From Desulfocurvibacter africanus subsp. africanus DSM 2603 (GTDB lineage Bacteria; Desulfobacterota; Desulfovibrionia; Desulfovibrionales; Desulfovibrionaceae), in the NCBI RefSeq assembly GCF_000422545.1, contig NZ_AULZ01000022.1:1-64000 (forward strand): a DNA stretch of 64,000 nucleotides, read 5' to 3'. This document shows, in pieces, positions 1-64,000 of the stretch. The translations under genes were made by a program, and so were the position numbers. The first letter of the stretch is position 1; every line of letters begins with the position of its first letter. Below the pieces are notes generated by a model, which made no database searches, had not been told where the DNA came from, and worked only from the letters and a program-made list of their open reading frames with translations.

Positions 1-304
1 CATCTGGGTGCACTTTGACGCTTGTGCTGTCCAGGGATGCCGTAGTGACTTTGATTGAGATCATCTGCTCTTCCTGGAGCCGCGTAAATATTCTATCTAG
101 AACACCGCTTTTGCTCCAACGGTTCATGCGAGTATATATGGAATGCCAGTTTCCAAAGTGCTTAGGCAATCCGCGCCACTTGCAACCTTGTTCTAGAACA
201 TACAAAATGGCGTTAATAACTTGCAGGTTATCTAGAGAGACATTGCCCCGCTGCCGAGGGAAGCTATCCGCGATGCGTTGATACTGCTCTCTGGTTATTT
301 GCAT
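1..304 (-). CDS. IS5-family transposase, N-terminal part (DUF4096-like), partial
   Basis: Reading the reverse strand from an ATG at 304 gives an uninterrupted frame of 101 codons that runs off the window. It begins MQITREQYQRIADSFPRQRG and contains the typical block ILYVLEQGCKWRGLPKHFG followed by NWHSIYTRMNRW and a region ending in SLDSTSVKVHPD. This is the N-terminal DUF4096-type DNA-binding part of IS5-group (IS427/IS1031) transposases. The SLDSTSVKVHPD stretch leads into the catalytic half, where the first DDE aspartate lies. No frameshift or stop is visible here, so the gene may be intact. The plus-strand frame over the same bases is a shadow. Confidence 0.85.
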   Translation of the reverse strand, partial: MQITREQYQRIADSFPRQRGNVSLDNLQVINAILYVLEQGCKWRGLPKHFGNWHSIYTRMNRWSKSGVLDRIFTRLQEEQMISIKVTTASLDSTSVKVHPD

Positions 305-355
305 ACCAACAAGCTAGCCAGAGATTAGACAATGACAAGTAGAGTTAACAGGCCC
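1..355 (-). mobile_element. IS5-family insertion sequence, cut by window edge
   Basis: The first 304 bases carry the start of an IS5/IS1031-type transposase read on the minus strand. Beyond its start codon the sequence ends in a plausible IS terminus (reading outward GGGCCTGTTAACTCTAC, about 339-355) next to a CTAATGCTAG sequence that could hold a short target site. The other end lies outside the window, so completeness and the matching inverted repeat cannot be judged. Confidence 0.7.
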
Positions 356-728
356 TAATGCTAGAGGGCCACAGTTGCCACCGTTGAGATGTATTCATTC
401 TACAGGCTTCTACTTCCTTAACTTCTGTACTGGTCGCCAAGAATTCCGCTTCTTTCACGTTGTACCAATGCTCGAGCGGTAACCAGCTGGGATCTTGAAT
501 AAAAAATTTGCTTAATAGCTATTTCCACTATCATATCAATGTCTTAAGCCTAATCGATCTGGGGCATTCAAGATGTCATGCTCAGTTTTTCATTGCCATG
601 GAAAGCGAACAAGCTTATTCGGGCTATCAGCATGAGAAGCGGCATGCGACTTTTCGTGAACTTGGCCAAGGCGGGCGCCTGGATCAAACACGAGAGGACG
701 ACTTGCCGAAACCTGGGAGCTAGAGTTC
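356..728. other. Intergenic region without recognisable gene
   Basis: 373 bases between the IS end and the RRM gene. It is AT-rich at 480-560, where a promoter for the RRM gene is likely, but I cannot fix -35/-10 boxes. Short plus-strand frames here (508-723, 578-775) have no ribosome site or recognisable content. A GGAG sequence just upstream of 729 serves the RRM gene. Confidence 0.5.
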
Positions 729-1031
729 ATGGCGAAGAAACTGTACGTCGGCAATCTGCCTTTCTCGGCCTCTGAGGACGATATCCGGGACCTGTTCTCC
801 ACCTACGGAGAAGTGAACTCGGTTAGCCTCATCACAGATAGGGAGACCGGACGCCTGCGTGGCTTCGGCTTTGTCGAGATGGATGACGAGGGTGCCCGCG
901 AGGCAATCCAGTCCCTTGATGGCAAGGATTTCCAAGGCCGTAACCTGAAGGTCAACGAGGCCCAGGAAAAGCCGCAGCGCTCTGGCGGAGGCGGCGGAGG
1001 CGGCGGCGGACGCGGTCCCCGGCGCTGGTAG
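729..1031 (+). CDS. RRM-domain RNA-binding protein with glycine-rich tail
   Basis: A 100-residue protein made of a single RNA recognition motif (residues ~3-78) and a short tail with nine consecutive glycines ending RGPRRW. RNP2 is LYVGNL (residues 5-10) and RNP1 is RGFGFVEM (about 44-51), with the aromatic residues that stack on RNA bases. Such small bacterial RRM proteins (as in cyanobacteria and sulfate reducers) bind single-stranded RNA and are often cold- or stress-responsive; the target here is unknown. The start has a GGGAG sequence 7 bases upstream. The gene is single, followed by a strong hairpin, and converges on panC. Function is by family only. Confidence 0.9.
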   Translation: MAKKLYVGNLPFSASEDDIRDLFSTYGEVNSVSLITDRETGRLRGFGFVEMDDEGAREAIQSLDGKDFQGRNLKVNEAQEKPQRSGGGGGGGGGRGPRRW

Positions 1032-1039
1032 CAAGTTTA

Positions 1040-1080
1040 TCGAAGAGCCGAGCACCCCGCAGGGGCGCTCGGCTCTTCGA
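1040..1080. terminator. Hairpin between convergent RRM gene and panC
   Basis: Perfect 14-bp inverted repeat TCGAAGAGCCGAGC / GCTCGGCTCTTCGA with a 13-base GC-rich loop, 9 bases after the RRM stop codon. There is no clear T-tract on either strand, so termination efficiency is uncertain, but position and stem strength suggest a terminator serving the RRM gene. Confidence 0.7.
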
Positions 1081-1161
1081 TAGTTGGCTCACGCGAATTG
1101 ACTCGCCCGCATGCGGCGAGCCGTCTCCAAAGGCCTATCTTCAGGTGTTTGGAGATTTTTG

Positions 1162-2019
1162 CTATGTGCGCAGAAGCATGTTGTCGATGAGCCGAGCCTT
1201 GCCCAGGAACACAGCCACGGCCATTAGCGCCGGGCCATCCACGCATTCCAGTGGGGCCAGGCTGTCGGGGTGAACTATCTGGGCATAGTCGATGCGTGCT
1301 GCCGGGATCTTCTTGGCCAGGTTTGTAGCGAAAGCGGCTACGATACGTTCGGCCGATGCTTCACCTGCCTGGACCGCCTCGCGAGCCTGCTCCAAGTCCG
1401 CATGAATCTCCGGAGCTAGTCTGCGTTCCTCGGGCGTTAAATAGACGTTGCGAGAACTCAGGGCCAAGCCGTCGGCCTCGCGCACAATGGGATGCCCCAC
1501 GATTTCCACCGGTATGTTCAGGTCGCGGACCATGCGCCGGATGACCGCCAACTGCTGCCAATCTTTCTGACCGAAGATGGCCGCGCTTGGCATTGCCAGC
1601 AAGAGCAGCTTGCTGACTACCGTGGCCACGCCGCGGAAATGGATGGGCCGCGACACGCCGCATAATCCCGTGGACAGCGACGGCACTTCAACCCAGGTGC
1701 CCGCATCGGGAGCGTACATGGCCTCGGGTTCAGGCGCGAAGAGCACATCCACGCCACGCGATTCAGCCAAATCTCTGTCGCGCTCGAAGTCGCGCGGGTA
1801 GGCCGCCAAATCCTCGCTGGGCCCGAATTGCGTGGGATTGACGAACAAACTGACAATGGCCTTGCCTGCGGAGCCGGCCCGTTGCCGGGCGGCGTCCATA
1901 AGCCGCAGGTGACCTTCATGAAAAAAGCCCATGCTGGGCACGAGCACTGTGTTCAGGCCTGCACAGCGCCAGTTCCAGCAACGTTCCTGGAACTCTTTGG
2001 GATTGCGTATGATGTCCAT
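1162..2019 (-). CDS. panC: Pantothenate synthetase
   Basis: 285 residues, the usual length. It condenses pantoate and beta-alanine with ATP to give pantothenate, the last step before coenzyme A synthesis, in the cytosol. Visible motifs are the nucleotidyltransferase HxGH-type signature in PSMGFFHEGHL (residues ~29-39), the pantoate-binding region FGQKDWQQL and the SSRNVYL block (around residue 187) that takes the place of KMSKS. The gene stands alone between the RRM hairpin and a 128-bp repeat; panB and panD are not adjacent. Identification is strong. Confidence 0.96.
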   Translation of the reverse strand: MDIIRNPKEFQERCWNWRCAGLNTVLVPSMGFFHEGHLRLMDAARQRAGSAGKAIVSLFVNPTQFGPSEDLAAYPRDFERDRDLAESRGVDVLFAPEPEAMYAPDAGTWVEVPSLSTGLCGVSRPIHFRGVATVVSKLLLLAMPSAAIFGQKDWQQLAVIRRMVRDLNIPVEIVGHPIVREADGLALSSRNVYLTPEERRLAPEIHADLEQAREAVQAGEASAERIVAAFATNLAKKIPAARIDYAQIVHPDSLAPLECVDGPALMAVAVFLGKARLIDNMLLRT

Positions 2020-2132
2020 GGATACCCTCCTAGACGATATGCGCTCGTAAAGTGAATCGAGGCCGCCCTGCTAGCCCATCCCAACCCGCTTGTCCAATCC
2101 ATGTCGGCTGTTGATTGAGATGGCATTCCAGC

Positions 2133-2261
2133 TAGAGCAGGTTGCTTTTAAGACGCCCGCTCCGGCGATGACGGCGCAAGTGAATTACGCCTACGCCGAA
2201 GCTAGCGGCAAGCCATGCCGATGCATGGCTTGCAGAGCATTTTCAAAAGCAAAATGCCCTA
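2133..2261 (+). repeat. MITE-like element, copy A (129 bp)
   Basis: First of three related elements (others at 4620-4747 and 30224-30351). It starts TAGAGCAGGTTGC and ends GCAAAATGCCCTA, imperfect terminal inverted repeats with TA at both tips. Inside are a CATGCC/GCATGG-type palindrome (AAGCCATG...CATGGCTT) and the GCATTTT...AAAATGC palindrome near the right end. It lies between panC and truA with no gene of its own. Confidence 0.85.
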
Positions 2262-2287
2262 ACGGGCTTAACCAAGTCCGGGAAAAA

Positions 2288-3088
2288 CTAATCCCCTTCG
2301 TCCAAATCCTCCTCGACTGGCCGGCTTCCAGTGGAATTGGCTTTTACATCAAAGAATATACGCTCCAGACACAGTCCGCGGCTTGGCGCGGTCGGAGGCG
2401 CCAGCGAACGGTCGCGTGCAGCGATCAGAGCCGGGATGTCATTGGGACACAGCTTGCCCCGGCCTACGGCCACCAGGCAGCCGATGATGTTGCGCACCAT
2501 CTGCTTGAGAAATCCGTCGGCCTGGATGCGGTAGACGGTCTCCCATTGGGTCTGGCCAGGCTCGCGCCAGAAACGCGTGACTGTGCGCCGGGTGTCCCGA
2601 ATGGGCGTGCCCACGTTCTGAAAGCTCTTGAAATCGTGACGGCCGACGAAATGCTGCATGGCCTTGTCCATGGCCGATTGGCTCAGGCCAGACATGCGCC
2701 AGACGAAGGGCTTGCGTTGCGGCAGGATGAACTCCAATTCCGACCATATGGTGTAGGCGTAGACCTTGGAAGTCGCCGAGAAACGCGAGTGAAACTCCGG
2801 CGGCACCACCTCGACTTCGGTCACGCACACATCATCGGGAAGGAGTGCGTTAATCGCCTTGCGCCAGGGTATGCGCATCTTGCTTTCGGGCACGTCCAAG
2901 TGCACTACCTGCCCTAGGGCGTGCACGCCCGAGTCAGTGCGAGCGGCCATATCAATTCGCACGGGGCCGTTAAGCATGCGTGCTAGTACTGCCTCCACTT
3001 CGCCCTGTACCGTGCGGCAGCCGGGTTGGATCTGCAAGCCGGCAAAGCGCGTGCCTGTGTAGGCCAAGGTCAATTTGAGTCGGGGCAT
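2288..3088 (-). CDS. truA: tRNA pseudouridine(38-40) synthase TruA
   Basis: 266 residues, normal length. TruA isomerises uridines 38-40 in the tRNA anticodon arm. The catalytic aspartate lies in AARTDSGVHALGQ (about residues 48-60), the hallmark of the family, and the N-terminal LKLTLAYTGTRFAGLQIQPG block and FLKQMVRNIIG motif near the end are also present. It is transcribed away from motE and toward the repeat and panC. No frameshift; identification is strong. Confidence 0.96.
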   Translation of the reverse strand: MPRLKLTLAYTGTRFAGLQIQPGCRTVQGEVEAVLARMLNGPVRIDMAARTDSGVHALGQVVHLDVPESKMRIPWRKAINALLPDDVCVTEVEVVPPEFHSRFSATSKVYAYTIWSELEFILPQRKPFVWRMSGLSQSAMDKAMQHFVGRHDFKSFQNVGTPIRDTRRTVTRFWREPGQTQWETVYRIQADGFLKQMVRNIIGCLVAVGRGKLCPNDIPALIAARDRSLAPPTAPSRGLCLERIFFDVKANSTGSRPVEEDLDEGD

Positions 3089-3262
3089 GGCATTTCACTG
3101 TTAGAAGTGTGTACGCTGGCGGATTGCCCTGCCGTGCGAAGCCAGGGATCGATTTCCATACCAGTCCGCTGGATTACCGAGCCGAGGGCGACTCCAAGTG
3201 GCAAAGGCGACTTGCGGAATCGGCCGGAATCGGAGGGTAGGTAACCACTCGGGTGAGCCCTA

Positions 3263-3306
3263 GCAAAAACAAAGGCCGGAGGAAACGTCCCACGTTCCCT
3301 CCGGCC
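3263..3306 (-). terminator. Intrinsic terminator after motE
   Basis: Stem GGCCGGAGG / CCTCCGGCC, with a further AACGT/ACGTT pairing after one mismatch and a 3-base loop. On the minus strand it is followed by a T-rich run (TTTGTTTTTGC, complement of 3263-3273). It lies 40 bases past the motE stop codon and so ends the fliJ-motE transcript. Confidence 0.85.
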
Positions 3307-3345
3307 CAGCCATGGAGAAGCCAGAATCAGACTTTCAAGGAGATA

Positions 3346-4095
3346 TCAATTGGCTTGCGCCTGGTTCTCGGCAAAAGGAATCTGCAGCCTGGTCAGAGCT
3401 TCGGACAGGGTGGCGGCCTTTTCGGCACTCATGTTGGACATGACTTCGCCTGCCTGACGGCCGCGCATGCCGGAGAGGATTCTGACGGCGATGTCTTCCT
3501 GCAACTGCTCGAGAGCCGCGGCGGCCTGCTTGGCCTTCATGTTGGCGTACACGTCGACCAGATGGCGCAGCTTCTCGTCTTTGACCGTGTCGGCCTTGTC
3601 GAGCATGAGCTTCAGGTTCGCTTCCATCTGGTTCATTTTCTTGAGTCGAAAGTCCAGCTCGCGCTCAAGTTCCTTAAGGGCCTGCTCCTTGCGAGAAAGC
3701 TCTTCTTCCTTGCGGCGCAGGCTTTGCCAGTCCAGGGGTTTGCGCGAGGATTCCTCGGCAGCTTGGGCTTGCGGCTGCTGGTCGGTATTGGGCTTTGCCG
3801 GGGCGGGCTCCACCGCGGCCTGTGCCTCGGATACGGCCATGACCATCTTGGCGCCAGCCGCTACGGTAGCGTGCGCGGCAACAACGGGCGCTGGAACCTG
3901 AATCACAGCCAGGCTTTCTTCGCCATCAGCACCACCCAAAGGCAGCATATTCAGCGAGATTGCCGCAGCCAGGGTCAGCTTAATGGCCGCGAGCAGAGTC
4001 AGGGTCTTGAGGACCTTAGAAATCTTGGTGCTTGAAGCGGAGTGTCGAACTTTCGTCGAACTCCTTCTGTTCCGCAAGTCGTTCTTCCTGCTCAT
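3346..4095 (-). CDS. Flagellar MotE-like protein (MgtE N-domain family)
   Basis: 249 residues. An N-terminal basic segment is followed by one membrane segment (about residues 28-53), an Ala/Pro-rich linker, a long charged coiled coil (about 115-185, LRRKEEELSRKEQALKELE region) and a C-terminal MgtE-N-like domain with MKAKQAAAALEQL, ILSGMRGRQAGEVMSNM and AATLSEAL. This is the architecture of MotE, a periplasmic/inner-membrane partner of the flagellar motor described in other bacteria; the name is by architecture. It is encoded after fliJ and overlaps its 3' end by 80 bases, an unusually long overlap, with AGGCGAAG as a moderate ribosome site for this ATG. No later ATG/GTG precedes the membrane segment. 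Confidence 0.8.
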   Translation of the reverse strand: MSRKNDLRNRRSSTKVRHSASSTKISKVLKTLTLLAAIKLTLAAAISLNMLPLGGADGEESLAVIQVPAPVVAAHATVAAGAKMVMAVSEAQAAVEPAPAKPNTDQQPQAQAAEESSRKPLDWQSLRRKEEELSRKEQALKELERELDFRLKKMNQMEANLKLMLDKADTVKDEKLRHLVDVYANMKAKQAAAALEQLQEDIAVRILSGMRGRQAGEVMSNMSAEKAATLSEALTRLQIPFAENQAQAN

Positions 4096-4468
4096 AGCGC
4101 TTCGCCTGGTTCTCTTTGAGTTTTTCCAAAAGTTTCCGGTCTTTGGCGCGTGCTATCACTTCCAGCCGAGCTCTTTGCAATTCCTTTGCCAGGCGTTGGA
4201 GTGCCGCATCGGCCAGCTTGATGTCGAAGTCCGCAGCCTTTTTATAGGTATTCCAGAGCCACAGGTCCGGAGGCGTATAAGCCTTGCGACTGAAGAATTC
4301 GGCCTCGGCCCGTCCTAGGCGTGACTTGAGCCCATCAAGAAACTCGGCTTGGTCCCGATAGCGGCGCTGCGCTTCGGCCATGACCAGCATGGCCTGCTCT
4401 TCGCGCTGGCGTCGAAAATCCAGGACTTTCTCAAGCTTGAAATGATGCTGCGTGGGCATGCAGGGCAT
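4016..4468 (-). CDS. fliJ: Flagellar export chaperone FliJ
   Basis: About 150 residues, nearly all predicted coiled coil: FKLEKVLDFRRQREEQA at the N-terminus matches the FliJ signature, followed by charged heptads and a C-terminal basic helix with QEERLAEQKEFDE. FliJ is the coiled-coil subunit of the flagellar type III export ATPase complex (with FliI/FliH). I place the start at the ATG at 4468, with AGGG 11 bases upstream; the ATG at 4459 is an alternative, while the open frame extends to 4531 with unconvincing sequence. No fliI or other flagellar genes lie nearby, so the pair fliJ-motE is detached from the main flagellar cluster. Confidence 0.82.
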   Translation of the reverse strand: MPCMPTQHHFKLEKVLDFRRQREEQAMLVMAEAQRRYRDQAEFLDGLKSRLGRAEAEFFSRKAYTPPDLWLWNTYKKAADFDIKLADAALQRLAKELQRARLEVIARAKDRKLLEKLKENQAKRYEQEERLAEQKEFDESSTLRFKHQDF

Positions 4469-4520
4469 TAAGCAATAACCCTGCCGAGATGGGATAAAGA
4501 CGGGAATAGCCTCCGGCGGC

Positions 4521-4542
4521 TGGGGGAGCAACGGCTCCCCCA
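4521..4542. repeat. Small perfect hairpin
   Basis: TGGGGGAGC and GCTCCCCCA separated by AACG: a 9-bp perfect stem with a four-base loop, immediately upstream of fliJ and next to a much longer palindrome. Could affect transcript stability or end transcription arriving from cobS. Confidence 0.7.
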
Positions 4543-4554
4543 GACCCCCCGATG

Positions 4555-4606
4555 TTTCCTGGAGCGGATTTCCGACGCGGAAGCGTCGGAAATCCGCTCC
4601 AGGAAA
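4555..4606. repeat. Perfect 24-bp inverted repeat with GGAA tetraloop
   Basis: The arms 4555-4578 and 4583-4606 are exact reverse complements over 24 bases with only GGAA between them. In RNA this gives a very stable hairpin with a GNRA-type loop. It sits in the 428-bp gap between cobS and fliJ. It lacks a T-tract on either side, so it is not a standard intrinsic terminator; an extragenic palindrome of REP type is possible. Confidence 0.9.
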
Positions 4607-4619
4607 GAGGGCATAGGAC

Positions 4620-4747
4620 TAAAGCATTTTGCATTTCAGACGCTCCCTTCGGCGTTGACGGCGGAATTACATTCCGCCTACGCCTGCGGGGCGACAAGCC
4701 ATGCCGACGCATGGCTTGCAGAGCATTTTCAAAAGCAAAATGCTCTA
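4620..4747 (+). repeat. MITE-like element, copy B (128 bp)
   Basis: Ends are TAAAGCATTTTGC (4620-4632) and GCAAAATGCTCTA (4735-4747), which are inverted repeats of each other in 12 of 13 positions. The interior is more divergent from copies A and C on the left side but nearly identical from ACAAGCCATGCCG onward. Flanked by TA at each tip. Confidence 0.88.
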
Positions 4748-4771
4748 ATTTAATTAAAGGACTGTAAGCCA

Positions 4772-4818
4772 AAGCCAGCCGGATTCCAGCGGTTCTTCCG
4801 CCGGAATCCGGCTGGCTT
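4772..4818. repeat. 16-bp inverted repeat between cobS and fliJ
   Basis: AAGCCAGCCGGATTCC (4772-4787) and its exact complement at 4803-4818, with an inner GCGG/CCGC pairing. It sits about 80 bases after the cobS stop and may end the cobS transcript, although the minus strand has only TTTGG after it. Confidence 0.75.
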
Positions 4819-4896
4819 AAAAAGGAGTCCAGGGGGCCGTGCTCCCTGGTGGGTGGGGGGCTGGGGAGGGCAACGCCCTTCTCAGCTCTTAAGCTC

Positions 4897-5625
4897 TTAG
4901 TTGACCAGCAGCCAGCCCAGGCAGGCCCCGGTCTCTCCCAGCACGATGGCAGCGCCTAGAAAATCACCATTGAGGCCGGATTGACGCCGGGCCAACCCGC
5001 GCAGGGCCACGGAAGGAACCAGGGCCGTTGCCAGCATGGCCAGAAGCGTCAGAGGACTGACAAGGGCCAGCCCAGGGACCAGGGTCATGCCCATGGCCAG
5101 CAACACCCCACGCGGAGTCGCGCCGGCGACGAAGAGTTGACCCAGGCCGGGCCTGGCCAATTCGCGCTCGCTCATGGCCAGCAGCACGGCCGCCAGCCTG
5201 CCGGCCACAAAGATAAAGGCAGCGGCGGCGAAGGCCTGACGTGCTAAAATCTCGTGCAGCAGCACGATCTGGCCGGTCAGGGTCAGCAGCAGGCCCATGG
5301 CCCCGAAAGCGCCCAGGCGCGAGTCCTTGACGATCTCCCAGAATCGCTGGCCGTCAGCACCCGAGCCCCAGCCGTCGGCTACGTCGGCCAATCCGTCCAG
5401 GTGCAGGCCGCGTGTGGCCCAGAGGTTGGCAATCACGAGCAGCCAGGCCTGAACCCAAGGGGTTGCGGAGAACAGACCAAGCGCCAGAGGCACTACTAGC
5501 AGCCCGCCAAGGACCAGCCCCACGGCTGGCAGCCAGGCCATTGCCGCGGCCAGATCCTCGGGCTTGCCCAGCCTGGCTGGAACCAGACGGGTCAGGAAGG
5601 CCAAGGCTGTGAAAAACCCGCGCAT
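4897..5625 (-). CDS. cobS: Adenosylcobinamide-GDP ribazoletransferase (cobalamin synthase)
   Basis: 242 residues from the ATG at 5625 (MRGFFTALAFLTRLVPARLG), one base after the stop of the upstream gene; an in-frame extension to 5676 would overlap that gene and lacks the family's start. CobS joins adenosylcobinamide-GDP and alpha-ribazole in the last steps of B12 synthesis in the inner membrane. The family motif GLHLDGLADVADGWG (residues ~72-86) carries the acidic residues that bind Mg2+; five to six hydrophobic segments follow. It is translationally coupled to the SAM hydroxide adenosyltransferase. No other cob genes are in the window. Confidence 0.94.
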   Translation of the reverse strand: MRGFFTALAFLTRLVPARLGKPEDLAAAMAWLPAVGLVLGGLLVVPLALGLFSATPWVQAWLLVIANLWATRGLHLDGLADVADGWGSGADGQRFWEIVKDSRLGAFGAMGLLLTLTGQIVLLHEILARQAFAAAAFIFVAGRLAAVLLAMSERELARPGLGQLFVAGATPRGVLLAMGMTLVPGLALVSPLTLLAMLATALVPSVALRGLARRQSGLNGDFLGAAIVLGETGACLGWLLVN

Positions 5626-5626
5626 G

Positions 5627-6475
5627 TCAGCGGCTCCCGGCTGGAAGTTCGAGTGTGACCTCGGCCTCAAGCCCAAGGCCTAGGCTCTTGGCGGCCGAAG
5701 CCTGGTTCAGGGCCAGTTCCATGTAGCCCTGGCTGCCGACAAGAATGCCCAGCTCGTTCGGAGCAAGCTCGGCATAGTGTGTTACGACACGCGCTGCGTG
5801 ACGCGACGGCCCAGGCTTACCAAAGCCCATGGACCGGCCCGCGCCGGACTGAACCCGGACCTGTCCTCCGACTGGCAGGCGCGGCGACCAAGAGGCCGCG
5901 GACAGATTGAGCACGAGGTTGCCGAAGCGGTCGGCGTGCAGCACCGAAGCTATTATTGAGCCGCCTTCTGTACGCGGCTCGGCCCAGCTTCCGCGCACGA
6001 GCGCTGCCGGGTCAAGCTTATGGCCAAGCTCTTCGGGCTTCTCGCCGGCTGCAAGTCGCGCGGCCAGGGGAGTGAACAGATCGCGGCCGTGAAAAGTAGC
6101 CGAGGCCGGCGCGACGGCGGGGCTGACATCGAACAGACGTGAATCTTCCGTTGTAGTGCTCAACAGCAGACTCAGCAGACCGTTGTCCGGAGCCAGGAAG
6201 AAGCTCTGCCCGCATTGCGCCAGGACCATCTTGCGCTCCGAGCCCACGCCCGGATCGACCACGCATACGAAGATCGAGCCTGGCGGAAAGTACGCGGCGC
6301 TGGCCCGCAGAAAGAAGGCCGCCTGGGCCACGCGGTAGGGCTCCACGCCGTGGCTCAGATCCACTACGTGGGCCCTTGACGCGCTATTCGCCAATACGCC
6401 CTTCATCTGGCCAACGTAAGGATCGCCCAGGCCAAAATCCGTGAGCAGGACGATGACGGGAACAGCTTGGTCCAT
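5627..6475 (-). CDS. S-adenosyl-L-methionine hydroxide adenosyltransferase family protein
   Basis: 282 residues of the former DUF62 family, enzymes that use hydroxide to cleave S-adenosylmethionine to adenosine and methionine; relatives are the fluorinase and chlorinase. Visible family motifs are LLTDFGLGDPYVGQMKGV at the N-terminus (Asp and Gly substrate residues), FVCVVDPGVGSERK (about residues 69-82), FLAPDNGLLS and a C-terminal HADRFGNLVLNL block. The stop codon lies one base before the cobS start, and the gene follows the membrane protein at 6499 by 23 bases, suggesting one operon. The physiological reason for the pairing with cobS is not known to me. Confidence 0.9.
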   Translation of the reverse strand: MDQAVPVIVLLTDFGLGDPYVGQMKGVLANSASRAHVVDLSHGVEPYRVAQAAFFLRASAAYFPPGSIFVCVVDPGVGSERKMVLAQCGQSFFLAPDNGLLSLLLSTTTEDSRLFDVSPAVAPASATFHGRDLFTPLAARLAAGEKPEELGHKLDPAALVRGSWAEPRTEGGSIIASVLHADRFGNLVLNLSAASWSPRLPVGGQVRVQSGAGRSMGFGKPGPSRHAARVVTHYAELAPNELGILVGSQGYMELALNQASAAKSLGLGLEAEVTLELPAGSR

Positions 6476-6498
6476 GAAATCTCCAGAAATTTATACGA

Positions 6499-7383
6499 TT
6501 AACCGGCTCCCGGACTGCCGCGAAAGGCCCTGTGGGCCAGGGTGACGAGCAGTGCGAAGAGCGCGGCAGCCACGCCGAGGGCCGGCTTGTAGAGCGGTGG
6601 CGAGGCCAGGGCCAGCAGCAGAAAGAGCGTGGCCAGGGAGAAGCCTGTGTTGCGGAAGGTGCTTCTGTAACTGGGCATGTGCCGTTGCGAGACGAGCATG
6701 AGCAGGATGTTGCCCAGGATGAGCAGCGTATAGAACGACTCGAACAGACGGCCGGGTGTGCCCGTGGCGGCCAGGTTCCAGAGCGAGCGGACGGCCATTG
6801 CCAGGAACAGAGCCAGCAGCACCAAGGCCAGGAGCTTCTTGACGCTCACGAAGGAATACAGCGACGCGCCGTCCTGCAATTCGCCGCTCGGTTCGCGGTA
6901 GCGGCGGAACAGCCCCAGCAGCACGAACACGAGCAGGGACCCGACGCCGTCGGCCATGATAAGCCCCAGACTGCCTATCTGCGCGGCCTCGACCTGGATG
7001 GGATCCGGGAAGTCGCTCAAGGCTTTAAAGGCGCTACGCAAAAGCAGCAGGGACATGAGCTGGAACTGCTCGCCCATGGCCTTGGAAAAGGAGCAAGGCA
7101 TTATGAGAATGAGCCTGAACACGCCCATGACGAGCATGAAGGTCAACACCACGTCCACCGAGTTGAACACGCTTTCGGGCGCAAGATGGATGTAGGCCTG
7201 GGAAATGAGGTCCAAGCGCCTGCTGCCCGCAGCGGCCACGGCCAGTAGAAAGGCCACGATCATGGCGGAATTGAGCGCGCCTTGCGTGGCCTTGTGGTCC
7301 CATAGGCGGCGAATGCCGTCGAAAAGAGTGTTCGCCCAGTCGTATATGAACATGCGCCTTATGCTCCGTCCGTCGACATGCAA
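6499..7383 (-). CDS. Polytopic membrane protein, function unknown
   Basis: Up to 294 residues with a short cytosolic N-terminus and about seven to eight hydrophobic segments (near residues 40-55, 78-98, 155-170, 190-210, 225-245, 250-285). I recognise no family motif. A probable true start is the ATG for MFIYDWANTLFDG (7350), because this matches a soluble lead-in typical of such proteins, but the ribosome site does not decide it. It is followed after 23 bases by the SAM hydroxide adenosyltransferase gene and preceded by the metal ABC permease, all on the minus strand, so a role in cofactor or metal handling is possible but is inference only. Confidence 0.6.
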   Translation of the reverse strand: MHVDGRSIRRMFIYDWANTLFDGIRRLWDHKATQGALNSAMIVAFLLAVAAAGSRRLDLISQAYIHLAPESVFNSVDVVLTFMLVMGVFRLILIMPCSFSKAMGEQFQLMSLLLLRSAFKALSDFPDPIQVEAAQIGSLGLIMADGVGSLLVFVLLGLFRRYREPSGELQDGASLYSFVSVKKLLALVLLALFLAMAVRSLWNLAATGTPGRLFESFYTLLILGNILLMLVSQRHMPSYRSTFRNTGFSLATLFLLLALASPPLYKPALGVAAALFALLVTLAHRAFRGSPGAG

Positions 7384-7457
7384 GGGTGGCTCGAATCAAA
7401 GCCACCTTTTAGCAGTAAGGCACGGTGTGGTCCACCAACTCTAGCAGGCGAACGGCT

Positions 7458-8270
7458 TCAGCGGCCCTTGGAGGCCAGCATGTCCCTGCCCGCCGCCAGG
7501 AAGAAGAATACAGAAGCCACGGCGATGATGGATGCGCCCGAGGAAAGGTTGAAATGGTAGGACAGGGCCAGGCCGCCAAGGCAAAAGGCCAGGCTCAGCA
7601 CCACGGAGCGAAGCATCATGCCTGCCAGGGAGCCGGCCTTGCGCTCGGCCAGGTAGGGCGGGATGGTCAGCAGGGCGATGACCAGGATGAGCCCCACCAC
7701 GCGGATGATCATAACCACGCTGACAGCGATCATGGCCAGCAGCAGGTAGTGCAGCACGGTCACGGGCACGCCGCGGGTGCGCGCGAACTCCGGGTCGAAG
7801 GACAGGGCCAGCAAGTGGCGGTACAGGAGCAGCACGAGACCGGTCACGACAATGTCCAGGCCGGCCATGAGCAGCAGTTCGGAGTGCGGCACGGTGAGGA
7901 TGGAGCCGAACAGGAAGGACATGAGCTCCACGTTGTAGCCGGGCGTAAGGTCCAGCAGGATGATGCCCAGGGCCATGCCCGCGGCCCAGGTCACGCCGAT
8001 GACCGTATCGGCCCGCTCGCTGCGGCGCAGGGTGGCAGCGGCCATTAGCCCGGAGGTCATCAGAGTGAAGCCCAGGGTGGTGGGCAACACTGGCCAGCCC
8101 ATGAAAAAAGCCAGGCCGACGCCGCCGTAGGCCGCATGGGCCACGCCGCCCGAAAGGAAAACCACGCGGTTGACCACCACCAGCGCGCCGATGATGCCGC
8201 AGGCCACCGAGGCCAGCGCGGCGGCCAGCAGGGCGTTCTGCATGAAGCCGAAGGACAGGGCTTCAAACAT
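7458..8270 (-). CDS. Zinc/manganese-type ABC transporter permease
   Basis: 270 residues starting at the ATG at 8270 (MFEALSFGFMQNALLAAALA), overlapping the ATPase gene by 8 bases. Member of the ABC-3 (ZnuB/MntB) family: about eight membrane segments, the conserved LVVVNRVVFLSGGVAHAAYG loop near the N-terminus and a late VVGLILVIALLTIPPYLAE segment. Takes divalent metal ions across the inner membrane with its ATPase. No periplasmic binding protein gene is adjacent. Metal specificity cannot be read from the sequence; ZnuB is the best guess. Confidence 0.88.
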   Translation of the reverse strand: MFEALSFGFMQNALLAAALASVACGIIGALVVVNRVVFLSGGVAHAAYGGVGLAFFMGWPVLPTTLGFTLMTSGLMAAATLRRSERADTVIGVTWAAGMALGIILLDLTPGYNVELMSFLFGSILTVPHSELLLMAGLDIVVTGLVLLLYRHLLALSFDPEFARTRGVPVTVLHYLLLAMIAVSVVMIIRVVGLILVIALLTIPPYLAERKAGSLAGMMLRSVVLSLAFCLGGLALSYHFNLSSGASIIAVASVFFFLAAGRDMLASKGR

Positions 8271-9069
8271 GGCGCTTCCCGTGGGGCGGAACCATGATGC
8301 CGGGCAGGCCGTGAGCAAAGGCCATGACAGGGCATTTGTGGCCGTCATGGCCGCCGTACATGAGTTCGAGCATAGCCGTGGTCAGCTCCGGTCCGGGGTG
8401 GTAGTGCAGCCGCTTGTTCACGCAGGCGATGGCCGTGACGCGCGAGGCAACGATGGACAGGTCGTGGCTGACCACGACCACGCTGACCCTGTCGCTCAGT
8501 TCAGCCAGCAGTTCGTAGAAGCAGAAACGCGCATGGGCGTCCACGCTGGCCGTGGGCTCGTCCATGAGCAGAAGGTCGGGCCCAGAGGCCAAAGCGCGCG
8601 CGATGAACACACGCTGGCGCTGGCCGCCGGATAGGGCTCCGATGCGCCGGTCCGCGCAGTCGGTCATGTCCACTAGGGTCAGGGCCTCCATGGCTCTGTC
8701 GCGCTCGGCGGAGGAGACGCGCAGGCCGAAGCTGCGGGCCGTGGCCAGGCCCATGAGCACGACGTCGAGCGCCGATACGGGAAAATCGGGACGGATGTTC
8801 GTGTACTGCGGAACGTAGCCGATGGAGCCACTGGTCTGGGCAGGCGGAGCATTGAATACGCGCACCTGGCCTGCGTCGGGCCGAATGAGTCCCAGGATGA
8901 GCTTGACGAGAGTGGTCTTGCCGCCGCCGTTGGGGCCGAGCACGGCCAAGTAGTCACCGCGGCGCACGGTCAGGTCCACCCCTTCCAGGACCTTGTTGGC
9001 CCCGTAGGAGAAGTCCACGCCCTGCAGCTGGGCGATGATTTCGCCCCTGTCCTTGCCTGCCGTCACCAT
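8263..9069 (-). CDS. Zinc/manganese-type ABC transporter ATP-binding protein
   Basis: 268 residues from the ATG at 9069 (MVTAGKDRGEIIAQLQGVDF). Walker A is GPNGGGKTTL, the signature is LSGGQRQR, Walker B is LLLMDEP and the switch histidine is in VVSHDLS. The C-terminal tail is rich in His/Cys (YHPGPE, MYGGHDGHKCP, FAHG), common in metal-type transporters and possibly metal sensing. The open frame continues to 9123, but that extension would read through a palindrome that looks like an operator, so the internal start is preferred. Operon with the permease downstream. Confidence 0.9.
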   Translation of the reverse strand: MVTAGKDRGEIIAQLQGVDFSYGANKVLEGVDLTVRRGDYLAVLGPNGGGKTTLVKLILGLIRPDAGQVRVFNAPPAQTSGSIGYVPQYTNIRPDFPVSALDVVLMGLATARSFGLRVSSAERDRAMEALTLVDMTDCADRRIGALSGGQRQRVFIARALASGPDLLLMDEPTASVDAHARFCFYELLAELSDRVSVVVVSHDLSIVASRVTAIACVNKRLHYHPGPELTTAMLELMYGGHDGHKCPVMAFAHGLPGIMVPPHGKRHV

Positions 9070-9106
9070 GCTTGTGTACCCCGCGTCGCTGACATGCGGG
9101 CATTGT

Positions 9107-9123
9107 ATGCAACCGAGTTGCAT
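9107..9123. promoter_or_regulatory. Candidate operator of the metal ABC genes
   Basis: Palindrome ATGCAA-CCGAG-TTGCAT, 38-54 bases upstream of the ABC ATPase start and in the gap after the GAK operon. Size, symmetry and position suit a dimeric repressor such as a Fur/Zur-type metal regulator, but the sequence does not match a consensus I can vouch for. Confidence 0.4.
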
Positions 9124-9153
9124 AAGCTGTCAAGGAGGGAGGCTAGGGGCGTA

Positions 9154-10350
9154 TCAGACCAGCGAGAGCAGGTATTCGAGCACGCGCTCCTCGTCCAGGT
9201 AGGGCGCGCTGCGATCGGTAACCAGAGGGGCATCGATGACCGTCAGACCATAGCTCCTGATCTGGTCCAGGTCCGAGGCCGGACCGTAGCTGCCGTGCCT
9301 GGTGTCCACGAGCAGGAAATTGAGCAGGCTCTCGTGCGAAGGGGGCTTGGCGCAGCCGCGCTCCAGGTAGTCTAGCAGGGTCCGCACTTGGTCCGGCAGG
9401 GTCATGCCGCACTGCTCCGGGTCCGTGCCCAGATTGGGGATGTAGACCTTGGGGCAGCGGTTGGCGGCCACGGACTCGCCGACACCGCGCGGCAGCAGGT
9501 TGGCTACCAGACTCGTGTAGAAGCTGCCCATGGGATAGCAGATGAGGTCTGCCCCGGCGATAAGCGAGGCCGTCTTGTCCGGGATCGCAACTTCCGTAGG
9601 CTGCGGATCGTCAGCGTGCTCCGTGAGGAATATGCGTTTGACAGGAACGCTGATGGGCTGGGTTTCCTTGCCGGTGAGCAGATGCTGTCCCATCAGGACG
9701 GAACCGTCCTCCAGCTCGGCCACCAGGTGCAGGGGGTTGTTGACCACGGGCCGCACTTGGCCGCGCGCCTCGACCAGCTTGGAGAACAGATAGATGACCG
9801 GGTCGATGTTCCGGTCGTAGTTGAAGTAGCCGCCCGTGAGGATGAGGTTGCCGATGCTGGCTCCGCGCAGGTCGAACCCCTCGGGCATGCGCTCGACGAA
9901 GAAGCGCAGGTGCGTGCGGATGATCTTGCGCATGGGGTCGGGCACGCGGGCCACCAACTCGTCATCGCCGCGCAGCATGGACTCCAGGCGCTCGCGCAGG
10001 GCCTGTGGAGCGGCGTCACGAGGCAGGCGACAGGCGAACAGCTCGTAGGTCTCGGGAGCGCCCATGACCGTGCGGTCGGCCAGGGCCATGAGCCGGTTGC
10101 GTAGGTCGCCCACGGCCGGCATGTCGAAGGCGGCGCGCAGCTTGGCCGAGGAGCCGCCGGAATCGAAGGGCGTGATGAGGTGGATGGAATTGTGCGTGTA
10201 GTCGATGATCCTGCGCGAAAGGGCCTTGAGGGCCGTGCCGCCGGTGAAGAAGAGCACCTTGGGCCCCAGCTCCGGCGCGCGCAGAAAGCGGGCCAGCTTG
10301 ATGGGGTCGGGAAGGGTGGTCGTGCGGCTGACGAGGATGCGCATAGTCAT
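9154..10350 (-). CDS. CofD/YvcK-related protein of the GAK system
   Basis: 398 residues from the ATG at 10350 (MTMRILVSRTTTLPD); the frame upstream lies inside the neighbouring gene and is a shadow. It belongs to the CofD/YvcK superfamily (2-phospholactate transferase and the UDP-sugar-binding YvcK): VLFFTGGTALKALSR is the phosphate-binding loop, LITPFDSGGSSAKLR and AVGDLRNRLMALAD follow, as in YvcK. Further landmarks are GNLILTGGYF and LICYPMGSFYTSL. I recognise this variant as the CofD-related member of the uncharacterised GAK gene set. It is the last gene of the operon, 13 bases after the HPr-kinase-like gene. Substrate unknown. Confidence 0.85.
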   Translation of the reverse strand: MTMRILVSRTTTLPDPIKLARFLRAPELGPKVLFFTGGTALKALSRRIIDYTHNSIHLITPFDSGGSSAKLRAAFDMPAVGDLRNRLMALADRTVMGAPETYELFACRLPRDAAPQALRERLESMLRGDDELVARVPDPMRKIIRTHLRFFVERMPEGFDLRGASIGNLILTGGYFNYDRNIDPVIYLFSKLVEARGQVRPVVNNPLHLVAELEDGSVLMGQHLLTGKETQPISVPVKRIFLTEHADDPQPTEVAIPDKTASLIAGADLICYPMGSFYTSLVANLLPRGVGESVAANRCPKVYIPNLGTDPEQCGMTLPDQVRTLLDYLERGCAKPPSHESLLNFLLVDTRHGSYGPASDLDQIRSYGLTVIDAPLVTDRSAPYLDEERVLEYLLSLV

Positions 10351-10363
10351 GGTGCTTGCAATT

Positions 10364-11470
10364 CTAGGTCCGGGCTGCCGAGGCGTCCAGGAAATCACGC
10401 AAGTACTTGGCCGCGGCCTCGAAATCCACTCCGCCCGACAACTCAAGCACGGGGCAGCCTCGCAGCAGATCGAGGTAGGACTCGGACGTGAAGCCGGGCT
10501 CCAGCGCGGGACCGTCGGCCTCATAAAACAGGCCCACCTGCTTCATGAAGGCCGGGTGCAGGTCAGGCCGCTTCGCAAGATCCACCTCGCGCACGGACAG
10601 CGGCCCGCCGCCGCGCCGCCAATTGAGCAGCGCAAGACCGGCCAGGCGCGCCTTGAGCCTGTAACGGCCGGGTCCGAAGCATTCGTCGATGAAGGCATCG
10701 TACTTGCGCTCCAAGCTCCACAGAGCGTCCGCGTCCATGGAAAGGAATTCCTCACGCTCCCTGGGCGTGACAACCGTGCGCAAGGATTCGTTGTGCACAA
10801 TGGTGCCGGGGTTTATGCGCGGCATCTTGGCCAAGCCGTACATGGCTAATCCATCAGCCTCGCGGCGGGCAATGACGCGGTCGTTGCTCACGAAATCCGT
10901 GCCCAGGCGCATGACGTGCAGGGCCAGGGTGGACTTGCCCATGCCCGCGAAACCGGCGATAGCCAGTCCCGTGTCGCCGACCGAGACGCCTGCCGCATGG
11001 AACAGCAGACAGCCGCGATTGACCTTCCATTCGATGAAGCGGTTGTTGATGAAGTTGACCACCTGGTTTTCGTTGGCCAGGCAGGGACCCACCGCCAGGT
11101 TGAAACCGCCGCCGAAGAGAAAGAGCATGTTTGTCAGCCGCTTGCGCACTATGCGGCCGTCCGCGAGATCGATGTACTCTTCCTTGATCCAGGCCTTGCC
11201 GGGCTCGGGCTGTTTGGGCATGTAGACCAGGCCCAACTCGGGGCTCGCGGATTCGATGGCCATGATCGCGATGTCGGCTTGGCCTGATGCGCTGCTCAGC
11301 CCTGGTGCGGCCAGGAAGTCGCGGAAATAGACGGCGAGCTTTTCGCGCAGGGCCGAGCTGTTGGTATGTACGCGCACGAGCACCTGGCCGAAGTTCAAGG
11401 CCAATGCGTGTGCAGCGGGATGAGCGTCCAGTAGGGGCGCGGCCAAACCGCGCAGGAAGGCCGTGTTCAA
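10364..11470 (-). CDS. HprK-related kinase (GAK system, type B)
   Basis: 368 residues. The start is TTG at 11470, overlapping the ATP-grasp stop as TTGA, so translation is probably coupled. The C-terminal half carries an HPr-kinase-like P-loop, GFAGMGKST (residues ~173-181), followed by FVSNDRV, which corresponds to the Asp-rich strand of HPr kinase/phosphorylase, and MPRINPGTI. The N-terminal ~150 residues (LALNFGQVLVRV, YIDLADGRIVRKRL) are family-specific. HprK phosphorylates a serine of HPr; this relative probably phosphorylates a protein or small molecule within its own operon, which is inference. Fits the HprK-related kinase B family as I remember it. Confidence 0.85.
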   Translation of the reverse strand: MNTAFLRGLAAPLLDAHPAAHALALNFGQVLVRVHTNSSALREKLAVYFRDFLAAPGLSSASGQADIAIMAIESASPELGLVYMPKQPEPGKAWIKEEYIDLADGRIVRKRLTNMLFLFGGGFNLAVGPCLANENQVVNFINNRFIEWKVNRGCLLFHAAGVSVGDTGLAIAGFAGMGKSTLALHVMRLGTDFVSNDRVIARREADGLAMYGLAKMPRINPGTIVHNESLRTVVTPREREEFLSMDADALWSLERKYDAFIDECFGPGRYRLKARLAGLALLNWRRGGGPLSVREVDLAKRPDLHPAFMKQVGLFYEADGPALEPGFTSESYLDLLRGCPVLELSGGVDFEAAAKYLRDFLDASAART

Positions 11471-12342
11471 GCCAGTTTCCGCAACACGTGTTCCACGAAC
11501 AGACCTGCGGCGTCGATGTCGTTGGCCTCGAGCAGGCCCCGGAAGCCGCCGAAAGCCGAGACTTCATAGACCTTGGGTCCGTCCGGAGTCTCGACCACAT
11601 CCACGCAGGTGAAGTCCAGGTCGAACAGGGCTTGGGCGCGTCCGGCCAGCGCGATTATTTCGGGGCCTGGCTCGCAGGCAGCGTACTTACCGCCCGAGCG
11701 TGTGGTGGTGTTCCAACTGTCTTCGCTGCCCTGGCGGGCGTAGGTGGCCACGTATTCGCCGCCCAGGAAGGTCACGCCCAGGTCGCGGCCCGCGTGGTTA
11801 ACAAACTTCTGAATGTACATGACCTGGTTGCCGCGCGCCTTGAAGACCTCTACCTCGGTCCAGGCGCCCGGTCCGGCCTCGATGACGGTCATGCCCCGTG
11901 CCTTGGTGCTGAACAGCGGCTTGAACACGGCCTTGCCGTAGGTTTCCACCATGGCCACTGCTTCGGCCACGCTTTCGGTGGCCGTGGTCTCGGGCATGGG
12001 AATGTCGCCCAGGCGCAGGCCCACGGTACAGGACAGGCGGTCAACCAGCTTGATGATGCTGCAGGGCTTCGAGAACACGGGCAAGCCCCGTCCGTACAGG
12101 AAACGCAGCATCTCAAGGCGGTCCAGGATGTCCGGAGAGTAGGCCGGAGCGATCTTTTTGATGATCAAGCCGTCGAGCTTGGACAGGTCGTGGCCGCGAA
12201 AGAACACCGTGCCCCTGGTCAGATCCAGGCGCGCCTCGGCCATATCCACCAAAAGCGCGAAGCCAGTGCGCCGGGCCACGGCCTCCACGAGCCGCTGGGA
12301 AGACCAGCCGCGCGGATCGCCGATGACTGCTATCTTTTTCAT
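11467..12342 (-). CDS. ATP-grasp enzyme of the GAK system (RimK-like)
   Basis: 291 residues from the ATG at 12342, with AGGAAGG as ribosome site. An N-terminal Rossmann-like part (MKKIAVIGDPRGWSSQRLVE) precedes an ATP-grasp fold related to glutamate ligases such as RimK: AVFKPLFSTKARGM is the ATP-binding lysine strand, IQKFVNHAGRDLGV the central element, and VYEVSAFGGFRG replaces the usual E-V-N Mg2+-binding motif (EVS here). Such enzymes form an amide or similar bond between a carboxylate and an amine using ATP. Placed between the PhoU-kinase fusion (16 bases upstream) and the HprK-like gene (4-base overlap). Confidence 0.87.
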   Translation of the reverse strand: MKKIAVIGDPRGWSSQRLVEAVARRTGFALLVDMAEARLDLTRGTVFFRGHDLSKLDGLIIKKIAPAYSPDILDRLEMLRFLYGRGLPVFSKPCSIIKLVDRLSCTVGLRLGDIPMPETTATESVAEAVAMVETYGKAVFKPLFSTKARGMTVIEAGPGAWTEVEVFKARGNQVMYIQKFVNHAGRDLGVTFLGGEYVATYARQGSEDSWNTTTRSGGKYAACEPGPEIIALAGRAQALFDLDFTCVDVVETPDGPKVYEVSAFGGFRGLLEANDIDAAGLFVEHVLRKLA

Positions 12343-12358
12343 GATCCTTCCTTGCATA

Positions 12359-13996
12359 TCAATAGGACAGCACGGCGTCAGGCAGCCGGAACTCCTCAAG
12401 GGGACATTCTTCCGCGTGGGCCAGGACCTTCTCCAGCAGGTATACGCCGCGCAGCAGCATGCTCTTGGCGAAGCGTTTGTTGAGCTCGAAGCGCGTGGAG
12501 GTGATGAACGACCTGGCCAAGCCAAGGCAGAGTCGGGCCTCGAAGGTCGTGTCGCCGTGGCGCTTGGCAAAGGCGCGCGCGAACTTGAGGAACTCGGCGC
12601 TCACGTAGTCGATGCGCTCGCGGGCGTCTCGGCTGAAGATGGGCAGCCGGTAGTTGGAGACCAGGAACACCGAGACGTCCTGCAGATAGTCCGAATCCGT
12701 GGAACGGTGCAGATCGATGTAGTGAATGCGTTGCGTTTCGTGGCTGTACACGATGTTGTTGATGTTGAAGTCGCCGTGGATGAAAACGGTGAAGGGCGAG
12801 GCCACACGGCTGCAAAGCTCGCTGGCCCGCTCCATGAGCGCATCGGTGGAGGGCGCGACTATGCCGCAGAAGGCGCGTCGTCCGGTCTGAAAATCGGGAT
12901 GCAGATGGTAGACGTCGGTCATGCGCGCCAGCGCCTGACGCATGAACGAGGCCGGCGCGGGCTGGTTTTTGAGGGTGGCCTCCCATAGTTCGCTCACGGT
13001 CTGGGTGACCAGGAACAGAGCGTTCTCCAAGACGTCGTGCTCGGCCGTGAGCACCAGGTCCTGGAAGGTGCAGCCGCCCAGGTATTCGATGAGCAGGCTG
13101 ACCGAAGCGCCCTCTTCCTGCAGGGCCTGCACCTTTGGCGGCAAACCGGGCATGATGGCTTCCCAGCGCTCGATGCTGGCCTTTTCCTGCAGCAGCTTCT
13201 TGCGGTTGCCTTCCTTGAAGATGAGGCTCTGCTTGACGCCTTTTTCGTCGTCCTGGGGCTTGTTGACCTTGCCGATGCGACAGCCCGAGCGCGTGCCCCA
13301 GATGGACTCGAATTCCACGTGAGCCGGCACCGCGTCCTCGCCCCTGGATCCCAGGGTCTCGCGCAGGGCGTTGTACTGGTGGATCTTGAACTTGTCGCCG
13401 GTAATGGAAAAGATGATGGCCTCGCCCACATTCAACAGCGCGTCGCCCATGCGCTCCAGATAGCGGAAGATGAACAGGGTGGTGACCAGGTTGCCAGTCT
13501 CGCTGCCCGAGCGCAGCTCGCCCAGAATGCGGTCGAACTGCTGCTTGTACATGGAATCCAGGGTGAATTCCGCGCGGCAGATCTTGAAGGCCAGGGACAT
13601 GTCCTGCCTGGTCAGGGCCGAGTGCACCCGATCCAGGGCGGTCAGCACCTCCTGGAAGAATGGCCGGTAATCGTACTTCTGAAAGAACGCCGGCTCGGAA
13701 AGGTGCGGCGTCTGGCGCGCCACGTTCACGCAGTGGTCGGCTAGCCGTTCAAGGTTGGAAGTGACAACATTGAGGGCCCTGATGCGGTCCACGTTGCGCT
13801 TGCCGAGGGGCTGCCTGTGGATGTGCGAGAAGCAGTCGTTCTCGATGACGCTCTTCAGATTGTCGATGTAATCGTCACGACTCTCGATGGACTCGATGGA
13901 CACGGTTCCTGGAGTGTCGAGAAGTCGCAGAGTGCTCTCCACCTGCTTCATTACCTCCAGGATCATGAAGCGGAAATTTTCTTCCAGAACCTTCAT
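12359..13996 (-). CDS. PhoU domain fused to aminoglycoside-phosphotransferase-like kinase
   Basis: 545 residues. Residues ~1-215 form a PhoU-type helical bundle with two repeats whose signature helices are NVVTSNLERLADHCVNVA (about 76-93) and FRYLERMGDALLNVGEAI (about 177-194). Residues ~225-545 are an APH/choline-kinase-like domain: SLIFKEGNRKKLLQEKASIE (Lys/Glu region), the catalytic HGDFNINNIV (His407, Asp409, Asn414) and the DLH metal motif at ~428-430. PhoU proteins bind metals and modulate phosphate uptake, so the fusion links a phosphate-signalling fold with a small-molecule kinase. Its ATG overlaps the amphi-Trp stop (ATGA). I see no stop or shift at the junction; the fusion looks genuine. 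Confidence 0.88.
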   Translation of the reverse strand: MKVLEENFRFMILEVMKQVESTLRLLDTPGTVSIESIESRDDYIDNLKSVIENDCFSHIHRQPLGKRNVDRIRALNVVTSNLERLADHCVNVARQTPHLSEPAFFQKYDYRPFFQEVLTALDRVHSALTRQDMSLAFKICRAEFTLDSMYKQQFDRILGELRSGSETGNLVTTLFIFRYLERMGDALLNVGEAIIFSITGDKFKIHQYNALRETLGSRGEDAVPAHVEFESIWGTRSGCRIGKVNKPQDDEKGVKQSLIFKEGNRKKLLQEKASIERWEAIMPGLPPKVQALQEEGASVSLLIEYLGGCTFQDLVLTAEHDVLENALFLVTQTVSELWEATLKNQPAPASFMRQALARMTDVYHLHPDFQTGRRAFCGIVAPSTDALMERASELCSRVASPFTVFIHGDFNINNIVYSHETQRIHYIDLHRSTDSDYLQDVSVFLVSNYRLPIFSRDARERIDYVSAEFLKFARAFAKRHGDTTFEARLCLGLARSFITSTRFELNKRFAKSMLLRGVYLLEKVLAHAEECPLEEFRLPDAVLSY

Positions 13997-14280
13997 ACAT
14001 CATTCGCCCTTTTGCCGGGCTTGAGCACCAGGGGGTCCTGTGTGTTCTGCCCCTCTTGAGGGCACTCCTTCCAGCGCAGCTTGATGGCCAATTTGCGTTC
14101 GTCCTCGCTGACCTTGGCCTCGAAGATAAAGTCGATGAGCCCCTGGGGCGAAAGCACGAGCGTCTCGCCCTTGTGGCTGATTTCGATATGGCCTTGGCGG
14201 ATGCCCTCGGTGAGGCTTTCCAGGTAGGCCACTATGGCCTCCCTGTCCTGCAGGGCGTCGTAACGGAACCGGTTGGACAT
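13993..14280 (-). CDS. amphi-Trp domain protein (GAK system)
   Basis: 95 residues, small and soluble. The sequence contains EAIVAYLESLTEGIRQGHIE, then GETLVLSPQGLIDFIFEAKV and the late Trp in KLAIKLRWKE, which matches the amphi-Trp domain (named for an amphipathic strand pattern ending in a conserved Trp) found in halophiles and in GAK loci. The ATG at 14280 has GGAAG upstream. The tail overlaps the PhoU-kinase start by 4 bases. It may be a carrier or substrate protein for the enzymes of the operon; that is inference. Confidence 0.82.
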   Translation of the reverse strand: MSNRFRYDALQDREAIVAYLESLTEGIRQGHIEISHKGETLVLSPQGLIDFIFEAKVSEDERKLAIKLRWKECPQEGQNTQDPLVLKPGKRANDV

Positions 14281-14344
14281 GCACGCTTCCTTAGCGGGTT
14301 CGGTGGTGGTGCGGCCGTATGGACCGCGATGCGTCTGGCCTGCC

Positions 14345-15547
14345 CTATGAGGTCAGTCGGGCGCGATATTCCTCGATGATGGAGGCTCGGCTGACGCCTT
14401 GAACGATGAGGTGCTTGCTGATGGACAGATCCTCCCAAGCAGGCTGCAGGCCAACCTCGCGGCCTCCTTTTTCGGGGTCGCGCAGTTCCGGGGCCTTGAG
14501 CTTTTCACCCATGTGGCAGTCATCGCCCATGAACACGAGCACGGGCCGGTCAGTGCGTCCGCGCAACCTGTTCTGGCGCTGCACCGCGGTGATGAGGAAC
14601 TCGGTGTACTCGCGCGACTGCGGGTTCCAGACCTCGATGCCGTCCACGTCATAGTCGGCCAGCAGGATGGGCCAGAACTGCTCGGGGTGCGGGATGACGA
14701 TGCCCGCGCCCAGGGAGCGGGCCTCCTCGATGATCTCCGAGGCTCTGTAGAAGTAGGTCAGGGAGAAATGCTCCTTGACCACTTCCTTGGCCGCCTTGAG
14801 GAAAACCTGGGCCTTGTTTACGATACGGTCGTCGTATAAAGCGCGCAGCTCCTCGAAGAAGTTGCTCACGAGCTTGTTCTTGATGGATTCCTTGGGAGTC
14901 GTCGCCCAGTTGTTCTCGATGAGCTGCTGGAGCTTGGCCACGTGGATGCGCGTGAAGGCGACGATATCCTCGTCGGAGTTCGTCTTGCCGGCGGCTCGCT
15001 GAACGCGGTCCTCGAAGATAGGGTCCAGCACAGTTTGAATGTATTCGAACAGTTGCGAGGAGCGGTACTTGAAGGTGTGCGCCAGCATGTTCCTGAGCAC
15101 CGTGGCCTCGCGCACCTTGGCCTCCTCGAAGTGCAGAAGAAGCTGCACCTTGCGCTTGAAGCCGCGGGAGTAGCAGTCCACCTCCACACCGGCGAAGCCG
15201 CCCAGGCTCAGGAGCGTGTTGTGCTGCGTGGGGATGATGAGCTGGTCGCCCCGGTTGGGATAGAGCTTCTGCATCCGGCCCACGATGAGATCCATTGGCA
15301 CGTGTTCCGGGTGCCAGTGCACGGCCAGGATCTCTTCCTGCTGGGGGAAGCTGCGCTCGGGGACGAGCACGCGCTGGCGCTCCACCTCGGTCAGTTCGCT
15401 GCTGGTACAGCGCAAGAAGGCCTCCTGATCCCAGGAGGTGACCTCCCGGGGGATGGCGTCCAGTTCCAGGCTTTGGCAGCGGCCGTCCCGGTTTTTGTTC
15501 ACGCTGAGGAGTCCCATGGTATGAGAATGTGCAGACAAACGGTCCAT
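14345..15547 (-). CDS. PHP-superfamily metal-dependent hydrolase, first gene of the GAK operon
   Basis: Up to 400 residues. The PHP metal ligands appear in order: HWH (residues ~77-79, in EEILAVHWHPEHVP), His in IPTQHN (~109), Glu in VEVDCYS (~122), His in VIPHPEQFW (~287), GIEVWNPQSREY (typical PHP strand, ~303) and the closing D-x-H in GDDCHMG (~343-345). These bind a trinuclear metal centre in phosphoesterases and DNA-polymerase PHP domains. A helical insertion (~140-260) separates the early and late motifs. The true start may be the ATG at 15517. Substrate unknown; 64 bases before the amphi-Trp gene, same strand. Confidence 0.75.
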   Translation of the reverse strand: MDRLSAHSHTMGLLSVNKNRDGRCQSLELDAIPREVTSWDQEAFLRCTSSELTEVERQRVLVPERSFPQQEEILAVHWHPEHVPMDLIVGRMQKLYPNRGDQLIIPTQHNTLLSLGGFAGVEVDCYSRGFKRKVQLLLHFEEAKVREATVLRNMLAHTFKYRSSQLFEYIQTVLDPIFEDRVQRAAGKTNSDEDIVAFTRIHVAKLQQLIENNWATTPKESIKNKLVSNFFEELRALYDDRIVNKAQVFLKAAKEVVKEHFSLTYFYRASEIIEEARSLGAGIVIPHPEQFWPILLADYDVDGIEVWNPQSREYTEFLITAVQRQNRLRGRTDRPVLVFMGDDCHMGEKLKAPELRDPEKGGREVGLQPAWEDLSISKHLIVQGVSRASIIEEYRARLTS

Positions 15548-15605
15548 GTCACAATATCATTGAGCACGGATCTGCTGTCTTGAGCCCGCCAGCCAGGGCA
15601 TAACC

Positions 15606-15842
15606 TTACTGGCTGGTCCGTGCCCGCCTGTAGCGGGAGTGGCACTCCTTCCCGAGGCTGTCAAGTTCCACGGCCGCCTGGACACGGCGACGATGCAGCC
15701 CTCGCCTGCCGCCAAAGGCCAGCTTGTCGCCCAAAACCTTTAAAGGGCCTTTGCCTGATCGAGGACCAAGACAAAGCGCCTGCATTTCTGCCCAGCTATG
15801 GCTACTCGGCAGCATGGTCCCTCGCCACGAGAGGAAAAGCAT
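15606..15842 (-). pseudogene. Probable IS3 transposase fragment
   Basis: A 78-codon minus-strand frame whose middle reads LKVLGDKLAFGGRRGLHRRR, resembling the helix-turn segment of IS3-family OrfB (the pattern ...R-x-x-YGYRR-...). A similar stretch (CTTTGGC context) occurs in the decayed IS3 copy at ~61.1 kb. The rest of the element is missing, so this is a small remnant in the 515-bp gap between the GAK operon and pitA. Confidence 0.4.
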
Positions 15843-15927
15843 TCTCGTGCATACGCGGTTTAGCCCGTGAGCCCTGACAGATACTGGAAAGGAATGGACG
15901 AGGCGCGATCAAGAATGTTACGAGCAG

Positions 15928-15945
15928 ATCTCGAAATGGTGACAG
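15928..15945 (-). promoter_or_regulatory. Pho-box-like sequence in the GAK/pitA divergent region
   Basis: On the minus strand this reads CTGTCACCATTTCGAGAT: a perfect CTGTCAC half-site, four-base spacer and a weaker second half. The same layout occurs upstream of phoA (28916-28933). It is 118 bases upstream of pitA and about 380 bases upstream of the PHP gene. Confidence 0.3.
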
Positions 15946-16062
15946 ACTAGGCTGGCATCAAGGCCAGCGAGCTCCATGGCTCCCGGGTGGGAGCTTTTTC
16001 CTTGTCTTGCCAGATTCGCGCGGCTGCGGAGAACCGTGCCGCGTTTCCTCTCGGGAGTGGAA

Positions 16063-17298
16063 ATGGATTTCTATGATCTGTTTTTCTATCTGTCCATGGG
16101 CGGCGGCTTGCTTATGGCCTTCGCCCTTGGCGCCAACGACGTGGCCAACTCCATGGCTTCGGCCGTGGGCGCCCGGGCCATTACCGTACGACAGGCAGTG
16201 CTCATCGCCGCCCTGCTCAACTTCGTCGGCGCGGTTTTGCTCGGCTCGCAAGTTACAGCCACCATCAGCAAGGGCATCATCGATCCGACGGCCATCACCG
16301 ACCCGCGCGTGATGACGCTGGGCATGTTCTCCTCCCTGCTGGCTGCCGGGGTTTGGGTGCTCGTGGCCACGCTCACCTCGCTGCCCGTGTCCTCCACGCA
16401 TTCCATCGTGGGGGCCATCCTGGGTTTCGGCTTCCTGGTCGGAGGGCCGGAGGTGGTGAACTGGCTCAAGATGGGCGGCATCGTCATGTCCTGGATCATC
16501 TCGCCCTTCTTCGCGGCCATAATAGGATTCCTTGTCTTTTCGCACATCCGCAAGACCATCTTTGTCAGCCACGACTTTATCCGCCAGTCCAAGAAATGGG
16601 GAGCTATTTGGATGGCCCTGACCTGCGGGCTCATCATGATCTCCTTTTTCTACAAGACTCCTTTCGGCGAGCGGTTGGATTTGAGCCTGGGCGCCGCCGC
16701 GGCCGTGTGCCTTGTCGTCATGGCCGCGGCCTGGATAGTCACCCGCCGCGGTCTGGAGAAGCTCGTGCCCGACCCGGCCGCAGGCGCCGAAGGCGTGGAG
16801 CAGGTCTTCCGCAAGATGCAGATATTCACCTCGTGCTATGTGGCCCTGTCCCAGGGCGCCAACGATGTGGCCAACGCCATCGGTCCCGTGGCCGCGGTGT
16901 ATGTGCTGGCCAAGACCGGCATGCTGGCGACCAAGGCCGAGGTGCCTATCTTCATGCTCGTGATCGGCGGCCTGGGCATCGCCCTGGGCATCGGCTTGCT
17001 GGGACACAAGGTCATGGCCACGGTGGGCGAAAAAATCACCACCCTGACCAACACCCGCGGCTTTGCCGTTGATATCGGCGCGGCGACTACGGTGCTTTTG
17101 GCCTCCAACCTGGGCCTGCCCGTGTCCACCACCCACGCGGCCGTTGGCGCGGTCACGGGCGTGGGCCTGGCTCGCGGCTTCAAGGCCGTGGATTTCGGCG
17201 TGCTGGGCCGCATCGTAATCTACTGGGTTTTGACCGTGCCGGCGGCGGCCTTCACCAGCGTGCTCATTTATCGCATTCTTGACTGGATCGTGAGCTAA
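16063..17298 (+). CDS. pitA: Inorganic phosphate transporter, Pit family
   Basis: 411 residues from the ATG at 16063, with GGGAG 8 bases upstream; the open frame starts earlier but without membrane-protein character. Two internal copies of the Pit signature are present: FALGANDVANSMASAVG near the N-terminus and SQGANDVANAIGPVA in the second half, each paired with a LPVSSTHSIVGA / LPVSTTHAAVGAV motif. About ten membrane segments. Imports metal-phosphate coupled to protons or Na+ in the inner membrane. Forms an operon with the DUF47 gene 53 bases downstream and is divergent from the GAK operon. Confidence 0.93.
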   Translation: MDFYDLFFYLSMGGGLLMAFALGANDVANSMASAVGARAITVRQAVLIAALLNFVGAVLLGSQVTATISKGIIDPTAITDPRVMTLGMFSSLLAAGVWVLVATLTSLPVSSTHSIVGAILGFGFLVGGPEVVNWLKMGGIVMSWIISPFFAAIIGFLVFSHIRKTIFVSHDFIRQSKKWGAIWMALTCGLIMISFFYKTPFGERLDLSLGAAAAVCLVVMAAAWIVTRRGLEKLVPDPAAGAEGVEQVFRKMQIFTSCYVALSQGANDVANAIGPVAAVYVLAKTGMLATKAEVPIFMLVIGGLGIALGIGLLGHKVMATVGEKITTLTNTRGFAVDIGAATTVLLASNLGLPVSTTHAAVGAVTGVGLARGFKAVDFGVLGRIVIYWVLTVPAAAFTSVLIYRILDWIVS

Positions 17299-17351
17299 GA
17301 AGAAATATATTCGAGGCGGACGGCCTTTTTGCCGCCTACCCGGAGGTTCTC

Positions 17352-18029
17352 ATGCGTTTTCTGCGTCTGCCCATGTTCGGGCTGCTGACCCCCACGTCGC
17401 CACTGGACGGGCTCATCGACCACTACCAGAAGATCCACGCCTGCGTGGACCTCATCCGCGAGTCACTGGAGTGCTACCTCTCAGGCGGCACATGCCGGGA
17501 GTTCCAGGAACTGGTGGAACAGGTGGACAAGCTCGAGAATGAAGCGGACAAGATCAAGCGCTCCATCCGCAACAAAATGCCGCGCCGGTTGCTCATGCCC
17601 GTGGACAAGACGCTCTTCCTCAACTACACGAGCGCCCAGGACAACATCCTCGACGCGGCCCAGGAGGCTGTGTCCTGGCTGGCCATGCGCGCCGTGGATG
17701 TGCCGGCGGAGCTTCAGAAGCCCATGGTGCTCTTCATCGACGAGGTCATGACCACCGTGACTATGCTCGGGCCGGCCCTGGAGTCCACCATCCGCTTCAT
17801 CTACGTCGAGGAGCTGGACCGCTCCGCGGTCAAGGACAAGCTGCGTACCGTGCGCCGCCAGAAGGACAAGGTCTTCAAGGCCAAGGGTCCGCTCATCTCG
17901 GCCATCTACAACCAGGACCGCGACTTCAAGGACATCTACCAGCTCATCCATTTCATCCAGCGCATGGACGACATGAGCCACAGTGCAGGCAACTGCGCCG
18001 AGATACTGCGCGCCATGATCGCCAAGTAG
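17352..18029 (+). CDS. DUF47 (PhoU-like) Pit accessory protein
   Basis: 225 residues, all-helical, related to PhoU. Landmarks are LVEQVDKLENEADKIKRSIRNKMP (first helix pair, read here in parts: EADKIKRSI, LLMPVDKTLFL), then DNILDAAQEAVSWL and the closing FIQRMDDMSHSAGNCAEIL. DUF47 proteins usually accompany Pit transporters and are thought to regulate them. GGAGG ribosome site 6 bases before ATG. With the PhoU domain in the GAK operon, this gives two PhoU-like proteins within 6 kb. Confidence 0.9.
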   Translation: MRFLRLPMFGLLTPTSPLDGLIDHYQKIHACVDLIRESLECYLSGGTCREFQELVEQVDKLENEADKIKRSIRNKMPRRLLMPVDKTLFLNYTSAQDNILDAAQEAVSWLAMRAVDVPAELQKPMVLFIDEVMTTVTMLGPALESTIRFIYVEELDRSAVKDKLRTVRRQKDKVFKAKGPLISAIYNQDRDFKDIYQLIHFIQRMDDMSHSAGNCAEILRAMIAK

Positions 18030-18123
18030 CCGAGAGCGCTCCTTCAAAGCTCTTTTCGTAAGGTGCTGCGCTTGGCCCACCGCTTGGGGTCGTGCTGAGT
18101 GCGGGACGACGTGACTGTTTTCG

Positions 18124-18161
18124 GCGGCCGGGAACCCTGCTTGAATAGGGTTCCCGGCCGC
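18124..18161. terminator. Hairpin after pitA-DUF47
   Basis: 15-bp perfect stem GCGGCCGGGAACCCT / AGGGTTCCCGGCCGC with an 8-base loop, 95 bases after the DUF47 stop. No T-tract follows (TTGGCG), but the stem is strong and lies between convergent genes. The remaining part of this 360-bp gap (18030-18389) shows nothing else. Confidence 0.6.
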
Positions 18162-18389
18162 TTGGCGTTGATTGAAGCATTTCTTCTAGGAACCGGAGAA
18201 GGTTTTGCCCTCCCCAGACCCTACCACCAGGGACCACGGCCCCCTGGACCGCGCATTTCATGTGCGCATTGCTACAATTGACAATTGCGCGCCTTCGGAG
18301 ACCTGTCTCCTGACTTGGATGCGCTGCCTCCAGGCGAAACGGATTGCTTCGACAGGAACCTTGGGCGGACGAAAAACAGGTCCGGCTGC

Positions 18390-18701
18390 TTATTCTCCGT
18401 ATACGGTGGTCGTATATTGTCCGTATACGCCCAGGATGTTCTTCGCCCTGAAGTCGACGTGGCTGATCTTCGTGATGCCGCCGTCGCGTACCGCGGTGTC
18501 TATGCTGCAATCCCCGACGGCGACTAGGCCGAGCACGGAGATGCACTGGGCAGTGCCCTTCTTGTCCGTGCTGAGTTCAGCCGTGGCCGCCGAAGGCATG
18601 GTGACTCCGGTGTATATGGCCCCTGTGGGCAGTGGGGTCGCGCATCCGGAGAGCATGGCGGCTAGAGCAACAGTGGAAAGCAGGATGGGGAATGTTCTCA
18701 T
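18390..18701 (-). CDS. TRL-like family lipoprotein
   Basis: 103 residues from the ATG at 18701 (MRTFPILLSTVALAAMLSGC), with AAGGAG 8 bases upstream. It has a lipoprotein signal peptide with lipobox LSGC, then PLPTGAIYTGVTMP, SVLGLVAVGDCSIDTAVRDGG and ITKISHVDF, which match the TRL-like lipoprotein family (named after a tRNA-associated locus). The role is unknown; such proteins are often found in multiple copies in envelope-stress contexts. A hairpin in the 5' leader would cover the ribosome site. Confidence 0.82.
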   Translation of the reverse strand: MRTFPILLSTVALAAMLSGCATPLPTGAIYTGVTMPSAATAELSTDKKGTAQCISVLGLVAVGDCSIDTAVRDGGITKISHVDFRAKNILGVYGQYTTTVYGE

Positions 18702-18710
18702 GTGTGGACT

Positions 18711-18749
18711 CCTTGGTTCGATATGGATGCAACCTATACCGAACCAAGG
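18711..18749 (-). promoter_or_regulatory. Leader hairpin that would mask the TRL ribosome site
   Basis: Inverted repeat CCTTGGTTCG (18740-18749 read on minus) and CGAACCAAGG (18711-18720 read on minus), 10 bp with a 19-base loop. The 3' arm includes the first part of the AAGGAG ribosome site of the gene starting at 18701, so folding would hinder initiation. Candidate translational switch or thermometer; the same arms also form a simple palindrome at DNA level. Confidence 0.5.
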
Positions 18750-19009
18750 TAGCACGAATAAAGCGGCAAAGGCTACAGCAGCGAAATGAAACGTTGAGGG
18801 CATCGACCCAGCGCAGAATAAGAATAAACTGCTTCGCCACCCAACAGTGCTCTTCAAGGTGCTGGAAAAACGCTGAAGATTGGCAAAACCGACCGGTTTG
18901 TCAGTCTAGTGCGAACGGGCAGCGTGGCCAGGTCGGCTAGCTTCCGCAAGAGACGGATTATTCGCGCATTGGATGAACTCGGCTCAACCAACGCGAAAGG
19001 CGGGATGGA
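18750..19009. other. Intergenic, nothing recognised
   Basis: The stretch between the TRL leader hairpin and the CsrA-like gene stop. No open frame with a ribosome site, and no repeat seen. It should hold the TRL promoter, but I cannot place it. Confidence 0.4.
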
Positions 19010-19219
19010 TTAATCGACGGACTGTCGCGGATCGGGATTCAGGGACTCCCGAACGATCTGCACGCTCTCGGGCGCTTCGATCCAGACCTTCTTCTCGTTG
19101 AACGAGACTTCGATCTGGCCATCCACGACGATAGTTTTCCGATTGCCCCTGTACAGGACCTGGATCCTGTCTCCAACCTGAATGACGGTATCCTTGCTCA
19201 ACTTGAGGACCAATCCCAT
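19010..19219 (-). CDS. Divergent CsrA-like RNA-binding protein
   Basis: 69 residues. Aligning by eye with CsrA (LVLTRKLGESIRIGDDIKI...GIEAPKDVPVHREEI), this protein has LVLKLSKDTVIQVGDRIQV, then KKVWIEAPESVQIVRESL. The conserved IEAP and the RNA-contacting Arg of the last strand (VRESL) are kept, while the two N-terminal Arg residues of CsrA are replaced by Lys/Leu. CsrA dimers bind GGA-containing mRNA leaders and control translation; this paralogue may have altered specificity. GGGGGA lies upstream of the ATG at 19219. Confidence 0.75.
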   Translation of the reverse strand: MGLVLKLSKDTVIQVGDRIQVLYRGNRKTIVVDGQIEVSFNEKKVWIEAPESVQIVRESLNPDPRQSVD

Positions 19220-19937
19220 ACGTTCCCCCTAACATGGAAATCAACTAAGCAGCATGTCTATCCCCGAGAAATGGATGCTCAAATTCATGCGATAGCTCTG
19301 AACGTGCATTTAGTGAATTGTCGGTTCACGATGATGCTCAGTACACTAAGCCAAAACGACGTTCAACTACAAGTTTCAAAAAGATAATAGGTTTACTACA
19401 AGATTATATGCGTTTTCCATGCCGTTGATGAAAGAGCAATCATCTGGGCTGACGCGATAACGACTTTGGCAGTCTGGAATGAGTTCAAGCGCCGTCACAT
19501 TGCCTGTCGGCAGCTTGGCAAAGTGGAGACAGTGTGGTGCTCGCAGTGACACAGTGGTTGGGCTGAATTACTTCAAACAGATAATTGCAAGCCGCGGGGT
19601 AAGCCGATCATTGCATGGCGCGCTGGAAGTGGGCGGCTCCTTCACCATGCTCACCTGCAAAGGACCATTTCCAGACAGGGCGCTTACCGGCCCCAGTGGT
19701 CTGTCCCCCTGGCCCGCTTTGTGTGATTTCATTGAAATGTATTGTTCTTGGATTATCGGACTCGTATTCGCAGCCGAATATCTATTTTTTATGGATTCGC
19801 TTTCCCGAACAGGAAAAATCTTGCCTGAGCGTGACCTGCGTCACTTCACGCGCGCCGATAAGGAGTTAGATAGGAGTCACGACAGGGAGCGGAACATAGG
19901 TTCCGACCAAATATTTCCAAGCCGGAAGGAGAAAGCC
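19220..19937. other. Long leader region upstream of the dicluster ferredoxin gene
   Basis: 718 bases without a convincing gene. The plus-strand frame from 19479 is continuous with the ferredoxin gene but its first 153 codons show no homology I know and no ribosome site. The region is moderately AT-rich and contains a GTGA-N6-TCAC site at 19831. Two divergent promoters (CsrA-like and ferredoxin protein) are expected here. Confidence 0.5.
19831..19844. promoter_or_regulatory. CRP/FNR-type (HcpR-like) operator candidate
   Basis: GTGACCTGCGTCAC has the GTGA-N6-TCAC symmetry of CRP/FNR-family sites; HcpR of Desulfovibrio recognises TTGTGA-N6-TCACAA. Outer bases do not match (GC instead of TT/AA). 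It lies 94 bases upstream of the ferredoxin protein start, a position suited to activation. Confidence 0.4.
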
Positions 19938-20885
19938 ATGAACAAGGTGCTGCGCAAGATAATCCAGATCGACGAGGAAAAGTGCGATGGCTGCGGCAAC
20001 TGCATCCCGTCCTGCGCCGAGGGCGCGCTGGCCATCGTGGACGGCAAGGCCCGCATCGTGAAGGATTTGTACTGCGACGGCCTGGGTGCCTGCCTGGGGC
20101 ATTGCCCGCAGGATGCCCTCAAGGTAATCGAGCGCGAGGCCGAGGAGTTCGACGAGGAGGCCGCCATGGAGCACGTGCGCCGCACGGCCGAGGCCGAGAA
20201 GGCCGGGGCCAGGACGGTCGCCCAGGGTTGCCCCGGCGGCAAGGTCGAGGTCTTCGAGAAGCCCGCGGCCAAGCCTGAACTCCAGACCATGGCCCAAGCC
20301 ACGCCCCAAGCTATGCCCCAAGCTATGCCAAAGACCATGGGTTGCGGCTGCTCCGGCAGCATGATCCAGGACTTCAGCCGTGAGAAGCCGGTTCCGGTCG
20401 AGCCCGGCGAGCAGTCCGGCGGCTGCCCGTGCAGCGGCGGAAAGTTCGCGCGCAAGCCGGTCGCCAAGGCCGAGCCGCGCCAAGAGCCGGCTCAGTCGGA
20501 GCTGACCCACTGGCCCGTGCAGTTGCGGCTCATCCCGCCCCACGCTCCGTTCCTCAAGGGCGCGGATCTGCTCATGGCCGCCGACTGCGTGCCGGCCGCC
20601 TACCCGAGCTTCCACGAGGAGTTGCTCAAGGGCCGCAAGGTGCTTATCGGCTGCCCCAAGTTTGACGATGCCCAGGATTACGTGCAGCGTCTGGCCGCCA
20701 TCTTCCGCGAGGCCCGGCCCCGCAGCCTGACCATCGCGCGCATGGAGGTGCCTTGCTGCGGCACGCTGACTCAGATCGTGGATGCCGCCTTGCGTGTGTC
20801 GGGTGTTGACGTTCCGGTGAAAGAAATGGTTATTACGAGGCAAGGTAAAGCCGTGGAGCAGGACAGGCTCGCGGCGAAGTTTTAG
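19938..20885 (+). CDS. Dicluster 4Fe-4S ferredoxin-domain protein with Cys-rich linker
   Basis: 315 residues from the ATG at 19938 (AAGGAG 8 bases upstream). Residues 16-26 (CDGCGNCIPSC) and 46-56 (CDGLGACLGHC) supply ligands for two iron-sulfur clusters. A Pro/Ala/Gln-rich linker includes two short Cys motifs, GCGCSG and GCPCSG, plus repeated TPQAMPQAMPKTM. The C-terminal domain (~180-315) carries IGCPKFDD and EVPCCGTLTQ, suggesting another metal or thiol site. This type is common in anaerobes as an uncharacterised redox protein. A CRP/FNR-like site precedes it and ferredoxin I follows after 68 bases, so co-expression is likely. Confidence 0.85.
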   Translation: MNKVLRKIIQIDEEKCDGCGNCIPSCAEGALAIVDGKARIVKDLYCDGLGACLGHCPQDALKVIEREAEEFDEEAAMEHVRRTAEAEKAGARTVAQGCPGGKVEVFEKPAAKPELQTMAQATPQAMPQAMPKTMGCGCSGSMIQDFSREKPVPVEPGEQSGGCPCSGGKFARKPVAKAEPRQEPAQSELTHWPVQLRLIPPHAPFLKGADLLMAADCVPAAYPSFHEELLKGRKVLIGCPKFDDAQDYVQRLAAIFREARPRSLTIARMEVPCCGTLTQIVDAALRVSGVDVPVKEMVITRQGKAVEQDRLAAKF

Positions 20886-20953
20886 AACCAGGGCGCACGA
20901 GGCGTAATCCCGAAATCGGCGCCGCCAGGGCGTCCGAGGCCAAGGAGGCATCA

Positions 20954-21151
20954 ATGGCTCGCAAGTTCTATGTAGACCAGGACGAATGCATTGCCTGCGA
21001 ATCCTGCGTGGAGATCGCACCGGGCGCCTTTGCCATGGACCCGGAGATTGAGAAGGCCTATGTCAAGGACGTGGAGGGCGCCAGCCAGGAAGAAGTCGAG
21101 GAGGCCATGGATACCTGCCCTGTGCAGTGCATCCATTGGGAGGACGAGTAG
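20954..21151 (+). CDS. Ferredoxin I, single 4Fe-4S
   Basis: 65 residues including Met. Cys ligands are in CIACESC (residues 12-18) and the distal CPVQC (55-59). It has the ligand spacing of a single [4Fe-4S] monocluster ferredoxin, and the sequence agrees throughout with Desulfovibrio africanus ferredoxin I as I remember it (ARKFYVDQDECIACESC...). It carries electrons in the cytosol, for example for pyruvate:ferredoxin oxidoreductase. GGAGG upstream of the start; a strong terminator follows. This is the best species marker in the window. Confidence 0.96.
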   Translation: MARKFYVDQDECIACESCVEIAPGAFAMDPEIEKAYVKDVEGASQEEVEEAMDTCPVQCIHWEDE

Positions 21152-21180
21152 GCTGCGCCGTCACGGGCAAGACTGAACCG

Positions 21181-21216
21181 GAACGGGTTGGGGATAACTC
21201 CCCGGCCCGTTTTTCT
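21181..21216 (+). terminator. Intrinsic terminator after ferredoxin I
   Basis: Stem formed by AACGGG with CCCGTT and inner GGGG with CCCC, followed by TTTTTCTG. Starts 29 bases after the ferredoxin stop. Confidence 0.85.
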
Positions 21217-21443
21217 GTGTTCTGGGAGCTCGGCGGCTTTGGTGCCGATGCACCAGGACCGATCCGTCGGACCAGAAAACTTGTGATCTTTTCCGCACCC
21301 GCGTCAGCAAGCCGCATAAGACATGCCCATTGCTTTCCTATAGTTCCTCCAACCCGCACGTCGAGCTTTCCTCCTGCCTGCGTTCCATGCTAATAATACA
21401 TGTGTCCTGCCGGACGCTTTATTCAGCAGTCGGGATCGGAGAA

Positions 21444-22322
21444 ATGGAGGCAGTCCTACACGCAAATGCATCCGAGGCGAAATGCGCCCCGGAACGCATC
21501 ACGAGAGCATCGGCAACGTCCTTCTTTCGCGCCCTGCGCGGGATAGATGCCGTATCTTGCCCGCGTTGCGGCCAGTCGGGCGCGTACGCGCTGCGCGACG
21601 GCCGCTTTCGTTGCCGGGGCTGCCGCTACACCTTCCATGAGTACGCCGGAACCTGGCTGGACCGGGTCAAGCTGCCGCCCGAGTACTGGCTCACGCTATT
21701 ACGCTACTTCGCCGAGGGCCTGCCCGTGGAGGACATGGCCCAACGCCTGGGCCTGAGCTACGCCACGGCTTACAAGGCCTGCCACACCGTGCGCCTGGCC
21801 ATTCTCGCCGCAAATTCCGATGAGGCGGCGCTGCTTCTGGACGAGCGCGGCGAGGCCATCTCCTTCTGTCCCAACGTGAGTACCGAGGACGTGCAGATGC
21901 ACTGCGTGCAGTGCCGTTCGCCCGTATTCCATGTCACCCGGGACAACGGCCAAGTGCGCGTGCGTCTGTTCGCCCTGGCCAAGGCCAGGGACGTTTTCAG
22001 CATGGACCTGCCCCTCAAGTGCTGGCGGACACTGCTCTATACCGGACCTTTTCGCGGCCATGAGGGCCTGATCTTTTCCTGCTGCAAGCGTGCTCGGGGC
22101 GCTTTCGGGCACAGGTTCGTAGGCCAAGCCTTGCCCCTTGATCGTGCCGGCGGATTCATGGAAATCGCCGAAACCTGGATGGCCCGTTACCACTGCCTAT
22201 CGCCACAGACCTACTATCTTTACCTCAAGGAGATCGAGCTGCGCTGCAACTGCCGGGACCAGGGCCTGCTGTCCATCCTGGCGCGCATGCTTATGGCTCC
22301 GGTGTCAAATTCTAGAGACTGA
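21444..22322 (+). CDS. IS1595/ISXO2-transposase-like zinc-ribbon protein
   Basis: 292 residues from the ATG at 21444. The N-terminus has a zinc ribbon CPRCG...CRGC followed by TFHEYAGTW and a helix-turn-helix (LPVEDMAQRLGLSYATAYKA), as in IS1595-family transposases. The rest keeps an Asp in LLLDERGE but has a Cys-rich segment (CVQC, FSCCKR, LRCNC) and I cannot find a complete DDE triad or flanking inverted repeats. It may be an immobilised or domesticated relative acting as regulator. It lies 219 bases upstream of nrfH on the same strand. The function is open. Confidence 0.65.
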   Translation: MEAVLHANASEAKCAPERITRASATSFFRALRGIDAVSCPRCGQSGAYALRDGRFRCRGCRYTFHEYAGTWLDRVKLPPEYWLTLLRYFAEGLPVEDMAQRLGLSYATAYKACHTVRLAILAANSDEAALLLDERGEAISFCPNVSTEDVQMHCVQCRSPVFHVTRDNGQVRVRLFALAKARDVFSMDLPLKCWRTLLYTGPFRGHEGLIFSCCKRARGAFGHRFVGQALPLDRAGGFMEIAETWMARYHCLSPQTYYLYLKEIELRCNCRDQGLLSILARMLMAPVSNSRD

Positions 22323-22541
22323 AAAAAAGCTGCGTCTCTCTTCCGCCTTGGTCTACATTAGTTTCTAACGTGAGGAACCTAGTCGCCGCGTGGATAGGCA
22401 CGCGAGTCAAGATCGATAGGAGGGCAGGATGAGAGAAATGCTAATTCCCTCGCCTGGCCCTGCGCGCCCGCCGGGGCGCGGCGGGCCGCATGCTGTGCCT
22501 GGGCCTGCTCCGACAGGCCTGGGATGGGAAGGGAGGCTGCT

Positions 22542-23006
22542 ATGGCATTGAAGGGTTTCTTGAAGCTGAAGTATCTGCTCGTCGCAGGCGTGGTCCTGGC
22601 CGCCTTGGGACTGTTCCTGGCTTTCGGGCCGCCGCATTTAATGGCCAAGACCGAGACGCCGGAGTTCTGCGCGTCATGCCACGTCATGCAGTCGGAGTAC
22701 GAGGCCTGGTCGCATCAGGGCGCGCACCGCCGCGAGCAGTGCGTGAGCTGTCATCTGCCGCACGACAATGTGGCCTGGTACTACACCTGGAAATCCATCG
22801 ACGGCATGAAGGACGTGCTGTTCTTCTATTCCGGAAATGTCCCGGAGCGCATCGAGATTTCCGAACACGGCCAGGAATTCGTGCAGGACAACTGCATCCG
22901 CTGCCATGCCGCGACCGTGGACAGGATGATGAACAAGGACCGCAAGTGCTGGGATTGCCATCGTCAGCTGCAACACAAGCTGACCGGTCCCAGGATGACG
23001 TTGTAG
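22542..23006 (+). CDS. nrfH: Cytochrome c nitrite reductase membrane subunit NrfH
   Basis: 154 residues from the ATG at 22542, GGGAGG ribosome site. One N-terminal membrane anchor (about residues 10-32) and four haem-binding motifs: CASCH, CVSCH, CIRCH and CWDCH. It is a NapC/NirT-family quinol dehydrogenase that passes electrons from menaquinol to NrfA on the periplasmic side. Forms an operon with nrfA 44 bases downstream. Confidence 0.96.
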   Translation: MALKGFLKLKYLLVAGVVLAALGLFLAFGPPHLMAKTETPEFCASCHVMQSEYEAWSHQGAHRREQCVSCHLPHDNVAWYYTWKSIDGMKDVLFFYSGNVPERIEISEHGQEFVQDNCIRCHAATVDRMMNKDRKCWDCHRQLQHKLTGPRMTL

Positions 23007-23050
23007 AAAACCTCGCGAGAGGGCAGGGATAATAGCCAGGGAGGATCATC

Positions 23051-24520
23051 ATGATAGTCAGGAAGAAGAGGGAATTGCTTGGGCTTGGCGCTCTGTTCGT
23101 CGTGCTCGCGGCGTTCTGGGCCTGCGCGCCGGATGAGCCGCAAATGGTGCAGCCCGTGCAGATACCCGACGGCACGGTCGACCCCGAGGTCTGGGGCAAG
23201 GCCTATCCGGTGGAGTACAACCTCTGGAAGCAGACCGAGGAGCCCACGCCTCCGGGCAAGAGCAAGTACAAGATGGGCTTCGACGCCGACAACATCACCT
23301 ACGACAAGCTGTCCATGTACCCGTACATGGCCCTGCTGTTCAACGGCTGGGGCTTCGGCATCGAATATAACGAACCCCGCGGCCACGCCAATATGCTCAA
23401 GGACCAGCTGGAGATCGACGCCAAGCGTGTCGGAGCTGGCGGCGTATGCCTGACCTGCAAGACGCCCTACGCGCCCAAGCTGGAGCAGGAAATGGGCCTT
23501 GATTACTACATGAAGCCCTTCAAGGAGGTCGTGGCCCAGATCCCCGAGAAGAACCGTGAACTGGGCGTGGCATGTATCGACTGCCACAACAACCAGGACA
23601 TGACGTTGCAGATCTCGCGGGGCTTCACCCTGGTCAAGGCCATGGATGCCATGGGCACGAGCCCGCAGAAGCTCTCGCACCAGGAGATGCGCTCGGCCGT
23701 GTGCGCCCAGTGCCATGTGACTTACAACATCACCAAGACGCCCGAGGGCAAGTCCGACGGCATCTACTTCCCCTGGCAGACGAGCAAATGGGGCAATATC
23801 AGCGTCGAGAACATCATCCAGAAGATTCGCAGCGACCCGAACAACAAGGAGTGGACCCAGAAGGTCACGGGCTTCAAGATGGCCTTCATGCGCCACCCCG
23901 AGTTCGAGCTCTTCTCCAACCAGAGCACTCACTGGCAGGCCGGCGCTTCCTGCGCCGACTGCCACATGCCCTACACCAAGGTCGGCGTGTACAAGGTCTC
24001 GGACCACCGCGTCATGAGCCCGCTCAAGGCTGACCTACGTGCTTGCGGCCAGTGCCACGCGGAGAGCACCGATTGGCTCAAGCAGCGCGTCATCAACATC
24101 CAGGACCGCACAATCTCGCTAATGCTCCGCGCCGGCTACGGCACGGCCACGGCGGCCAAGCTCTTCGAAGCGGCCCACAATGCCCAGAAGCAGGGCACGA
24201 AGTTCGACCAGGCGCTCTATGACCAGGCCAAGGAGTTCTACGAGCAGGCCTTCTATCGCCAGCTTTTCATCGGCGCCGAGAACTCCGTGGGCTTCCACAA
24301 CCCCGCCGAGACTCTGCGCATCCTGGGCGACTCCGTGGCCTTCGCTGGCAAGTCCGAAGGTCTGTTGCGCCAGATGCTCGCCCAGGGCGGCGTGCAGGTG
24401 CCCGCGACCATCGACCTGGAGCTGGCCAAGTACGTGGATGAACGCGGCGAGAAGAAGCTCATGGGCAAACCCGAGCAGGAGATCAAGGATCCCTTCGGCA
24501 TCCAGTCCGCCTTCCATTAA
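23051..24520 (+). CDS. nrfA: Cytochrome c nitrite reductase, pentahaem catalytic subunit
   Basis: 489 residues. It reduces nitrite to ammonium by six electrons in the periplasm. The active-site haem motif is CLTCK (Lys ligand) and four CxxCH motifs follow: CIDCH, CAQCH, CADCH, CGQCH. The N-terminus MIVRKKRELLGLGALFVVL is a signal sequence ending in a lipobox-like AAFWAC, suggesting a lipid anchor as in other Desulfovibrio NrfA. GGAGG lies 8 bases before ATG. In sulfate reducers NrfHA mainly detoxifies nitrite. A UUCG-loop terminator follows. Confidence 0.97.
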   Translation: MIVRKKRELLGLGALFVVLAAFWACAPDEPQMVQPVQIPDGTVDPEVWGKAYPVEYNLWKQTEEPTPPGKSKYKMGFDADNITYDKLSMYPYMALLFNGWGFGIEYNEPRGHANMLKDQLEIDAKRVGAGGVCLTCKTPYAPKLEQEMGLDYYMKPFKEVVAQIPEKNRELGVACIDCHNNQDMTLQISRGFTLVKAMDAMGTSPQKLSHQEMRSAVCAQCHVTYNITKTPEGKSDGIYFPWQTSKWGNISVENIIQKIRSDPNNKEWTQKVTGFKMAFMRHPEFELFSNQSTHWQAGASCADCHMPYTKVGVYKVSDHRVMSPLKADLRACGQCHAESTDWLKQRVINIQDRTISLMLRAGYGTATAAKLFEAAHNAQKQGTKFDQALYDQAKEFYEQAFYRQLFIGAENSVGFHNPAETLRILGDSVAFAGKSEGLLRQMLAQGGVQVPATIDLELAKYVDERGEKKLMGKPEQEIKDPFGIQSAFH

Positions 24521-24548
24521 GCCGCAATCGGGAGCTGTCACTCACGCC

Positions 24549-24583
24549 AGAGCCTCCGGCCTTCGGGCCGGAGGCTCTTTTAT
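24549..24583 (+). terminator. Intrinsic terminator after nrfA
   Basis: Perfect 13-bp stem AGAGCCTCCGGCC / GGCCGGAGGCTCT with a TTCG loop, then TTTTATT. Starts 29 bases after the nrfA stop. Confidence 0.95.
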
Positions 24584-24617
24584 TGGTGAGAGTCCTTCGA
24601 TTGTCTTCCAGCGCAGT

Positions 24618-25274
24618 TCAGGCCGCCATGCGCTGCCTGGCCCTGTTCAGCAGGTTCAGAACCTCCTCGTCGCTGGTCTGGGCAAAGTCGCGGTACCAGG
24701 CCCCCACGCCGCCGAAGTGCGTCGGCACGTCCAGGCAGAGCACCTCGTCGGCCTCGGCGTTCAGGATGTGACAGGCTTCAGCCGAGCCCGTGGGCACGGC
24801 CACGACAACTTTTTGGGGTTTCTTGACCTTGACCGCCAGCACCGCCGCGCGCATGGTCGCGCCCGTGGCCAGGCCGTCGTCCACCAGGATAACAACCTTG
24901 CCGGCGATGTCCGGCTCCGCCTCGTCGCCCCTGTACAACGACTCGCGGCGCTCCAGCTCGCGCTGCTCGCGGGCGGCAACCGCGGCCAAGGCCTCGGTGG
25001 ACACGCCCATCTGCCGTAGCGCGTAATCATTGATGACCCGCACCCCACCCGTGGCGATCGCGCCTAGGGCGAACTCCTCGTTGCCGGGCGCACCCAGCTT
25101 GCGCACCAGAAATACGTCCAGGGGCGCGCCAAGGTGCTCGGCCACTTCGTAGGCCACGGGCACTCCACCTCGAGGTAGGCCCAGCACAAGCACGTCCTGC
25201 TTGTTCCTGTACTCGCCCAGCCGTTCGGCCAGCTTCCGTCCAGCGTCTGTCCTGTCGTCGAAAACCATGGCCAT
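24618..25274 (-). CDS. Phosphoribosyltransferase family protein
   Basis: 218 residues from the ATG at 25274 with GGGAGG upstream. The PRPP-binding motif is VVILVDDGLATGATMRA, and the N-terminal LGLPRGGVPVAYEVAEHLG loop is characteristic of the uncharacterised subgroup often annotated as putative phosphoribosyltransferase (erythromycin-esterase neighbours in some genomes). It converges with nrfA. No partner gene is evident; substrate unknown. Confidence 0.87.
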   Translation of the reverse strand: MAMVFDDRTDAGRKLAERLGEYRNKQDVLVLGLPRGGVPVAYEVAEHLGAPLDVFLVRKLGAPGNEEFALGAIATGGVRVINDYALRQMGVSTEALAAVAAREQRELERRESLYRGDEAEPDIAGKVVILVDDGLATGATMRAAVLAVKVKKPQKVVVAVPTGSAEACHILNAEADEVLCLDVPTHFGGVGAWYRDFAQTSDEEVLNLLNRARQRMAA

Positions 25275-25563
25275 GCTGCCTCCCCTTTCCAGCCGACCAG
25301 GCCCGGCCGGCACGTATTTTCGCGCCACCATAGCACAGCCGATTGGCCGTGCAACAGGCTCGCGAGCAGCTTGCCGGTCGCACGGCCAAATCAAGGGTTT
25401 ATCTCACCGCGAATTATAGATTCGGCAACTGCCAGGATGGACAGTTCTGCCCATATAAGTTTGCAGGAGATGGCGGAGCGCTCGGCAATTCACCCTGAAA
25501 ACAGATGCCTGGAACAGCGCGCGAACGAATTGCCGGGTCCAAGGCTGCGTCGGCCCCAGCTCA

Positions 25564-25911
25564 TTAATCCACGAGTTTGGAAATCTCCGGGCGTCTGCGC
25601 TTGAGATCCTGCAGTCTGGCATCGTCGCGATGCAGGTGAATGAAGGATCGCGCCACGAGATAGACGCCTGCCGATATGAGCAGGGTACACAGAACCAAAA
25701 CAGGAACGAGCAGCCAGACCACGCCGCGTGGGTTATAGTAATTCGAGAAAGCCACGAGCAGGCCGAGCACGGACATGGGCAGGGCCAACAGAGCGATGCC
25801 CGTGCGCATGACTGCCAGCCAAGTGCGCTTTTCCGCCAGGATGAGCCGCGCCTCTGCTCCTGGGGTCATGGCGTGCGCATGGTCGCGGGTTGGTCGGGAT
25901 GTTTTGGGCAT
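25564..25911 (-). CDS. DUF202 family membrane protein
   Basis: 115 residues. LAEKRTWLAVMRTGIALLALP matches the DUF202 (YidH-like) signature LAxERTxLAxxRT, followed by two further hydrophobic segments (residues ~60-88). These small inner-membrane proteins have no firmly known function. The gap before it (25275 back to 25395-25563) contains nothing recognisable. Confidence 0.85.
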   Translation of the reverse strand: MPKTSRPTRDHAHAMTPGAEARLILAEKRTWLAVMRTGIALLALPMSVLGLLVAFSNYYNPRGVVWLLVPVLVLCTLLISAGVYLVARSFIHLHRDDARLQDLKRRRPEISKLVD

Positions 25912-25983
25912 GTTGAAGTGTAAGGCATATTCAGACGTTCCGCCATGGCCGGACCCAAAACTGTTGAACCTGACGTACGATCG

Positions 25984-27153
25984 TTAGATGTTATGGCTGA
26001 CAACCTCCACGGAACGCAAATGTGGCGTCTGGCGTGCGTGAAGCAGAGCGCCGGCCAGGGCCGTGAAGGGCGCCACGGCGACCAGGCCGAAGGAGCCCAC
26101 CAGGGTCTTGAGCACTTCGGCGGACACGAACACGAGGTTGAAGATGTTCTCCAGCGGGATGCCCTGGGCCATAAAGGCCATGAGCAAGGTGATGTAGCCT
26201 CCGGAATAGGCGAACAAGAGCGTGGTGGTCATGGTGCCGACCACGGCGCGGCCTACGGTCAGGCCCGAGGCGAGTATCTCGCGGCGGGTCAGGTTCGGCC
26301 GCCTGCGGGCGAGTTCGTTCTGGCTGGCGGCCACGTCCATGGCCAGGTCCATGACCGCGCCCGAGGCGGCCAGGAACACGGCGGCGATGTAGATGCGCGT
26401 AAGGTTCAAGTGCCCGAAGCCCGAGTAGAGCAGGGTTTCGGAAAAGAGCATGACCGCGCCATGGACCTTGAGCTTGGCCGTGAACAAAAAGGCCAGGACG
26501 CAGGAGGTGGCTATGCCCAGAAACGCCCCAAGGAAAGCGGCCAGGCCCATGCGCGTTATTCCGGCCACGAGGAAGATAATGACCGCCGTGAGCAGGGCCG
26601 TGAGCCCCAGGCTGACCAGGACCGGGTCGTGACCCAGGAGCAGGGCCGGGATGAGCAGCTTCCAGATGGCCACGGCGGCGAAGACGAAGGACAGCAGGGC
26701 CTTGAGCCCGGTCCAGCCGCCGAAGGCCACCAGCAGCAGGGCGAACAGGCCAAGCAGGAGCAGTTCGGTATCCAGACGGTAGTGGTCCTGGGCCACGGCG
26801 CGCACGATCGCTCCGTCCTCGGAGAGGGAGAGGACCACCAGGGCCGTGTCGCCCACCTGGAAAATCTTGTCCATGTCCATCTTGCCCAGCAGCTCGTTAT
26901 GGGCCTCAACGATGGCGCCGGCGTGGGGCCCGCCAAGCAGGCGAAGGTCCACGGTCTGGAAGCCTGCCTTGACGATGCCAAACTGCTGCATGTGGCTGTT
27001 GTCCACGGTCAGCACCTCGCCCCTGCAGCGCTCGGACGGTCCCTGTTGACGGCCCTCGAAACCCGAAGGCAGCAGGAGCATGACCGTGGTGAGGATCAGG
27101 AAAGCAAGCGCCAAACACATGTCGCGCTTGCGGTCGGCTTTGGGGAAAAGCAT
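25984..27153 (-). CDS. YibE/F family membrane protein
   Basis: 389 residues. A signal-anchor-like N-terminus (about residues 12-30) precedes an extracytoplasmic beta-rich domain (~40-130, EVLTVDNSHMQQFG, GDTALVVLSL), then eight or so membrane segments with GLTALLTAVIIFLVAG, LNLTRIYIAAVFLAASGAVM and a late TTTLLFAYSGGYITLLM. This is the YibE/YibF fused architecture; the family is suspected to transport an unknown substrate. The start has no strong ribosome site. Confidence 0.87.
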   Translation of the reverse strand: MLFPKADRKRDMCLALAFLILTTVMLLLPSGFEGRQQGPSERCRGEVLTVDNSHMQQFGIVKAGFQTVDLRLLGGPHAGAIVEAHNELLGKMDMDKIFQVGDTALVVLSLSEDGAIVRAVAQDHYRLDTELLLLGLFALLLVAFGGWTGLKALLSFVFAAVAIWKLLIPALLLGHDPVLVSLGLTALLTAVIIFLVAGITRMGLAAFLGAFLGIATSCVLAFLFTAKLKVHGAVMLFSETLLYSGFGHLNLTRIYIAAVFLAASGAVMDLAMDVAASQNELARRRPNLTRREILASGLTVGRAVVGTMTTTLLFAYSGGYITLLMAFMAQGIPLENIFNLVFVSAEVLKTLVGSFGLVAVAPFTALAGALLHARQTPHLRSVEVVSHNI

Positions 27154-27260
27154 CGTTCAACTTCCTGTGCTGCTGTTTGTAAGACTGCAAAGCATTGAGG
27201 AGGGCGCCGCCCTCCTCAAGCTCCTCCCGCCAGGGGGTGCGATCCCCTGGACCCCGTGTT

Positions 27261-27291
27261 CCGATCCGGCCGGAGGAACCGGCCGGATCGG
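27261..27291. terminator. GC-rich palindrome between yibEF and phoA
   Basis: 13-bp perfect stem CCGATCCGGCCGG / CCGGCCGGATCGG with an AGGAA loop, about 52 bases downstream of phoA. No T-tract on the minus strand; it may still end or stabilise the phoA message. Confidence 0.55.
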
Positions 27292-27342
27292 TTGGGATGG
27301 AGGCATCTTTATCAGCGCCGTCGAAATGCAGGGGCGCTTCGA

Positions 27343-28842
27343 CTAGTTGGCCTGGGACAGGTAGATGATCTTGGACTTGAGGCCCATGTTCTCGGTCATC
27401 TTCAGGAACAAGTCGGTGTTGTCGTAGAAGCCGTTGAATTTCTCGGACCCGGCGCCGATGGCCGTGGTCAGCACGGGCACGCCGGTGTGCGAGTAGGAGG
27501 TCCAGGCCAGGCCGGCCTTCTGGTTCAGGATATGCGTGACGGTCACGCTGAAGGGGTTGTAGCCGCCGTAGAGCAGGTACTCCTGCTCGTTCTTGGACTT
27601 CTCGTAATCGCCAGCCAGGGTGCGGGCGAAGGCGTCCTTGAGGGAGGCCATTTCGTAGTCCTTGAGCACCATGGGGTCCTTGGCGTCGCCCGTGGCCTTG
27701 AGGCCAAAATCCTGTTCGACCATGGCCATGGCCTGCTCGAAGCGCGGGTTGGTCTTTTTAAGAGCCTCGAATTTCTCGTCGAAGGCCACGTAGGAGATCT
27801 TTTGGCCGTTCAGGCGGGAGAAATGGGACTCGTACTTGGTGCCGGCGAAGCCCAGGGTAAGGCCGCCAGTCTCATGGTCGCCGGTCACGATGATAAGCGT
27901 ATCCTTGGGATGCTTCTTATAGAACGCGATGGCCTTGGCCACGGCGTCCTCGAAGGCCAGGGTGTCCTTGATGGAGGCCAGGGCGTCGTTGGCATGACAG
28001 GCCCAGTCGATCTTGCCGCCCTCGACCATCATGAAGAAGCCTTTCTTGTTGTTCAGCAACTCGATGCCCTTGGCGGTCAGGTCGGCCAGGGTCACGTCGC
28101 CATGAGCGTTGTCCATGGCGTAGGCCATGGCCTGGGAGTCCTGCAGGCGGGGATTGATGAACATAGCCTTCTGGCCGGGCTTGAGGGCCTTGAATCCTGC
28201 CACGTCGTTCACTACCGCATAGCCGGCCTTCCGGGCCGCTTCGATGGCGTTGACCTTTTCGCCCTGTATTTTTGACTTCTTGCCCTCGGGGTCCACGAGG
28301 CCGCCGCCGGCGAAGTAGTCGAAGCCGCTCTTCGAAAGCTGCATGGAGATTTCGTACATGTTCTTGCGGGTGGGTTGGTGGGCGTAGAAAGCGGCCGGGG
28401 TGGCGTGATCCAGGGACACGCTGGACACGATGCCGACCTTGTAGCCGGCGTCGCGGGCCATCTCGGCGATGGTCTTGACCGGCTTGTTCCTGCCGTCCAC
28501 GCCCACGCCTGCGTTGGTGGTCTTTACGCCCGAGGCCATGGCCGTGCCGGCCGCGGCCGAGTCGGTGATGAGTGAGTCGATGGAGTAGGTCGTGGTCATG
28601 CCCTGGGCCGGGAACTCATTGAAGTTCAGCTTGACGATGCCAGGCTTTTCGAAGCCGGCCAGCGAGGCCTTGTACATCTCGGCGGCGTTGCTCTGGGGCA
28701 AGCCCATGCCGTCGCCGATGAACAGGAATACGTACTTGGCCTTGGCCATGGCCTCGGTCGAGCCGAGCACAAGCACGCCGCCGGCCACGGCCAGGGCCAG
28801 GAGCAGGCGCGCCAGAAATTGTTTGCGGTTGCGGCAATCCAT
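27343..28842 (-). CDS. phoA: Alkaline phosphatase
   Basis: 499 residues with a signal peptide (RKQFLARLLLALAVAGGVL...AMAKA, ~1-33) for periplasmic export. The catalytic serine is in ITDSAAAGTAMASGVKT (Ser~95), the metal ligands include the early FLFIGDGMG aspartate and later VEGGKIDWACHAND and TGDHETGG blocks. It releases phosphate from organic esters. A Pho-box-like sequence lies 74 bases upstream, and the gene is divergent from the superoxide dismutase. Confidence 0.95.
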   Translation of the reverse strand: MDCRNRKQFLARLLLALAVAGGVLVLGSTEAMAKAKYVFLFIGDGMGLPQSNAAEMYKASLAGFEKPGIVKLNFNEFPAQGMTTTYSIDSLITDSAAAGTAMASGVKTTNAGVGVDGRNKPVKTIAEMARDAGYKVGIVSSVSLDHATPAAFYAHQPTRKNMYEISMQLSKSGFDYFAGGGLVDPEGKKSKIQGEKVNAIEAARKAGYAVVNDVAGFKALKPGQKAMFINPRLQDSQAMAYAMDNAHGDVTLADLTAKGIELLNNKKGFFMMVEGGKIDWACHANDALASIKDTLAFEDAVAKAIAFYKKHPKDTLIIVTGDHETGGLTLGFAGTKYESHFSRLNGQKISYVAFDEKFEALKKTNPRFEQAMAMVEQDFGLKATGDAKDPMVLKDYEMASLKDAFARTLAGDYEKSKNEQEYLLYGGYNPFSVTVTHILNQKAGLAWTSYSHTGVPVLTTAIGAGSEKFNGFYDNTDLFLKMTENMGLKSKIIYLSQAN

Positions 28843-28915
28843 GTTGGCTTCTCCTTATGAGAATTGAGTGAAACCAAGGTCCAGCTTGGGTCTTGTCTCC
28901 TTTTCCCCGAGAAGC

Positions 28916-28933
28916 GTTTCGATAATATGACAG
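28916..28933 (-). promoter_or_regulatory. Pho-box-like sequence upstream of phoA
   Basis: Minus-strand reading CTGTCATATTATCGAAAC: the first half and spacer fit the PhoB box (CTGTCAT plus AT-rich 4 bases), the second half only weakly. Located 74-91 bases before the phoA start. A related sequence lies upstream of pitA. Confidence 0.4.
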
Positions 28934-29072
28934 ATTTGCAGCGGATTTGTGAATTAGAACCGACCAAGGCGATAGTGTGCTGTCCAACTGCGTTGTTGGT
29001 TTGACAGCCCGGCATGGCCGTGCGAGTTTCGTATGCTGGGAAAACCAGGAACCCATGAGAGCGGAGGTGAAC

Positions 29073-29789
29073 ATGCACACGCAGTCAGCACGCTTGAACC
29101 GCAGGCGCTTCCTCCAGACCACGGCGGCGGCCGCGGCGTTGGTGGGTGCGGCCATGGCCGGCTGGACGCCCTTGGTCATGGCCCAGGGACAGCAAAAGAA
29201 GGAGGCTTTCCCCATGCAGCCACTGCCATACCCCGAGAATGCCTTGGAGCCGACCATCTCGGCCCGTACCGTGTCGTTCCATTACGGCAAGCATACCAAA
29301 AAATACTACGACACCACCAACGAAATGGTGGCCGGGGGCAAGTACGCCGGCATGCCCCTGGAAGAAGTGTTCCGCGCCGCCCACCAGGAGAAGAACAAGA
29401 AGCTCTTCAACAATGCGGCCCAAGCCTGGAACCATACTTTCTATTGGAATCAGTTCAAGCCGGGCGGCCGCGAGTTCTCGGGCCGGGCCGCCGACGCGAT
29501 CAAGGCCTCCTTCGGCGGGTACGAGGAGTTCCGCGACAAGTTCGTCAAGGAAGCCGAGGGACAGTTCGGCAGCGGCTACGCCTGGCTCGTGGACAACAAG
29601 GGCAAGCTGGAGATCGTCACCACCCCCAATGCCGTGAACCCGCTGGTGAAGCAGCAAAAGCCCGTGCTCACGGTGGACGTCTGGGAGCACGCCTACTACC
29701 TGGACTACCAGAACAAGCGCGGCGAGCACGTCAAGACCGTGCTGGACAAGCTGATCAACTGGCAGGTCGTCGCCCAGAACATGGCTTAG
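29073..29789 (+). CDS. sodB: Tat-exported iron superoxide dismutase
   Basis: 238 residues from the ATG at 29073 (GGAGGT 8 bases upstream). The N-terminus LNRRRFLQTTAAAAALVG is a twin-arginine signal, cleaved near MAQGQQ, so the enzyme works in the periplasm. The mature part has the Fe/Mn-SOD ligands: His in SFHYGKHTKKYY, AWNHTFYWN, and the closing DVWEHAYYLDYQNKR. It protects the anaerobe from superoxide on the outer face of the membrane. The gene is single. Confidence 0.94.
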   Translation: MHTQSARLNRRRFLQTTAAAAALVGAAMAGWTPLVMAQGQQKKEAFPMQPLPYPENALEPTISARTVSFHYGKHTKKYYDTTNEMVAGGKYAGMPLEEVFRAAHQEKNKKLFNNAAQAWNHTFYWNQFKPGGREFSGRAADAIKASFGGYEEFRDKFVKEAEGQFGSGYAWLVDNKGKLEIVTTPNAVNPLVKQQKPVLTVDVWEHAYYLDYQNKRGEHVKTVLDKLINWQVVAQNMA

Positions 29790-29929
29790 GCTTCATCGTC
29801 AAGGCAACCTGGGGAGGGGTCGCCCTCCCAGGCCGCCTTGGACTTAGGGCGGCGGCCATATTCTCCATAACAATGCAGCGTGCCCTGCGGATGCTGGCTG
29901 GGTTGATGCGCTTTAAGCAGGATCACAAA

Positions 29930-30226
29930 ATGGCTGCGACGCCTTGCCCGCACATGGCCTTGGTGCCCGCCATCATCGTCGCACTGGCATTATTGCTCGG
30001 GGCGGCAGGCTGCATGCAGCCCATCAGGGGCAGGACCTACGACGAGGTCGTAGCCGAGTTGGGCCCGCCCGCTGCCTGCGACGAAAAATCCGACGGCCGC
30101 ACCTACTGTTCTTGGATCGTGGAGAGCAATCCGAACGTCAACTGGGAATACCACCGGGTCATGCTCTTCGATGCCAAGGGCCGGCTGGTGAAGTCCTATC
30201 CGCAAAGCCGCTTCAACGCCGATTAG
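29930..30226 (+). CDS. Small lipoprotein, function unknown
   Basis: 98 residues from the ATG at 29930 with AGGA 8 bases upstream; earlier in-frame starts exist without a ribosome site. Signal peptide with lipobox GAAGC, then a mature ~70-residue domain (RGRTYDEVVAELGPPAACDEKSDG, TYCSWIVESNPNVNW) resembling the outer-membrane SmpA/OmlA-type beta fold in its G-x-P and W pattern. The stop codon TAG is the first three bases of repeat copy C, so the C-terminus may have been altered by insertion. Confidence 0.7.
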   Translation: MAATPCPHMALVPAIIVALALLLGAAGCMQPIRGRTYDEVVAELGPPAACDEKSDGRTYCSWIVESNPNVNWEYHRVMLFDAKGRLVKSYPQSRFNAD

Positions 30227-30351
30227 AGCATTTTGCTTTTGAAAATGCTCTGCGAGCCATGCTTCGGCATGGCTTGCCGCCGCGTAGGCGTAGGCGCAAT
30301 TCACTTGCGCCGTCAACGCCGGAGCGGGCGTCTTAAAAGCAATCCGCACTA
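30224..30351 (-). repeat. MITE-like element, copy C (128 bp)
   Basis: Reverse orientation relative to copies A and B. Ends are TAGAGCATTTTGC and GCAATCCGCACTA. Very similar to copy A through the core (AAGACGCCCGCTCCGGCG, ACGGCGCAAGTGAATT, GGCAAGCCATGCCG). It abuts and supplies the stop codon of the lipoprotein gene. Confidence 0.88.
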
Positions 30352-30377
30352 GGGCGACATGCAAATGAAATGAGGGT

Positions 30378-30435
30378 GCAGGGAAACCATTTCCCTGCCG
30401 GGAGTGGGTATGGGAGAGGGCAGCGCCCTCTCCCA
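30378..30435. terminator. Two tandem hairpins between convergent genes
   Basis: GCAGGGAA/TTCCCTGC (30378-30398, 5-base loop) and TGGGAGAGGGC/GCCCTCTCCCA (30411-30435, 3-base loop). They lie between the lipoprotein and the 3' end of the histidine kinase gene and likely act as terminators on both sides. Confidence 0.65.
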
Positions 30436-30496
30436 GTTCGAATGCCATGTGCGTTAGGACAGATGCCTGAAAAACCGCGCGATCAGGTCTGGAGTC

Positions 30497-33379
30497 TCAG
30501 GCCAGATTCAGCACCCGGCGTAACTCGGCCTTGAATTCCTCTAGCTCCACGGGCTTGGACACGTAGCCGTCGAGGCCCATGGCCAGGAAGCGTTCGCGGT
30601 CACCCTTCATGGCATGGGCGGTCAGCGCGATGATCGGCACGCTGGAGTTCTGGCCTCCCTCTCCCTTGCGGATGCGCCGCAAGATCTCGACGCCGTCCAT
30701 GTCGGGCATTTCGATGTCCGTCAGCACCACGTCGAAGCGCTCGCGAGCCAGGGCGGTCAGGGCGCTTGAACCATCGACCGCGAGAGCAGGCGCGTGGCCC
30801 TCCCTGCGCAGGAAGTGATCCATGTAGACTTGGTTTATGAGGTCGTCCTCGATCAGCAGGACGCGCAAACCGGACTGAGGCGCAAAAGGTAGACTCACAG
30901 ACCCTGCGACGGTCGTCTGTGGCGCGATTTCCATGGGAATGCGCACGGTGAAGACGCTGCCTGCTCCCAATTCGCTCTCCACGCGAATATCGCCACCCAG
31001 AGCCTGGACCAAGCCCTTGCAGATGGCCAAGCCGAGGCCGGTGCCGGCGGCCTTCTTGGCTGGCGAGCTGTCGAGCTGGCTGAAACGCTGAAAGAGACTG
31101 GTCAGCTTATCCTTGGGGATGCCGGATCCACTATCGCTCACCGACAAAGTTAGGAGCTTGTCCGCCGTGTCCGCACGCAGGCGCACGGATACTTCGCCCT
31201 GCTGCGTGAACTTGAGGGCGTTGCCCACAAGATTGGTCATTATCTGTGATAGACGCCTCGGGTCGGACACGAGATTCGCCGGTACGGCCTCGTCAACGGC
31301 GCAGGTGAGCCGCAGCTCCTTCTGCTCGGCCATATACTCGAATCTGCCGCAGACCTCCTCGATGAGCGTGCGGGGGGCGAAGGCCTCGCGGTCGATAGTC
31401 AGTTGCCCGGCCTCGACCTTTGAGAAGTCGAGTATGTCGTTGACAATTGACATGAGCGTACGCGCCGAGCCACGTATGAGCTCCAGGCTCCTGCGTTGTG
31501 CGTGCGTGGCTTCGCCGTCCAGGAGCATGTCCGTGAGGCCCATGATGCCGGACATGGGTGTGCGGATTTCATGGCTCATATTGGCCAGAAACTCGCCTTT
31601 TGCCTGGTTGGCCGCCTCGGCTTGACTCTTGGCTTCGCGTAGCGCGTCCTCCAGGTCCTTGCGCTCGGTGATGTCCCTGGCCGCGGCGTAAACAAGGCTG
31701 CCCGCGGGATAGGATTTCCACTCGATCCAGCGGTAGTCGCCGCTCTTGGTGCGGTAACGATTGACGAACTTCGAGACTTGCGTCTGCGCGGCCAGCAAGG
31801 TTGCCGCCTCTACGGTGGCGGCAATATCGTCGGGATGAACGAAGTCAAGGAAGCGCTTGCCTTCAAGCTCTGCGAGCGAGTACCCGAGCGTATTTTCCCA
31901 CTCGGGATTCAGTCGGCGGAAATAGCCGTCCGTGTCCGCGATACAAAGGAGATCGAGGCTGAGCGTGAAATAGCGGTCGAGTTCCTGGGTCTTGGCCTGC
32001 AAGGCTTCGGCGGTGGCCTTACGCTCGGTGATGTCCTCGGCCATGCCCAGGGAATAGAGCGGCTTGCCGCCGGCGTCGCGCACGATCTGGGGGGTGATGC
32101 GCACCCATATGGTCGTGCCATCCTTGCGGATGTATCGCTTGTCCATCTGATATCGATCGAAATCGCCACGGCGGAGTGCATCCGCATTGGCGATGCTTGA
32201 CGGGAGATCCTCGGGTTGAGTGATATCCTTGATGGTGAGCTTGCTAAGTTCCTGCTCGCTGTACCCGGTGATGCGGCAGAACTCCCTGTTCGCTCGCAAG
32301 ATATGGTAATCCAGACTCACCATGACTGCGGCGAAGGGCGACTGTTCGAACGTCATGCGAAAGAGTTCTTCGCTTTCCCTGTGCTCCTTGATTTCCTTCT
32401 GTAGAGCTGCGTTTGCCTGGGCGAGCTCGCCTGTCCGGTGGGCCACGGTCTCCTCCAGCCCGTCGCGCGAGGCCTGCAGCATGGCGCGCGTGCGGCGTTG
32501 CTCCTCGACAAGTGCGGAGAGGAACAGGAGCGGCAGGAAAACACAAACGATATAGATTTGCAGGCCGAAGACATTCTGTGCCGGCTCCGGCGCGTTGAAA
32601 GGTCCAGAGCCGCTCACGGCAAAACAGATGGCCATGATGGAGACGAGCGCCGTGGCCGTTGAGGTGTCCCAGACGCCCATGCGCATGGCGATCCACAGCA
32701 GGATCGGCAGGGGCAGGAACAGGAAGGGAACGCCCCCGGTTCCTGCCCCGCCTGGGCCGTCGAATGCGATCCAGGAAACAGACGCGAGCAGAGTCATGGC
32801 CAAGGCGAATTCGGCCGCACGGGCGGGCGCCAACGTGCGCTCGTTCCGAACCAGGCCGATCCAAGACATAAGCGCCGGCGTGATGACCAGTTGCGCCAGG
32901 GCATCGCCCATGATGAAGCGCACCCAGTTGGTCAGGAACGCTCCGCCCAGCCCAAGCGTGGCCGTGGCGGCCCCGACCGGTGACGCCACCAGTGGGGCGA
33001 GGCCCACTGCGCACAGGAGGAACAGGGCGATATTGCGTTGGCTTTCGAAGCGGAAGGGCAACCCGGCGAAACGGCGCAACAGGAACGCGGCGGTGAGAAC
33101 CTCTATGATGTTGGCGACAGCGAACCCGAGCGCAGTGGCCGGCCCGATGCCGGCCAGGGCGTCCGCGGCGAGTTCCGCCGGGAATACCACGGCCAGATAG
33201 AGCCACCACGTGCGCGGCGGCGTGAGGAGCAGGGCTGTGAGCACAACGGCGTTAGGCGGCCAGAAGGTCGCGATGTGATCGGGCTGGAAGCTCAGGGCGG
33301 TGCCGAACAGGCCACCCAGGAAGTAGCCTATGCCGACCAGCAGGGCCAAGAACAAAGTCTTGCGGGGCAAAGTCTGCAT
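30497..33379 (-). CDS. MASE1-PAS-PAS hybrid sensor histidine kinase
   Basis: About 960 residues. The first ~300 are a MASE1 membrane sensor of eight or so helices (FQPDHIATFWPPNAVVLTAL, FIMGDALAQLVITPAL). Two PAS domains follow (ELFRMTFEQSPFAAVMV; DLLCIADTDGYFRRLN), then HisKA with the phosphoacceptor in FLANMSHEIRTPMSGIMG, the HATPase (N box LVGNALKFTQQG, G1 SDSGSGIPKD, G2 AGTGLGLAICKGLV) and a C-terminal receiver domain with the acidic pair IEDD and Asp in VVLTDIEMPDMDG. It senses an unknown membrane or cytosolic signal. The start is uncertain: ATG 33379, ATG 33388 and GTG 33409 all lack a ribosome site. No cognate regulator is adjacent. Confidence 0.92.
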   Translation of the reverse strand: MQTLPRKTLFLALLVGIGYFLGGLFGTALSFQPDHIATFWPPNAVVLTALLLTPPRTWWLYLAVVFPAELAADALAGIGPATALGFAVANIIEVLTAAFLLRRFAGLPFRFESQRNIALFLLCAVGLAPLVASPVGAATATLGLGGAFLTNWVRFIMGDALAQLVITPALMSWIGLVRNERTLAPARAAEFALAMTLLASVSWIAFDGPGGAGTGGVPFLFLPLPILLWIAMRMGVWDTSTATALVSIMAICFAVSGSGPFNAPEPAQNVFGLQIYIVCVFLPLLFLSALVEEQRRTRAMLQASRDGLEETVAHRTGELAQANAALQKEIKEHRESEELFRMTFEQSPFAAVMVSLDYHILRANREFCRITGYSEQELSKLTIKDITQPEDLPSSIANADALRRGDFDRYQMDKRYIRKDGTTIWVRITPQIVRDAGGKPLYSLGMAEDITERKATAEALQAKTQELDRYFTLSLDLLCIADTDGYFRRLNPEWENTLGYSLAELEGKRFLDFVHPDDIAATVEAATLLAAQTQVSKFVNRYRTKSGDYRWIEWKSYPAGSLVYAAARDITERKDLEDALREAKSQAEAANQAKGEFLANMSHEIRTPMSGIMGLTDMLLDGEATHAQRRSLELIRGSARTLMSIVNDILDFSKVEAGQLTIDREAFAPRTLIEEVCGRFEYMAEQKELRLTCAVDEAVPANLVSDPRRLSQIMTNLVGNALKFTQQGEVSVRLRADTADKLLTLSVSDSGSGIPKDKLTSLFQRFSQLDSSPAKKAAGTGLGLAICKGLVQALGGDIRVESELGAGSVFTVRIPMEIAPQTTVAGSVSLPFAPQSGLRVLLIEDDLINQVYMDHFLRREGHAPALAVDGSSALTALARERFDVVLTDIEMPDMDGVEILRRIRKGEGGQNSSVPIIALTAHAMKGDRERFLAMGLDGYVSKPVELEEFKAELRRVLNLA

Positions 33380-33672
33380 ATATGGCATAATAGCGGCATT
33401 GCGCCGCACGTGAGAGATTATGCGATTAGAAAAACTAATGCATGGCGTCTGGGTTGGCTAGTGGGAACGTGACTGCCCGTGTTGCATTTTTGGTTGCCAA
33501 GCGCGGGCAGGTGCCTGCCTAACGGCCGCTGACAGTCGGTTGATGGCAGTTTAGCGCTGTGCGATCCTGGGCTCCTGGGTCTCCATTAGGATTGGACTCC
33601 CATTGGCAAATGCCGTAGAAAGTGTGGGTTCAACGCCCCCGAGGGGTGCATTTTCCTATGGGAGACGCGGAT

Positions 33673-34176
33673 ATGGATTGGTCCAAAATGTTCACCTCGC
33701 GGGTGGTTGTCTTTGGTTGCGGCAATACTCTTATCGGCGACGACGCTGTCGGGCCGCGTGTCATCGAACTCCTGGAAAAAGACCCGGATATGCCGGATGA
33801 CGTAGCCCTGCTCGATGTGGGCACATCCATCCGCTCCATGCTCTTCGACCTCATCAACATTGACCCCAAGCCCCAGCGGATTATCATTATCGACGCCACC
33901 ACGGCCCACGGCCGCGAGCCGGGGGAGATTTTCGAGATCGACGTGGATCACATGGATCCCAAGAAGGTCAACGACTTCTCCCTGCATATGTTCCCTACCG
34001 TGAACCTGCTCAAGGAACTCACGCTGAACACGGCCATCGAGGTGAAGGTGGTTGTGATTCAGACCGGCTATATCCCCGAAGTCTTTGACGAGCGCATGAG
34101 CCCCGAGGTGAGCGCAGCCGTTCCGCACATCGCGTCGCGAGTCAAGGCGCTGTGCCTGGAACCGGCGAAAAGCTAA
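33673..34176 (+). CDS. Hydrogenase maturation protease family protein
   Basis: 167 residues from the ATG at 33673, GGAG 8 bases upstream. The N-terminal [22 protein letters not shown] is the HycI/HyaD family signature, whose Asp residue binds nickel while the enzyme trims the hydrogenase large subunit. The C-terminal [11 protein letters not shown] replaces the usual GxxP block. No hydrogenase genes are nearby; it is 31 bases upstream of lepA and may share its transcript. It could serve a hydrogenase encoded elsewhere. Confidence 0.85.
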
Positions 34177-34207
34177 AAGTCCCGCCCGACCTTCGGGCGC
34201 GAGGCAT

Positions 34208-36004
34208 ATGAAGAACATCCGAAATTTCAGCATCATTGCGCATATCGACCACGGCAAATCTACGTTGGCCGACCGCATCCTGGACATCACGGGCCTGGTC
34301 AGCGTGCGCGAACGCCGCGAGCAGTTCCTGGACAAACTGGAGCTGGAGCGCGAGCGCGGCATCACCATCAAGGCCCAGTCCGTGCGCATTCCATACAAGG
34401 CCGCGGACGGTAAGGATTACATCCTCAATCTCATCGACACGCCCGGCCATGTGGACTTCAGCTACGAGGTCTCGCGCAGCCTGTCCGCCTGCGAGGGTGC
34501 GCTGCTCGTGGTGGACGCCACCCAGGGCGTGGAAGCCCAGACCTTGGCCAACGTCTACCTGGCCCTGGAAAACAACCTGGAGATCATCCCGGTTCTGAAC
34601 AAGATCGACCTGCCCAGCTCGGACGTCTCGCGCATCAAGAAGGAGATCGAGGAGATCATCGGGCTGGACTGCAGCAATGCCTTGGAAGTCAGCGCCAAGA
34701 CCGGTCAGAATGTGGATCAGGTCCTGGAACGCATCGTGGAGCTCGTGCCGCCGCCGCAGGGCGATGACAACGCGCCGCTCAAAGCGCTCATCTTCGACTC
34801 CTGGTACGACACGTATCAAGGCGTCGTCGTGCTCTTCCGCATCCTGGAGGGCTCCATACGCCAGGGGCAGAAGGTCATGATGTTCTCTAACAAGCGGGCT
34901 TTCGAGGTTCAGAGCCTGGGCGTGTTCTCGCCCGAGGCTCTGGCCGTCAAGAGCTTGGGTGCGGGCGATGTGGGTTTCATGACCGCTTCCATCAAGGATC
35001 TGACCGACGCGCGCGTGGGTGACACCATCACCACGGCGGACAGGCCCACGCCCCAACCGTTCCCCGGTTTCAAGAAGATCAAGCCCATGGTCTTCTGCGG
35101 TCTGTATCCCACGGAGCCGTCCGAGTACGAGCCGCTCAAGGCCTCTCTGGAAAAGCTCCAGCTCAATGATTCGGCCTTTACCTTCGAGCCCGAGACCTCC
35201 CAGGCCCTGGGCTTCGGTTTCCGTTGCGGCTTCCTTGGGCTGCTGCACATGGAGATCATCCAGGAGCGCCTGGAGCGGGAATTCGAGGCCAACCTCATCG
35301 CCACGGCGCCGTCGGTGGTCTACAAGCTCGAAACCGTCAAGGGCGAGGAAGTCTATATCGACAACCCGAGCAAGCTGCCCGACCCGACCAAGATCAAGAC
35401 CTTCTTCGAGCCCTACGTGCGCATGGACGTCCATGTGCCGGGCGACTACGTGGGCGGCGTGCTCAAGCTCTGCGAGGAGAAGCGCGGCATCCAGAAGGAC
35501 ATGAGGTACCTGTCTACAAACAGGGTCATCATCACCTATGAACTGCCATTTGCCGAGATCGTCTTCGACTTCTTCGACAAGCTCAAGTCGCTGACGCGCG
35601 GCTATGCCTCCATGGACTACGAGGTCATCGACTATCGGGCCTCGGACATGGTCAAGCTGGACATCCTCATCAATGGTGATCCGGTCGACGCCATGGCCAC
35701 CATCGTACATAGGGAAAACACCGCACGTATCGGTCGCCAGCTGGCCTTGCGCCTCAAGCGCGCCATCCCGCGTCAGCTCTTCGAGGTCGTCGTACAGGCA
35801 GCCATCGGCAACAAGATTATCGCACGGGAACGCAACGCGCCCTTGCGCAAGAACGTCACCGCCAAGTGTTACGGCGGCGACATCTCCCGCAAGCGCAAGC
35901 TCCTGGAGAAGCAGAAGGAAGGCAAGAAACGCATGAAGAAGATGGGGAACATCGAAATCCCCCAGGAAGCGTTCCTTGCCGCCCTGAAGGCCGACGAGGA
36001 CTAA
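34208..36004 (+). CDS. lepA: Elongation factor 4 (ribosome back-translocase)
   Basis: 598 residues, normal length. Complete GTPase motifs: [14 protein letters not shown] (G1), a RGITIKAQ switch, DTPGHVDF (G3), NKIDLP (G4) and SAKTG (G5), followed by EF-G-like domains II, III and V and the LepA-specific C-terminal domain ([20 protein letters not shown]). It binds stalled ribosomes. The usual lepA-lepB pairing is kept. Confidence 0.98.
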
Positions 36005-36068
36005 TCCCTAATCCGCGCGTCGCCTCTTCGGCAGCGCGTCGCGCCGCACAAGCGAGAAAGGACACTCA

Positions 36069-36668
36069 ATGAATCCCAGAGCCAAAGTTTTCAAGGAATA
36101 CGTCGAAGCGCTCATCATCGCCCTGATCCTAGCCTTCTTCATCCGCACCTTTGTGGTCCAGGCCTTCAAGATCCCCTCGGGCTCCATGCTCGATACCCTG
36201 CTCATCGGCGACCATCTGCTGGTCAACAAGTTCAAATACGGCGTGCGGCTGCCCTTCACGGACATGACCGTCCTGCCTCTGGCCGATCCCAAGTTCCAGG
36301 ACATCATCGTCTTCGAGTACCCGCAGGATCCGTCCAAGGACTTCATCAAGCGCGTCATCGGCCTGCCCGGCGATACCATCGAGATCCGCGACAAGGCGGT
36401 CTACCGCAACGGCCAGAAGATCGACGAGCCCTATGTGCAGCACACCGACCCGCGTTCGCTGCCCGGCCCCCGCGACAACATGCCGGAAATCACGGTGCCC
36501 AGCGGCAGTTATTTTGTCATGGGCGACAACCGCGACGAATCCCTGGATTCCCGTTTCTGGGGCACCGTGGACCGTAGTGCCATCCTGGGCAAGGCCTGGA
36601 TCATCTACTGGTCCTGGGGCGGAATGAACGACATCCGCTGGGGCCGCATGGGCAGTGGTGTGAATTAG
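36069..36668 (+). CDS. lepB: Signal peptidase I
   Basis: 199 residues. An N-terminal membrane anchor (ALIIALILAFFIRTFVVQAF) is followed by the catalytic serine in IPSGSMLDTLLIGD and the lysine in DFIKRVIGLPGD; the FVMGDNRDESLDSRFWG box is present. It cleaves signal peptides on the outer face of the membrane. AAGGA ribosome site; terminator follows. Confidence 0.97.
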   Translation: MNPRAKVFKEYVEALIIALILAFFIRTFVVQAFKIPSGSMLDTLLIGDHLLVNKFKYGVRLPFTDMTVLPLADPKFQDIIVFEYPQDPSKDFIKRVIGLPGDTIEIRDKAVYRNGQKIDEPYVQHTDPRSLPGPRDNMPEITVPSGSYFVMGDNRDESLDSRFWGTVDRSAILGKAWIIYWSWGGMNDIRWGRMGSGVN

Positions 36669-36695
36669 CCGAAGTTAGGAAGAGATAACGAGAAG

Positions 36696-36725
36696 AGGCC
36701 GCCGCAAGGCGGCCTTTTGTTTTTT
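36696..36725 (+). terminator. Intrinsic terminator after lepB
   Basis: AGGCCGCC / GGCGGCCT stem with GCAA loop followed by TTTGTTTTTT; 28 bases after the lepB stop. Confidence 0.95.
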
Positions 36726-37172
36726 AGCGGTCTTCGCCGTACGCAATCCTCGGCCTAATGCCAGCGAGGTCGAGCGGTTCCTGGGTCGTTGACCTGCCCA
36801 GGTTCGCAAACTCACGCTCAACGTCTTCAATGGTCTTTGCGGGCTTCCGGTTCATGTGCCGCTCAATGCGGGCGGGCTCGTCCAATTCGAGACAGCGCTT
36901 GATGTATCGCCGGATCAGGGCGGGGGGGGCTGCTCAGTCAAACGGGCCATGGTGTTCTTCTAGCTGCGGAGGTCGGCGAAGATGCTCTTGATCCCGGCGG
37001 CAAGCTGCATGGCCAGCCGGCGGGCTTCCGAAGCAAAGCCTGTGCGGAGTTGGTAGCGCAACTCCGAGCGGCCATCAAGGCGCAGGAGATCTGGCGGAAC
37101 CTTCAGACGGAAGTTATAGATGTCGCGCTTGAGAAACAGGTGCGAGGGGGGCTTGCTGATGGCTATTGTCAT
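36724..37172 (-). pseudogene. Tyrosine recombinase N-terminal remnant
   Basis: From the ATG at 37172 the frame reads SHLFLKRDIYNFRLKVPPDL, SELRYQLRTGFASEARRLA, the DUF6538-type N-terminal domain of phage-like integrases, and stops at 36960. Beyond a run of eight G (36926-36934 area) the protein resumes in another frame (LIRRYIKRCLELDEPARIER ... ) and ends at 36724. The catalytic domain is absent. A decayed integrase left from a past mobile element at the edge of the polysaccharide island. Confidence 0.65.
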
Positions 37173-37240
37173 CCAGGGCACCGTGGACTCGGACCCTCGA
37201 CTTGCACACCAGTGAGCCGTTTTGGTGGCTACAAAAGAGT

Positions 37241-37277
37241 AAAAGGCTGTATCTCTCATTTGAGATTACAGCCTTTT
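37241..37277. terminator. Bidirectional terminator-like hairpin
   Basis: 15-bp stem with one bulged base: AAAAGGCTGTATCTC pairs with GAGATTACAGCCTTTT. A-run at one end and T-run at the other give terminator features on both strands. Confidence 0.75.
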
Positions 37278-37374
37278 GGTCCCTTTATGTTGCCGAAGAG
37301 GAGACTCGGCACTACTTCTGTAGGGGGAAGCTATAACCGACTTTAAGAACTGCACCTTTCAAGAAAAGCCATCA

Positions 37375-37820
37375 TCATGCAGTCCCTTAACGCCTGAATT
37401 TTGTACTAGCACTTTGCCCTAAGGGAGGCAAGGCAGATAAAAGCAGAAGAGTAGTTACACTTCCATGTAACAGTCGAGGTGCGTATCGCAACCTGACGTC
37501 TTCGACCTATCAAGTACACGTCAATTATGCTCTGTATACCTTGTCTGTCGCCTGGGAATATCTTCCCCTGGTATCGACGATCACCAGCTCATTTTCCTCG
37601 AAGAGAAATCCGGCTCCCGATGCTCATTGAGTGGCGTGGGCACGCAGAAGATAAAGGCGTCCACCTTAGAGACACGGGATTAGTGGGCACAAAATGTCCC
37701 CTGGGTGCTGGCCGCCTGGAAGAAGCTGGCATCTACATGCCTATGTATGCGCGATCAGCTTTAAGGGCGGTGATCTTCTTCTCGTCGTTATCAAAGTCGT
37801 ATACTGGAGTAGCCCCGATT
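37375..37820 (-). pseudogene. Decayed second copy of the nucleotide-sugar dehydrogenase locus
   Basis: Two blocks match the intact gene at 49210-50517. 37535-37600 matches its 3' end (CTGGGAATATCTTCCCCTGG versus CTGGGGATATCTTCCCCTGG). 37605-37820 matches its 5' part (VYDFDNDEKKITALKADRAYI versus [20 protein letters not shown]), with the middle deleted. The similarity continues into downstream DNA, including a shared 17-mer CTAGCACTTTGCCCTAA (37406 and 49096). Confidence 0.75.
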
Positions 37821-37980
37821 GACCGGACAGCCCCACGCTTGTCAGTGAATGGTCGAATTCCCTGGGCGACTTCATTCGCAGCCCTCTGTCTTGGCCGGCA
37901 ATCTAAGGTGTCTGCGCTCCAGCGTAGATTCCACCGCAAGGTGATGCCAGGGCCTTCATTAGAAAGGGTCCTTAATAACC
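37821..37980 (-). pseudogene. IS3 OrfB fragment
   Basis: Minus-strand pieces read ITLRWNLRWSADTLD and, in another frame, GLRMKSPREFDHSLTSVG, matching mid and C-terminal parts of IS3-family OrfB. Similar pieces occur at 50.7 kb and 60.4 kb. Internally deleted and fused to the dehydrogenase remnant. Confidence 0.55.
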
Positions 37981-37981
37981 T

Positions 37982-40096
37982 CTATCTTTTCTTCTCCGCA
38001 AGAATGCTCTCGTATAACTCTGTATATGCCTTTGCCTGTTTGAGAAGGTTGAACTCCTCAAGTGCCCGCTTTCTGCAATGCAGACGCACAGGGTTCGCGG
38101 CTCTCTTCTGCTCAAGAGCCCAGACCAAGCCGTCGCACAGGCCGCCCACATCGCCTGCCCCGGCAAGGTAGCCGGTTTCCATGTGCGTCACGATGTCAGG
38201 AACTCCACCAATGCGGAAACCAACCACTGGCGTGCCGCAAGCCAGTGACTCGATGCCCACGTTCGGCAGGTTGTCCTCCAAGGAGGGCAGGATGCACACA
38301 TCCGCCAAGCTGTAAGCCTTGGCCATGTCTTCGGGGCTGTTCACATAGCCGAACTGGTATGCCTGGAATGGCAACGCCGCAGCAAGCTCGCTCGGGCAGT
38401 GGCCGATGATGGCAAGGGCGATGCCCTCGGAGCCAAGGCGTTCCCGGAGGCTACGCAGGGCATTGAATGAGTGCATGAAACCCTTGCGTTGGTTGGCCAC
38501 GCTCTCAGCGCCGAAAAAGACCAGAAAGCTGTCCCTGGGAATCCCAAGTTGCTTGCGCAGGTCTTCTTGGTTGCCGAGCTTGAACACGTCGGTGTTCAAG
38601 CCGTAAGGGATGACATGCCTCGCCCTACCTCGCCACAGGGAACTTTTGCCGGCGCAGTCGCCAAGCCACTTGCTGGGAGTCACACAGGTCAGGTCCAGCA
38701 GGTCGAAGGTAGCCCTCTTCTTGGCCCAGATGCGTTCGGAAGCATCGCGTTTGTCCAGTGAGCCCAGAAGCGGGCAGCTTCCGCAACTCAAGGCGTACCT
38801 CTCACACCCGCCGCTGTAGTGGCAGCCCCCAGTCAGCGGATTCATGTCATGCATGGTCCAAACCACGGGCTTACTTGCCAGGGCCTCCACTTCGTGCTCA
38901 AAATCGATGATGCCGCCGACCCAGTGAAGGTTGATGATGTCCGCATCCTGGAAGCCCTTCAGAGATGCCAAACGCGTGTCCGAAAGGATATCTGTGAAGG
39001 CTTCCAGATACTGGGAGCGGTTAGGATACCGCGCCAATATGGCATGCCAGCGCGCGGAGTGTCGCGCGAGAGAGGGGGAGACGATCTTCCCATTTTTCTG
39101 GAGAAGTTCGCCCTGCCGCGAGGGAACGACTTCGATACTGGGATCATCTCCCTGCTTGGAAAGGACATACATTCGGCTGTCGACGCCTGTGGCGCGCAGA
39201 CCATCGTGCAGACGAGCAGCCGCGATACCTGCTCCGCCATGGCCCCAGAGGGCGAAATGCGCGACCTTGAGGGGTTTCGAGCGGAGTGTCTGTGGAGCCC
39301 TCCTGGGCTTGGGCATGGGCTTAACAGCCTCCATGAACAGCGAGTCGGGCTTGCGCACCGAACCGTCCGGCTCCAGGTCCAAGCCATAGGCCTGGAAGCC
39401 AGAAATGGCCGAATCACCTGCGCCCAGACGGACAACATCCACAAATCCCGCATCCTGCAGAAGCCTGGTCAGGGAAATCCGGTCATACATCCATTGGTGT
39501 ACTTCACCCGAGAGGCGGAAAGCGCCCAGAGCCGATGGTTCTTGACGGCCGCCCGTGTCATCGAGCACTGCGGGAGTTCGGCGCAAGCCCGCGAGACCGC
39601 CGCGAACTTCAGCGCCCATGCGCTCGATCACGAACTCCTCGGCCGGCATGGGCACACGTTTCCAGTGCTTGAGCATCTGCCCGCCCGGCTCATGTCGGAC
39701 GAGTTGGTCCAGAAGCTCGATGGTCATCCATTCGTGGCGGTCTTCACCCTCAGGGTCGCTGTCAGCAGCCTGCTCCAGCGCCTGGAGATAGTTTCTGACT
39801 ATGTCCTCCAGGTCAGGCACAACGACACGCAAGACTCCACCGGGCTTGAGTACGCGAAAGCATTCGCTCAGAAACCCTGGCGCTTTGCGCCGGGGAAAAT
39901 GCTCAAGGAGATGGGAATGATACACCACGTCGAAAGAGGCGGAAGGAAAAGGAATACCCTTGTTGAGATCACAGGCAATGACTCCGGGGCCGGTGGCCTG
40001 GAAGTCCACGTTGGTCCAATCCGGGTGGAAGCGTCTGCCGCAACCAAGGTTGAGGAGCTTTCTTTCCACGCTTTGACTTAACGCTTTGTGAACCAT
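37982..40096 (-). CDS. Bifunctional methyltransferase-glycosyltransferase (GT4)
   Basis: About 704 residues from the ATG at 40096, overlapping the upstream gene by 19 bases. The N-terminal ~260 residues are a SAM methyltransferase: KLLNLGCGRRFHPDW, SFDVVYHSHLLEHFPRRKA, VVPDLEDIVRNYL. The C-terminal part from ~300 is a GT-B glycosyltransferase: VWTMHDMNPLTGGCHYSGGC (acceptor side, as in WcaC/WcaK-like proteins), HVIPYGLNTDVFK and the nucleotide-sugar site ILPSLEDNLPNVGIESLACG. The fusion would modify and transfer sugars in one polypeptide. Part of the minus-strand run 37982-43234. Confidence 0.87.
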   Translation of the reverse strand: MVHKALSQSVERKLLNLGCGRRFHPDWTNVDFQATGPGVIACDLNKGIPFPSASFDVVYHSHLLEHFPRRKAPGFLSECFRVLKPGGVLRVVVPDLEDIVRNYLQALEQAADSDPEGEDRHEWMTIELLDQLVRHEPGGQMLKHWKRVPMPAEEFVIERMGAEVRGGLAGLRRTPAVLDDTGGRQEPSALGAFRLSGEVHQWMYDRISLTRLLQDAGFVDVVRLGAGDSAISGFQAYGLDLEPDGSVRKPDSLFMEAVKPMPKPRRAPQTLRSKPLKVAHFALWGHGGAGIAAARLHDGLRATGVDSRMYVLSKQGDDPSIEVVPSRQGELLQKNGKIVSPSLARHSARWHAILARYPNRSQYLEAFTDILSDTRLASLKGFQDADIINLHWVGGIIDFEHEVEALASKPVVWTMHDMNPLTGGCHYSGGCERYALSCGSCPLLGSLDKRDASERIWAKKRATFDLLDLTCVTPSKWLGDCAGKSSLWRGRARHVIPYGLNTDVFKLGNQEDLRKQLGIPRDSFLVFFGAESVANQRKGFMHSFNALRSLRERLGSEGIALAIIGHCPSELAAALPFQAYQFGYVNSPEDMAKAYSLADVCILPSLEDNLPNVGIESLACGTPVVGFRIGGVPDIVTHMETGYLAGAGDVGGLCDGLVWALEQKRAANPVRLHCRKRALEEFNLLKQAKAYTELYESILAEKKR

Positions 40097-41103
40097 ACAC
40101 CTATTCCGTCGATGGAGTGTAGTGCAAGATCGATGCAACGCCCGCTCGTGAACTCGTGGAGAGCCTTCCGGCAGCCTTCCCAATACCCGTAGTCATCAAC
40201 CTGCACGTATCCGCCGGGCACGACCTGGTCATAAAGATTGGTAAGGATATCCAGTGTTGACTTGTACCAGTCTCCATCCATGTGCAGGAAGGCGATGGGG
40301 CCAATGACTCCGCGCATGCGAGGGAGGGTGTCTTCAAAGAAACCCTGGACGGGCGTGACGAACTCCGCCGCGCCAAGTGACGAAGTCGCGGAGAGGAGGC
40401 TTTCCAATGGCGCGGCGCATGTGCCACCACCCCAGCCTGCCTCCTCAGCGTGCATGCCGCCGTGGCGATCCTCCACGCCAGGACTCGGCAGGCCATCAAA
40501 AGTATCGAAGCTGAACAGCCGCGCTGTGCTCTTGCCGTGACGCTTGAGCACGGCGGCTATGAGCGCCGAACTGCCGCCCGCAGCTACGCCGCACTCCACG
40601 AAAGCGCCCTCAGGCCCCTCGCGACATACCCGTTTCGCATGGGTATATATCGCCCGGAGTCGCTGCTCGCCAACCATTGTATATGGCTTCACGATAGCAT
40701 GGAGTTCTTCGAACTCGCCCGACCCATCGACTATACATGGGCCAGAACTCGCCATCTGAGTTAATTCCATCAGGAGAGCATTTGCTGAGGCGTTTTCGGG
40801 GAAATAACGCAACTCTTCCTTAAGAGCCTCTACGGCGGAGGGTGCCTGCCCAAGGAGCAACAAGGCCATGGCCCGTATCAGATCCAGATTCTGCACAGGT
40901 AGGCGGAAGGCTTTGGCTTTGATGACCAGTTGCAGGCATTCTCGGGCCATTCCCGTCTGAAGGAGCTCTTGGCAATGGCCGCAGATATCATGAAGCAAAC
41001 CGCAAATGGAATTGCGCGCCTCTTTGCTCTCGCCAGCTGCGCTTAACAAGCGCCGACCTGCCACTAATAGCCGATCCACATTATGTACTATTTCCCTGGA
41101 CAC
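40078..41103 (-). CDS. TylF/MycF-type methyltransferase with helical N-terminus
   Basis: 341 residues. The N-terminal ~140 residues look like TPR-type helices (LLHDICGHCQELLQTGMARE, FPENASANALLMEL). From ~165 the TylF domain has EGAFVECGVAAGGSSALIAA (SAM loop), FSFDTFDGLPSPG, HMDGDWYKSTLDIL and VDDYGYWEGCRKAL, with the Asp residues that bind the metal. Probable O-methyltransferase acting on a sugar. Same strand as its neighbours, likely one operon. Confidence 0.85.
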   Translation of the reverse strand: MSREIVHNVDRLLVAGRRLLSAAGESKEARNSICGLLHDICGHCQELLQTGMARECLQLVIKAKAFRLPVQNLDLIRAMALLLLGQAPSAVEALKEELRYFPENASANALLMELTQMASSGPCIVDGSGEFEELHAIVKPYTMVGEQRLRAIYTHAKRVCREGPEGAFVECGVAAGGSSALIAAVLKRHGKSTARLFSFDTFDGLPSPGVEDRHGGMHAEEAGWGGGTCAAPLESLLSATSSLGAAEFVTPVQGFFEDTLPRMRGVIGPIAFLHMDGDWYKSTLDILTNLYDQVVPGGYVQVDDYGYWEGCRKALHEFTSGRCIDLALHSIDGIGVWFTKR

Positions 41104-41165
41104 CCTCTGAACCTCCTAGCAGCATGCACACTGGAATCCGCACGAATCCGGCGGCTGCGTTACGT

Positions 41166-42113
41166 TCAATTCTTGCGGTACACAGCTATGACGGTATGGC
41201 CGTCGGGACGCACGGGATACCTGTCCAGCACGCCGGCCATGTGCTGCGCCAATCCGGCGGCAGCCGCCTCAAGGCGCATGTACTCCGGAGATATATCGAG
41301 CATCTTGCGCTTCGCCTTGGCTTCGACACTGCGCAGGGTCTCCACCAGAAGCGCCTTGCAGAACATCCTCGTGTGGTAGGGCTGGAGTTTCTCGTGTCGC
41401 AATTCCACTAGCGACATGCCAAACAGACCCGGCAGACGACGCAACGAATCGTCGCTCCAGAGCGTGAGATGATGCGGAGGCATGTTGAGGACCTCGTTTA
41501 CGATCATGGAGAGGTACGAGTCCTCGCTAGGCACCGAGAGCAGGAGCAGACCGCCTGGCTTAACGCAGGCATGGAGCGCTTCCAGGAACGGGCGCGGGGC
41601 CGTCACGTGCTCAAGGACCTGAAAGGAGCAGGCGACATCGTAGTGCCCCGGCCTCTCGGCGGCGTGTTCCTCCACAGACTGCCGGCGAACGTGCAGCCCT
41701 TGCGCGACTGCCTCCTGCACGGCCTTGGGATTGAACTCCAGGCCCACGTACTCCTTGCACGTGAGGCGCTGGCCGAAAGCTCCACGGCCGCAGCCGACCT
41801 CCAGGAGTGTGTCGCCTGAAGATACGTGATTGGCGGCGAACGCGAATTCCTCTTTGGCATCCATGTAGTACCACGGGAACTGCTGCAGAGCTTCATAGAA
41901 AGCGGCGGAGCCGGCCACAGGCGGCGAGAAGAATGACAGGTCGCACACAGGGCAGCGATAAAGGCGTATCACTGGAGCGCCAACGAAATCCTCCGAGACG
42001 TCGAGGCCGTGTATCGTCTTGTAGAGCGCCACGATCTCGGAGGACTGGAACACCTCCACAAGGTTGCGCACCTTGCTCGCGCATAAGGGGCACTGCTTCT
42101 CAAGCATTTTCAT
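41166..42113 (-). CDS. Class I SAM methyltransferase with N-terminal Cys cluster
   Basis: 315 residues. The N-terminus has CPLC...CPVC in a putative zinc-binding module (residues ~8-58), followed by LLEVGCGRGAFGQRL (SAM motif I), SFQVLEHVTAPRPFLEAL and GGLLLLSVPSED. This arrangement is common in methyltransferases of sugar or polyketide pathways. Substrate unknown. Part of the glycan operon. Confidence 0.88.
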   Translation of the reverse strand: MKMLEKQCPLCASKVRNLVEVFQSSEIVALYKTIHGLDVSEDFVGAPVIRLYRCPVCDLSFFSPPVAGSAAFYEALQQFPWYYMDAKEEFAFAANHVSSGDTLLEVGCGRGAFGQRLTCKEYVGLEFNPKAVQEAVAQGLHVRRQSVEEHAAERPGHYDVACSFQVLEHVTAPRPFLEALHACVKPGGLLLLSVPSEDSYLSMIVNEVLNMPPHHLTLWSDDSLRRLPGLFGMSLVELRHEKLQPYHTRMFCKALLVETLRSVEAKAKRKMLDISPEYMRLEAAAAGLAQHMAGVLDRYPVRPDGHTVIAVYRKN

Positions 42114-42154
42114 TCCTCATTCCACCACTCATTTTCCTGACATAAAGCATTCTA

Positions 42155-43234
42155 TTATAAGCGCTTACGCAGAATCGCATCGAGTTCCGCCGCTCGGCTC
42201 TCTAGGGAATGCTCCGTCTGGCAACGCCGCATGCCCCGTTCGGCGATCGCCTCCCGCTCTGCATCATGCTCGATGTAATAGGCGGCTTTCTCAAGGAACT
42301 CCTCTTCACTGCCGAATGTCACGATTTCGCGGTCAGGCTCAAAATATCGACTGATATTCGCGTGGTGCTGGGTCATCAGGAAGGCTCCCACGCCTGTTGT
42401 TTCGAAAAGCCTCATGTTCCCGGCCTCGCCTCCCGCTAGGTCAATCTCGGCATTGAAGGAGATGCGGCCACGGCGCAGGGTTCTGAACATGTCGAGCCCC
42501 CATTTGGCAGAGTGCATGACGGATTCAAGAGCGCTGGACATCTTGCCTGAGCTGTTGACGTGCAGGTGGTATTCAAGCTTCCAGCCTTTGCTCCTGGCTT
42601 GCATGGCAGCGCGGAATAGCATCCGATTTCGTGCAGCGTGCTCCGGGGTCCACTGCCCACAGAAAATCAGGTCGAGATCGGCTGTCTGATCCTTTACCGC
42701 ATCGTGGACAAAGCCAGGAAAGCCCGGATAGAAGAATTCGGCTTCCCGCGCCCCATGCTCTAGGGCCTTCTTTCTGCACCCGGAGAGATGCGAAAGGATA
42801 AGATCGAATTCTTGCCAGTCGGTGTCCGGCGGAATGTTCGCAGCCCGCCATCCGGAGACGATCCTCGGTCTGACGGCCAGAGTTCTGACGAATTGTGATT
42901 GAAATGCGACACTATCCGAAACAAAAAGCACATCGGGTGCAAAGGACTCGATCTGCAGGCGCAGCACATCAATTATGCTTGCGCCCGCGGCGAGTCTCGC
43001 TGGGTTATTCTGAGCCATCCACGCGGCTTGCAGTTGAGGGACGTTGGCCAGCACAATGCGCGAATCCCAGCCCAGGTCCCGCATGGGCAACCCGAAATAA
43101 TGTAGGGCCCCGAAACCGTCTCTGAGGATTACGTTCAGCTGCTTTTCATAAGGCAGGTGGGCCAACGCGGGGTGGCGCGCGTAGAGGGCCTCGGAATATG
43201 CCGGATAGAACGTCAGTACTTGTAGGAACTTCAT
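42155..43234 (-). CDS. CgeB-like glycosyltransferase
   Basis: 359 residues. N-terminal MKFLQVLTFYPAYSEALYAR, then DVLFVSDSVAFQSQFVRTL and the C-terminal block GEAGNMRLFETTGVGAFLMTQ, typical of CgeB / Glyco_trans_1_2 GT-B enzymes; FEPDREIVTFGSEEEFLEKA follows. Likely transfers a sugar during glycan or spore-coat-like maturation; acceptor unknown. First gene of the minus-strand run down to 37982. Confidence 0.8.
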   Translation of the reverse strand: MKFLQVLTFYPAYSEALYARHPALAHLPYEKQLNVILRDGFGALHYFGLPMRDLGWDSRIVLANVPQLQAAWMAQNNPARLAAGASIIDVLRLQIESFAPDVLFVSDSVAFQSQFVRTLAVRPRIVSGWRAANIPPDTDWQEFDLILSHLSGCRKKALEHGAREAEFFYPGFPGFVHDAVKDQTADLDLIFCGQWTPEHAARNRMLFRAAMQARSKGWKLEYHLHVNSSGKMSSALESVMHSAKWGLDMFRTLRRGRISFNAEIDLAGGEAGNMRLFETTGVGAFLMTQHHANISRYFEPDREIVTFGSEEEFLEKAAYYIEHDAEREAIAERGMRRCQTEHSLESRAAELDAILRKRL

Positions 43235-44031
43235 CGACCTACGCTCCGGAATCCGTTGCGGTAAGACCTGGCCGACTCGCCCATGCTTAAGTTGAGTGCG
43301 CCAATCCTGGGATCAGATCTCCTGCCAGTATCAGCGTTCCTGTCGAGCATTATCGGCACTCCCTTTGAAACCATGCTGCTCGTTAGCAAAGAGTCCTCCG
43401 GCTAGGCAGGAGTTCATTCCCACAGTCAACGCAGCCCCAACTCCAGTTTGATGAGTTGCCAGATGAACATCATGTGGCTCCCGGTGGCCACAATCCGCTT
43501 GTGTCCGTCGGTATTTCCGGCAAGAATCAAAAATTTGGGCTCGTAAACGCTGCTCGCAATGGCGGGCTACATCAAAGGCGTTAATTTAGTCCACCTACTG
43601 CCGCCTCAACTGTCGCTCTTCAAAGCATGACGTTGGACTTTATGTCACAAGTTCAGGAGGTGCAGCCTTTGGTCTTCCCTTGACGACCATTATCCAAGCT
43701 CTAGCCACCTAACAAGTTTTAGAAATTGGCCAGCCCGCTGCCTGCTCAAGGCCTATGGGACCGATTTCGTCATGGTACGTTTTTGCAATAATCTTGCCGA
43801 GGACAGCCTTCATAATTTCCGTAGTGGCAAGCACGGACTGGCTGAACTGCACAAGAGCTTACTTTTTCCAGGCGCATCCCATTTATTAAGCATGTGGTAG
43901 AGCGTTTCGCCCAATGCCACACCAATTGACGCAGGATAGTTCGATGCCAGTCCGCAGCCCCTTACAGCACCCAGTGAGCCACCACGGGATAAACAGCAAT
44001 AGAGGTTCATCTTAGTAAAGGACATGCTTAG
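43235..44031. other. Intergenic region with possible transposase debris
   Basis: 797 bases without a clear gene. A minus-strand frame near 43810-44025 contains GVALGETLYHMLNKWD, faintly similar to the C-terminal part of IS66 transposases, but without supporting motifs. The rest shows nothing recognisable. Promoters for the 43234 gene must lie here. Confidence 0.35.
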
Positions 44032-44440
44032 TCAGGCGACGCAGAAGCCGCGCATTTGAGGCCTGCACCTGCTGAGGACCTCGTCTGGCTTGCTCGCGAT
44101 GGAGACGGCAAAGCCTCTAAGGGCGATCTTGAGTGCCTCGACGCTCTGCCAGCAGTAGTTGTAGGACAAGGTCTCCTTGGCCCACCTGATGAAGTACTCG
44201 CAGGCGTTCATCTGTGGGGAGTAGGCCGGCAAGCGGTGCTCTCGAATCCTGCTTGCCTGGAGTTCATCCCTGACAGCTTGACTCCGATGCCAAGGCGCAT
44301 TGTCCCAAACCATATCAATCCGGTAGCTCGGCAGACTGCGCCTGAGTTTCTTCAGGAACCTGGCCGTGGTATTCTGGTCGAAACGCTTGACCTGCATGGT
44401 CACCACCTTGCCTCTGGGCCTGATTACCGCTGTATAGAAC
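44032..44440 (-). CDS. IS630 transposase, C-terminal frame
   Basis: Reads MVTMQVKRFDQNTTARFLKK, then the second Asp in DMVWDNAPWHRS and the Glu region LPAYSPQMNACEYFIRW (third acidic residue), completing a DDE/DDD triad with the first frame. Ends at 44032. Confidence 0.7.
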
Positions 44441-45103
44441 AGTGTCTTTTTTCCCTGGCGATGAAGAGTCGACCTCGGCAGGCACTCCTTTTCTGAACCA
44501 GCCTTTCCTCGGCAGCGCCTCCTGCCAGATCTGCCCCTGATCCACGTAGGCCGTCACCGAGTTGGCAGAGCGCTGCCGCTCCACGGCTTCAAGGTCTTGC
44601 GCGAACTCTCTTTGCTTTTGCGGGTCGGCCTTGATGAACCGTTTTGCCGGAACCTTGTGCCGATAGTCCAAAAGATGCAGGTACTGCCGAGCCGTTTCCC
44701 CGGCGGTTTTCTTTCCAAAAACCTGCAGAGCGAAGGCCAGGACCAAGGGCGCGGTCCAGCGTCCGGTCTTAAACCTCGCCTCCCGAGGATGTGGTGACAC
44801 GGCTTTGTCCAGGATTTCAAGCTCCTGCTGGCTTAGGATTCTGCCTGGATTGCCCTTCCAGCCCGAGACAAGCCCCTCCACGCCGCTGTCGTTGAAACGC
44901 CGTATCCAAGTGGTGACGGCGTTTCTATTCCTGCCGAGTTTCCTGGCCACGCTCGTCCTGGACTGTCCACCGGCCACAAGCGACAGCGCCATGAGCCATT
45001 CTCGAAGATGCCTGTCAGGAGCCGCAATGGCTCTTTTCAGTAGCGATTCCGGGGTCTCTCCCCACCTTGGGTCTAACCGGATAATCCGGACGCCTCCTCG
45101 CAT
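44440..45103 (-). CDS. IS630 transposase, N-terminal frame
   Basis: Begins at the ATG at 45103. Contains helix-turn-helix segments (GGQSRTSVARKLGRNRNAV, SGVEGLVSGWKGNPGRILS) and ends near the first catalytic Asp (VTAYVDQGQIW). The frame continues past 44447-44452, a run of six A on the minus strand, into unrelated sequence to 44315; skipping one A joins it to the second frame. Either transcriptional slippage or a frameshift mutation. Confidence 0.7.
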
Positions 45104-45283
45104 GGGATAGCATCCAGCTAACCCTCATCCGCCAGCTTTCAAGCGGGTGTCATTATAACTGCATATCTGGAACCCAACATTCACGAGGGGGGGTGTCGGC
45201 TGAAATGCCGAGCTTGTCTGTAAACCTCCCTCGCTTAGTGCCAGTAGAAGGTTGAAACCTCCGGCGAGTTTGAGGTCCCGCAC

Positions 45284-46168
45284 TCAACTCGCAATTTTGA
45301 TCTTCCCGAGCAGAGGACTTCCCTTAGGCAAAATGGCGATGTTCTGGAAGGCGAACAGCTCATGGGTCAGAGGCCGGTAATCGCCCAAATGAGCCAAGCC
45401 ATCAGGGAGAAGCCGGAAGAAGTAGTGCCCAGGAAAAATGTCAATGATGTCTTTGAAGAATGTGCTTGAGTAGACGTTCATCTCATTGAACTCTATCTGA
45501 ACAACTCCGAAGCGCCCTGCGAGGATCGATTCCCTTGCGCCCCTGAGCACCTGCAACTCATGGCCTTCCGTGTCGATCTTCAGCAGAGTTGCGCATTCCA
45601 GACGCTTCTCAGCAAGGAAAGAATCTAGGGTTGTCAGTCGAACCTGCCTGGAAGCCGAGGGCTTGCCGAAGTTCTTCTCGATGACGTCCTTGTATAGCGT
45701 GGCGTGCGAGGAGCCGTGCGCGTCGGCATAGTCGAATATAGGCAAAGCACCCTCAGCGTCGGACATGCCGAGGTTGAAGGCTTCGAAGTCCATTTCGGCC
45801 GCGCTGGCGCTCAAGGTCGCGTAGGACTCCGGGTGCGGCTCGAAGGCGTATACCGCTGCGTTCGGCTTACACTTCTTGACCAGCCTAGAATACTTGCCCA
45901 CATTTGCACCGACATCGAGGACCACAGGGGATTCGGACAATCCGAGGACTGCCTGGAGAAAATGGCGCTCGCCAGAAATATACTCGTTTTGATAGTTCAG
46001 GATGCCCAGACCGTGCACGGAGAGATTAAACAGGTGCCGATGAAAGGCATAGTTATCGACGCTTAGCAACTTGCTCAGATTGTTCCCGTAGAATTCCAAA
46101 AAGTCCTTGCAGAGCTGTTCAGGGTCACCATTTATGGCCCGAAATCCCTCAGTAGTGCTGTTTCCCAT
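45284..46168 (-). CDS. FkbM family methyltransferase
   Basis: 294 residues. SAM motif VVLDVGANVGKYSRLVKK (about residues 83-100), YAFEPHPESYATL, LTTLDSFLAEKRLECATLLKIDTEGHELQVL and QIEFNEMNVY, all matching FkbM enzymes that methylate sugars in glycans or polyketides. It is isolated by the IS630 element on one side and the 1.1-kb gap on the other. Minus strand as are most glycan genes here. Confidence 0.92.
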   Translation of the reverse strand: MGNSTTEGFRAINGDPEQLCKDFLEFYGNNLSKLLSVDNYAFHRHLFNLSVHGLGILNYQNEYISGERHFLQAVLGLSESPVVLDVGANVGKYSRLVKKCKPNAAVYAFEPHPESYATLSASAAEMDFEAFNLGMSDAEGALPIFDYADAHGSSHATLYKDVIEKNFGKPSASRQVRLTTLDSFLAEKRLECATLLKIDTEGHELQVLRGARESILAGRFGVVQIEFNEMNVYSSTFFKDIIDIFPGHYFFRLLPDGLAHLGDYRPLTHELFAFQNIAILPKGSPLLGKIKIAS

Positions 46169-47021
46169 GCTTCACTCGCTAACGTATTACGGTGGTTTCT
46201 TCGAAAAAGAAATAAATTAGAGCATTCTTGTCAGATTTATTTGGTGCTCATCTTAATAATCAAAACTTGTGTATCTTTGCGGTTAAATCATGAATGCAAG
46301 CCTAGAGGCAGTGCAAACTACTGCTTATAATATTTCTACTCAGATCCACATCGAAATCTTTGTATAAAAGAATCAAGAGGTGTCACACACATTCAGCGAG
46401 CAAACATCTTATTCGAGATGGCTGTTGGTTTATTTAATTTTAAATTTGAGGCCAGCGTTTAAAGCGCTTTCAATTTTTATACCACCGAGTCCAATGATTA
46501 TTTAATTTGCTCGTAAGGCAGGATGCAGCATTTACGATGTCAGACATGACTGCTCACATGAATCCGCCGCGGCCAAGACTGAGATACGGATTCCAGCGCT
46601 AGTAATAACCCGGAATATCTGCACATGACTCCGGGGCGGGCCATATACGTGCATTTGAGATTTGCAACCCAGTGGCGCATCCTCCTGCGTGGCTGTACGT
46701 TTTCGATAGGAACCTGCTTCGCAATGTCGAGCGCCCTGTTTGCATCCGCTAATCTTTTGACATGTGCAGGTCTATCCGAACAGAGCAACAGGGCGATTAG
46801 TCCGTCACTCGTTTTGGATTGGAGTGCCTGGTGACATCCGCGAGCGTGGGAGTCCTTAGGGGTCAAGACGACGGAGTCTCGCAAGGGCATTACGTCGTAA
46901 GAGCTTTTGGTTACGATAGACCTCCTTCGAGTGCGGCGTGGTAGCCGCAGTTCGGATCGTCATGACGATGACGATAGTCGTGCGGATGCTCCTACTTTAG
47001 GAGAGCAAGCGGACATGGTGT
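46169..47021. other. AT-rich intergenic region, nothing recognised
   Basis: AT-rich between 46200 and 46520, consistent with promoters and foreign DNA. The frame at 46540-46890 (minus) has no similarity I recognise and no ribosome site. No hairpins stood out. Confidence 0.4.
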
Positions 47022-47150
47022 TCGGCTGAGTTCAAGGCCAAGGTAGCTAAAGAGGCCATCAAGGGGGATGATATGCTCGCCCATCTGGCAGCGAGCTTTA
47101 GCGTGCATTCGAACCAGATGGCGCAGTGGAAGAAGCAGTCACCAGTTTAT
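47022..47150 (+). pseudogene. IS3 OrfA fragment
   Basis: Reads AEFKAKVAKEAIKGDDMLAH then LAASFSVHSNQMAQWKKQ, the helix-turn-helix OrfA of IS3-family elements (pattern FKAKVALEA...LAxxFxVHPNQIxQWKKQ). No OrfB follows; the frame then runs into unrelated sequence. Confidence 0.7.
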
Positions 47151-47329
47151 CCGTGGGATACCAAGCGAGGTATGGTCACTATCGACATGATGAAAGCCAA
47201 ATTCAAAGGGGGGTATCAAAGCATACGCTTCCTGAGGGCATGGCGTCCGTCAATGAATTCGCGCCAATACCCGATCCTGCTCTGATTGTAGCTGGAACTG
47301 CGGCAATCTGGACTGGATTGTCTTATCTG

Positions 47330-48109
47330 TCAGATAATTAATCTATGACCCGAGCCGAAGCAGCGGCGGCGGACCCAAAGTACTGCAGCCACCGAGCACA
47401 GGGCCGTGGAGCCGACGAGCATGAGCATGACCACGATCTGATAACGGATGGCCGTCATGGGGTCGGCTCCGGCTAGGATTTGGCCTGTCATCATGCCGGG
47501 CAGGAACACAAGCCCCACGCCCATGAGCGAGGCGATGGACGGCATCATGCCTGCGCGCACGGCGGCGGCCACAACGTCGCGGCTGGCCTCGTTTACGTCG
47601 GCCCCGAGCGTCAGACGCATCTCCACGGCGTCCCGGCCCGAGCGAAGTTCCGAGAAGAGCCGCTCCAGGGATACCGCCAGGGCGGTCATTGAGTTGCCGA
47701 TGACCATGCCCGCGATGGGCAGGAAGTAGCGCGGCTCCCACCAGGGTTTGGCCCCAACGATGACCCCGACCACAAGCACCGAGACAAGCGAGTAGCTCGC
47801 GAGCATGGACAGTAATACCGGCATGCCGTAGGCCGCCGAGACCTTGCCCACCCGGCCGCGCACGATGTGCGCAGCGGAAACAATCATGACGAGGAAAATG
47901 GCCAGCGTGGGCCAGGGAGAGCCAAGACCGAAGACGATGCTCAGCACGTAACCCATGATGAACAGTTGGATGAAGGTGCGCGCCGTGCCGATGGCCAGGT
48001 CGCGACCTAGACGCAGCCCAAAGGCGAGCGACGCCAGCCCGGCCAAGAGGATGAAGATAAGGCCCAGGGCCAGCTCCCAGGGGCCGATGTCGGGAATCGC
48101 CGGATTCAT
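47330..48109 (-). CDS. fetB: FetB-like ABC permease (UPF0014)
   Basis: 259 residues from the ATG at 48109, with GGAGG; it overlaps the ATPase stop as ATGA. Seven membrane segments with RTFIQLFIMGYVLS, LPIAGMVIGNSMTALAVSLE and LPGMMTGQILAGADPMTAI, as in the UPF0014/FetB family that exports iron with FetA in E. coli. Inserted between glycan genes. Confidence 0.9.
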   Translation of the reverse strand: MNPAIPDIGPWELALGLIFILLAGLASLAFGLRLGRDLAIGTARTFIQLFIMGYVLSIVFGLGSPWPTLAIFLVMIVSAAHIVRGRVGKVSAAYGMPVLLSMLASYSLVSVLVVGVIVGAKPWWEPRYFLPIAGMVIGNSMTALAVSLERLFSELRSGRDAVEMRLTLGADVNEASRDVVAAAVRAGMMPSIASLMGVGLVFLPGMMTGQILAGADPMTAIRYQIVVMLMLVGSTALCSVAAVLWVRRRCFGSGHRLII

Positions 48110-48765
48110 ACTGCCTCCACGCGGCCGTCGTACACGGCCAGGATCGTATGCTTTATGGCTGGCCGCCACTCGCCGTGGCTGACAATGACAACGGTCAGCC
48201 CTTGGGAATGGAGCCGCACAAGGTCTTCATGCACGGCGGTCGCGCTTTCCGGGTCCAGCGCCGCCGTGGGTTCGTCCAAAAGCAGCGCTCGCGGTGAGAG
48301 GAGCATGGCCCGGATGAGGCAGAGCCGCTGGCGCTGGCCCACGGATAAGGCCAAAGCCTGCTGTTCAAGGCTCACTCCCCGCAGGTGGAAGCTTCTGATG
48401 TGTGCCTCCAGGGTGGCGTCGTCAGGCCTTGGCAGGTCCCAGTTGGCCTTGAAAGTGAAGGGCAGGAGCAGGTTCTCGCGCACACTGCCCGGCAGGAGCA
48501 CCGGCTGCTGCTGCGTATAGGGGATCTGACGCCGCAAAAGCTCCGGGGGAAGATCGGTTATGGGCCTGCCGTCGAAGAGTACCTCGCCGGAGGTCGGCTC
48601 CTCCAGGCGACAGAGCAGGCGCAGAAGCGTCGATTTGCCAGCTCCGGATGGACCGCGCACGAGAACGAACGAGCCCGAGGCGATCTCAAGGGACAGATCC
48701 CTGAAGATTGGAGCCATGTTAGAACGTCCAAAATGTAACTGCCTCAAAGTGAACATCGCCGGCAT
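48106..48765 (-). CDS. fetA: FetA-like ABC ATPase
   Basis: 219 residues. Walker A GPSGAGKSTLL, signature LSVGQRQRL, Walker B LLLDEPTAAL, switch His in VIVSHGEW. The Q-loop region is YTQQQPVLLPGSV. Works with FetB, probably lowering cytosolic iron under peroxide stress in relatives. Two-gene operon with no visible regulator site. Confidence 0.9.
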   Translation of the reverse strand: MPAMFTLRQLHFGRSNMAPIFRDLSLEIASGSFVLVRGPSGAGKSTLLRLLCRLEEPTSGEVLFDGRPITDLPPELLRRQIPYTQQQPVLLPGSVRENLLLPFTFKANWDLPRPDDATLEAHIRSFHLRGVSLEQQALALSVGQRQRLCLIRAMLLSPRALLLDEPTAALDPESATAVHEDLVRLHSQGLTVVIVSHGEWRPAIKHTILAVYDGRVEAV

Positions 48766-48828
48766 TTGGATTCCTTAAAAAGCTTAGTATTCAGCTGGTC
48801 CAAAACAGTACCTTATGCGCGAAGAGGT

Positions 48829-48975
48829 TCGCCGCATCAATGGCCGGTCCGCAAGCTAGAGCGGATTTCCGCAAAGCTCGCCAATAAGCGCAATGGCCGG
48901 GAAGTCGCAAGTCGGAAGTAGTAGACGCTACCGCGTTGGAAGAGGTGAGAGGAGCGGGTCTCGATCTCCTTCATG
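48829..48975 (-). pseudogene. Second tyrosine recombinase N-terminal fragment
   Basis: 49-codon frame starting ATG at 48975 with SSHLFQRGSVYYFRLATS and ending EIRSSLRTGH before a stop. Same DUF6538-type domain as the remnant at 36724-37172. Both fragments lie a few hundred bases below matching copies of the dehydrogenase locus. The rest of 48766-49209 is non-coding except for homology to 37350-37530. Confidence 0.6.
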
Positions 48976-49209
48976 CCATCCCTAGAGGGAGATTCAGAAC
49001 CCATTTCTAGGGCGATAAGAGCAAACTAGCCTGTAGAAGTGTATTTATGCACACTGGCCATCATCACTGCAGTCCCTAGTTGCTACCACTTTGTCCTAGC
49101 ACTTTGCCCTAATGTGAAGGCAGATAAGGCTGGAGGGTAGTCGCGCTTAAACGCGTAATGCGAGGTGCTCTTCGCAATTTGGTGACTTCGGTCTGCGAAG
49201 CGTACGGCA

Positions 49210-50517
49210 TCATGCCCTGTATATCTTGCCTGCCGCCTGGGGATATCTTCCCCTGGTGTCGACGATCACCCGCGCATTCTCCTCGATGAGCTTCCAGTCG
49301 AACCTGTCGTGATCCGTGGCCACGAGCACGAGGTCGTATCCTGCGAGAATTTCAGGGGTGAGCGTCACGCTGCGCATGTCGAAGCTGTACTTGCGCACCT
49401 GGGGCAAGACAGGCACATGTGGGTCCGAGTAATCGACCTGGGCTCCAAGTCCCTGTAGCTTGGCAATAAGCGCCAAGCCTGGCGATTCGCGGGTGTCATC
49501 CACGTTCTTCTTGTAGGCAGCCCCAAGCACGAGGATGCGCGAGCCATTGACGGCCTTTCTGTGCTCGTTGAGAGCAGCCATGATCTTGCCGACCACGTAG
49601 TCGGGCATGGCCGTATTCACTTCGCCGGCTAGTTCAATGAACCTGGTGGTCACGCCATACTCGCGGGCCTTCCAGGTCAGGTAGAACGGGTCGATAGGGA
49701 TGCAGTGCCCGCCAAGCCCTGGACCAGGATAAAAAGGCATGAAACCGAACGGCTTGGTGGCTGCGGCGCGTATGACTTCGAAGATATCCAAGCCCATGCG
49801 CTCGGCCACGATCTTCAGTTCATTGACCAGCGCGATATTCACGGCCCGGAAGGTGTTCTCAAGGATTTTGGTCATTTCCGCAGCCTGGGTCGAACTAACG
49901 GGCACGATAGTCTCAATGACGCTCTGGTAAAGCGCCAGCCCAACCTCAAGGCAGGCGTCGGTCTCGCCGCCGCAAACTTTTGGGATTGTATTCGTGTTGT
50001 ACTTTGGATTGTTCGGATCTTCTCGCTCTGGTGAGAATACGAGGAAAAAGTCTTGGCCAATGGTAAACCCGCGCTCTTCGATCCTCGGGCGCAGCTCCTC
50101 GTGCGTGGTGCCCGGATAGGTCGTGCTCTCCAGCGACAGAACCTGGCCGGTCTTCAGGTGAGGGAGCACGGACAGGAGCGAGTTGATCACGAAAGAGAGG
50201 TCAGGCTCCCGGTGCTCATTGAGCGGAGTGGGCACGCACAAGATGAGGGCGTCAACTTCAGAGGCGCGGGAGTAGTCGGTGGTGGGCACGAATACCCCCT
50301 GGGCACCGGCTGCCTGGAACTGCCTGGCATCGACATGCTCAATGTATGAGCGACCCTCCATGAGGGCGGTGACCTTCTTCTCGTCGATGTCGAAGCCGTA
50401 TACCGTAAAGCCCTTCTGCAGGTAAAGCTTGGCTAACGGCAGGCCAACGTAGCCGAGTCCGACGATGCCGATGCAAGCGGATTTGGCTTGGAGCTTGCGG
50501 AGGAGTTGAATTTTCAT
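49210..50517 (-). CDS. Nucleotide-sugar dehydrogenase (WbpA-like UDP-HexNAc 6-dehydrogenase)
   Basis: 435 residues from the ATG at 50517 ([20 protein letters not shown]). NAD-binding [52 protein letters not shown] and the catalytic Cys in [16 protein letters not shown]. The SPERED-type block suggests UDP-N-acetyl-glucosamine (WbpA) rather than glucose. Oxidises C6 of a UDP-sugar to a uronic acid for polysaccharide. A decayed copy lies at 37375. Together with the 2-epimerase at 56009 it could make UDP-ManNAcA. Confidence 0.9.
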
Positions 50518-50639
50518 TCTGTCTCGGTTTATTGCGAATGAGATAAAAATTAACATCAAGGTAGAGATAGAGGATAATAGCACAAATTACAGCTTCTGAC
50601 TATTACCTTCGATCTCACAGAGACCCAATTATCTTCTGA

Positions 50640-51260
50640 AGTTTGGCTCAAAGTGGGAGGATATCTACAATCGGCTGGACGCCAGAACCGTTCTGGCTCA
50701 GCTCTCGGCCTGGTTTGAGGACTACAACGAAAACCATCCTCACAGGGATTGCGGTTGAAGTCGCCCAGGCAGTTCATCCGTTCACTGGCAAACGTGGGGT
50801 GTCCGGTTTGGCGTGGGCAACTCCATGCGTGGCGGTCCTTGAGCAGGCGCTTTTGCATTACGGCGCTCCTGAGATCTTCAACACCGACCAGGGAGCCAGT
50901 TTACGAGCCTTGAGTTCACAAGGGCGCTCAGGGCTTCCGGAGTCAGGATCTCCATGGACAGTAAGGGCCGGTGGGTGGACAATGTTATGGTCGAGCGGTT
51001 GTGGCGTTCGCTCAAGTACGAGTGCGTCTACCTGCACGCCTTTGAAACAGGGAGCGAGGTCCGCCAGGGCTAAAAAAATGGCTTGGCTACTACAACGCAA
51101 GCCGTCCCCACCCCAGTCTGGACGGCAGGACCCCCGACGAAGTATGTGTGGAAGCCAAGATGCCTGGACCTGGAAATGCTCTGGCATAGCATCGTCCCGC
51201 CTGGCGGCGTAAACTGTAACTCGGCTACACCCTATTTCCGCCGCCGACCTGTCCAAACAA
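50640..51260 (+). pseudogene. Two decayed IS3-family OrfB fragments
   Basis: First part reads IYNRLDARTVLAQLSAWFED then, after a frameshift, LKSPRQFIRSLANVG (IS3 C-terminus). Second part, from about 50820, reads FNTDQG, then in other frames GRWVDNVMVERLWRSLKYEC and YYNASRPHPSLDGRTPDEV, another IS3 subgroup. Stops and shifts throughout. The rest of 50518-51539 is AT-rich promoter DNA for the 51540 gene. Confidence 0.75.
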
Positions 51261-51539
51261 TCGGGACCACCTCTGAGGCAAGGTGGAGGAGGGCTGAAGA
51301 AGGGGCAAGCTTATAAGTGACGAATAAGGTATCTATGCCTTTCTATCGAAGGCATCTTTCTTAACCTCGGCTTGACATGTCCAGGTCGCCTGCTGTGGAT
51401 CAACTCTTGCAAATGCAGCAGATTAGCTATAACTGTGAATAGAGAATTGAGCAGTTCGATAGTTTTTTAGGCTGTATATTTCTTACCTGCTAATTAATTT
51501 CCAAGGCAATGCTGGCAAATCGGCAGTGAACTAGCATTT

Positions 51540-52631
51540 ATGAAGGTACTTCATATTACTCTATCGTCAGCTCCAGGGGGAGGCCCTGAACATGTGTGGC
51601 AGTTGGTTCGCCAACTGATCACGTTTGGTGTGTGTCCTATGGTTGCTGCTCCGCATGGGGGGCCATACTGGGCTCGCTTTGTGGATACTGTTAAAGAGCA
51701 GCACATGCTGCGCATGCCGGAGCGTAAGTTGTCAGGCATGGCTCTGTTCCGCTTAGTCGACTATGCTCGCAGCAAAGGGGTGGATATCTTACATTCCCAC
51801 GGAAAGGGCGCGGGCTTGTATGGTAGACTGGCTTCCCTCATGACTGGAATTCCGTGCGTGCATACATATCATGGGATTCATATCCAATATAAAGCACCGT
51901 TGAGGCAAATGTACATTCTTCTGGAAAAGCTGCTGGGACGGGTTACGTCCGGGGCGATCGCTGTATCCAGGGGTGAAGGCGAGCAGGTGGGTGAATTGAG
52001 GTTTAGCCCACTGTGGCGTCTCCATGTGGTGCCCAACGGGGTCAAGGTTCCGGATGACATCCAGCCTTACGCCTCACGGGGAGCTTTCCGCGTGGTCCAT
52101 ATTTCGCGTTTTGATCCGGTGCAAAAGAACAGCGAGGCTTTGGCCGGGATCGCCTTGGCGCTCAGGAGGCTGTCGGGCATCGACGATGTGGAGTTCATCC
52201 TCATTGGCGAGGGCGAGCGTCTTGCAAAGCTGAAGGAGGCGGTACGGGCCGCCAATCTGGAGAGACATTTTCGTTTCGAAGGCTTTCAGCCCAACCCGAG
52301 GAGCTATCTGCAAGGGGCGGGCTGCTACCTGTCCACCTCACGCTGGGAGGGAATGCCCTTGGCAGTGCTGGAGGCGATGGCCGAGGGGGTTCCGGTCGTG
52401 GCCTCTGACGTGGTGGGCAATCGTGATGCCGTGGAGCACGGGATGACGGGATTCCTTTTCCCGCTGGATGATCATTCGGCCGCAGCGCGGCAGATCATGG
52501 TCCTGAAATGCGATGGGGCTTTACGGCAGACGATGAGTAAGGCGGCGCATCAGATGGCCCGGGAGCGCTTTAGCCTGGAGCGGATGGCGCGAGAGACCGT
52601 CAAGGTTTACCAGGAGGTTCTGAAAGCGTGA
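51540..52631 (+). CDS. GT4 glycosyltransferase
   Basis: 363 residues. Glycine-rich N-terminal loop SSAPGGGPEHVWQL, ILHSHGKGAGLYGRL, HTYHGIHIQYK, then VVHISRFDPVQKN and the sugar-nucleotide site CYLSTSRWEGMPLAVLEAMA, EGVPVVASDV. Transfers a sugar to a growing glycan or lipid carrier. The only plus-strand glycosyltransferase of the island; its end overlaps the convergent gene by 32 bases. Confidence 0.92.
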   Translation: MKVLHITLSSAPGGGPEHVWQLVRQLITFGVCPMVAAPHGGPYWARFVDTVKEQHMLRMPERKLSGMALFRLVDYARSKGVDILHSHGKGAGLYGRLASLMTGIPCVHTYHGIHIQYKAPLRQMYILLEKLLGRVTSGAIAVSRGEGEQVGELRFSPLWRLHVVPNGVKVPDDIQPYASRGAFRVVHISRFDPVQKNSEALAGIALALRRLSGIDDVEFILIGEGERLAKLKEAVRAANLERHFRFEGFQPNPRSYLQGAGCYLSTSRWEGMPLAVLEAMAEGVPVVASDVVGNRDAVEHGMTGFLFPLDDHSAAARQIMVLKCDGALRQTMSKAAHQMARERFSLERMARETVKVYQEVLKA

Positions 52632-53658
52632 TGGCCGCCAGTCGGGCGCGGGGCTTGCCAATGTTTCCCTTCAAGCCATCCCAGGCTGCGACCAGCACGA
52701 GGCCGATCCTGTCGATCTGCCCCCGCTTGATCCGGTTCAGGATCACGCCCAGGTAGCTGAGCAGCGTGAGGGGCAGCGCGGCGGGGTAGTAATTGCGCAT
52801 GAGCCAAACCCTGTTGCGGAGCGACAGATAATCCACAAGCCGGCTGCGCCTGGGGGTACGGCCATCCCGCGCCCCGGCGGCCCCACTGCTTCCGCCTTCC
52901 TTGTGGAGCACGCGGCTTGCTGGAGCCCAGGCGAGTCCGTACCCGGCCCTGAGAGCGCGCATGCCCCATTCGGCGTCCTCGTAATAGAGGAAATACTCTT
53001 CGGCCAGCAGGCCGATTCCTTCCAGTGTCCCGCGCCTTGCGAGAAGCGAGGCCCCGCATACGTAGGCCATGCCGTTCTCGATGGGCTCGGGATCCCTGGA
53101 GATCACGGCGGAGAGCGGCTTCCCGCCGAGCAGGAAGGCCGTGACGCCCGTCAGAGGCGAAAGGGTACAGCCTCCCGCGCATTGGACCATGTCCGGCTCG
53201 TGCGCATAGCACAGGGTGGAGCCGCAGAAACCGGCATCCTGCCGCTGGTTGAGCCGTGCGCACAGGGCGTCCAGGGCATCGGGCGCAGGCTCGGTGTCAT
53301 TGTTGAGCAGCCAGAACGCTCGGCAACACTCATCCTGCATGGCTAAGCGCAAGCCCACGTTGTTGCCACTGGAGAAACCTCCGTTCTCTCCCAGGGGCAG
53401 TAGGATTTTGCTGGCTTCGGGCAACGGATCTCCCTCGCAATATAGCACGGGGGCAGACCCCCCATGCTTCTGCGCAAGAGTCGTCCAGCCATCCTTTAGA
53501 CGTGCGACTTCTTCTTCGCCCGAGCCATTATCCACAATAATGATGCGCCGAGGAGCGGTCTCAAGCCGCTGAAGGGCCTCCACGCAGATCAGGGTATCGG
53601 CAGCGCCCTTGTAGTTGAGCACGATGACAGCACTGCTACTCGCATTTAGCTCATGCAA
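52600..53658 (-). CDS. GT2 glycosyltransferase (rhamnosyltransferase-like)
   Basis: 352 residues. SSAVIVLNYKGAADTLICVE, IIIVDNGSG, GENGGFSSGNNVGLRLAM and the DxD-type LLNNDTEPAPDALD; later GASLLARR and YEDAEWGMRALRAG, as in GT2 rhamnosyltransferases (RfbF/WbbL-like). Two weak C-terminal hydrophobic stretches. Two bases separate it from the next gene (53660). Confidence 0.88.
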   Translation of the reverse strand: MHELNASSSAVIVLNYKGAADTLICVEALQRLETAPRRIIIVDNGSGEEEVARLKDGWTTLAQKHGGSAPVLYCEGDPLPEASKILLPLGENGGFSSGNNVGLRLAMQDECCRAFWLLNNDTEPAPDALDALCARLNQRQDAGFCGSTLCYAHEPDMVQCAGGCTLSPLTGVTAFLLGGKPLSAVISRDPEPIENGMAYVCGASLLARRGTLEGIGLLAEEYFLYYEDAEWGMRALRAGYGLAWAPASRVLHKEGGSSGAAGARDGRTPRRSRLVDYLSLRNRVWLMRNYYPAALPLTLLSYLGVILNRIKRGQIDRIGLVLVAAWDGLKGNIGKPRARLAAITLSEPPGKP

Positions 53659-53659
53659 A

Positions 53660-54502
53660 TCAGCCTCTCCCCAAATGATACTTTATCCGCTGGCGCAACC
53701 GCCACTCAAGGCGGAGGACCGGCGCGAGAAGCTTCCAGGATAAAAGGCATTCGCGTTGGGCTCTATCTTCACGCAGACGACGACAATCTATGAAGAGCGC
53801 TTCAGTATGTTTCTCGTATAATCGCCGATGTGATCGGAATACAGCCAGAGCGGCTTGATCTCTAGTTTGATCAATTTCCATGCGCGCTGTACGCGACGCT
53901 CCTTTCACGCGGTAATGAAAAAGCACTTCATTGATTCTATGTGCCTGCGCCCCATTGCTTAGCAGGGCCAGCCAGAAAGCATGATCTTCAAGTCCCAGTG
54001 CAAGCGATTCATCGTAGCCGCCTACGGACACCCACTCCTGCTTACGAAAAAGAGCCGTAGCAAAGATCATATTATCCAGCAGCAGTTCCTCGAAGCTGAA
54101 GGGAGGAAGATTCCAACTGCCACTTTTAAGACCGAACATGTCCGCCCGACAGTAGCACACAGCTACTTCTGGATGCATATCCAAGACAGAGACTGCCTTG
54201 GCTAAGTAGCTTGGATCTATTATATCGTCAGCATCAAGTGGTAGTATGTAATCACCAGTTGCATGGATGATGCCTATGTTGCGTGCTGCCGCAGGCCCAT
54301 ACTTCCCATTGGGAGTGGACAGAACTGTTATTCCCTGAGTGCGTAGATCCTCAAGGGTTAGCAATGTCTTAGTATCGGTTGAATGATCATCGACAATAAT
54401 GAGTTCTTTATCTTGATGGGTCTGGGCGAGGGCGCTCTCTACGGCTTCACGTAGGTATACCCCATCATTATGGCAAGGAGTGACAATGGAAACACGGCTC
54501 AT
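53660..54502 (-). CDS. GT2 glycosyltransferase
   Basis: 280 residues. VSIVTPCHNDGVYLREAVES, LIIVDDHSTD, GPAAARNIGIIHATG and the DxD motif in LPLDADDIIDPSYL; the WVSVGGYDESLALGLEDHAF block closes the active site. Sugar specificity unknown. Operon with its neighbours. Confidence 0.9.
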   Translation of the reverse strand: MSRVSIVTPCHNDGVYLREAVESALAQTHQDKELIIVDDHSTDTKTLLTLEDLRTQGITVLSTPNGKYGPAAARNIGIIHATGDYILPLDADDIIDPSYLAKAVSVLDMHPEVAVCYCRADMFGLKSGSWNLPPFSFEELLLDNMIFATALFRKQEWVSVGGYDESLALGLEDHAFWLALLSNGAQAHRINEVLFHYRVKGASRTARMEIDQTRDQAALAVFRSHRRLYEKHTEALFIDCRRLREDRAQRECLLSWKLLAPVLRLEWRLRQRIKYHLGRG

Positions 54503-54516
54503 ATGTAACTCTTGAC

Positions 54517-55809
54517 TTACAGGCGCAGCAGGTAATCATCTTTCATAGTAGCTTGGCTGGTGCCAGTTGCTTCTTGTGACGTACCTTTCATGTGACGCAG
54601 AAGCCTTCGAATCGTGGCTAGGAAGCACCAGGTTCTTGGGGCCACGCGCGCAAGCTTATAGGCGCAAGTCTCGTTCTTGCGGTGGAAGGCCCATATGGCT
54701 GCCCAATGAGCCCCAGTTACTGGCCTGGCTCGGACATGGGCTAAGAGATCTCCGAGACGTGCAGCATTGGAGTACCAGTCGTGATGCGCTTCGGCAAAGG
54801 CTCGGGCCCGAAACCGAGCCTCGGGGAGGCTGTCGAAGTTATCCACATAGAACTGCATGGCTGCGGTCAAATTATCAACCGAAACTCGGCATTGAGGCCA
54901 ATAATACCCATCGGTGCGAGCCCATATCCGATCCACGGGGACGGTACGGCCGCTGTCAGGGGTGACGAACTCATTCATTGGCGGCCAATCCGGTACAATA
55001 AGGGGCAAGCCGCAGGCAAGTGCCTCAACTTGAGTAAGGCCGATTCCTTCTAGCCGTGATGGGTAAACATATACATCACCTAAATGATAGAGGCCAGGTG
55101 CACTCACCTCGCCCTCATGAAGCATAAGTCGGCCGGCAAGAGATAATTCTTGGATGCGAGGTAACGCGCTTGGCAGAGTCTTATGGAGAGGCCATTGGGA
55201 ATGGATTACAAGCCTAGACATTCCTTGTATGTTAGCGAAGGCTTCTAATACCAAATCTGTGCCCTTACGGAGAGGGTCGACTCCGGCGGAGTGAAAAAAA
55301 ACCGGAGCGTCCTTTCCAGTGCAGCCCTCCATGCTGGGCTGAAAGAGGCGTGTATTCGTTCCCCATGGGATATATAAGCAATGAGGATGCCAGTCAAAGG
55401 CGGTGGCGTGACGTTTTGTGTTGCAAATCAAGGCATCGTATAGGGCAAATAAAGGCATCGAGTCTTCGGTGTAGTAGTCAACGTACGCTACGGCAGGCAC
55501 GTTAGCTTCACGCGCCCAGAGCACAGGCGGGAACCACTGCTGTTCATTGAAGATGACGAGTTCTATTCCTTCTCGCAGTAGCCAGGAGTCAAAGTCCTCC
55601 CGAACCATGGATGTTATCCAAGGCAAGGGGGAATGGAGTCCCCACGTGACCTCCGGCGTGTCCCAAGTAGGGTCGCCCTTGGCGTAGCGTTCACCGGAGC
55701 GGGCGTAGATGAAAACCTCATGCCCGGTATGCCGCAGCACATCACGATACTGTCGCGACACATAGGCTGCGCCGCGCTCAAACCAGGTGGTTACAATGCC
55801 TATACGCAT
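54517..55809 (-). CDS. GT4-like glycosyltransferase
   Basis: 430 residues from the ATG at 55809 with GGGAG 8 bases upstream; the earlier ATG at 55857 has no such site. MRIGIVTTWFERGAAYVSRQ, FHSAGVDPLRKGTDLVLEA, VYVYPSRLEGIGLTQVEALA and GLPLIVPDWPPMNEF resemble GT4 enzymes. Member of the island operon. Confidence 0.87.
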   Translation of the reverse strand: MRIGIVTTWFERGAAYVSRQYRDVLRHTGHEVFIYARSGERYAKGDPTWDTPEVTWGLHSPLPWITSMVREDFDSWLLREGIELVIFNEQQWFPPVLWAREANVPAVAYVDYYTEDSMPLFALYDALICNTKRHATAFDWHPHCLYIPWGTNTRLFQPSMEGCTGKDAPVFFHSAGVDPLRKGTDLVLEAFANIQGMSRLVIHSQWPLHKTLPSALPRIQELSLAGRLMLHEGEVSAPGLYHLGDVYVYPSRLEGIGLTQVEALACGLPLIVPDWPPMNEFVTPDSGRTVPVDRIWARTDGYYWPQCRVSVDNLTAAMQFYVDNFDSLPEARFRARAFAEAHHDWYSNAARLGDLLAHVRARPVTGAHWAAIWAFHRKNETCAYKLARVAPRTWCFLATIRRLLRHMKGTSQEATGTSQATMKDDYLLRL

Positions 55810-56008
55810 CGAAGCGCTCCCTGCGTGGTCATTAGTCGGTGGATCAGTGTATTCCAAGATGCGAGACTATCAGCGTAAGTGGTCAAAATTTTGATTCAAA
55901 ATGATGAGGACGCATGTTTTCAAATTTCTGACAAAGAATCCCCTTTGACTGCCCTGATGGTGAACGAAGCCCTCAATAAAGTGAAGTCAGCAAGCTATTA
56001 ACGAACTA

Positions 56009-57133
56009 TCAATAGAAGTAAGTCAACAAGACTTGGGCAATTCGTTTTGCCGCCTGGCCGTCGCCATAGGGGTTGGTACCCGATGACATGTCACGATAAG
56101 CGACTGTGTCAGTAAGGAGAAGCGACACTCCAGCAACAATGTCATTAACTTTGGTACCAACCAGTCTACTGACTCCGGCCTCGACACCTTCGGGTCGTTC
56201 CGTTACTCCACGCATGACAAGAACCGGCTTCTTCAGGGATGGTGCCTCTTCTTGGATTCCACCTGAATCCGTGAGGATAAAATGAGCTGTCTGCATAAGA
56301 AGCACAAACTGACGATAGGAAAGTGGTTCGGTAAGGATCAGGTTCTCTCGATCGCCCAGTATGGAGAAGATCGGCCCCCGTACATTTGGATTGAGGTGAA
56401 CCGGATAGAGGAAGATTACATTAGGGAAATCGTAAGCCAACTGACTTAGGGCTTGGCAGATGTTTTGGAATCCTAAGCCGAAATTCTCGCGCCGGTGTCC
56501 GGTAATGAGCACTATCGGACGTCTTGTTGTGAGAGCGATGGCCACACTGTCTGGCAAACTCGGAGGATTCTCGCGAACCTTATCTGCTGTCCAAAGCAAG
56601 GCGTCAATGACAGTGTTACCTGTTACGTGGATGCGCTCCACGGATACGCCTTCAGCTTGAAGCGTATCGGCAGCACGTGCGGTTGGCGCAAAGTGAAGGC
56701 CGGCTGTCATACCCGCAATGCGGCGATTGACCTCCTCGGGAAAGGGGGCATGAATGTCGCCGCTACGCAGTCCAGCTTCTACATGGCCGCACAAAATGCC
56801 GCGATAAAATGCGCAGAGTGCGGCTACCATCACAGTTGTAGTATCGCCTTGAATGAGGAGTATATCTGGCTGTTCGACACCTAGCAGGCAATCAATGCGC
56901 TCGAACAGTCGAGATGACAGGCCTGCCAAGCTTTGACCTTGAGTCATAACATCCAGATTGACATCGGGCACCAGAGAGAAGTCCGCAAGTATCTGAGCGA
57001 GCATCTCGCGATGCTGTCCAGATACGCATAGTCGTACTCGGAAGCGGTCGGGATAGCGACTCAACTCCTGCACAACAGGGCCCATTTTAACGGCTTCGGG
57101 CCGTGTTCCCACAAGGACAAGAATTTTACGCAT
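56009..57133 (-). CDS. wecB: UDP-N-acetylglucosamine 2-epimerase
   Basis: 374 residues. GTRPEAVKMGPVV, VCVSGQHREML, IQGDTTTVMVAAL, GHVEAGLRSGDIHAPFPEE, HRRENFG and TDSGGIQEEAPSLKKPVLVM are all family hallmarks. Produces UDP-ManNAc from UDP-GlcNAc. With the dehydrogenase at 49210 it can supply UDP-ManNAcA for the polysaccharide. The sequence from here on is clearly more AT-rich. Confidence 0.96.
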   Translation of the reverse strand: MRKILVLVGTRPEAVKMGPVVQELSRYPDRFRVRLCVSGQHREMLAQILADFSLVPDVNLDVMTQGQSLAGLSSRLFERIDCLLGVEQPDILLIQGDTTTVMVAALCAFYRGILCGHVEAGLRSGDIHAPFPEEVNRRIAGMTAGLHFAPTARAADTLQAEGVSVERIHVTGNTVIDALLWTADKVRENPPSLPDSVAIALTTRRPIVLITGHRRENFGLGFQNICQALSQLAYDFPNVIFLYPVHLNPNVRGPIFSILGDRENLILTEPLSYRQFVLLMQTAHFILTDSGGIQEEAPSLKKPVLVMRGVTERPEGVEAGVSRLVGTKVNDIVAGVSLLLTDTVAYRDMSSGTNPYGDGQAAKRIAQVLLTYFY

Positions 57134-57138
57134 TAGGA

Positions 57139-58227
57139 TTACCTTCGAGCATTTGGTAGTAAGTGCGCAAAGTCCTCGCGGAAAGAATAGAAGGATTGCG
57201 GGTAGTAGCAGCGATCGGCATGATTGTCAGGATCAAGTTCGCGGATGGTGAACTGTTCATTTGGTTCAAATGGATATGTTTTATCACGTACTGCCACTTC
57301 TAGAATTTCGCGGTTGGCAAACTTCCCGTAAATATCCTTATGTGCATAGGTATTAAGCTTCATGATCATCTCGTCTATTGTCAGTTGCCATGAAAAATGG
57401 CAACCAGCAATAAAAGGGAATCTACGGCCCTCGTAGCGCCAACGATGGGGTTTAGGACGTTTTTTGTAATATGAAGCGCGTGCGGCCTGTGGAGCCCAGA
57501 AAGTTAGCTCTGTCCATAAGTAGTTCATACGATAAAAAAACTGATGGAGAGGGAGAAGAAGGGCGTCATCCTTCCGAAGCCGTCGTAAGATATAAGGATA
57601 TATATGACTATATATTATCTCATCTGCATCAGCTGCTATGATGATATCATTATCCTCAAGTGAAATTTCTTGAGTGAACCAGTCCCACATAATATCTTCA
57701 TTAGCGTGCATTTGCTTGCCATCATTTGTCTTCGCACAATTGACGGTTTGATGCGAAACATCTGCTGGGATATACACAATTTTACTATGAAACTGCTGAG
57801 GAATTTCTTTAATTAAACTTGGAAAGATAAATTCCCTAGGCTCACCAACCTGCGTTCTATTACATTCTACAATAATAAACTTATCCACGTAAGGATAGCA
57901 CTCAAATAGATTCATTTTAATAAAGGGGATTTCATGGGGAGCATAAAATATCGTTCGGAAATACACTTTATTTTTACATGGCCTCTTTTGCCCAACGGAA
58001 TTGCTTTTATAGTTCAAGTTACTATTAACGGAGAGATATTTCTTTGCGAGATAGCAATTGAGTGGTGTAATACCAGCGTATTTGGCACAATCTTTTAATG
58101 AGCCTTGACCAAAACTGCGGTAGTATTGTTCTACTGCAAAGAGAGTCTTGGGTTCATAGAATAACCGATTGTGCAAACCATTCCACAATCTTTCAAGTTT
58201 GAGACGGAAAAAAGGTTTAGTACTCAT
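57139..58227 (-). CDS. GT17-like glycosyltransferase
   Basis: 362 residues from the ATG at 58227 (MSTKPFFRLKLERL). It contains FRTIFYAPHEIPFIKMNLFE, KFIIVECNRTQVGEPREF, IIIAADADEI (DxD) and YRMNYLW, matching glycosyltransferase family 17 (beta-1,4-N-acetylglucosaminyltransferase type) that is unusual in bacteria but known in some polysaccharide islands. AT-rich composition suggests transfer. Acceptor unknown. Confidence 0.78.
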   Translation of the reverse strand: MSTKPFFRLKLERLWNGLHNRLFYEPKTLFAVEQYYRSFGQGSLKDCAKYAGITPLNCYLAKKYLSVNSNLNYKSNSVGQKRPCKNKVYFRTIFYAPHEIPFIKMNLFECYPYVDKFIIVECNRTQVGEPREFIFPSLIKEIPQQFHSKIVYIPADVSHQTVNCAKTNDGKQMHANEDIMWDWFTQEISLEDNDIIIAADADEIIYSHIYPYILRRLRKDDALLLPLHQFFYRMNYLWTELTFWAPQAARASYYKKRPKPHRWRYEGRRFPFIAGCHFSWQLTIDEMIMKLNTYAHKDIYGKFANREILEVAVRDKTYPFEPNEQFTIRELDPDNHADRCYYPQSFYSFREDFAHLLPNARR

Positions 58228-58266
58228 TGTCAATTATTTCCTGGTAAAAAGTGAGAGAATAAGCCT

Positions 58267-59052
58267 CTATTTCCGAATTGCGCTAACAAATAGATCTGCA
58301 TTGGGACGAAAAGAACGAATAGATATATTCTCAAAACCACCAGCATATGAAAAGAATTCTTCAAGTAATTCTGGTGTTGCATAGAATGTGTGAGTAGGAT
58401 CTTGGTTAGAGGGGTCATTTGAATAACCATCGGGAATGAAAATAGCCAGGATACCACCAGGTTTTAGCATCGACATGGCCTGTCTTATCGCAGTCAAAGG
58501 ACGAGAGGTATGTTCATAGGAATGGCTCCCAGTCACTAAATCAAATGACTGTAGCTTCTCAGGATAGGTATTAGCTAAGCACTCCCAAGAACCGCGTCTC
58601 ATACGTTCACGGCAGTAGCGCCCTTTAGCCCAAACATGATGTCGAAAGCAAATAGCTTCCCCATCAAAAAAAGGATCACAACCATACCATCCTGGGTAAT
58701 CTTCAGGTGGGAAAAGTGGATAGTTCCCAGGGCCTATTTCAAGTATTTTGGAACTTGGCCCTATCGAAGGAAACTGAGCAATAATTGCATGCCGCATAAA
58801 TTTTTGCGGTGGAGAATCAGCCTCAAAGAAGTAATTACCCAAGCGCCTCTTTTGATACAAATAAGCTTTAATAAATCGGCATCCTTTTGAATCAATCCCA
58901 GTCTGCTCTTCGCAGGCCTCTATTGAACGATATCCTTGCCAATTTTTATAGAATTGTTCGATGCTATCAATGACCTTATTGCCGTATCGACTCTCGACGT
59001 AAAAGCCAAAGAGACCATTTTGACTCACAACATGCTTTAGATATTTAAGCAT
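58267..59052 (-). CDS. SAM-dependent methyltransferase
   Basis: 261 residues. LEIGPGNYPLFPPEDYPG is the SAM loop, then LVTGSHSYEHTSRPLTAIRQ and LKPGGILAIFIPDG. Its N-terminal ~70 residues (YGNKVIDSIEQFYKNWQGYR, RSIEACEEQTGID) resemble the start of the GT17-like protein next to it (QYYRSFGQGSLKDCAKYAGI), a shared extension of unknown role. Overlaps the upstream gene by 16 bases. Confidence 0.85.
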   Translation of the reverse strand: MLKYLKHVVSQNGLFGFYVESRYGNKVIDSIEQFYKNWQGYRSIEACEEQTGIDSKGCRFIKAYLYQKRRLGNYFFEADSPPQKFMRHAIIAQFPSIGPSSKILEIGPGNYPLFPPEDYPGWYGCDPFFDGEAICFRHHVWAKGRYCRERMRRGSWECLANTYPEKLQSFDLVTGSHSYEHTSRPLTAIRQAMSMLKPGGILAIFIPDGYSNDPSNQDPTHTFYATPELLEEFFSYAGGFENISIRSFRPNADLFVSAIRK

Positions 59053-60221
59053 TTTTGAAAATCCTTGATATTGCTTACTGGATCTATCGAGTCCCTAATG
59101 GTAGCGATATTAACTGCAAACTGCTGCCACTCTTTTCGTATGAGCATATTGGTTGCAATCGATCTAATCTCGTTAGCCATGTCTTCAATGCATGTAAATG
59201 ACTTACCAATGGAAAGATTTGATAGATTGTTATAGTATGCCAGATGATCGTTCTCTAGAAATAGAATAGGTTTTGCATACTGGATTGCCTCGGCAAATGC
59301 ACCACTGGCAGAATAATTATATGCTGACTTTTCATAAAGAAAAATTAGTATATCGACATCCTTCATGTATAGGTCAATTTCATTACGCTGAAGCCTTTTT
59401 GAATTTGCTAGGAATTTGAATCGCTCCGCTGTCCGCATGATAGGTAACTTATTGCTAAGCACAAATATATTATAACAAGCAGCATTGTCGCTTTCAGATA
59501 GCTCATTTACTAATTTGAGGAAATTCCCGGAATGACTTTGACCAATGATCGCAAAGTTTACTTGGGAGTTATTATGCCCCCTTGGTCTACTTTTAAAGAT
59601 TAATGGATGATGGATGGTGCATAATGGCACATTTAAAATTCGTGCTTTGATAAAGTTATTGTAATTAAATGGGGACAGTGATATATAACTCATATTCAAT
59701 TTCTTATTAAAGTTCAAAACGTACTTAAAAGCATGTAACCAAATTATAGATGGATTCCTTATGCAGCGATATAGGCTAGGCCGTTTACTGGCAAACTCCA
59801 TTATGCCATGCAATAAAAATGAAAACTTGTATGTCTTAAATCTTAGACTAGCCAAAATCTTTATTGCTAAAAGATTTCCTGAATGGACAGATAGAAGTAT
59901 TAGATTATTAATTCCTCTTGTTTTAAGATTTGTAAGCAACCTATAGAAGAAAATTAGGTTTGTAACAACTTCTATTGGATTCACTCGTGTCTTTGGAATC
60001 CTAATTGGAAGATAATCAATGTTATTTGTTTCTAAGTTTGCTAAGGCAAGGCAATCTTTGATTGCAGCTATATGTTCAGGATTGGCAAAAAAAACTATTC
60101 TTCTATCTGGCATGGCCTTGCTTAGTACATAAAGAAACCCTGAATTGCAAATTTCGTGGGAATTACCTGTGCACTGTGGTTCACAAACAGCTATGGCTTG
60201 GCAATTAATGTCTTGAGACAT
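59037..60221 (-). CDS. Probable GT-B glycosyltransferase
   Basis: About 394 residues from the ATG at 60221. Only distant similarity is visible: the N-terminus has SGFLYVLSKAMPDRRIVFF, and the second half has NFAIIGQSHSGNFLKLV and YSASGAFAEAIQYAKPILFL, which resembles the nucleotide-sugar binding part of GT-B enzymes. No hydrophobic segments. AT-rich, likely recently acquired. Product assignment is inference from fold-like pattern and neighbours. Confidence 0.55.
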   Translation of the reverse strand: MSQDINCQAIAVCEPQCTGNSHEICNSGFLYVLSKAMPDRRIVFFANPEHIAAIKDCLALANLETNNIDYLPIRIPKTRVNPIEVVTNLIFFYRLLTNLKTRGINNLILLSVHSGNLLAIKILASLRFKTYKFSFLLHGIMEFASKRPSLYRCIRNPSIIWLHAFKYVLNFNKKLNMSYISLSPFNYNNFIKARILNVPLCTIHHPLIFKSRPRGHNNSQVNFAIIGQSHSGNFLKLVNELSESDNAACYNIFVLSNKLPIMRTAERFKFLANSKRLQRNEIDLYMKDVDILIFLYEKSAYNYSASGAFAEAIQYAKPILFLENDHLAYYNNLSNLSIGKSFTCIEDMANEIRSIATNMLIRKEWQQFAVNIATIRDSIDPVSNIKDFQKCLNI

Positions 60222-60311
60222 ACTATTTCTTCGCAAGGTTAAACAAAAGTTTGAATGCTATGTAGTTCAAAAAAAATGGGTGTAAGTTAATTTCGGATTC
60301 CTAGTAGTATT

Positions 60312-61310
60312 TCAAAGCTCCCCCATCGTTCTGATCACAGCATTTACAAATTTTACAGGCTGTTTGCATAGCGACTCCCGAGAATCATATCGCTTGTTGG
60401 TAGAGTTGCCCCACAAAACCGCACACCCTGCGTTAACCAGTAAGCAGATGAACTGCCTGGGCGGATTCATCTGCAGTCCGATATGGAAATAATTCTCATG
60501 GAAATCCTCAAATCCGGCTTGGAGCTGAGCCAGAACGCTTCTGGCGTCCAGCCGATAATGCACAATGACGTAATCCCGCTTGAAAGTCTTCATAAAGGAC
60601 TCGGCCATGCCGTTTGGCTCGGGTCTACTCACGTGTGTGAAGCAGGTCGCATGCCCAATTCGTCGACGAACCTAATCGTCTCGTGGGCCGCGAATCAAAT
60701 GCAATAGTCCGTGCGTCACTCAACCGGATGCGAGATATGGAGCACTGCAAATCGCTTCTCCAAGTATTCGAGCATGAGATAGATGATCAAGCCCGAATCA
60801 ATGCCGCCGATTTGGGTCACATAGCCGATAGCCTCACGATCACAGCCGTTGATAGCAAGGCCCACGCGTATCATCTCGCCACCTTGGGAGGCGATATTGA
60901 GGTGTCCGCGCTCCGGTGTAGATTGCTCTTCAAAATGATGACCTTAATTTCGTGGGACCTCTTCTGCTGCTTGCCTGTGTCGAGCTAAATGAAGGCCGTG
61001 AAGGTGCTTAATGCTGTATACCCATGTTGTTGTTCATCCTTTGGCGTCCAACCGCCTCCAGTCTGCGGTTCAAGGCGGCGCAGACTCAGCAGTTGCCAAA
61101 GGCCAGCCGATCGTCCACAATTTGCTGGACTAGCGGCTAAAGGTCCTCGTACTCGGCCATGGAGCAGCGCGAATGTTTGGCCTAGCAGGTTTTGCCTTGC
61201 GCTTGGCAACTCATGAGCGGGAGACCTCGAGAGCTTTAGCGACCCGCTTCTTGGGATGTCGTCCTCAAATGGCAAGGCGTGCGCGAGATGAGCTTTTTCC
61301 CTGTCTAGAG
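60312..61310 (-). pseudogene. Decayed IS3-family transposase (OrfB)
   Basis: Segments in shifting frames: VQQIVDDRLAFG, AALNRRLEAVGRQRM, GEMIRVGLAINGCDREAI, GGIDSGLIIYLMLEYLEKRF, FVDELGMRPA and NGMAESFMKTFKRDYVIVHY, in the order of an IS3 OrfB with its DDE core damaged. At least four shifts or stops. The rest of the gap 60222-61736 is non-coding. Confidence 0.8.
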
Positions 61311-61736
61311 AAAGCATAATCCTTAGGATCTCGTTCTCTCTTGTCTTCATGTCAAAAAGTCGCTCATGCTCATGCTCATGCATTTGGCGCTGAGGGCCTT
61401 CAGTTCGGCTGTGCTGAACACTCTATTGTCCCCACTGACGGTTCCCTTGTCGCCCTAGCGCATAAGCCTCAAGAAGTGCTAGAAGCGGCATCATAAGGTT
61501 GTTCGCACAGAATAGAAGAAGTAACTCCAGATACGCATGGAGTCCTTTCGAATTTATGAAACCACCTCTAGTGCTACTATGTCACAGGCCTCTGTGCCCT
61601 TAATTTCATTTTGTATTCTAGAACAGACTGCGGCTGAGTAAAATATCTTCATTTCACCATACTATCTCCTGATTTGACAGAGACGTACTAGGGTATGTCC
61701 GGTCAAAGCAGGGGATTATTCAGATGATCTAAGAAA
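61311..61736. other. Intergenic, nothing recognised
   Basis: 426 bases between the IS3 remnant and the DUF6492-like gene, AT-rich toward 61.6 kb. The minus-strand frame to 61383 is the tail of the transposase debris. No ribosome site, hairpin or repeat was noted. Confidence 0.4.
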
Positions 61737-62621
61737 TTATCCCCGATTCTTGCCTAGCCTCATTGCAATCCTGTAGAATAATCTCTCCAGAAATCCAGGG
61801 TCTTTGTAAGGTAAAATAACATTATTGGATCTTTGTCGCCAATTCGAATTCAAGCAGATCCCAATAAAAGAGCGAGCCAAATAGCTTTCTGTAATTCCTC
61901 GATAACGAGCCTCATTGTACTGATTCCTGTAATGAAAAACCTTAATCAAGGGTTCTATCGGAATAATGGGTATAGTCTTATCTTTCTCCAGCCAGAACGT
62001 GTACCAACTGAACTCGAAAGGAGATTCATCAAGTATATCGAAATATGTAAGAGAATGTAAGTCCAAAAACTTAACTTGAAATGCATTAAGCACCTGTGAT
62101 GATAATGTTATCAGACCGTGAGCTGTCCTTACAACTGGATCGTCCAATAAAAATCTTCGACGAATATGCAAAAGATGCTGTTGACGCTCATCCCAGTTAG
62201 GGTAATGCGGATCAGCTTGTAGTTCCTTATCTTGTGCTAATATCGTATATGGAATGTCACTGATATGTAAAAAATCTTTTACAAAAAAATTACGTATGAA
62301 ATATGAATCAGAATCTACACAGAAGTAATTCTCAGCAACCTTTGTCTTCCAAAAACTAAGTTTGATTATTTGTTGATTAATATACCCAGCCGAGAGCCAT
62401 TTTGGCTTTTCAGATATTAAATTATCACATACATCTTCATCAGCAATATAATGTACATAATCTGTTCCGATTACTGATTTAAATAGAAACAAGTCAGCGC
62501 TTGGCACTGTTAAAAAGAGCGGAATTGAATCTTTGTTATACAACTTGCAAGTATCAACCAAATGTTTGGCTGCGAGAAGATCACGTCTATAGGACTTACA
62601 TAGCAGAACTAATTTGTGCAT
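61737..62621 (-). CDS. DUF6492-like putative glycosyltransferase
   Basis: 294 residues. LVLLCKSYRRDLLAAKHLVD, NKDSIPLFLTVPSAD, NYFCVDSDSYFIRNFF (a D-x-D-like motif), TAHGLITLSSQVL match the DUF6492 family, which resembles nucleotide-sugar transferases of capsule loci. No firm biochemistry is known to me. AT-rich. Confidence 0.7.
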   Translation of the reverse strand: MHKLVLLCKSYRRDLLAAKHLVDTCKLYNKDSIPLFLTVPSADLFLFKSVIGTDYVHYIADEDVCDNLISEKPKWLSAGYINQQIIKLSFWKTKVAENYFCVDSDSYFIRNFFVKDFLHISDIPYTILAQDKELQADPHYPNWDERQQHLLHIRRRFLLDDPVVRTAHGLITLSSQVLNAFQVKFLDLHSLTYFDILDESPFEFSWYTFWLEKDKTIPIIPIEPLIKVFHYRNQYNEARYRGITESYLARSFIGICLNSNWRQRSNNVILPYKDPGFLERLFYRIAMRLGKNRG

Positions 62622-62645
62622 AATAATTAAGAGGTCAATTATATA

Positions 62646-63749
62646 TTAATGTGAAATTTTAAGAAGGCGAAAGATCTTACCAATCACCCTTTTAAAAAGC
62701 ACCAAAGAACTAATCCCCGCCAGCCGAAAATATAAGGTATTAAAATTAAATTTAAATATTGTCCTAATAAAAACTAAAAGAATCCCATTTGCCAAAACAA
62801 CCGGACTGCACGCATATCCATACGCCTGCCAGTATTGCATCAGTGTTAATTTCAAGGCTGTAGTAGAATATACTTTTGTAAATCCATTTGACTGTAAAAG
62901 CATTTCGACCAGCTTAGCACACTCTAAAAAATTTTTAGTTGAATGAGGTCGTTTGCAATAATTAAGGTCTATAAACGTACTAAATTCCTTATCATTTAAA
63001 TGGATTCCTAGGTTAACGAGCTGCTTCTTTTTTATAATGGATGATTGTTCAAAAACTTTATCATAATTACGAAAACTAACCTGACCTGAATGAACACGAT
63101 ACCGTAAAAGTGAAAGAGGAATATTTGCGAACTTGATATCTTTATTATCTGCTAAACGAACCCATAAATCATAATCTTCAACTGCTAAGTCAGTACTGTA
63201 GCCTCCTGCGATTTCCATTATTATAGGCTTTCGAAAGATTACTGTTGGATGGAAAAAACAAACTTCAAAAAGAAGTCGAGCATGCAGATAAGAATTTTCT
63301 ACTGGACGTGTACATAAAGCTCCAGTTTCATAAATTGTCATAAAACTACCACAAACAACGACTTCAGGATTAGCATTCATAAACTCGAACAGTTCATGTA
63401 AGCGATTAGGCATCGAACAATCATCAGAATCCATGCGAACTATCAATGATGAGCGAGCAAGTGATATGCCCTTATTCAGGGAACCAGCTACTCCTAAGTT
63501 CTGTTTATTTATCACCACCTTAATCCTGGTATCCAATGATGCGAATTCATCAATAATTTTTTGAGAATCATCTGTCGAAGCATCATTAATGATTATGAAT
63601 TCAAACTTATGAAAAGTCTGTGTTAAGATTGAATTTATTGCCTCTGGTAAATAATAATAGCTATTATATACAGGCATAACAACTGATAGTAATGGCTCCA
63701 TTATAATGGGTCCCGCATTGTGCTCATATGGGATTTTTTTTTGCGTCAT
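62646..63749 (-). CDS. GT2 glycosyltransferase
   Basis: 367 residues (the ATG at 63701, before LLSVVMPVYN, is an alternative start). SVVMPVYNSYYYLPEAINSI, FIIINDASTDDSQKI, GVAGSLNKGISLARSSLIVR, DSDD metal motif and GGYSTDLAVEDYDLWVRL. C-terminal ~80 residues are partly hydrophobic. Adds a sugar in polysaccharide synthesis. Very AT-rich. Confidence 0.88.
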   Translation of the reverse strand: MTQKKIPYEHNAGPIIMEPLLSVVMPVYNSYYYLPEAINSILTQTFHKFEFIIINDASTDDSQKIIDEFASLDTRIKVVINKQNLGVAGSLNKGISLARSSLIVRMDSDDCSMPNRLHELFEFMNANPEVVVCGSFMTIYETGALCTRPVENSYLHARLLFEVCFFHPTVIFRKPIIMEIAGGYSTDLAVEDYDLWVRLADNKDIKFANIPLSLLRYRVHSGQVSFRNYDKVFEQSSIIKKKQLVNLGIHLNDKEFSTFIDLNYCKRPHSTKNFLECAKLVEMLLQSNGFTKVYSTTALKLTLMQYWQAYGYACSPVVLANGILLVFIRTIFKFNFNTLYFRLAGISSLVLFKRVIGKIFRLLKISH

Positions 63750-64000
63750 TGGCGGCTTGCTTTTAAAAAAAGCCTAAACAATCAATATACACTTTTCATT
63801 TGTTGCAAACTGTAAGAAGAAAGAATAATAATGTATGAGTCTTGCTATGGCATAATAGCAACAACAAAGGCATTGGAGTTTACAAAACGATAGACTCTAG
63901 GCATTAGATAGTTCTATAGTATTTCTAATACTATCAATTATATAACATAAGTCTGTCGATAAATAGGTTTAAAACTTTCTTGGGCTGAGTTACCACAAAC
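63750..64000. other. AT-rich region at window end
   Basis: No gene start can be read; the island continues beyond the window. The region probably holds the promoter of the minus-strand genes below it. Confidence 0.4.

Follow-up and report, generated by a model that had tools for sequence, protein, structure and literature searches.

A nearly complete GAK operon in Desulfocurvibacter africanus and the link of its gene set to phosphate

What does the bacterial gene set named GAK do, and why does its copy in Desulfocurvibacter africanus face genes for phosphate uptake? The set is defined by the NCBIfam models TIGR04354–TIGR04358 (amphi-Trp, HprK_rel_B, grasp_GAK, CofD_rel_GAK and XXXCH), whose names carry no function, and our literature search found the genes named and no published function. 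The window analysed here is the whole stretch of 64,000 nucleotides. A preliminary description had placed in it, at 9154–15547 on the minus strand, a complete six-gene operon with 4-base overlaps or short gaps, and all six genes were recovered at these positions, in this order and on this strand.

The first gene of the operon (14345..15547, minus strand, with two possible ATG starts at 15517 or 15547) encodes a PHP-fold metal-dependent phosphoesterase. It is followed on the same strand by the genes for a small amphi-Trp protein of 95 aa (13993..14280; TIGR04354), a fusion of a PhoU domain with an APH/EcKL-like kinase domain (12359..13996; PF01895, PF02958, PF01636), a RimK/MptN-like GAK ATP-grasp ligase (11467..12342; TIGR04356), an HprK-related kinase B (10364..11470, TTG start; TIGR04355) and a GAK CofD/YvcK(GlmR)-like protein (9154..10350 or 10344; TIGR04357). 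The PHP and amphi-Trp genes are separated by 64 bp, the amphi-Trp and PhoU-kinase genes overlap by 4 bp, a gap of 16 bp precedes the ATP-grasp gene, which overlaps the HprK gene by 4 bp, and 13–19 bp lie between the HprK and CofD genes.

The operon belongs to GAK, as previously proposed together with the suggestion of an NCBIfam search, because four GAK models exceed their cut-offs at this one locus: CofD_rel_GAK (554.7 bits, cut-off 340), HprK_rel_B (508.6, cut-off 200), grasp_GAK (466.7, cut-off 300) and amphi-Trp (78.5, cut-off 31). The word "complete" applies to the six genes and their order, but not to the GAK set, since the operon lacks both the usual XXXCH gene and the additional amphi-Trp gene that elsewhere follows HprK/CofD; a 98-aa ORF with an XXXCH domain is present on a different contig (C24). 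The D. africanus operon is a nearly complete GAK copy, which adds the PhoU-kinase and the PHP protein to the named set. None of the six proteins matched any PADLOC model at E up to 0.001, and an anti-phage role was dropped for this reason. Carriage by phages was also set aside, as one scan of viral contigs gave no relative of the ATP-grasp protein. An RNA element was considered and dropped: the window gave no Rfam match at gathering scores, and the fold z-score was −0.35.

Gene neighbourhoods were counted around the ATP-grasp gene at 88 non-duplicate loci. Genes were predicted with a codon-usage caller, as longest-ORF calling gave many antisense ORFs in GC-rich genomes, and families were assigned by profile labels, as blast clusters had merged AMPHI, HprK and CofD. 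In 56 of the 88 loci the genes stand in exactly the order PHP-AMPHI-PhoUK-GRASP-HprK-CofD, which is therefore not due to chance. PhoU-kinase was found near the ATP-grasp gene in 84/88 loci, PHP in 73/88, HprK in 83/88 and CofD in 66/88 (absentees may sit elsewhere in the genome). XXXCH, present in 55/88, is not universal, and a second amphi-Trp gene follows HprK/CofD in 43/88. PhoU-kinase and PHP are thus shown to be frequent GAK members beyond the named set.

The product of the first gene matched no family in Pfam or NCBIfam. Its AlphaFold (AF2) model (pLDDT 89.7) aligned with the PHP phosphoesterases 3e0f/3o0f at VIA Z 15.8 (rmsd 3.6 Å over 242–245 residues), with RNase AM 9etk at Z 14.5 and with 2yb1 at Z 14.1. 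The metal-type motifs HxHPE, TQHN, PHPE and GDDxH were kept in 30/30 aligned sequences and G[VI]ExD in 29/30. On the strength of this predicted fold and these five motifs, the earlier reading as a PHP-type hydrolase is confirmed. The protein shares the PHP fold (Z 14–16) and metal motifs with RNase AM and nucleotide-acting PHP phosphoesterases (9etk, 2yb1, 3o0f), but identity is 14–18%, and the GAK protein has a long helical stretch at about residues 132–268.

The PhoU domain noted earlier inside the operon was recovered at 82.1 bits (PF01895), and the kinase part matched EcKL (PF02958, 35.7 bits) and APH (PF01636, 25.2 bits), all above gathering scores. PhoU-type ExxxD metal motifs were present in 32/32 and 31/32 aligned sequences and the kinase motif HGDxNxxN in 32/32. 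Compared with PhoU/Pst and DUF47/Pit control, the GAK protein has the PhoU domain with its two ExxxD motifs and pst, phoU, pit and DUF47 among its neighbours, but its PhoU domain is fused to a kinase domain and the protein scores 92.5 bits against TIGR02135, below the cut-off of 130.25. For the ATP-grasp protein, the next-best NCBIfam models were MptN (148.9 bits) and the RimK family (102.6 bits), both below cut-off, and its PDB relatives are mainly of the RimK and LysX type.

HprK-B retains a Walker A P-loop in 34/34 aligned sequences and NDR in 34/34, so that the DDR motif begins with Asn in place of Asp. The HprK/P signature [ILM]E[IV]RG[ILMV]G[IV][ILM], taken from the accessible part of PMC2937029, was found in 0/34; according to the same part of that source, Pi inhibits HprK/P kinase activity. 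Without the signature and with Asn in DDR, HprK-B may not act like HPr kinase. The CofD-like protein scored 120 bits against TIGR01826 (cut-off 196), and its family has DSGGSS in 33/34 and DDGGS in 0/34 aligned sequences. Five PDB sequences matched it at E up to 0.01; they are unnamed or of the UPF0052 kind, which we take to be YvcK. By our own mapping of D40/D41 of the Listeria GlmR uridyltransferase through the DDGG motif of the B. halodurans homologue, the first Asp would be retained, with Ser at the position of the second (D41).

The AF2 model of amphi-Trp (pLDDT 86) has one helix and four strands, and F5 and W70 are invariant in 40 aligned sequences. Foldseek gave no match at E ≤ 0.001 and the best VIA Z was 3.2, which is not proof of a new fold; sequence matches at E 0.01–1, among them fatty-acid-binding proteins and cullin, were taken as chance. 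Ser9 is conserved in 87% of 99 sequences and was considered as an HPr-like phosphosite. The D. africanus protein has Ala there, so Ser9 cannot be the required phosphosite here and the idea was dropped. The N-terminal domain of XXXCH is amphi-Trp-like (hhalign probability 95.9). Two MAGs each contain one single-ORF fusion, HprK+AMPHI at locus L198 and HprK+CofD at L149, and these favour a physical partnership of the kinase, the small protein and the CofD-like enzyme.

Upstream of the operon, a Pit-type phosphate transporter (16063..17298, plus strand, alternative start 15976; PF01384, 367.3 bits) and its DUF47/PhoU_div partner (17352..18029, plus strand; PF01865, 89.7 bits) are encoded divergently, in agreement with the distance of about 0.5 kb given before. 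The starts of the operon and Pit are 515–545 bp apart, or 428–458 bp with the alternative Pit start. The intergenic region (15548..16062) contains a terminator-like hairpin at 15978–15995 (plus strand) and no Pho-box-like repeat: the best PWM score upstream of the operon was 5.7, and no exact repeat was found.

Pit adjacency is not unique to this genome, as genera g3 and g7 also have pit near GAK genes. A pstB or pit gene lay no more than 8 kb from a GAK component in 14/49 genomes and 11/43 genera, against 0.52 genera expected and at most 4 in 20,000 simulations; 32/43 genera had neither gene in this range. Eight genera had PhoH2 near GAK (expected 0.18), six had a PHP-glycosyltransferase there (expected 0.16), and none had the control gene PhoH1 (expected 0.25). 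The pstB/pit, PhoH and PHP-glycosyltransferase counts cover 49 of the 56 genomes with loci (excluded were G005, G006, G307, G316, G341, G351 and G556), and the PhoH2 and PHP-glycosyltransferase counts omit fragment rows (two and two in G228, one in G067). The split of PhoH1 from PhoH2 by score is our own, and the one PhoH2 checked scored 336 bits, below the cut-off of 680. The PHP-glycosyltransferase reached 158 bits (cut-off 480) with the GlcNAc-phosphatidylglycerol synthase model.

A co-directional PhoU-to-GAK arrangement was seen at 8 distinct loci, with PhoU called by its own profile label. PhoU lies directly upstream of XXXCH, HprK or CofD in L066, L073, L084, L087, L088 (= L131), L103 and L138, and two genes intervene in L189. 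NCBIfam models confirmed PstB at L066, L103 and L138 and PhoU at L066. Three lineages (L066, L092 and L095, the last with near-twin L186) carry HprK beside pst genes but outside a full operon. CofD without HprK and ATP-grasp lies beside pst-phoU in L103 and beside DUF47-pit in four g3 genomes. Other stray copies (CofD of L106, the second CofD of L074, HprK of L064 and L086) are away from phosphate genes. By our own reading of gene names, a CofD copy of genus g3 sits in a yidC-jag-mnmE-like cluster. In the accessible part of a phosphate-fitness paper on D. alaskensis G20 (PMC5193443), neither the phoU homologue Dde_2835 nor the other genes could be linked to GAK.

Direct repeats YGTNAY-N5-YGTNAY in operon orientation (11-bp period) were found upstream of 12/108 GAK operons, whereas each of twelve other spacings gave 0–2/108 and shuffles gave 0.3. 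With the repeat on the opposite strand, the count was 5/108 at spacer 5 and 0–2 at other spacers. For the spacing scan, the last base of the published half-site was allowed to be C or T. PWM scores of at least 11, from a fixed matrix built on 15 sites picked by eye, were reached by 31/108 upstream regions versus 1.4% of shuffles. No two of the 108 regions are identical, but close relatives are among them (e.g., L063/L124, L108/L111), and p-values that treat them as independent are therefore too favourable. Control units were also elevated by PWM (62/692), and the strict repeat at spacer 5 occurred in 16 of 667 on one strand and in 15 on the other, against 0–3 at other spacers. Four of the 16 strict control matches are, by our reading, phoB or pstS genes. 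An EM-refined matrix from 16 pst/phoB upstream regions gave no GAK enrichment (Mann-Whitney p = 0.37; 4/139 units above the 98th control percentile); it had drifted off the repeat and was discarded. The GAK repeat agrees with the D. vulgaris PhoB half-site (c/t)GT(n)AC in the accessible part of PMC3333781, where the published box has a 4-bp spacer, whereas GAK enrichment is at 5 and spacer 4 gave 2/108. With such repeats in a minority of operons, pst/pit near GAK in 11/43 genera, the PhoU-GAK loci and the PhoH2 and PHP-glycosyltransferase neighbours, the initial hint at phosphate status control has support from far outside this genome.

We consider GAK a phosphate-starvation module with a probability of about 0.85. 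The link of GAK to phosphate is strong, while its chemistry is inferred. The preliminary description had suggested a pathway that builds a phosphorylated molecule or modifies amphi-Trp as a carrier, and either may apply. The fuller version of our reading has small amphi-Trp proteins modified by kinases and a ligase, with a GlmR-like enzyme alongside; it leads the readings considered here but is tentative, at a little under even odds. Against it weigh the lack of a Pho-box-like repeat at this operon and the minority of operons that have one, the elevated control units, the 32 genera without pstB/pit nearby, the stray copies away from phosphate genes, the missing HprK/P signature, Ala at position 9 of amphi-Trp, Ser at the place of D41 and the fusions being single cases. 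In some relatives the operon would be switched on by PhoB or lies beside pst/phoU, and here it faces pit-DUF47. The PhoU domain, judging from its intact motifs, would take its cue from Pst/Pit-PhoU sensing and control the APH-like kinase domain. The P-loop of HprK-B, like that of HPr kinase, would bind ATP or Pi, and the enzyme may phosphorylate amphi-Trp proteins as HPr-like signal or carrier proteins, a partnership that the fusions suggest. The RimK/MptN-like ATP-grasp enzyme could attach an amino acid, with glutamate the probable one, to a carboxylate on either the carrier or a small molecule; the CofD/GlmR-like protein would be the enzymatic or regulatory output, with a nucleotidyl or phospho-transfer step, and the PHP phosphoesterase would undo phosphoester bonds. 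The net effect would be an adjustment of phosphate uptake or phosphorus-sparing metabolism at low phosphate. A more specific form, a PTS-independent phosphate-signalling relay, is rather doubtful: Pi-responsive HprK-type and PhoU-gated kinases would write on amphi-Trp and a GlmR-like enzyme would read. Equally doubtful are its details, an amino-acid tag added by the ATP-grasp enzyme and the role, by analogy, of a phosphate counterpart to the HprK-HPr-GlmR carbon circuit.

Instead of signalling, phosphate shortage could induce a biosynthetic pathway in which the enzymes assemble a small molecule, phosphorylated or linked to a nucleotide, by F420-like logic, with amphi-Trp and XXXCH as binding proteins or scaffolds. 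We regard this as a real possibility, though not one to bet on. Five of the six proteins are enzyme-like, small molecules are the usual substrates of APH-like kinases, the product made by a relative of the CofD-like protein is nucleotide-linked, and the ATP-grasp protein scores nearer to MptN, a cofactor glutamate ligase, than to RimK, with both models below cut-off. F420 tail assembly likewise pairs CofD with a CofF/MptN-like ATP-grasp ligase. However, the GAK CofD part is nearer to YvcK, CofD proper is absent among its PDB relatives, and no F420 CofD model is among the NCBIfam matches (both at E up to 0.01). The loci with no CofD or HprK nearby are odd for a linear pathway, although these genes may lie elsewhere, and in one fusion the partner of the kinase is a small protein that is no enzyme.

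The YvcK/GlmR kind of the closest solved relatives, the support of UDP-GlcNAc supply by GlmR and the PHP-glycosyltransferase neighbour fit a general metabolic or envelope regulator with GlmR-like control of UDP-sugar flux and lipid remodelling, for which phosphate limitation would be only one trigger. We judge this improbable: a PhoU domain sits in a member of 84/88 loci and several extra-operon HprK or CofD copies lie beside pst/pit, and therefore the GAK core is tied to phosphate. Mere hitch-hiking, with phosphate genes as conserved neighbours of housekeeping clusters and no shared function, could draw on the g3 CofD cluster and on the genera lacking nearby pstB/pit, but is highly improbable given the excess of genera over expectation, several unrelated arrangements, the spacing-specific upstream repeats and the zero count of the control gene.

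Among known systems, the Firmicutes HprK–HPr/Crh–GlmR(YvcK) carbon circuit likewise combines a P-loop kinase of the HprK type with small proteins and a protein of the YvcK kind. Its HprK/P, which phosphorylates HPr at Ser, is Pi-sensitive and carries the signature that GAK HprK-B lacks; no HPr/Crh homologue is among the six operon proteins, and GAK is linked to phosphate genes, so the likeness is one of analogy.

GAK is a widespread bacterial gene set, and its company of phosphate genes makes its job testable within the handling of phosphate shortage. Through its placement, the PhoU-kinase and PHP members and the kinase-carrier and kinase-CofD fusions, an orphan set gains a condition and candidate substrates. 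If the relay reading were true, sulfate reducers and several other groups would possess a new kind of phosphate control.

The six-gene minus-strand operon of the preliminary description was confirmed in the window at 9154-15547, with all six genes in place. Its identification as GAK was borne out by four proteins above the cut-offs of their NCBIfam GAK models: CofD-like (554.7 bits, cut-off 340), HprK-related (508.6, cut-off 200), ATP-grasp (466.7, cut-off 300) and amphi-Trp (78.5, cut-off 31). In the PhoU-kinase protein, the PhoU domain (82.1 bits) and the kinase-like domain (EcKL 35.7, APH 25.2) exceeded Pfam gathering scores. The PHP-like protein had no family match in Pfam or NCBIfam. However, 'PHP-type' hydrolase, a label assigned without tools, was right, because the predicted fold matches PHP phosphoesterases and metal-type motifs are kept. 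The AlphaFold2 model (mean pLDDT 89.7) aligned in VIA with 3e0f/3o0f (Z 15.8, rmsd 3.6, 242-245 residues), RNase AM 9etk (Z 14.5) and 2yb1 (Z 14.1); HxHPE, TQHN, PHPE and GDDxH occur in 30/30 aligned sequences and G[VI]ExD in 29/30. The operon had also been called complete, which holds for the six described genes but not for XXXCH and a second amphi-Trp gene, both absent beside it (profile labels, first 30 kb of the window).

The Pit gene (16063-17298, plus strand; 367 bits) and the DUF47 gene (17352-18029, plus strand; 90 bits) are divergent from the operon, with Pit starting 515-545 bp away, as the earlier estimate of ~0.5 kb had it. A hairpin that resembles a terminator, with a run of T, lies shortly before the pit start (15978-15995, plus strand) and is a possible leader or attenuator; the 151 nt around it folded no better than shuffles. 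After CofD, across a gap of ~84 bp, lies a zinc/manganese-type ABC transporter pair (ABC_tran, ABC-3; 7458-9069, minus strand) that could be co-transcribed with it. In D. alaskensis G20, Dde_2210, which encodes a zinc ABC permease, appears in the phosphate-fitness table given in the accessible part of PMC5193443. Farther downstream on the same minus strand (4897-6475) are genes for SAM hydroxide adenosyltransferase and for CobS. Contig C24 of the same genome carries a stand-alone 98-aa XXXCH-domain ORF (L201:1480-1776), in which no amphi-Trp part is evident, beside a ParA-like gene.

HprK_rel_B was above its cut-off in 123/297 genomes of the class and CofD_rel_GAK in 24/297 genomes of the phylum. 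Searched with the ATP-grasp alignment, named genomes contributed 80 loci, the best 80 of 500 confirmed relatives. Judged by titles, these 80 belong mostly to Desulfovibrio- and Desulfobacter-type bacteria, and include MAGs labelled Zixiibacteriota, Phycisphaerae, Nitrospinota, Nitrospirae, Myxococcales/Polyangia, Atribacteria and Ectothiorhodospiraceae. GAK is also borne by a laboratory sulfate reducer, Nitratidesulfovibrio oxamicus NCIMB 9442 (L183). Genes were called in 141 loci (60 fetched loci, the window and the 80 named loci) and labelled with our own profiles; after one duplicate was dropped, 88 non-duplicate loci in which the ATP-grasp gene is flanked by 4.5 kb or more on both sides were counted. 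Within 6 kb of this gene, PhoU-kinase was present in 84/88 loci, amphi-Trp and HprK in 83/88 each, PHP in 73/88, CofD in 66/88 and XXXCH in 55/88. PhoU-kinase and PHP are therefore frequent GAK members, though outside the GAK models. The exact order PHP, amphi-Trp, PhoU-kinase, ATP-grasp, HprK, CofD was found in 56/88 loci, and a second amphi-Trp gene followed HprK or CofD in 43/88.

In some genera (loci L063-L066, L085, L086) GAK is split into two operons, one with PHP, amphi-Trp, PhoU-kinase and HprK and one with an ATP-grasp-HprK run (joined in L065 and L085 by amphi-Trp and PhoU-kinase), while CofD lies elsewhere; HprK_B is therefore duplicated. Decaying copies were seen in L114, with PHP, PhoU-kinase and CofD in pieces, and at L062:9071-10240, where an in-frame stop divides HprK.

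Gene positions, neighbours and upstream repeats make a strong case for a phosphate link, and we consider it very probable (about 0.85) that GAK works with phosphate starvation. Positions were evaluated in 49 genomes (43 genera; from 56 genomes with loci) with 59 GAK-component anchors, PstB above its curated cut-off and Pit as partners, and a limit of 8 kb. PstB was within this limit in 9 genera (0.29 expected) and Pit in 3 (0.24 expected), so that the pit adjacency noticed in the window is not peculiar to this genome. One or the other was found in 11/43 genera versus 0.52 expected and a maximum of 4 in 20,000 simulations, under a null of uniform positions that takes in the number of anchors, among them HprK/CofD copies outside full operons. 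Neither lay within 8 kb in 32/43 genera.

A PhoU gene, assigned by our own profile label, immediately precedes XXXCH, HprK or CofD in the same direction in L066, L073, L084, L087, L088 (same contig as L131, judged by equal length), L103 and L138; in L189 it is co-directional upstream with two genes in between. HprK outside the full operon adjoins pst genes in three lineages (L066, L092, L095, plus near-twin L186), and in L103 a CofD gene without other GAK genes comes after pst-phoU. An MgtE-type magnesium transporter gene (L103:10528-11880) extends that run. Stray copies away from phosphate genes are the CofD of L106, the second CofD of L074 and the HprK of L064 and L086. Four genomes of genus g3 (G002, G004, G008, G009) had no HprK_rel_B or grasp_GAK match and retain CofD, after which come an RluA-like gene, DUF47 and Pit (own reading; Pit also by search); another g3 genome, G278, had HprK_rel_B above cut-off. 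In g3 loci L097-L100, L119 and L120, CofD_rel_GAK sits in a YidC-Jag-MnmE-like cluster before the RluA-like, DUF47 and Pit genes (own reading).

PIN-PhoH2 helicase genes were also within 8 kb of GAK in 8 genera, versus 0.18 expected, and a PHP-glycosyltransferase gene in 6, versus 0.16 expected; the negative control PhoH1 was found in 0 genera (0.25 expected). The nearest model to the PHP-glycosyltransferase was GlcNAc-phosphatidylglycerol synthase (158 bits, below the cut-off of 480). This fusion of a PHP domain (own reading) to a GT4 glycosyltransferase, ~760-850 aa, recurs by GAK in L061, L066, L072, L089, L094, L095 and others, and in L095 it precedes PhoU-kinase in one gene run, replacing the usual PHP gene.

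Upstream regions were scored with a fixed Pho-box matrix built on 15 sites that precede phoB and pst genes; a first EM-refined matrix failed. Scores of at least 11 were reached by 31/108 non-identical GAK upstream regions versus 1.4% of Markov shuffles and 62/692 control units (9%), among which are true Pho genes and intergenics that GAK shares; the Fisher p of 1e-7 overstates independence because the 108 include close relatives. By our own count from the listing, 27/31 of these sites were oriented as the operon. The D. vulgaris PhoB box half-site, in the available part of PMC3333781, is (c/t)GT(n)AC with a 4-bp spacer. When pairs of this half-site, relaxed at the last base, were scanned over thirteen spacers, spacer 5 (11-bp period) occurred in 12/108 GAK upstreams in operon orientation and 5/108 in the opposite one, versus 0-2 of 108 for each other spacer (2/108 for the published spacer 4), 0.3 in shuffles and 16/667 controls at spacer 5. 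Upstream of the window's own operon no such repeat was detected (best score 5.7), and across the 64 kb an exact match occurs only at 62095, with 0.66 to be expected from chance alone. Candidate Pho-box-like repeats precede a minority of GAK operons, and the window operon is among those without.

HprK-B keeps the P-loop in 34/34 aligned sequences and has an NDR motif (34/34) where HPr kinase has DDR, whose first Asp is the catalytic base. The likeness to the HprK-HPr/Crh-GlmR circuit is one of analogy, not membership, since the HprK/P signature of HPr kinase was sought and found in 0/34. A phosphate-reading kinase is a plausible role for HprK-B, because the kinase activity of HprK/P is inhibited by Pi, according to the accessible text of PMC2937029. 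Among aligned PhoU-kinases, the PhoU ExxxD motifs are kept in 32/32 and 31/32 and the kinase HGDxNxxN in 32/32. Of the solved structures, those of the YvcK/GlmR kind come closest to the CofD-like protein, and GlmR is described as an accessory uridyltransferase in the available part of PMC10128056. In our mapping to the DDGG motif, the two adjacent Asp of the GlmR catalytic triple mutant correspond to Asp and Ser, respectively, in the CofD-like protein.

Amphi-Trp is predicted to form one helix and four strands, a fold with no clear PDB match. The XXXCH N-terminal part is related to it (hhalign probability 95.9, E 5e-9, single comparison), and the C-terminal end reads K-x-x-C-H-x-x-Y-K (Cys 98%, His 100% of 62 sequences). 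A 7-sequence XXXCH profile gave weak PDB matches only (E 0.1 to 1), 23/30 of them cytochromes c or c' aligned at the CH region, a likeness that is a lead only. The ending, as at L061:14971-15501, weakly resembles cytochrome c' minus one heme-binding Cys.

As clues to PARTNERSHIPS, two single-ORF fusions were found, HprK with CofD (L149, 779 aa, Zixiibacteriota MAG) and HprK with amphi-Trp (L198, 477 aa, Nitrospina MAG). For the chemistry of GAK, we prefer post-translational modification of amphi-Trp family proteins, since the kinase occurs fused to one of them, the enzymes often come with two or three such proteins, and the operon may lack CofD or HprK. A small-molecule pathway is a close rival; neighbourhoods without CofD or HprK, although these may lie elsewhere in the genomes concerned, and the fusion of HprK to a small non-enzymatic protein speak against it.

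Within a literature scope that took in GAK, its component families and phosphate in Desulfovibrio and left most subscription papers outside, we found no paper that, judged from its listed entry, treats GAK or assigns it a function. On the same basis, XXXCH is named in a phage genome paper and 'CofD-like' in an Enterococcus proteome, neither concerning GAK. The window represents one more member of the named GAK set, and the new part is its assignment to phosphate.
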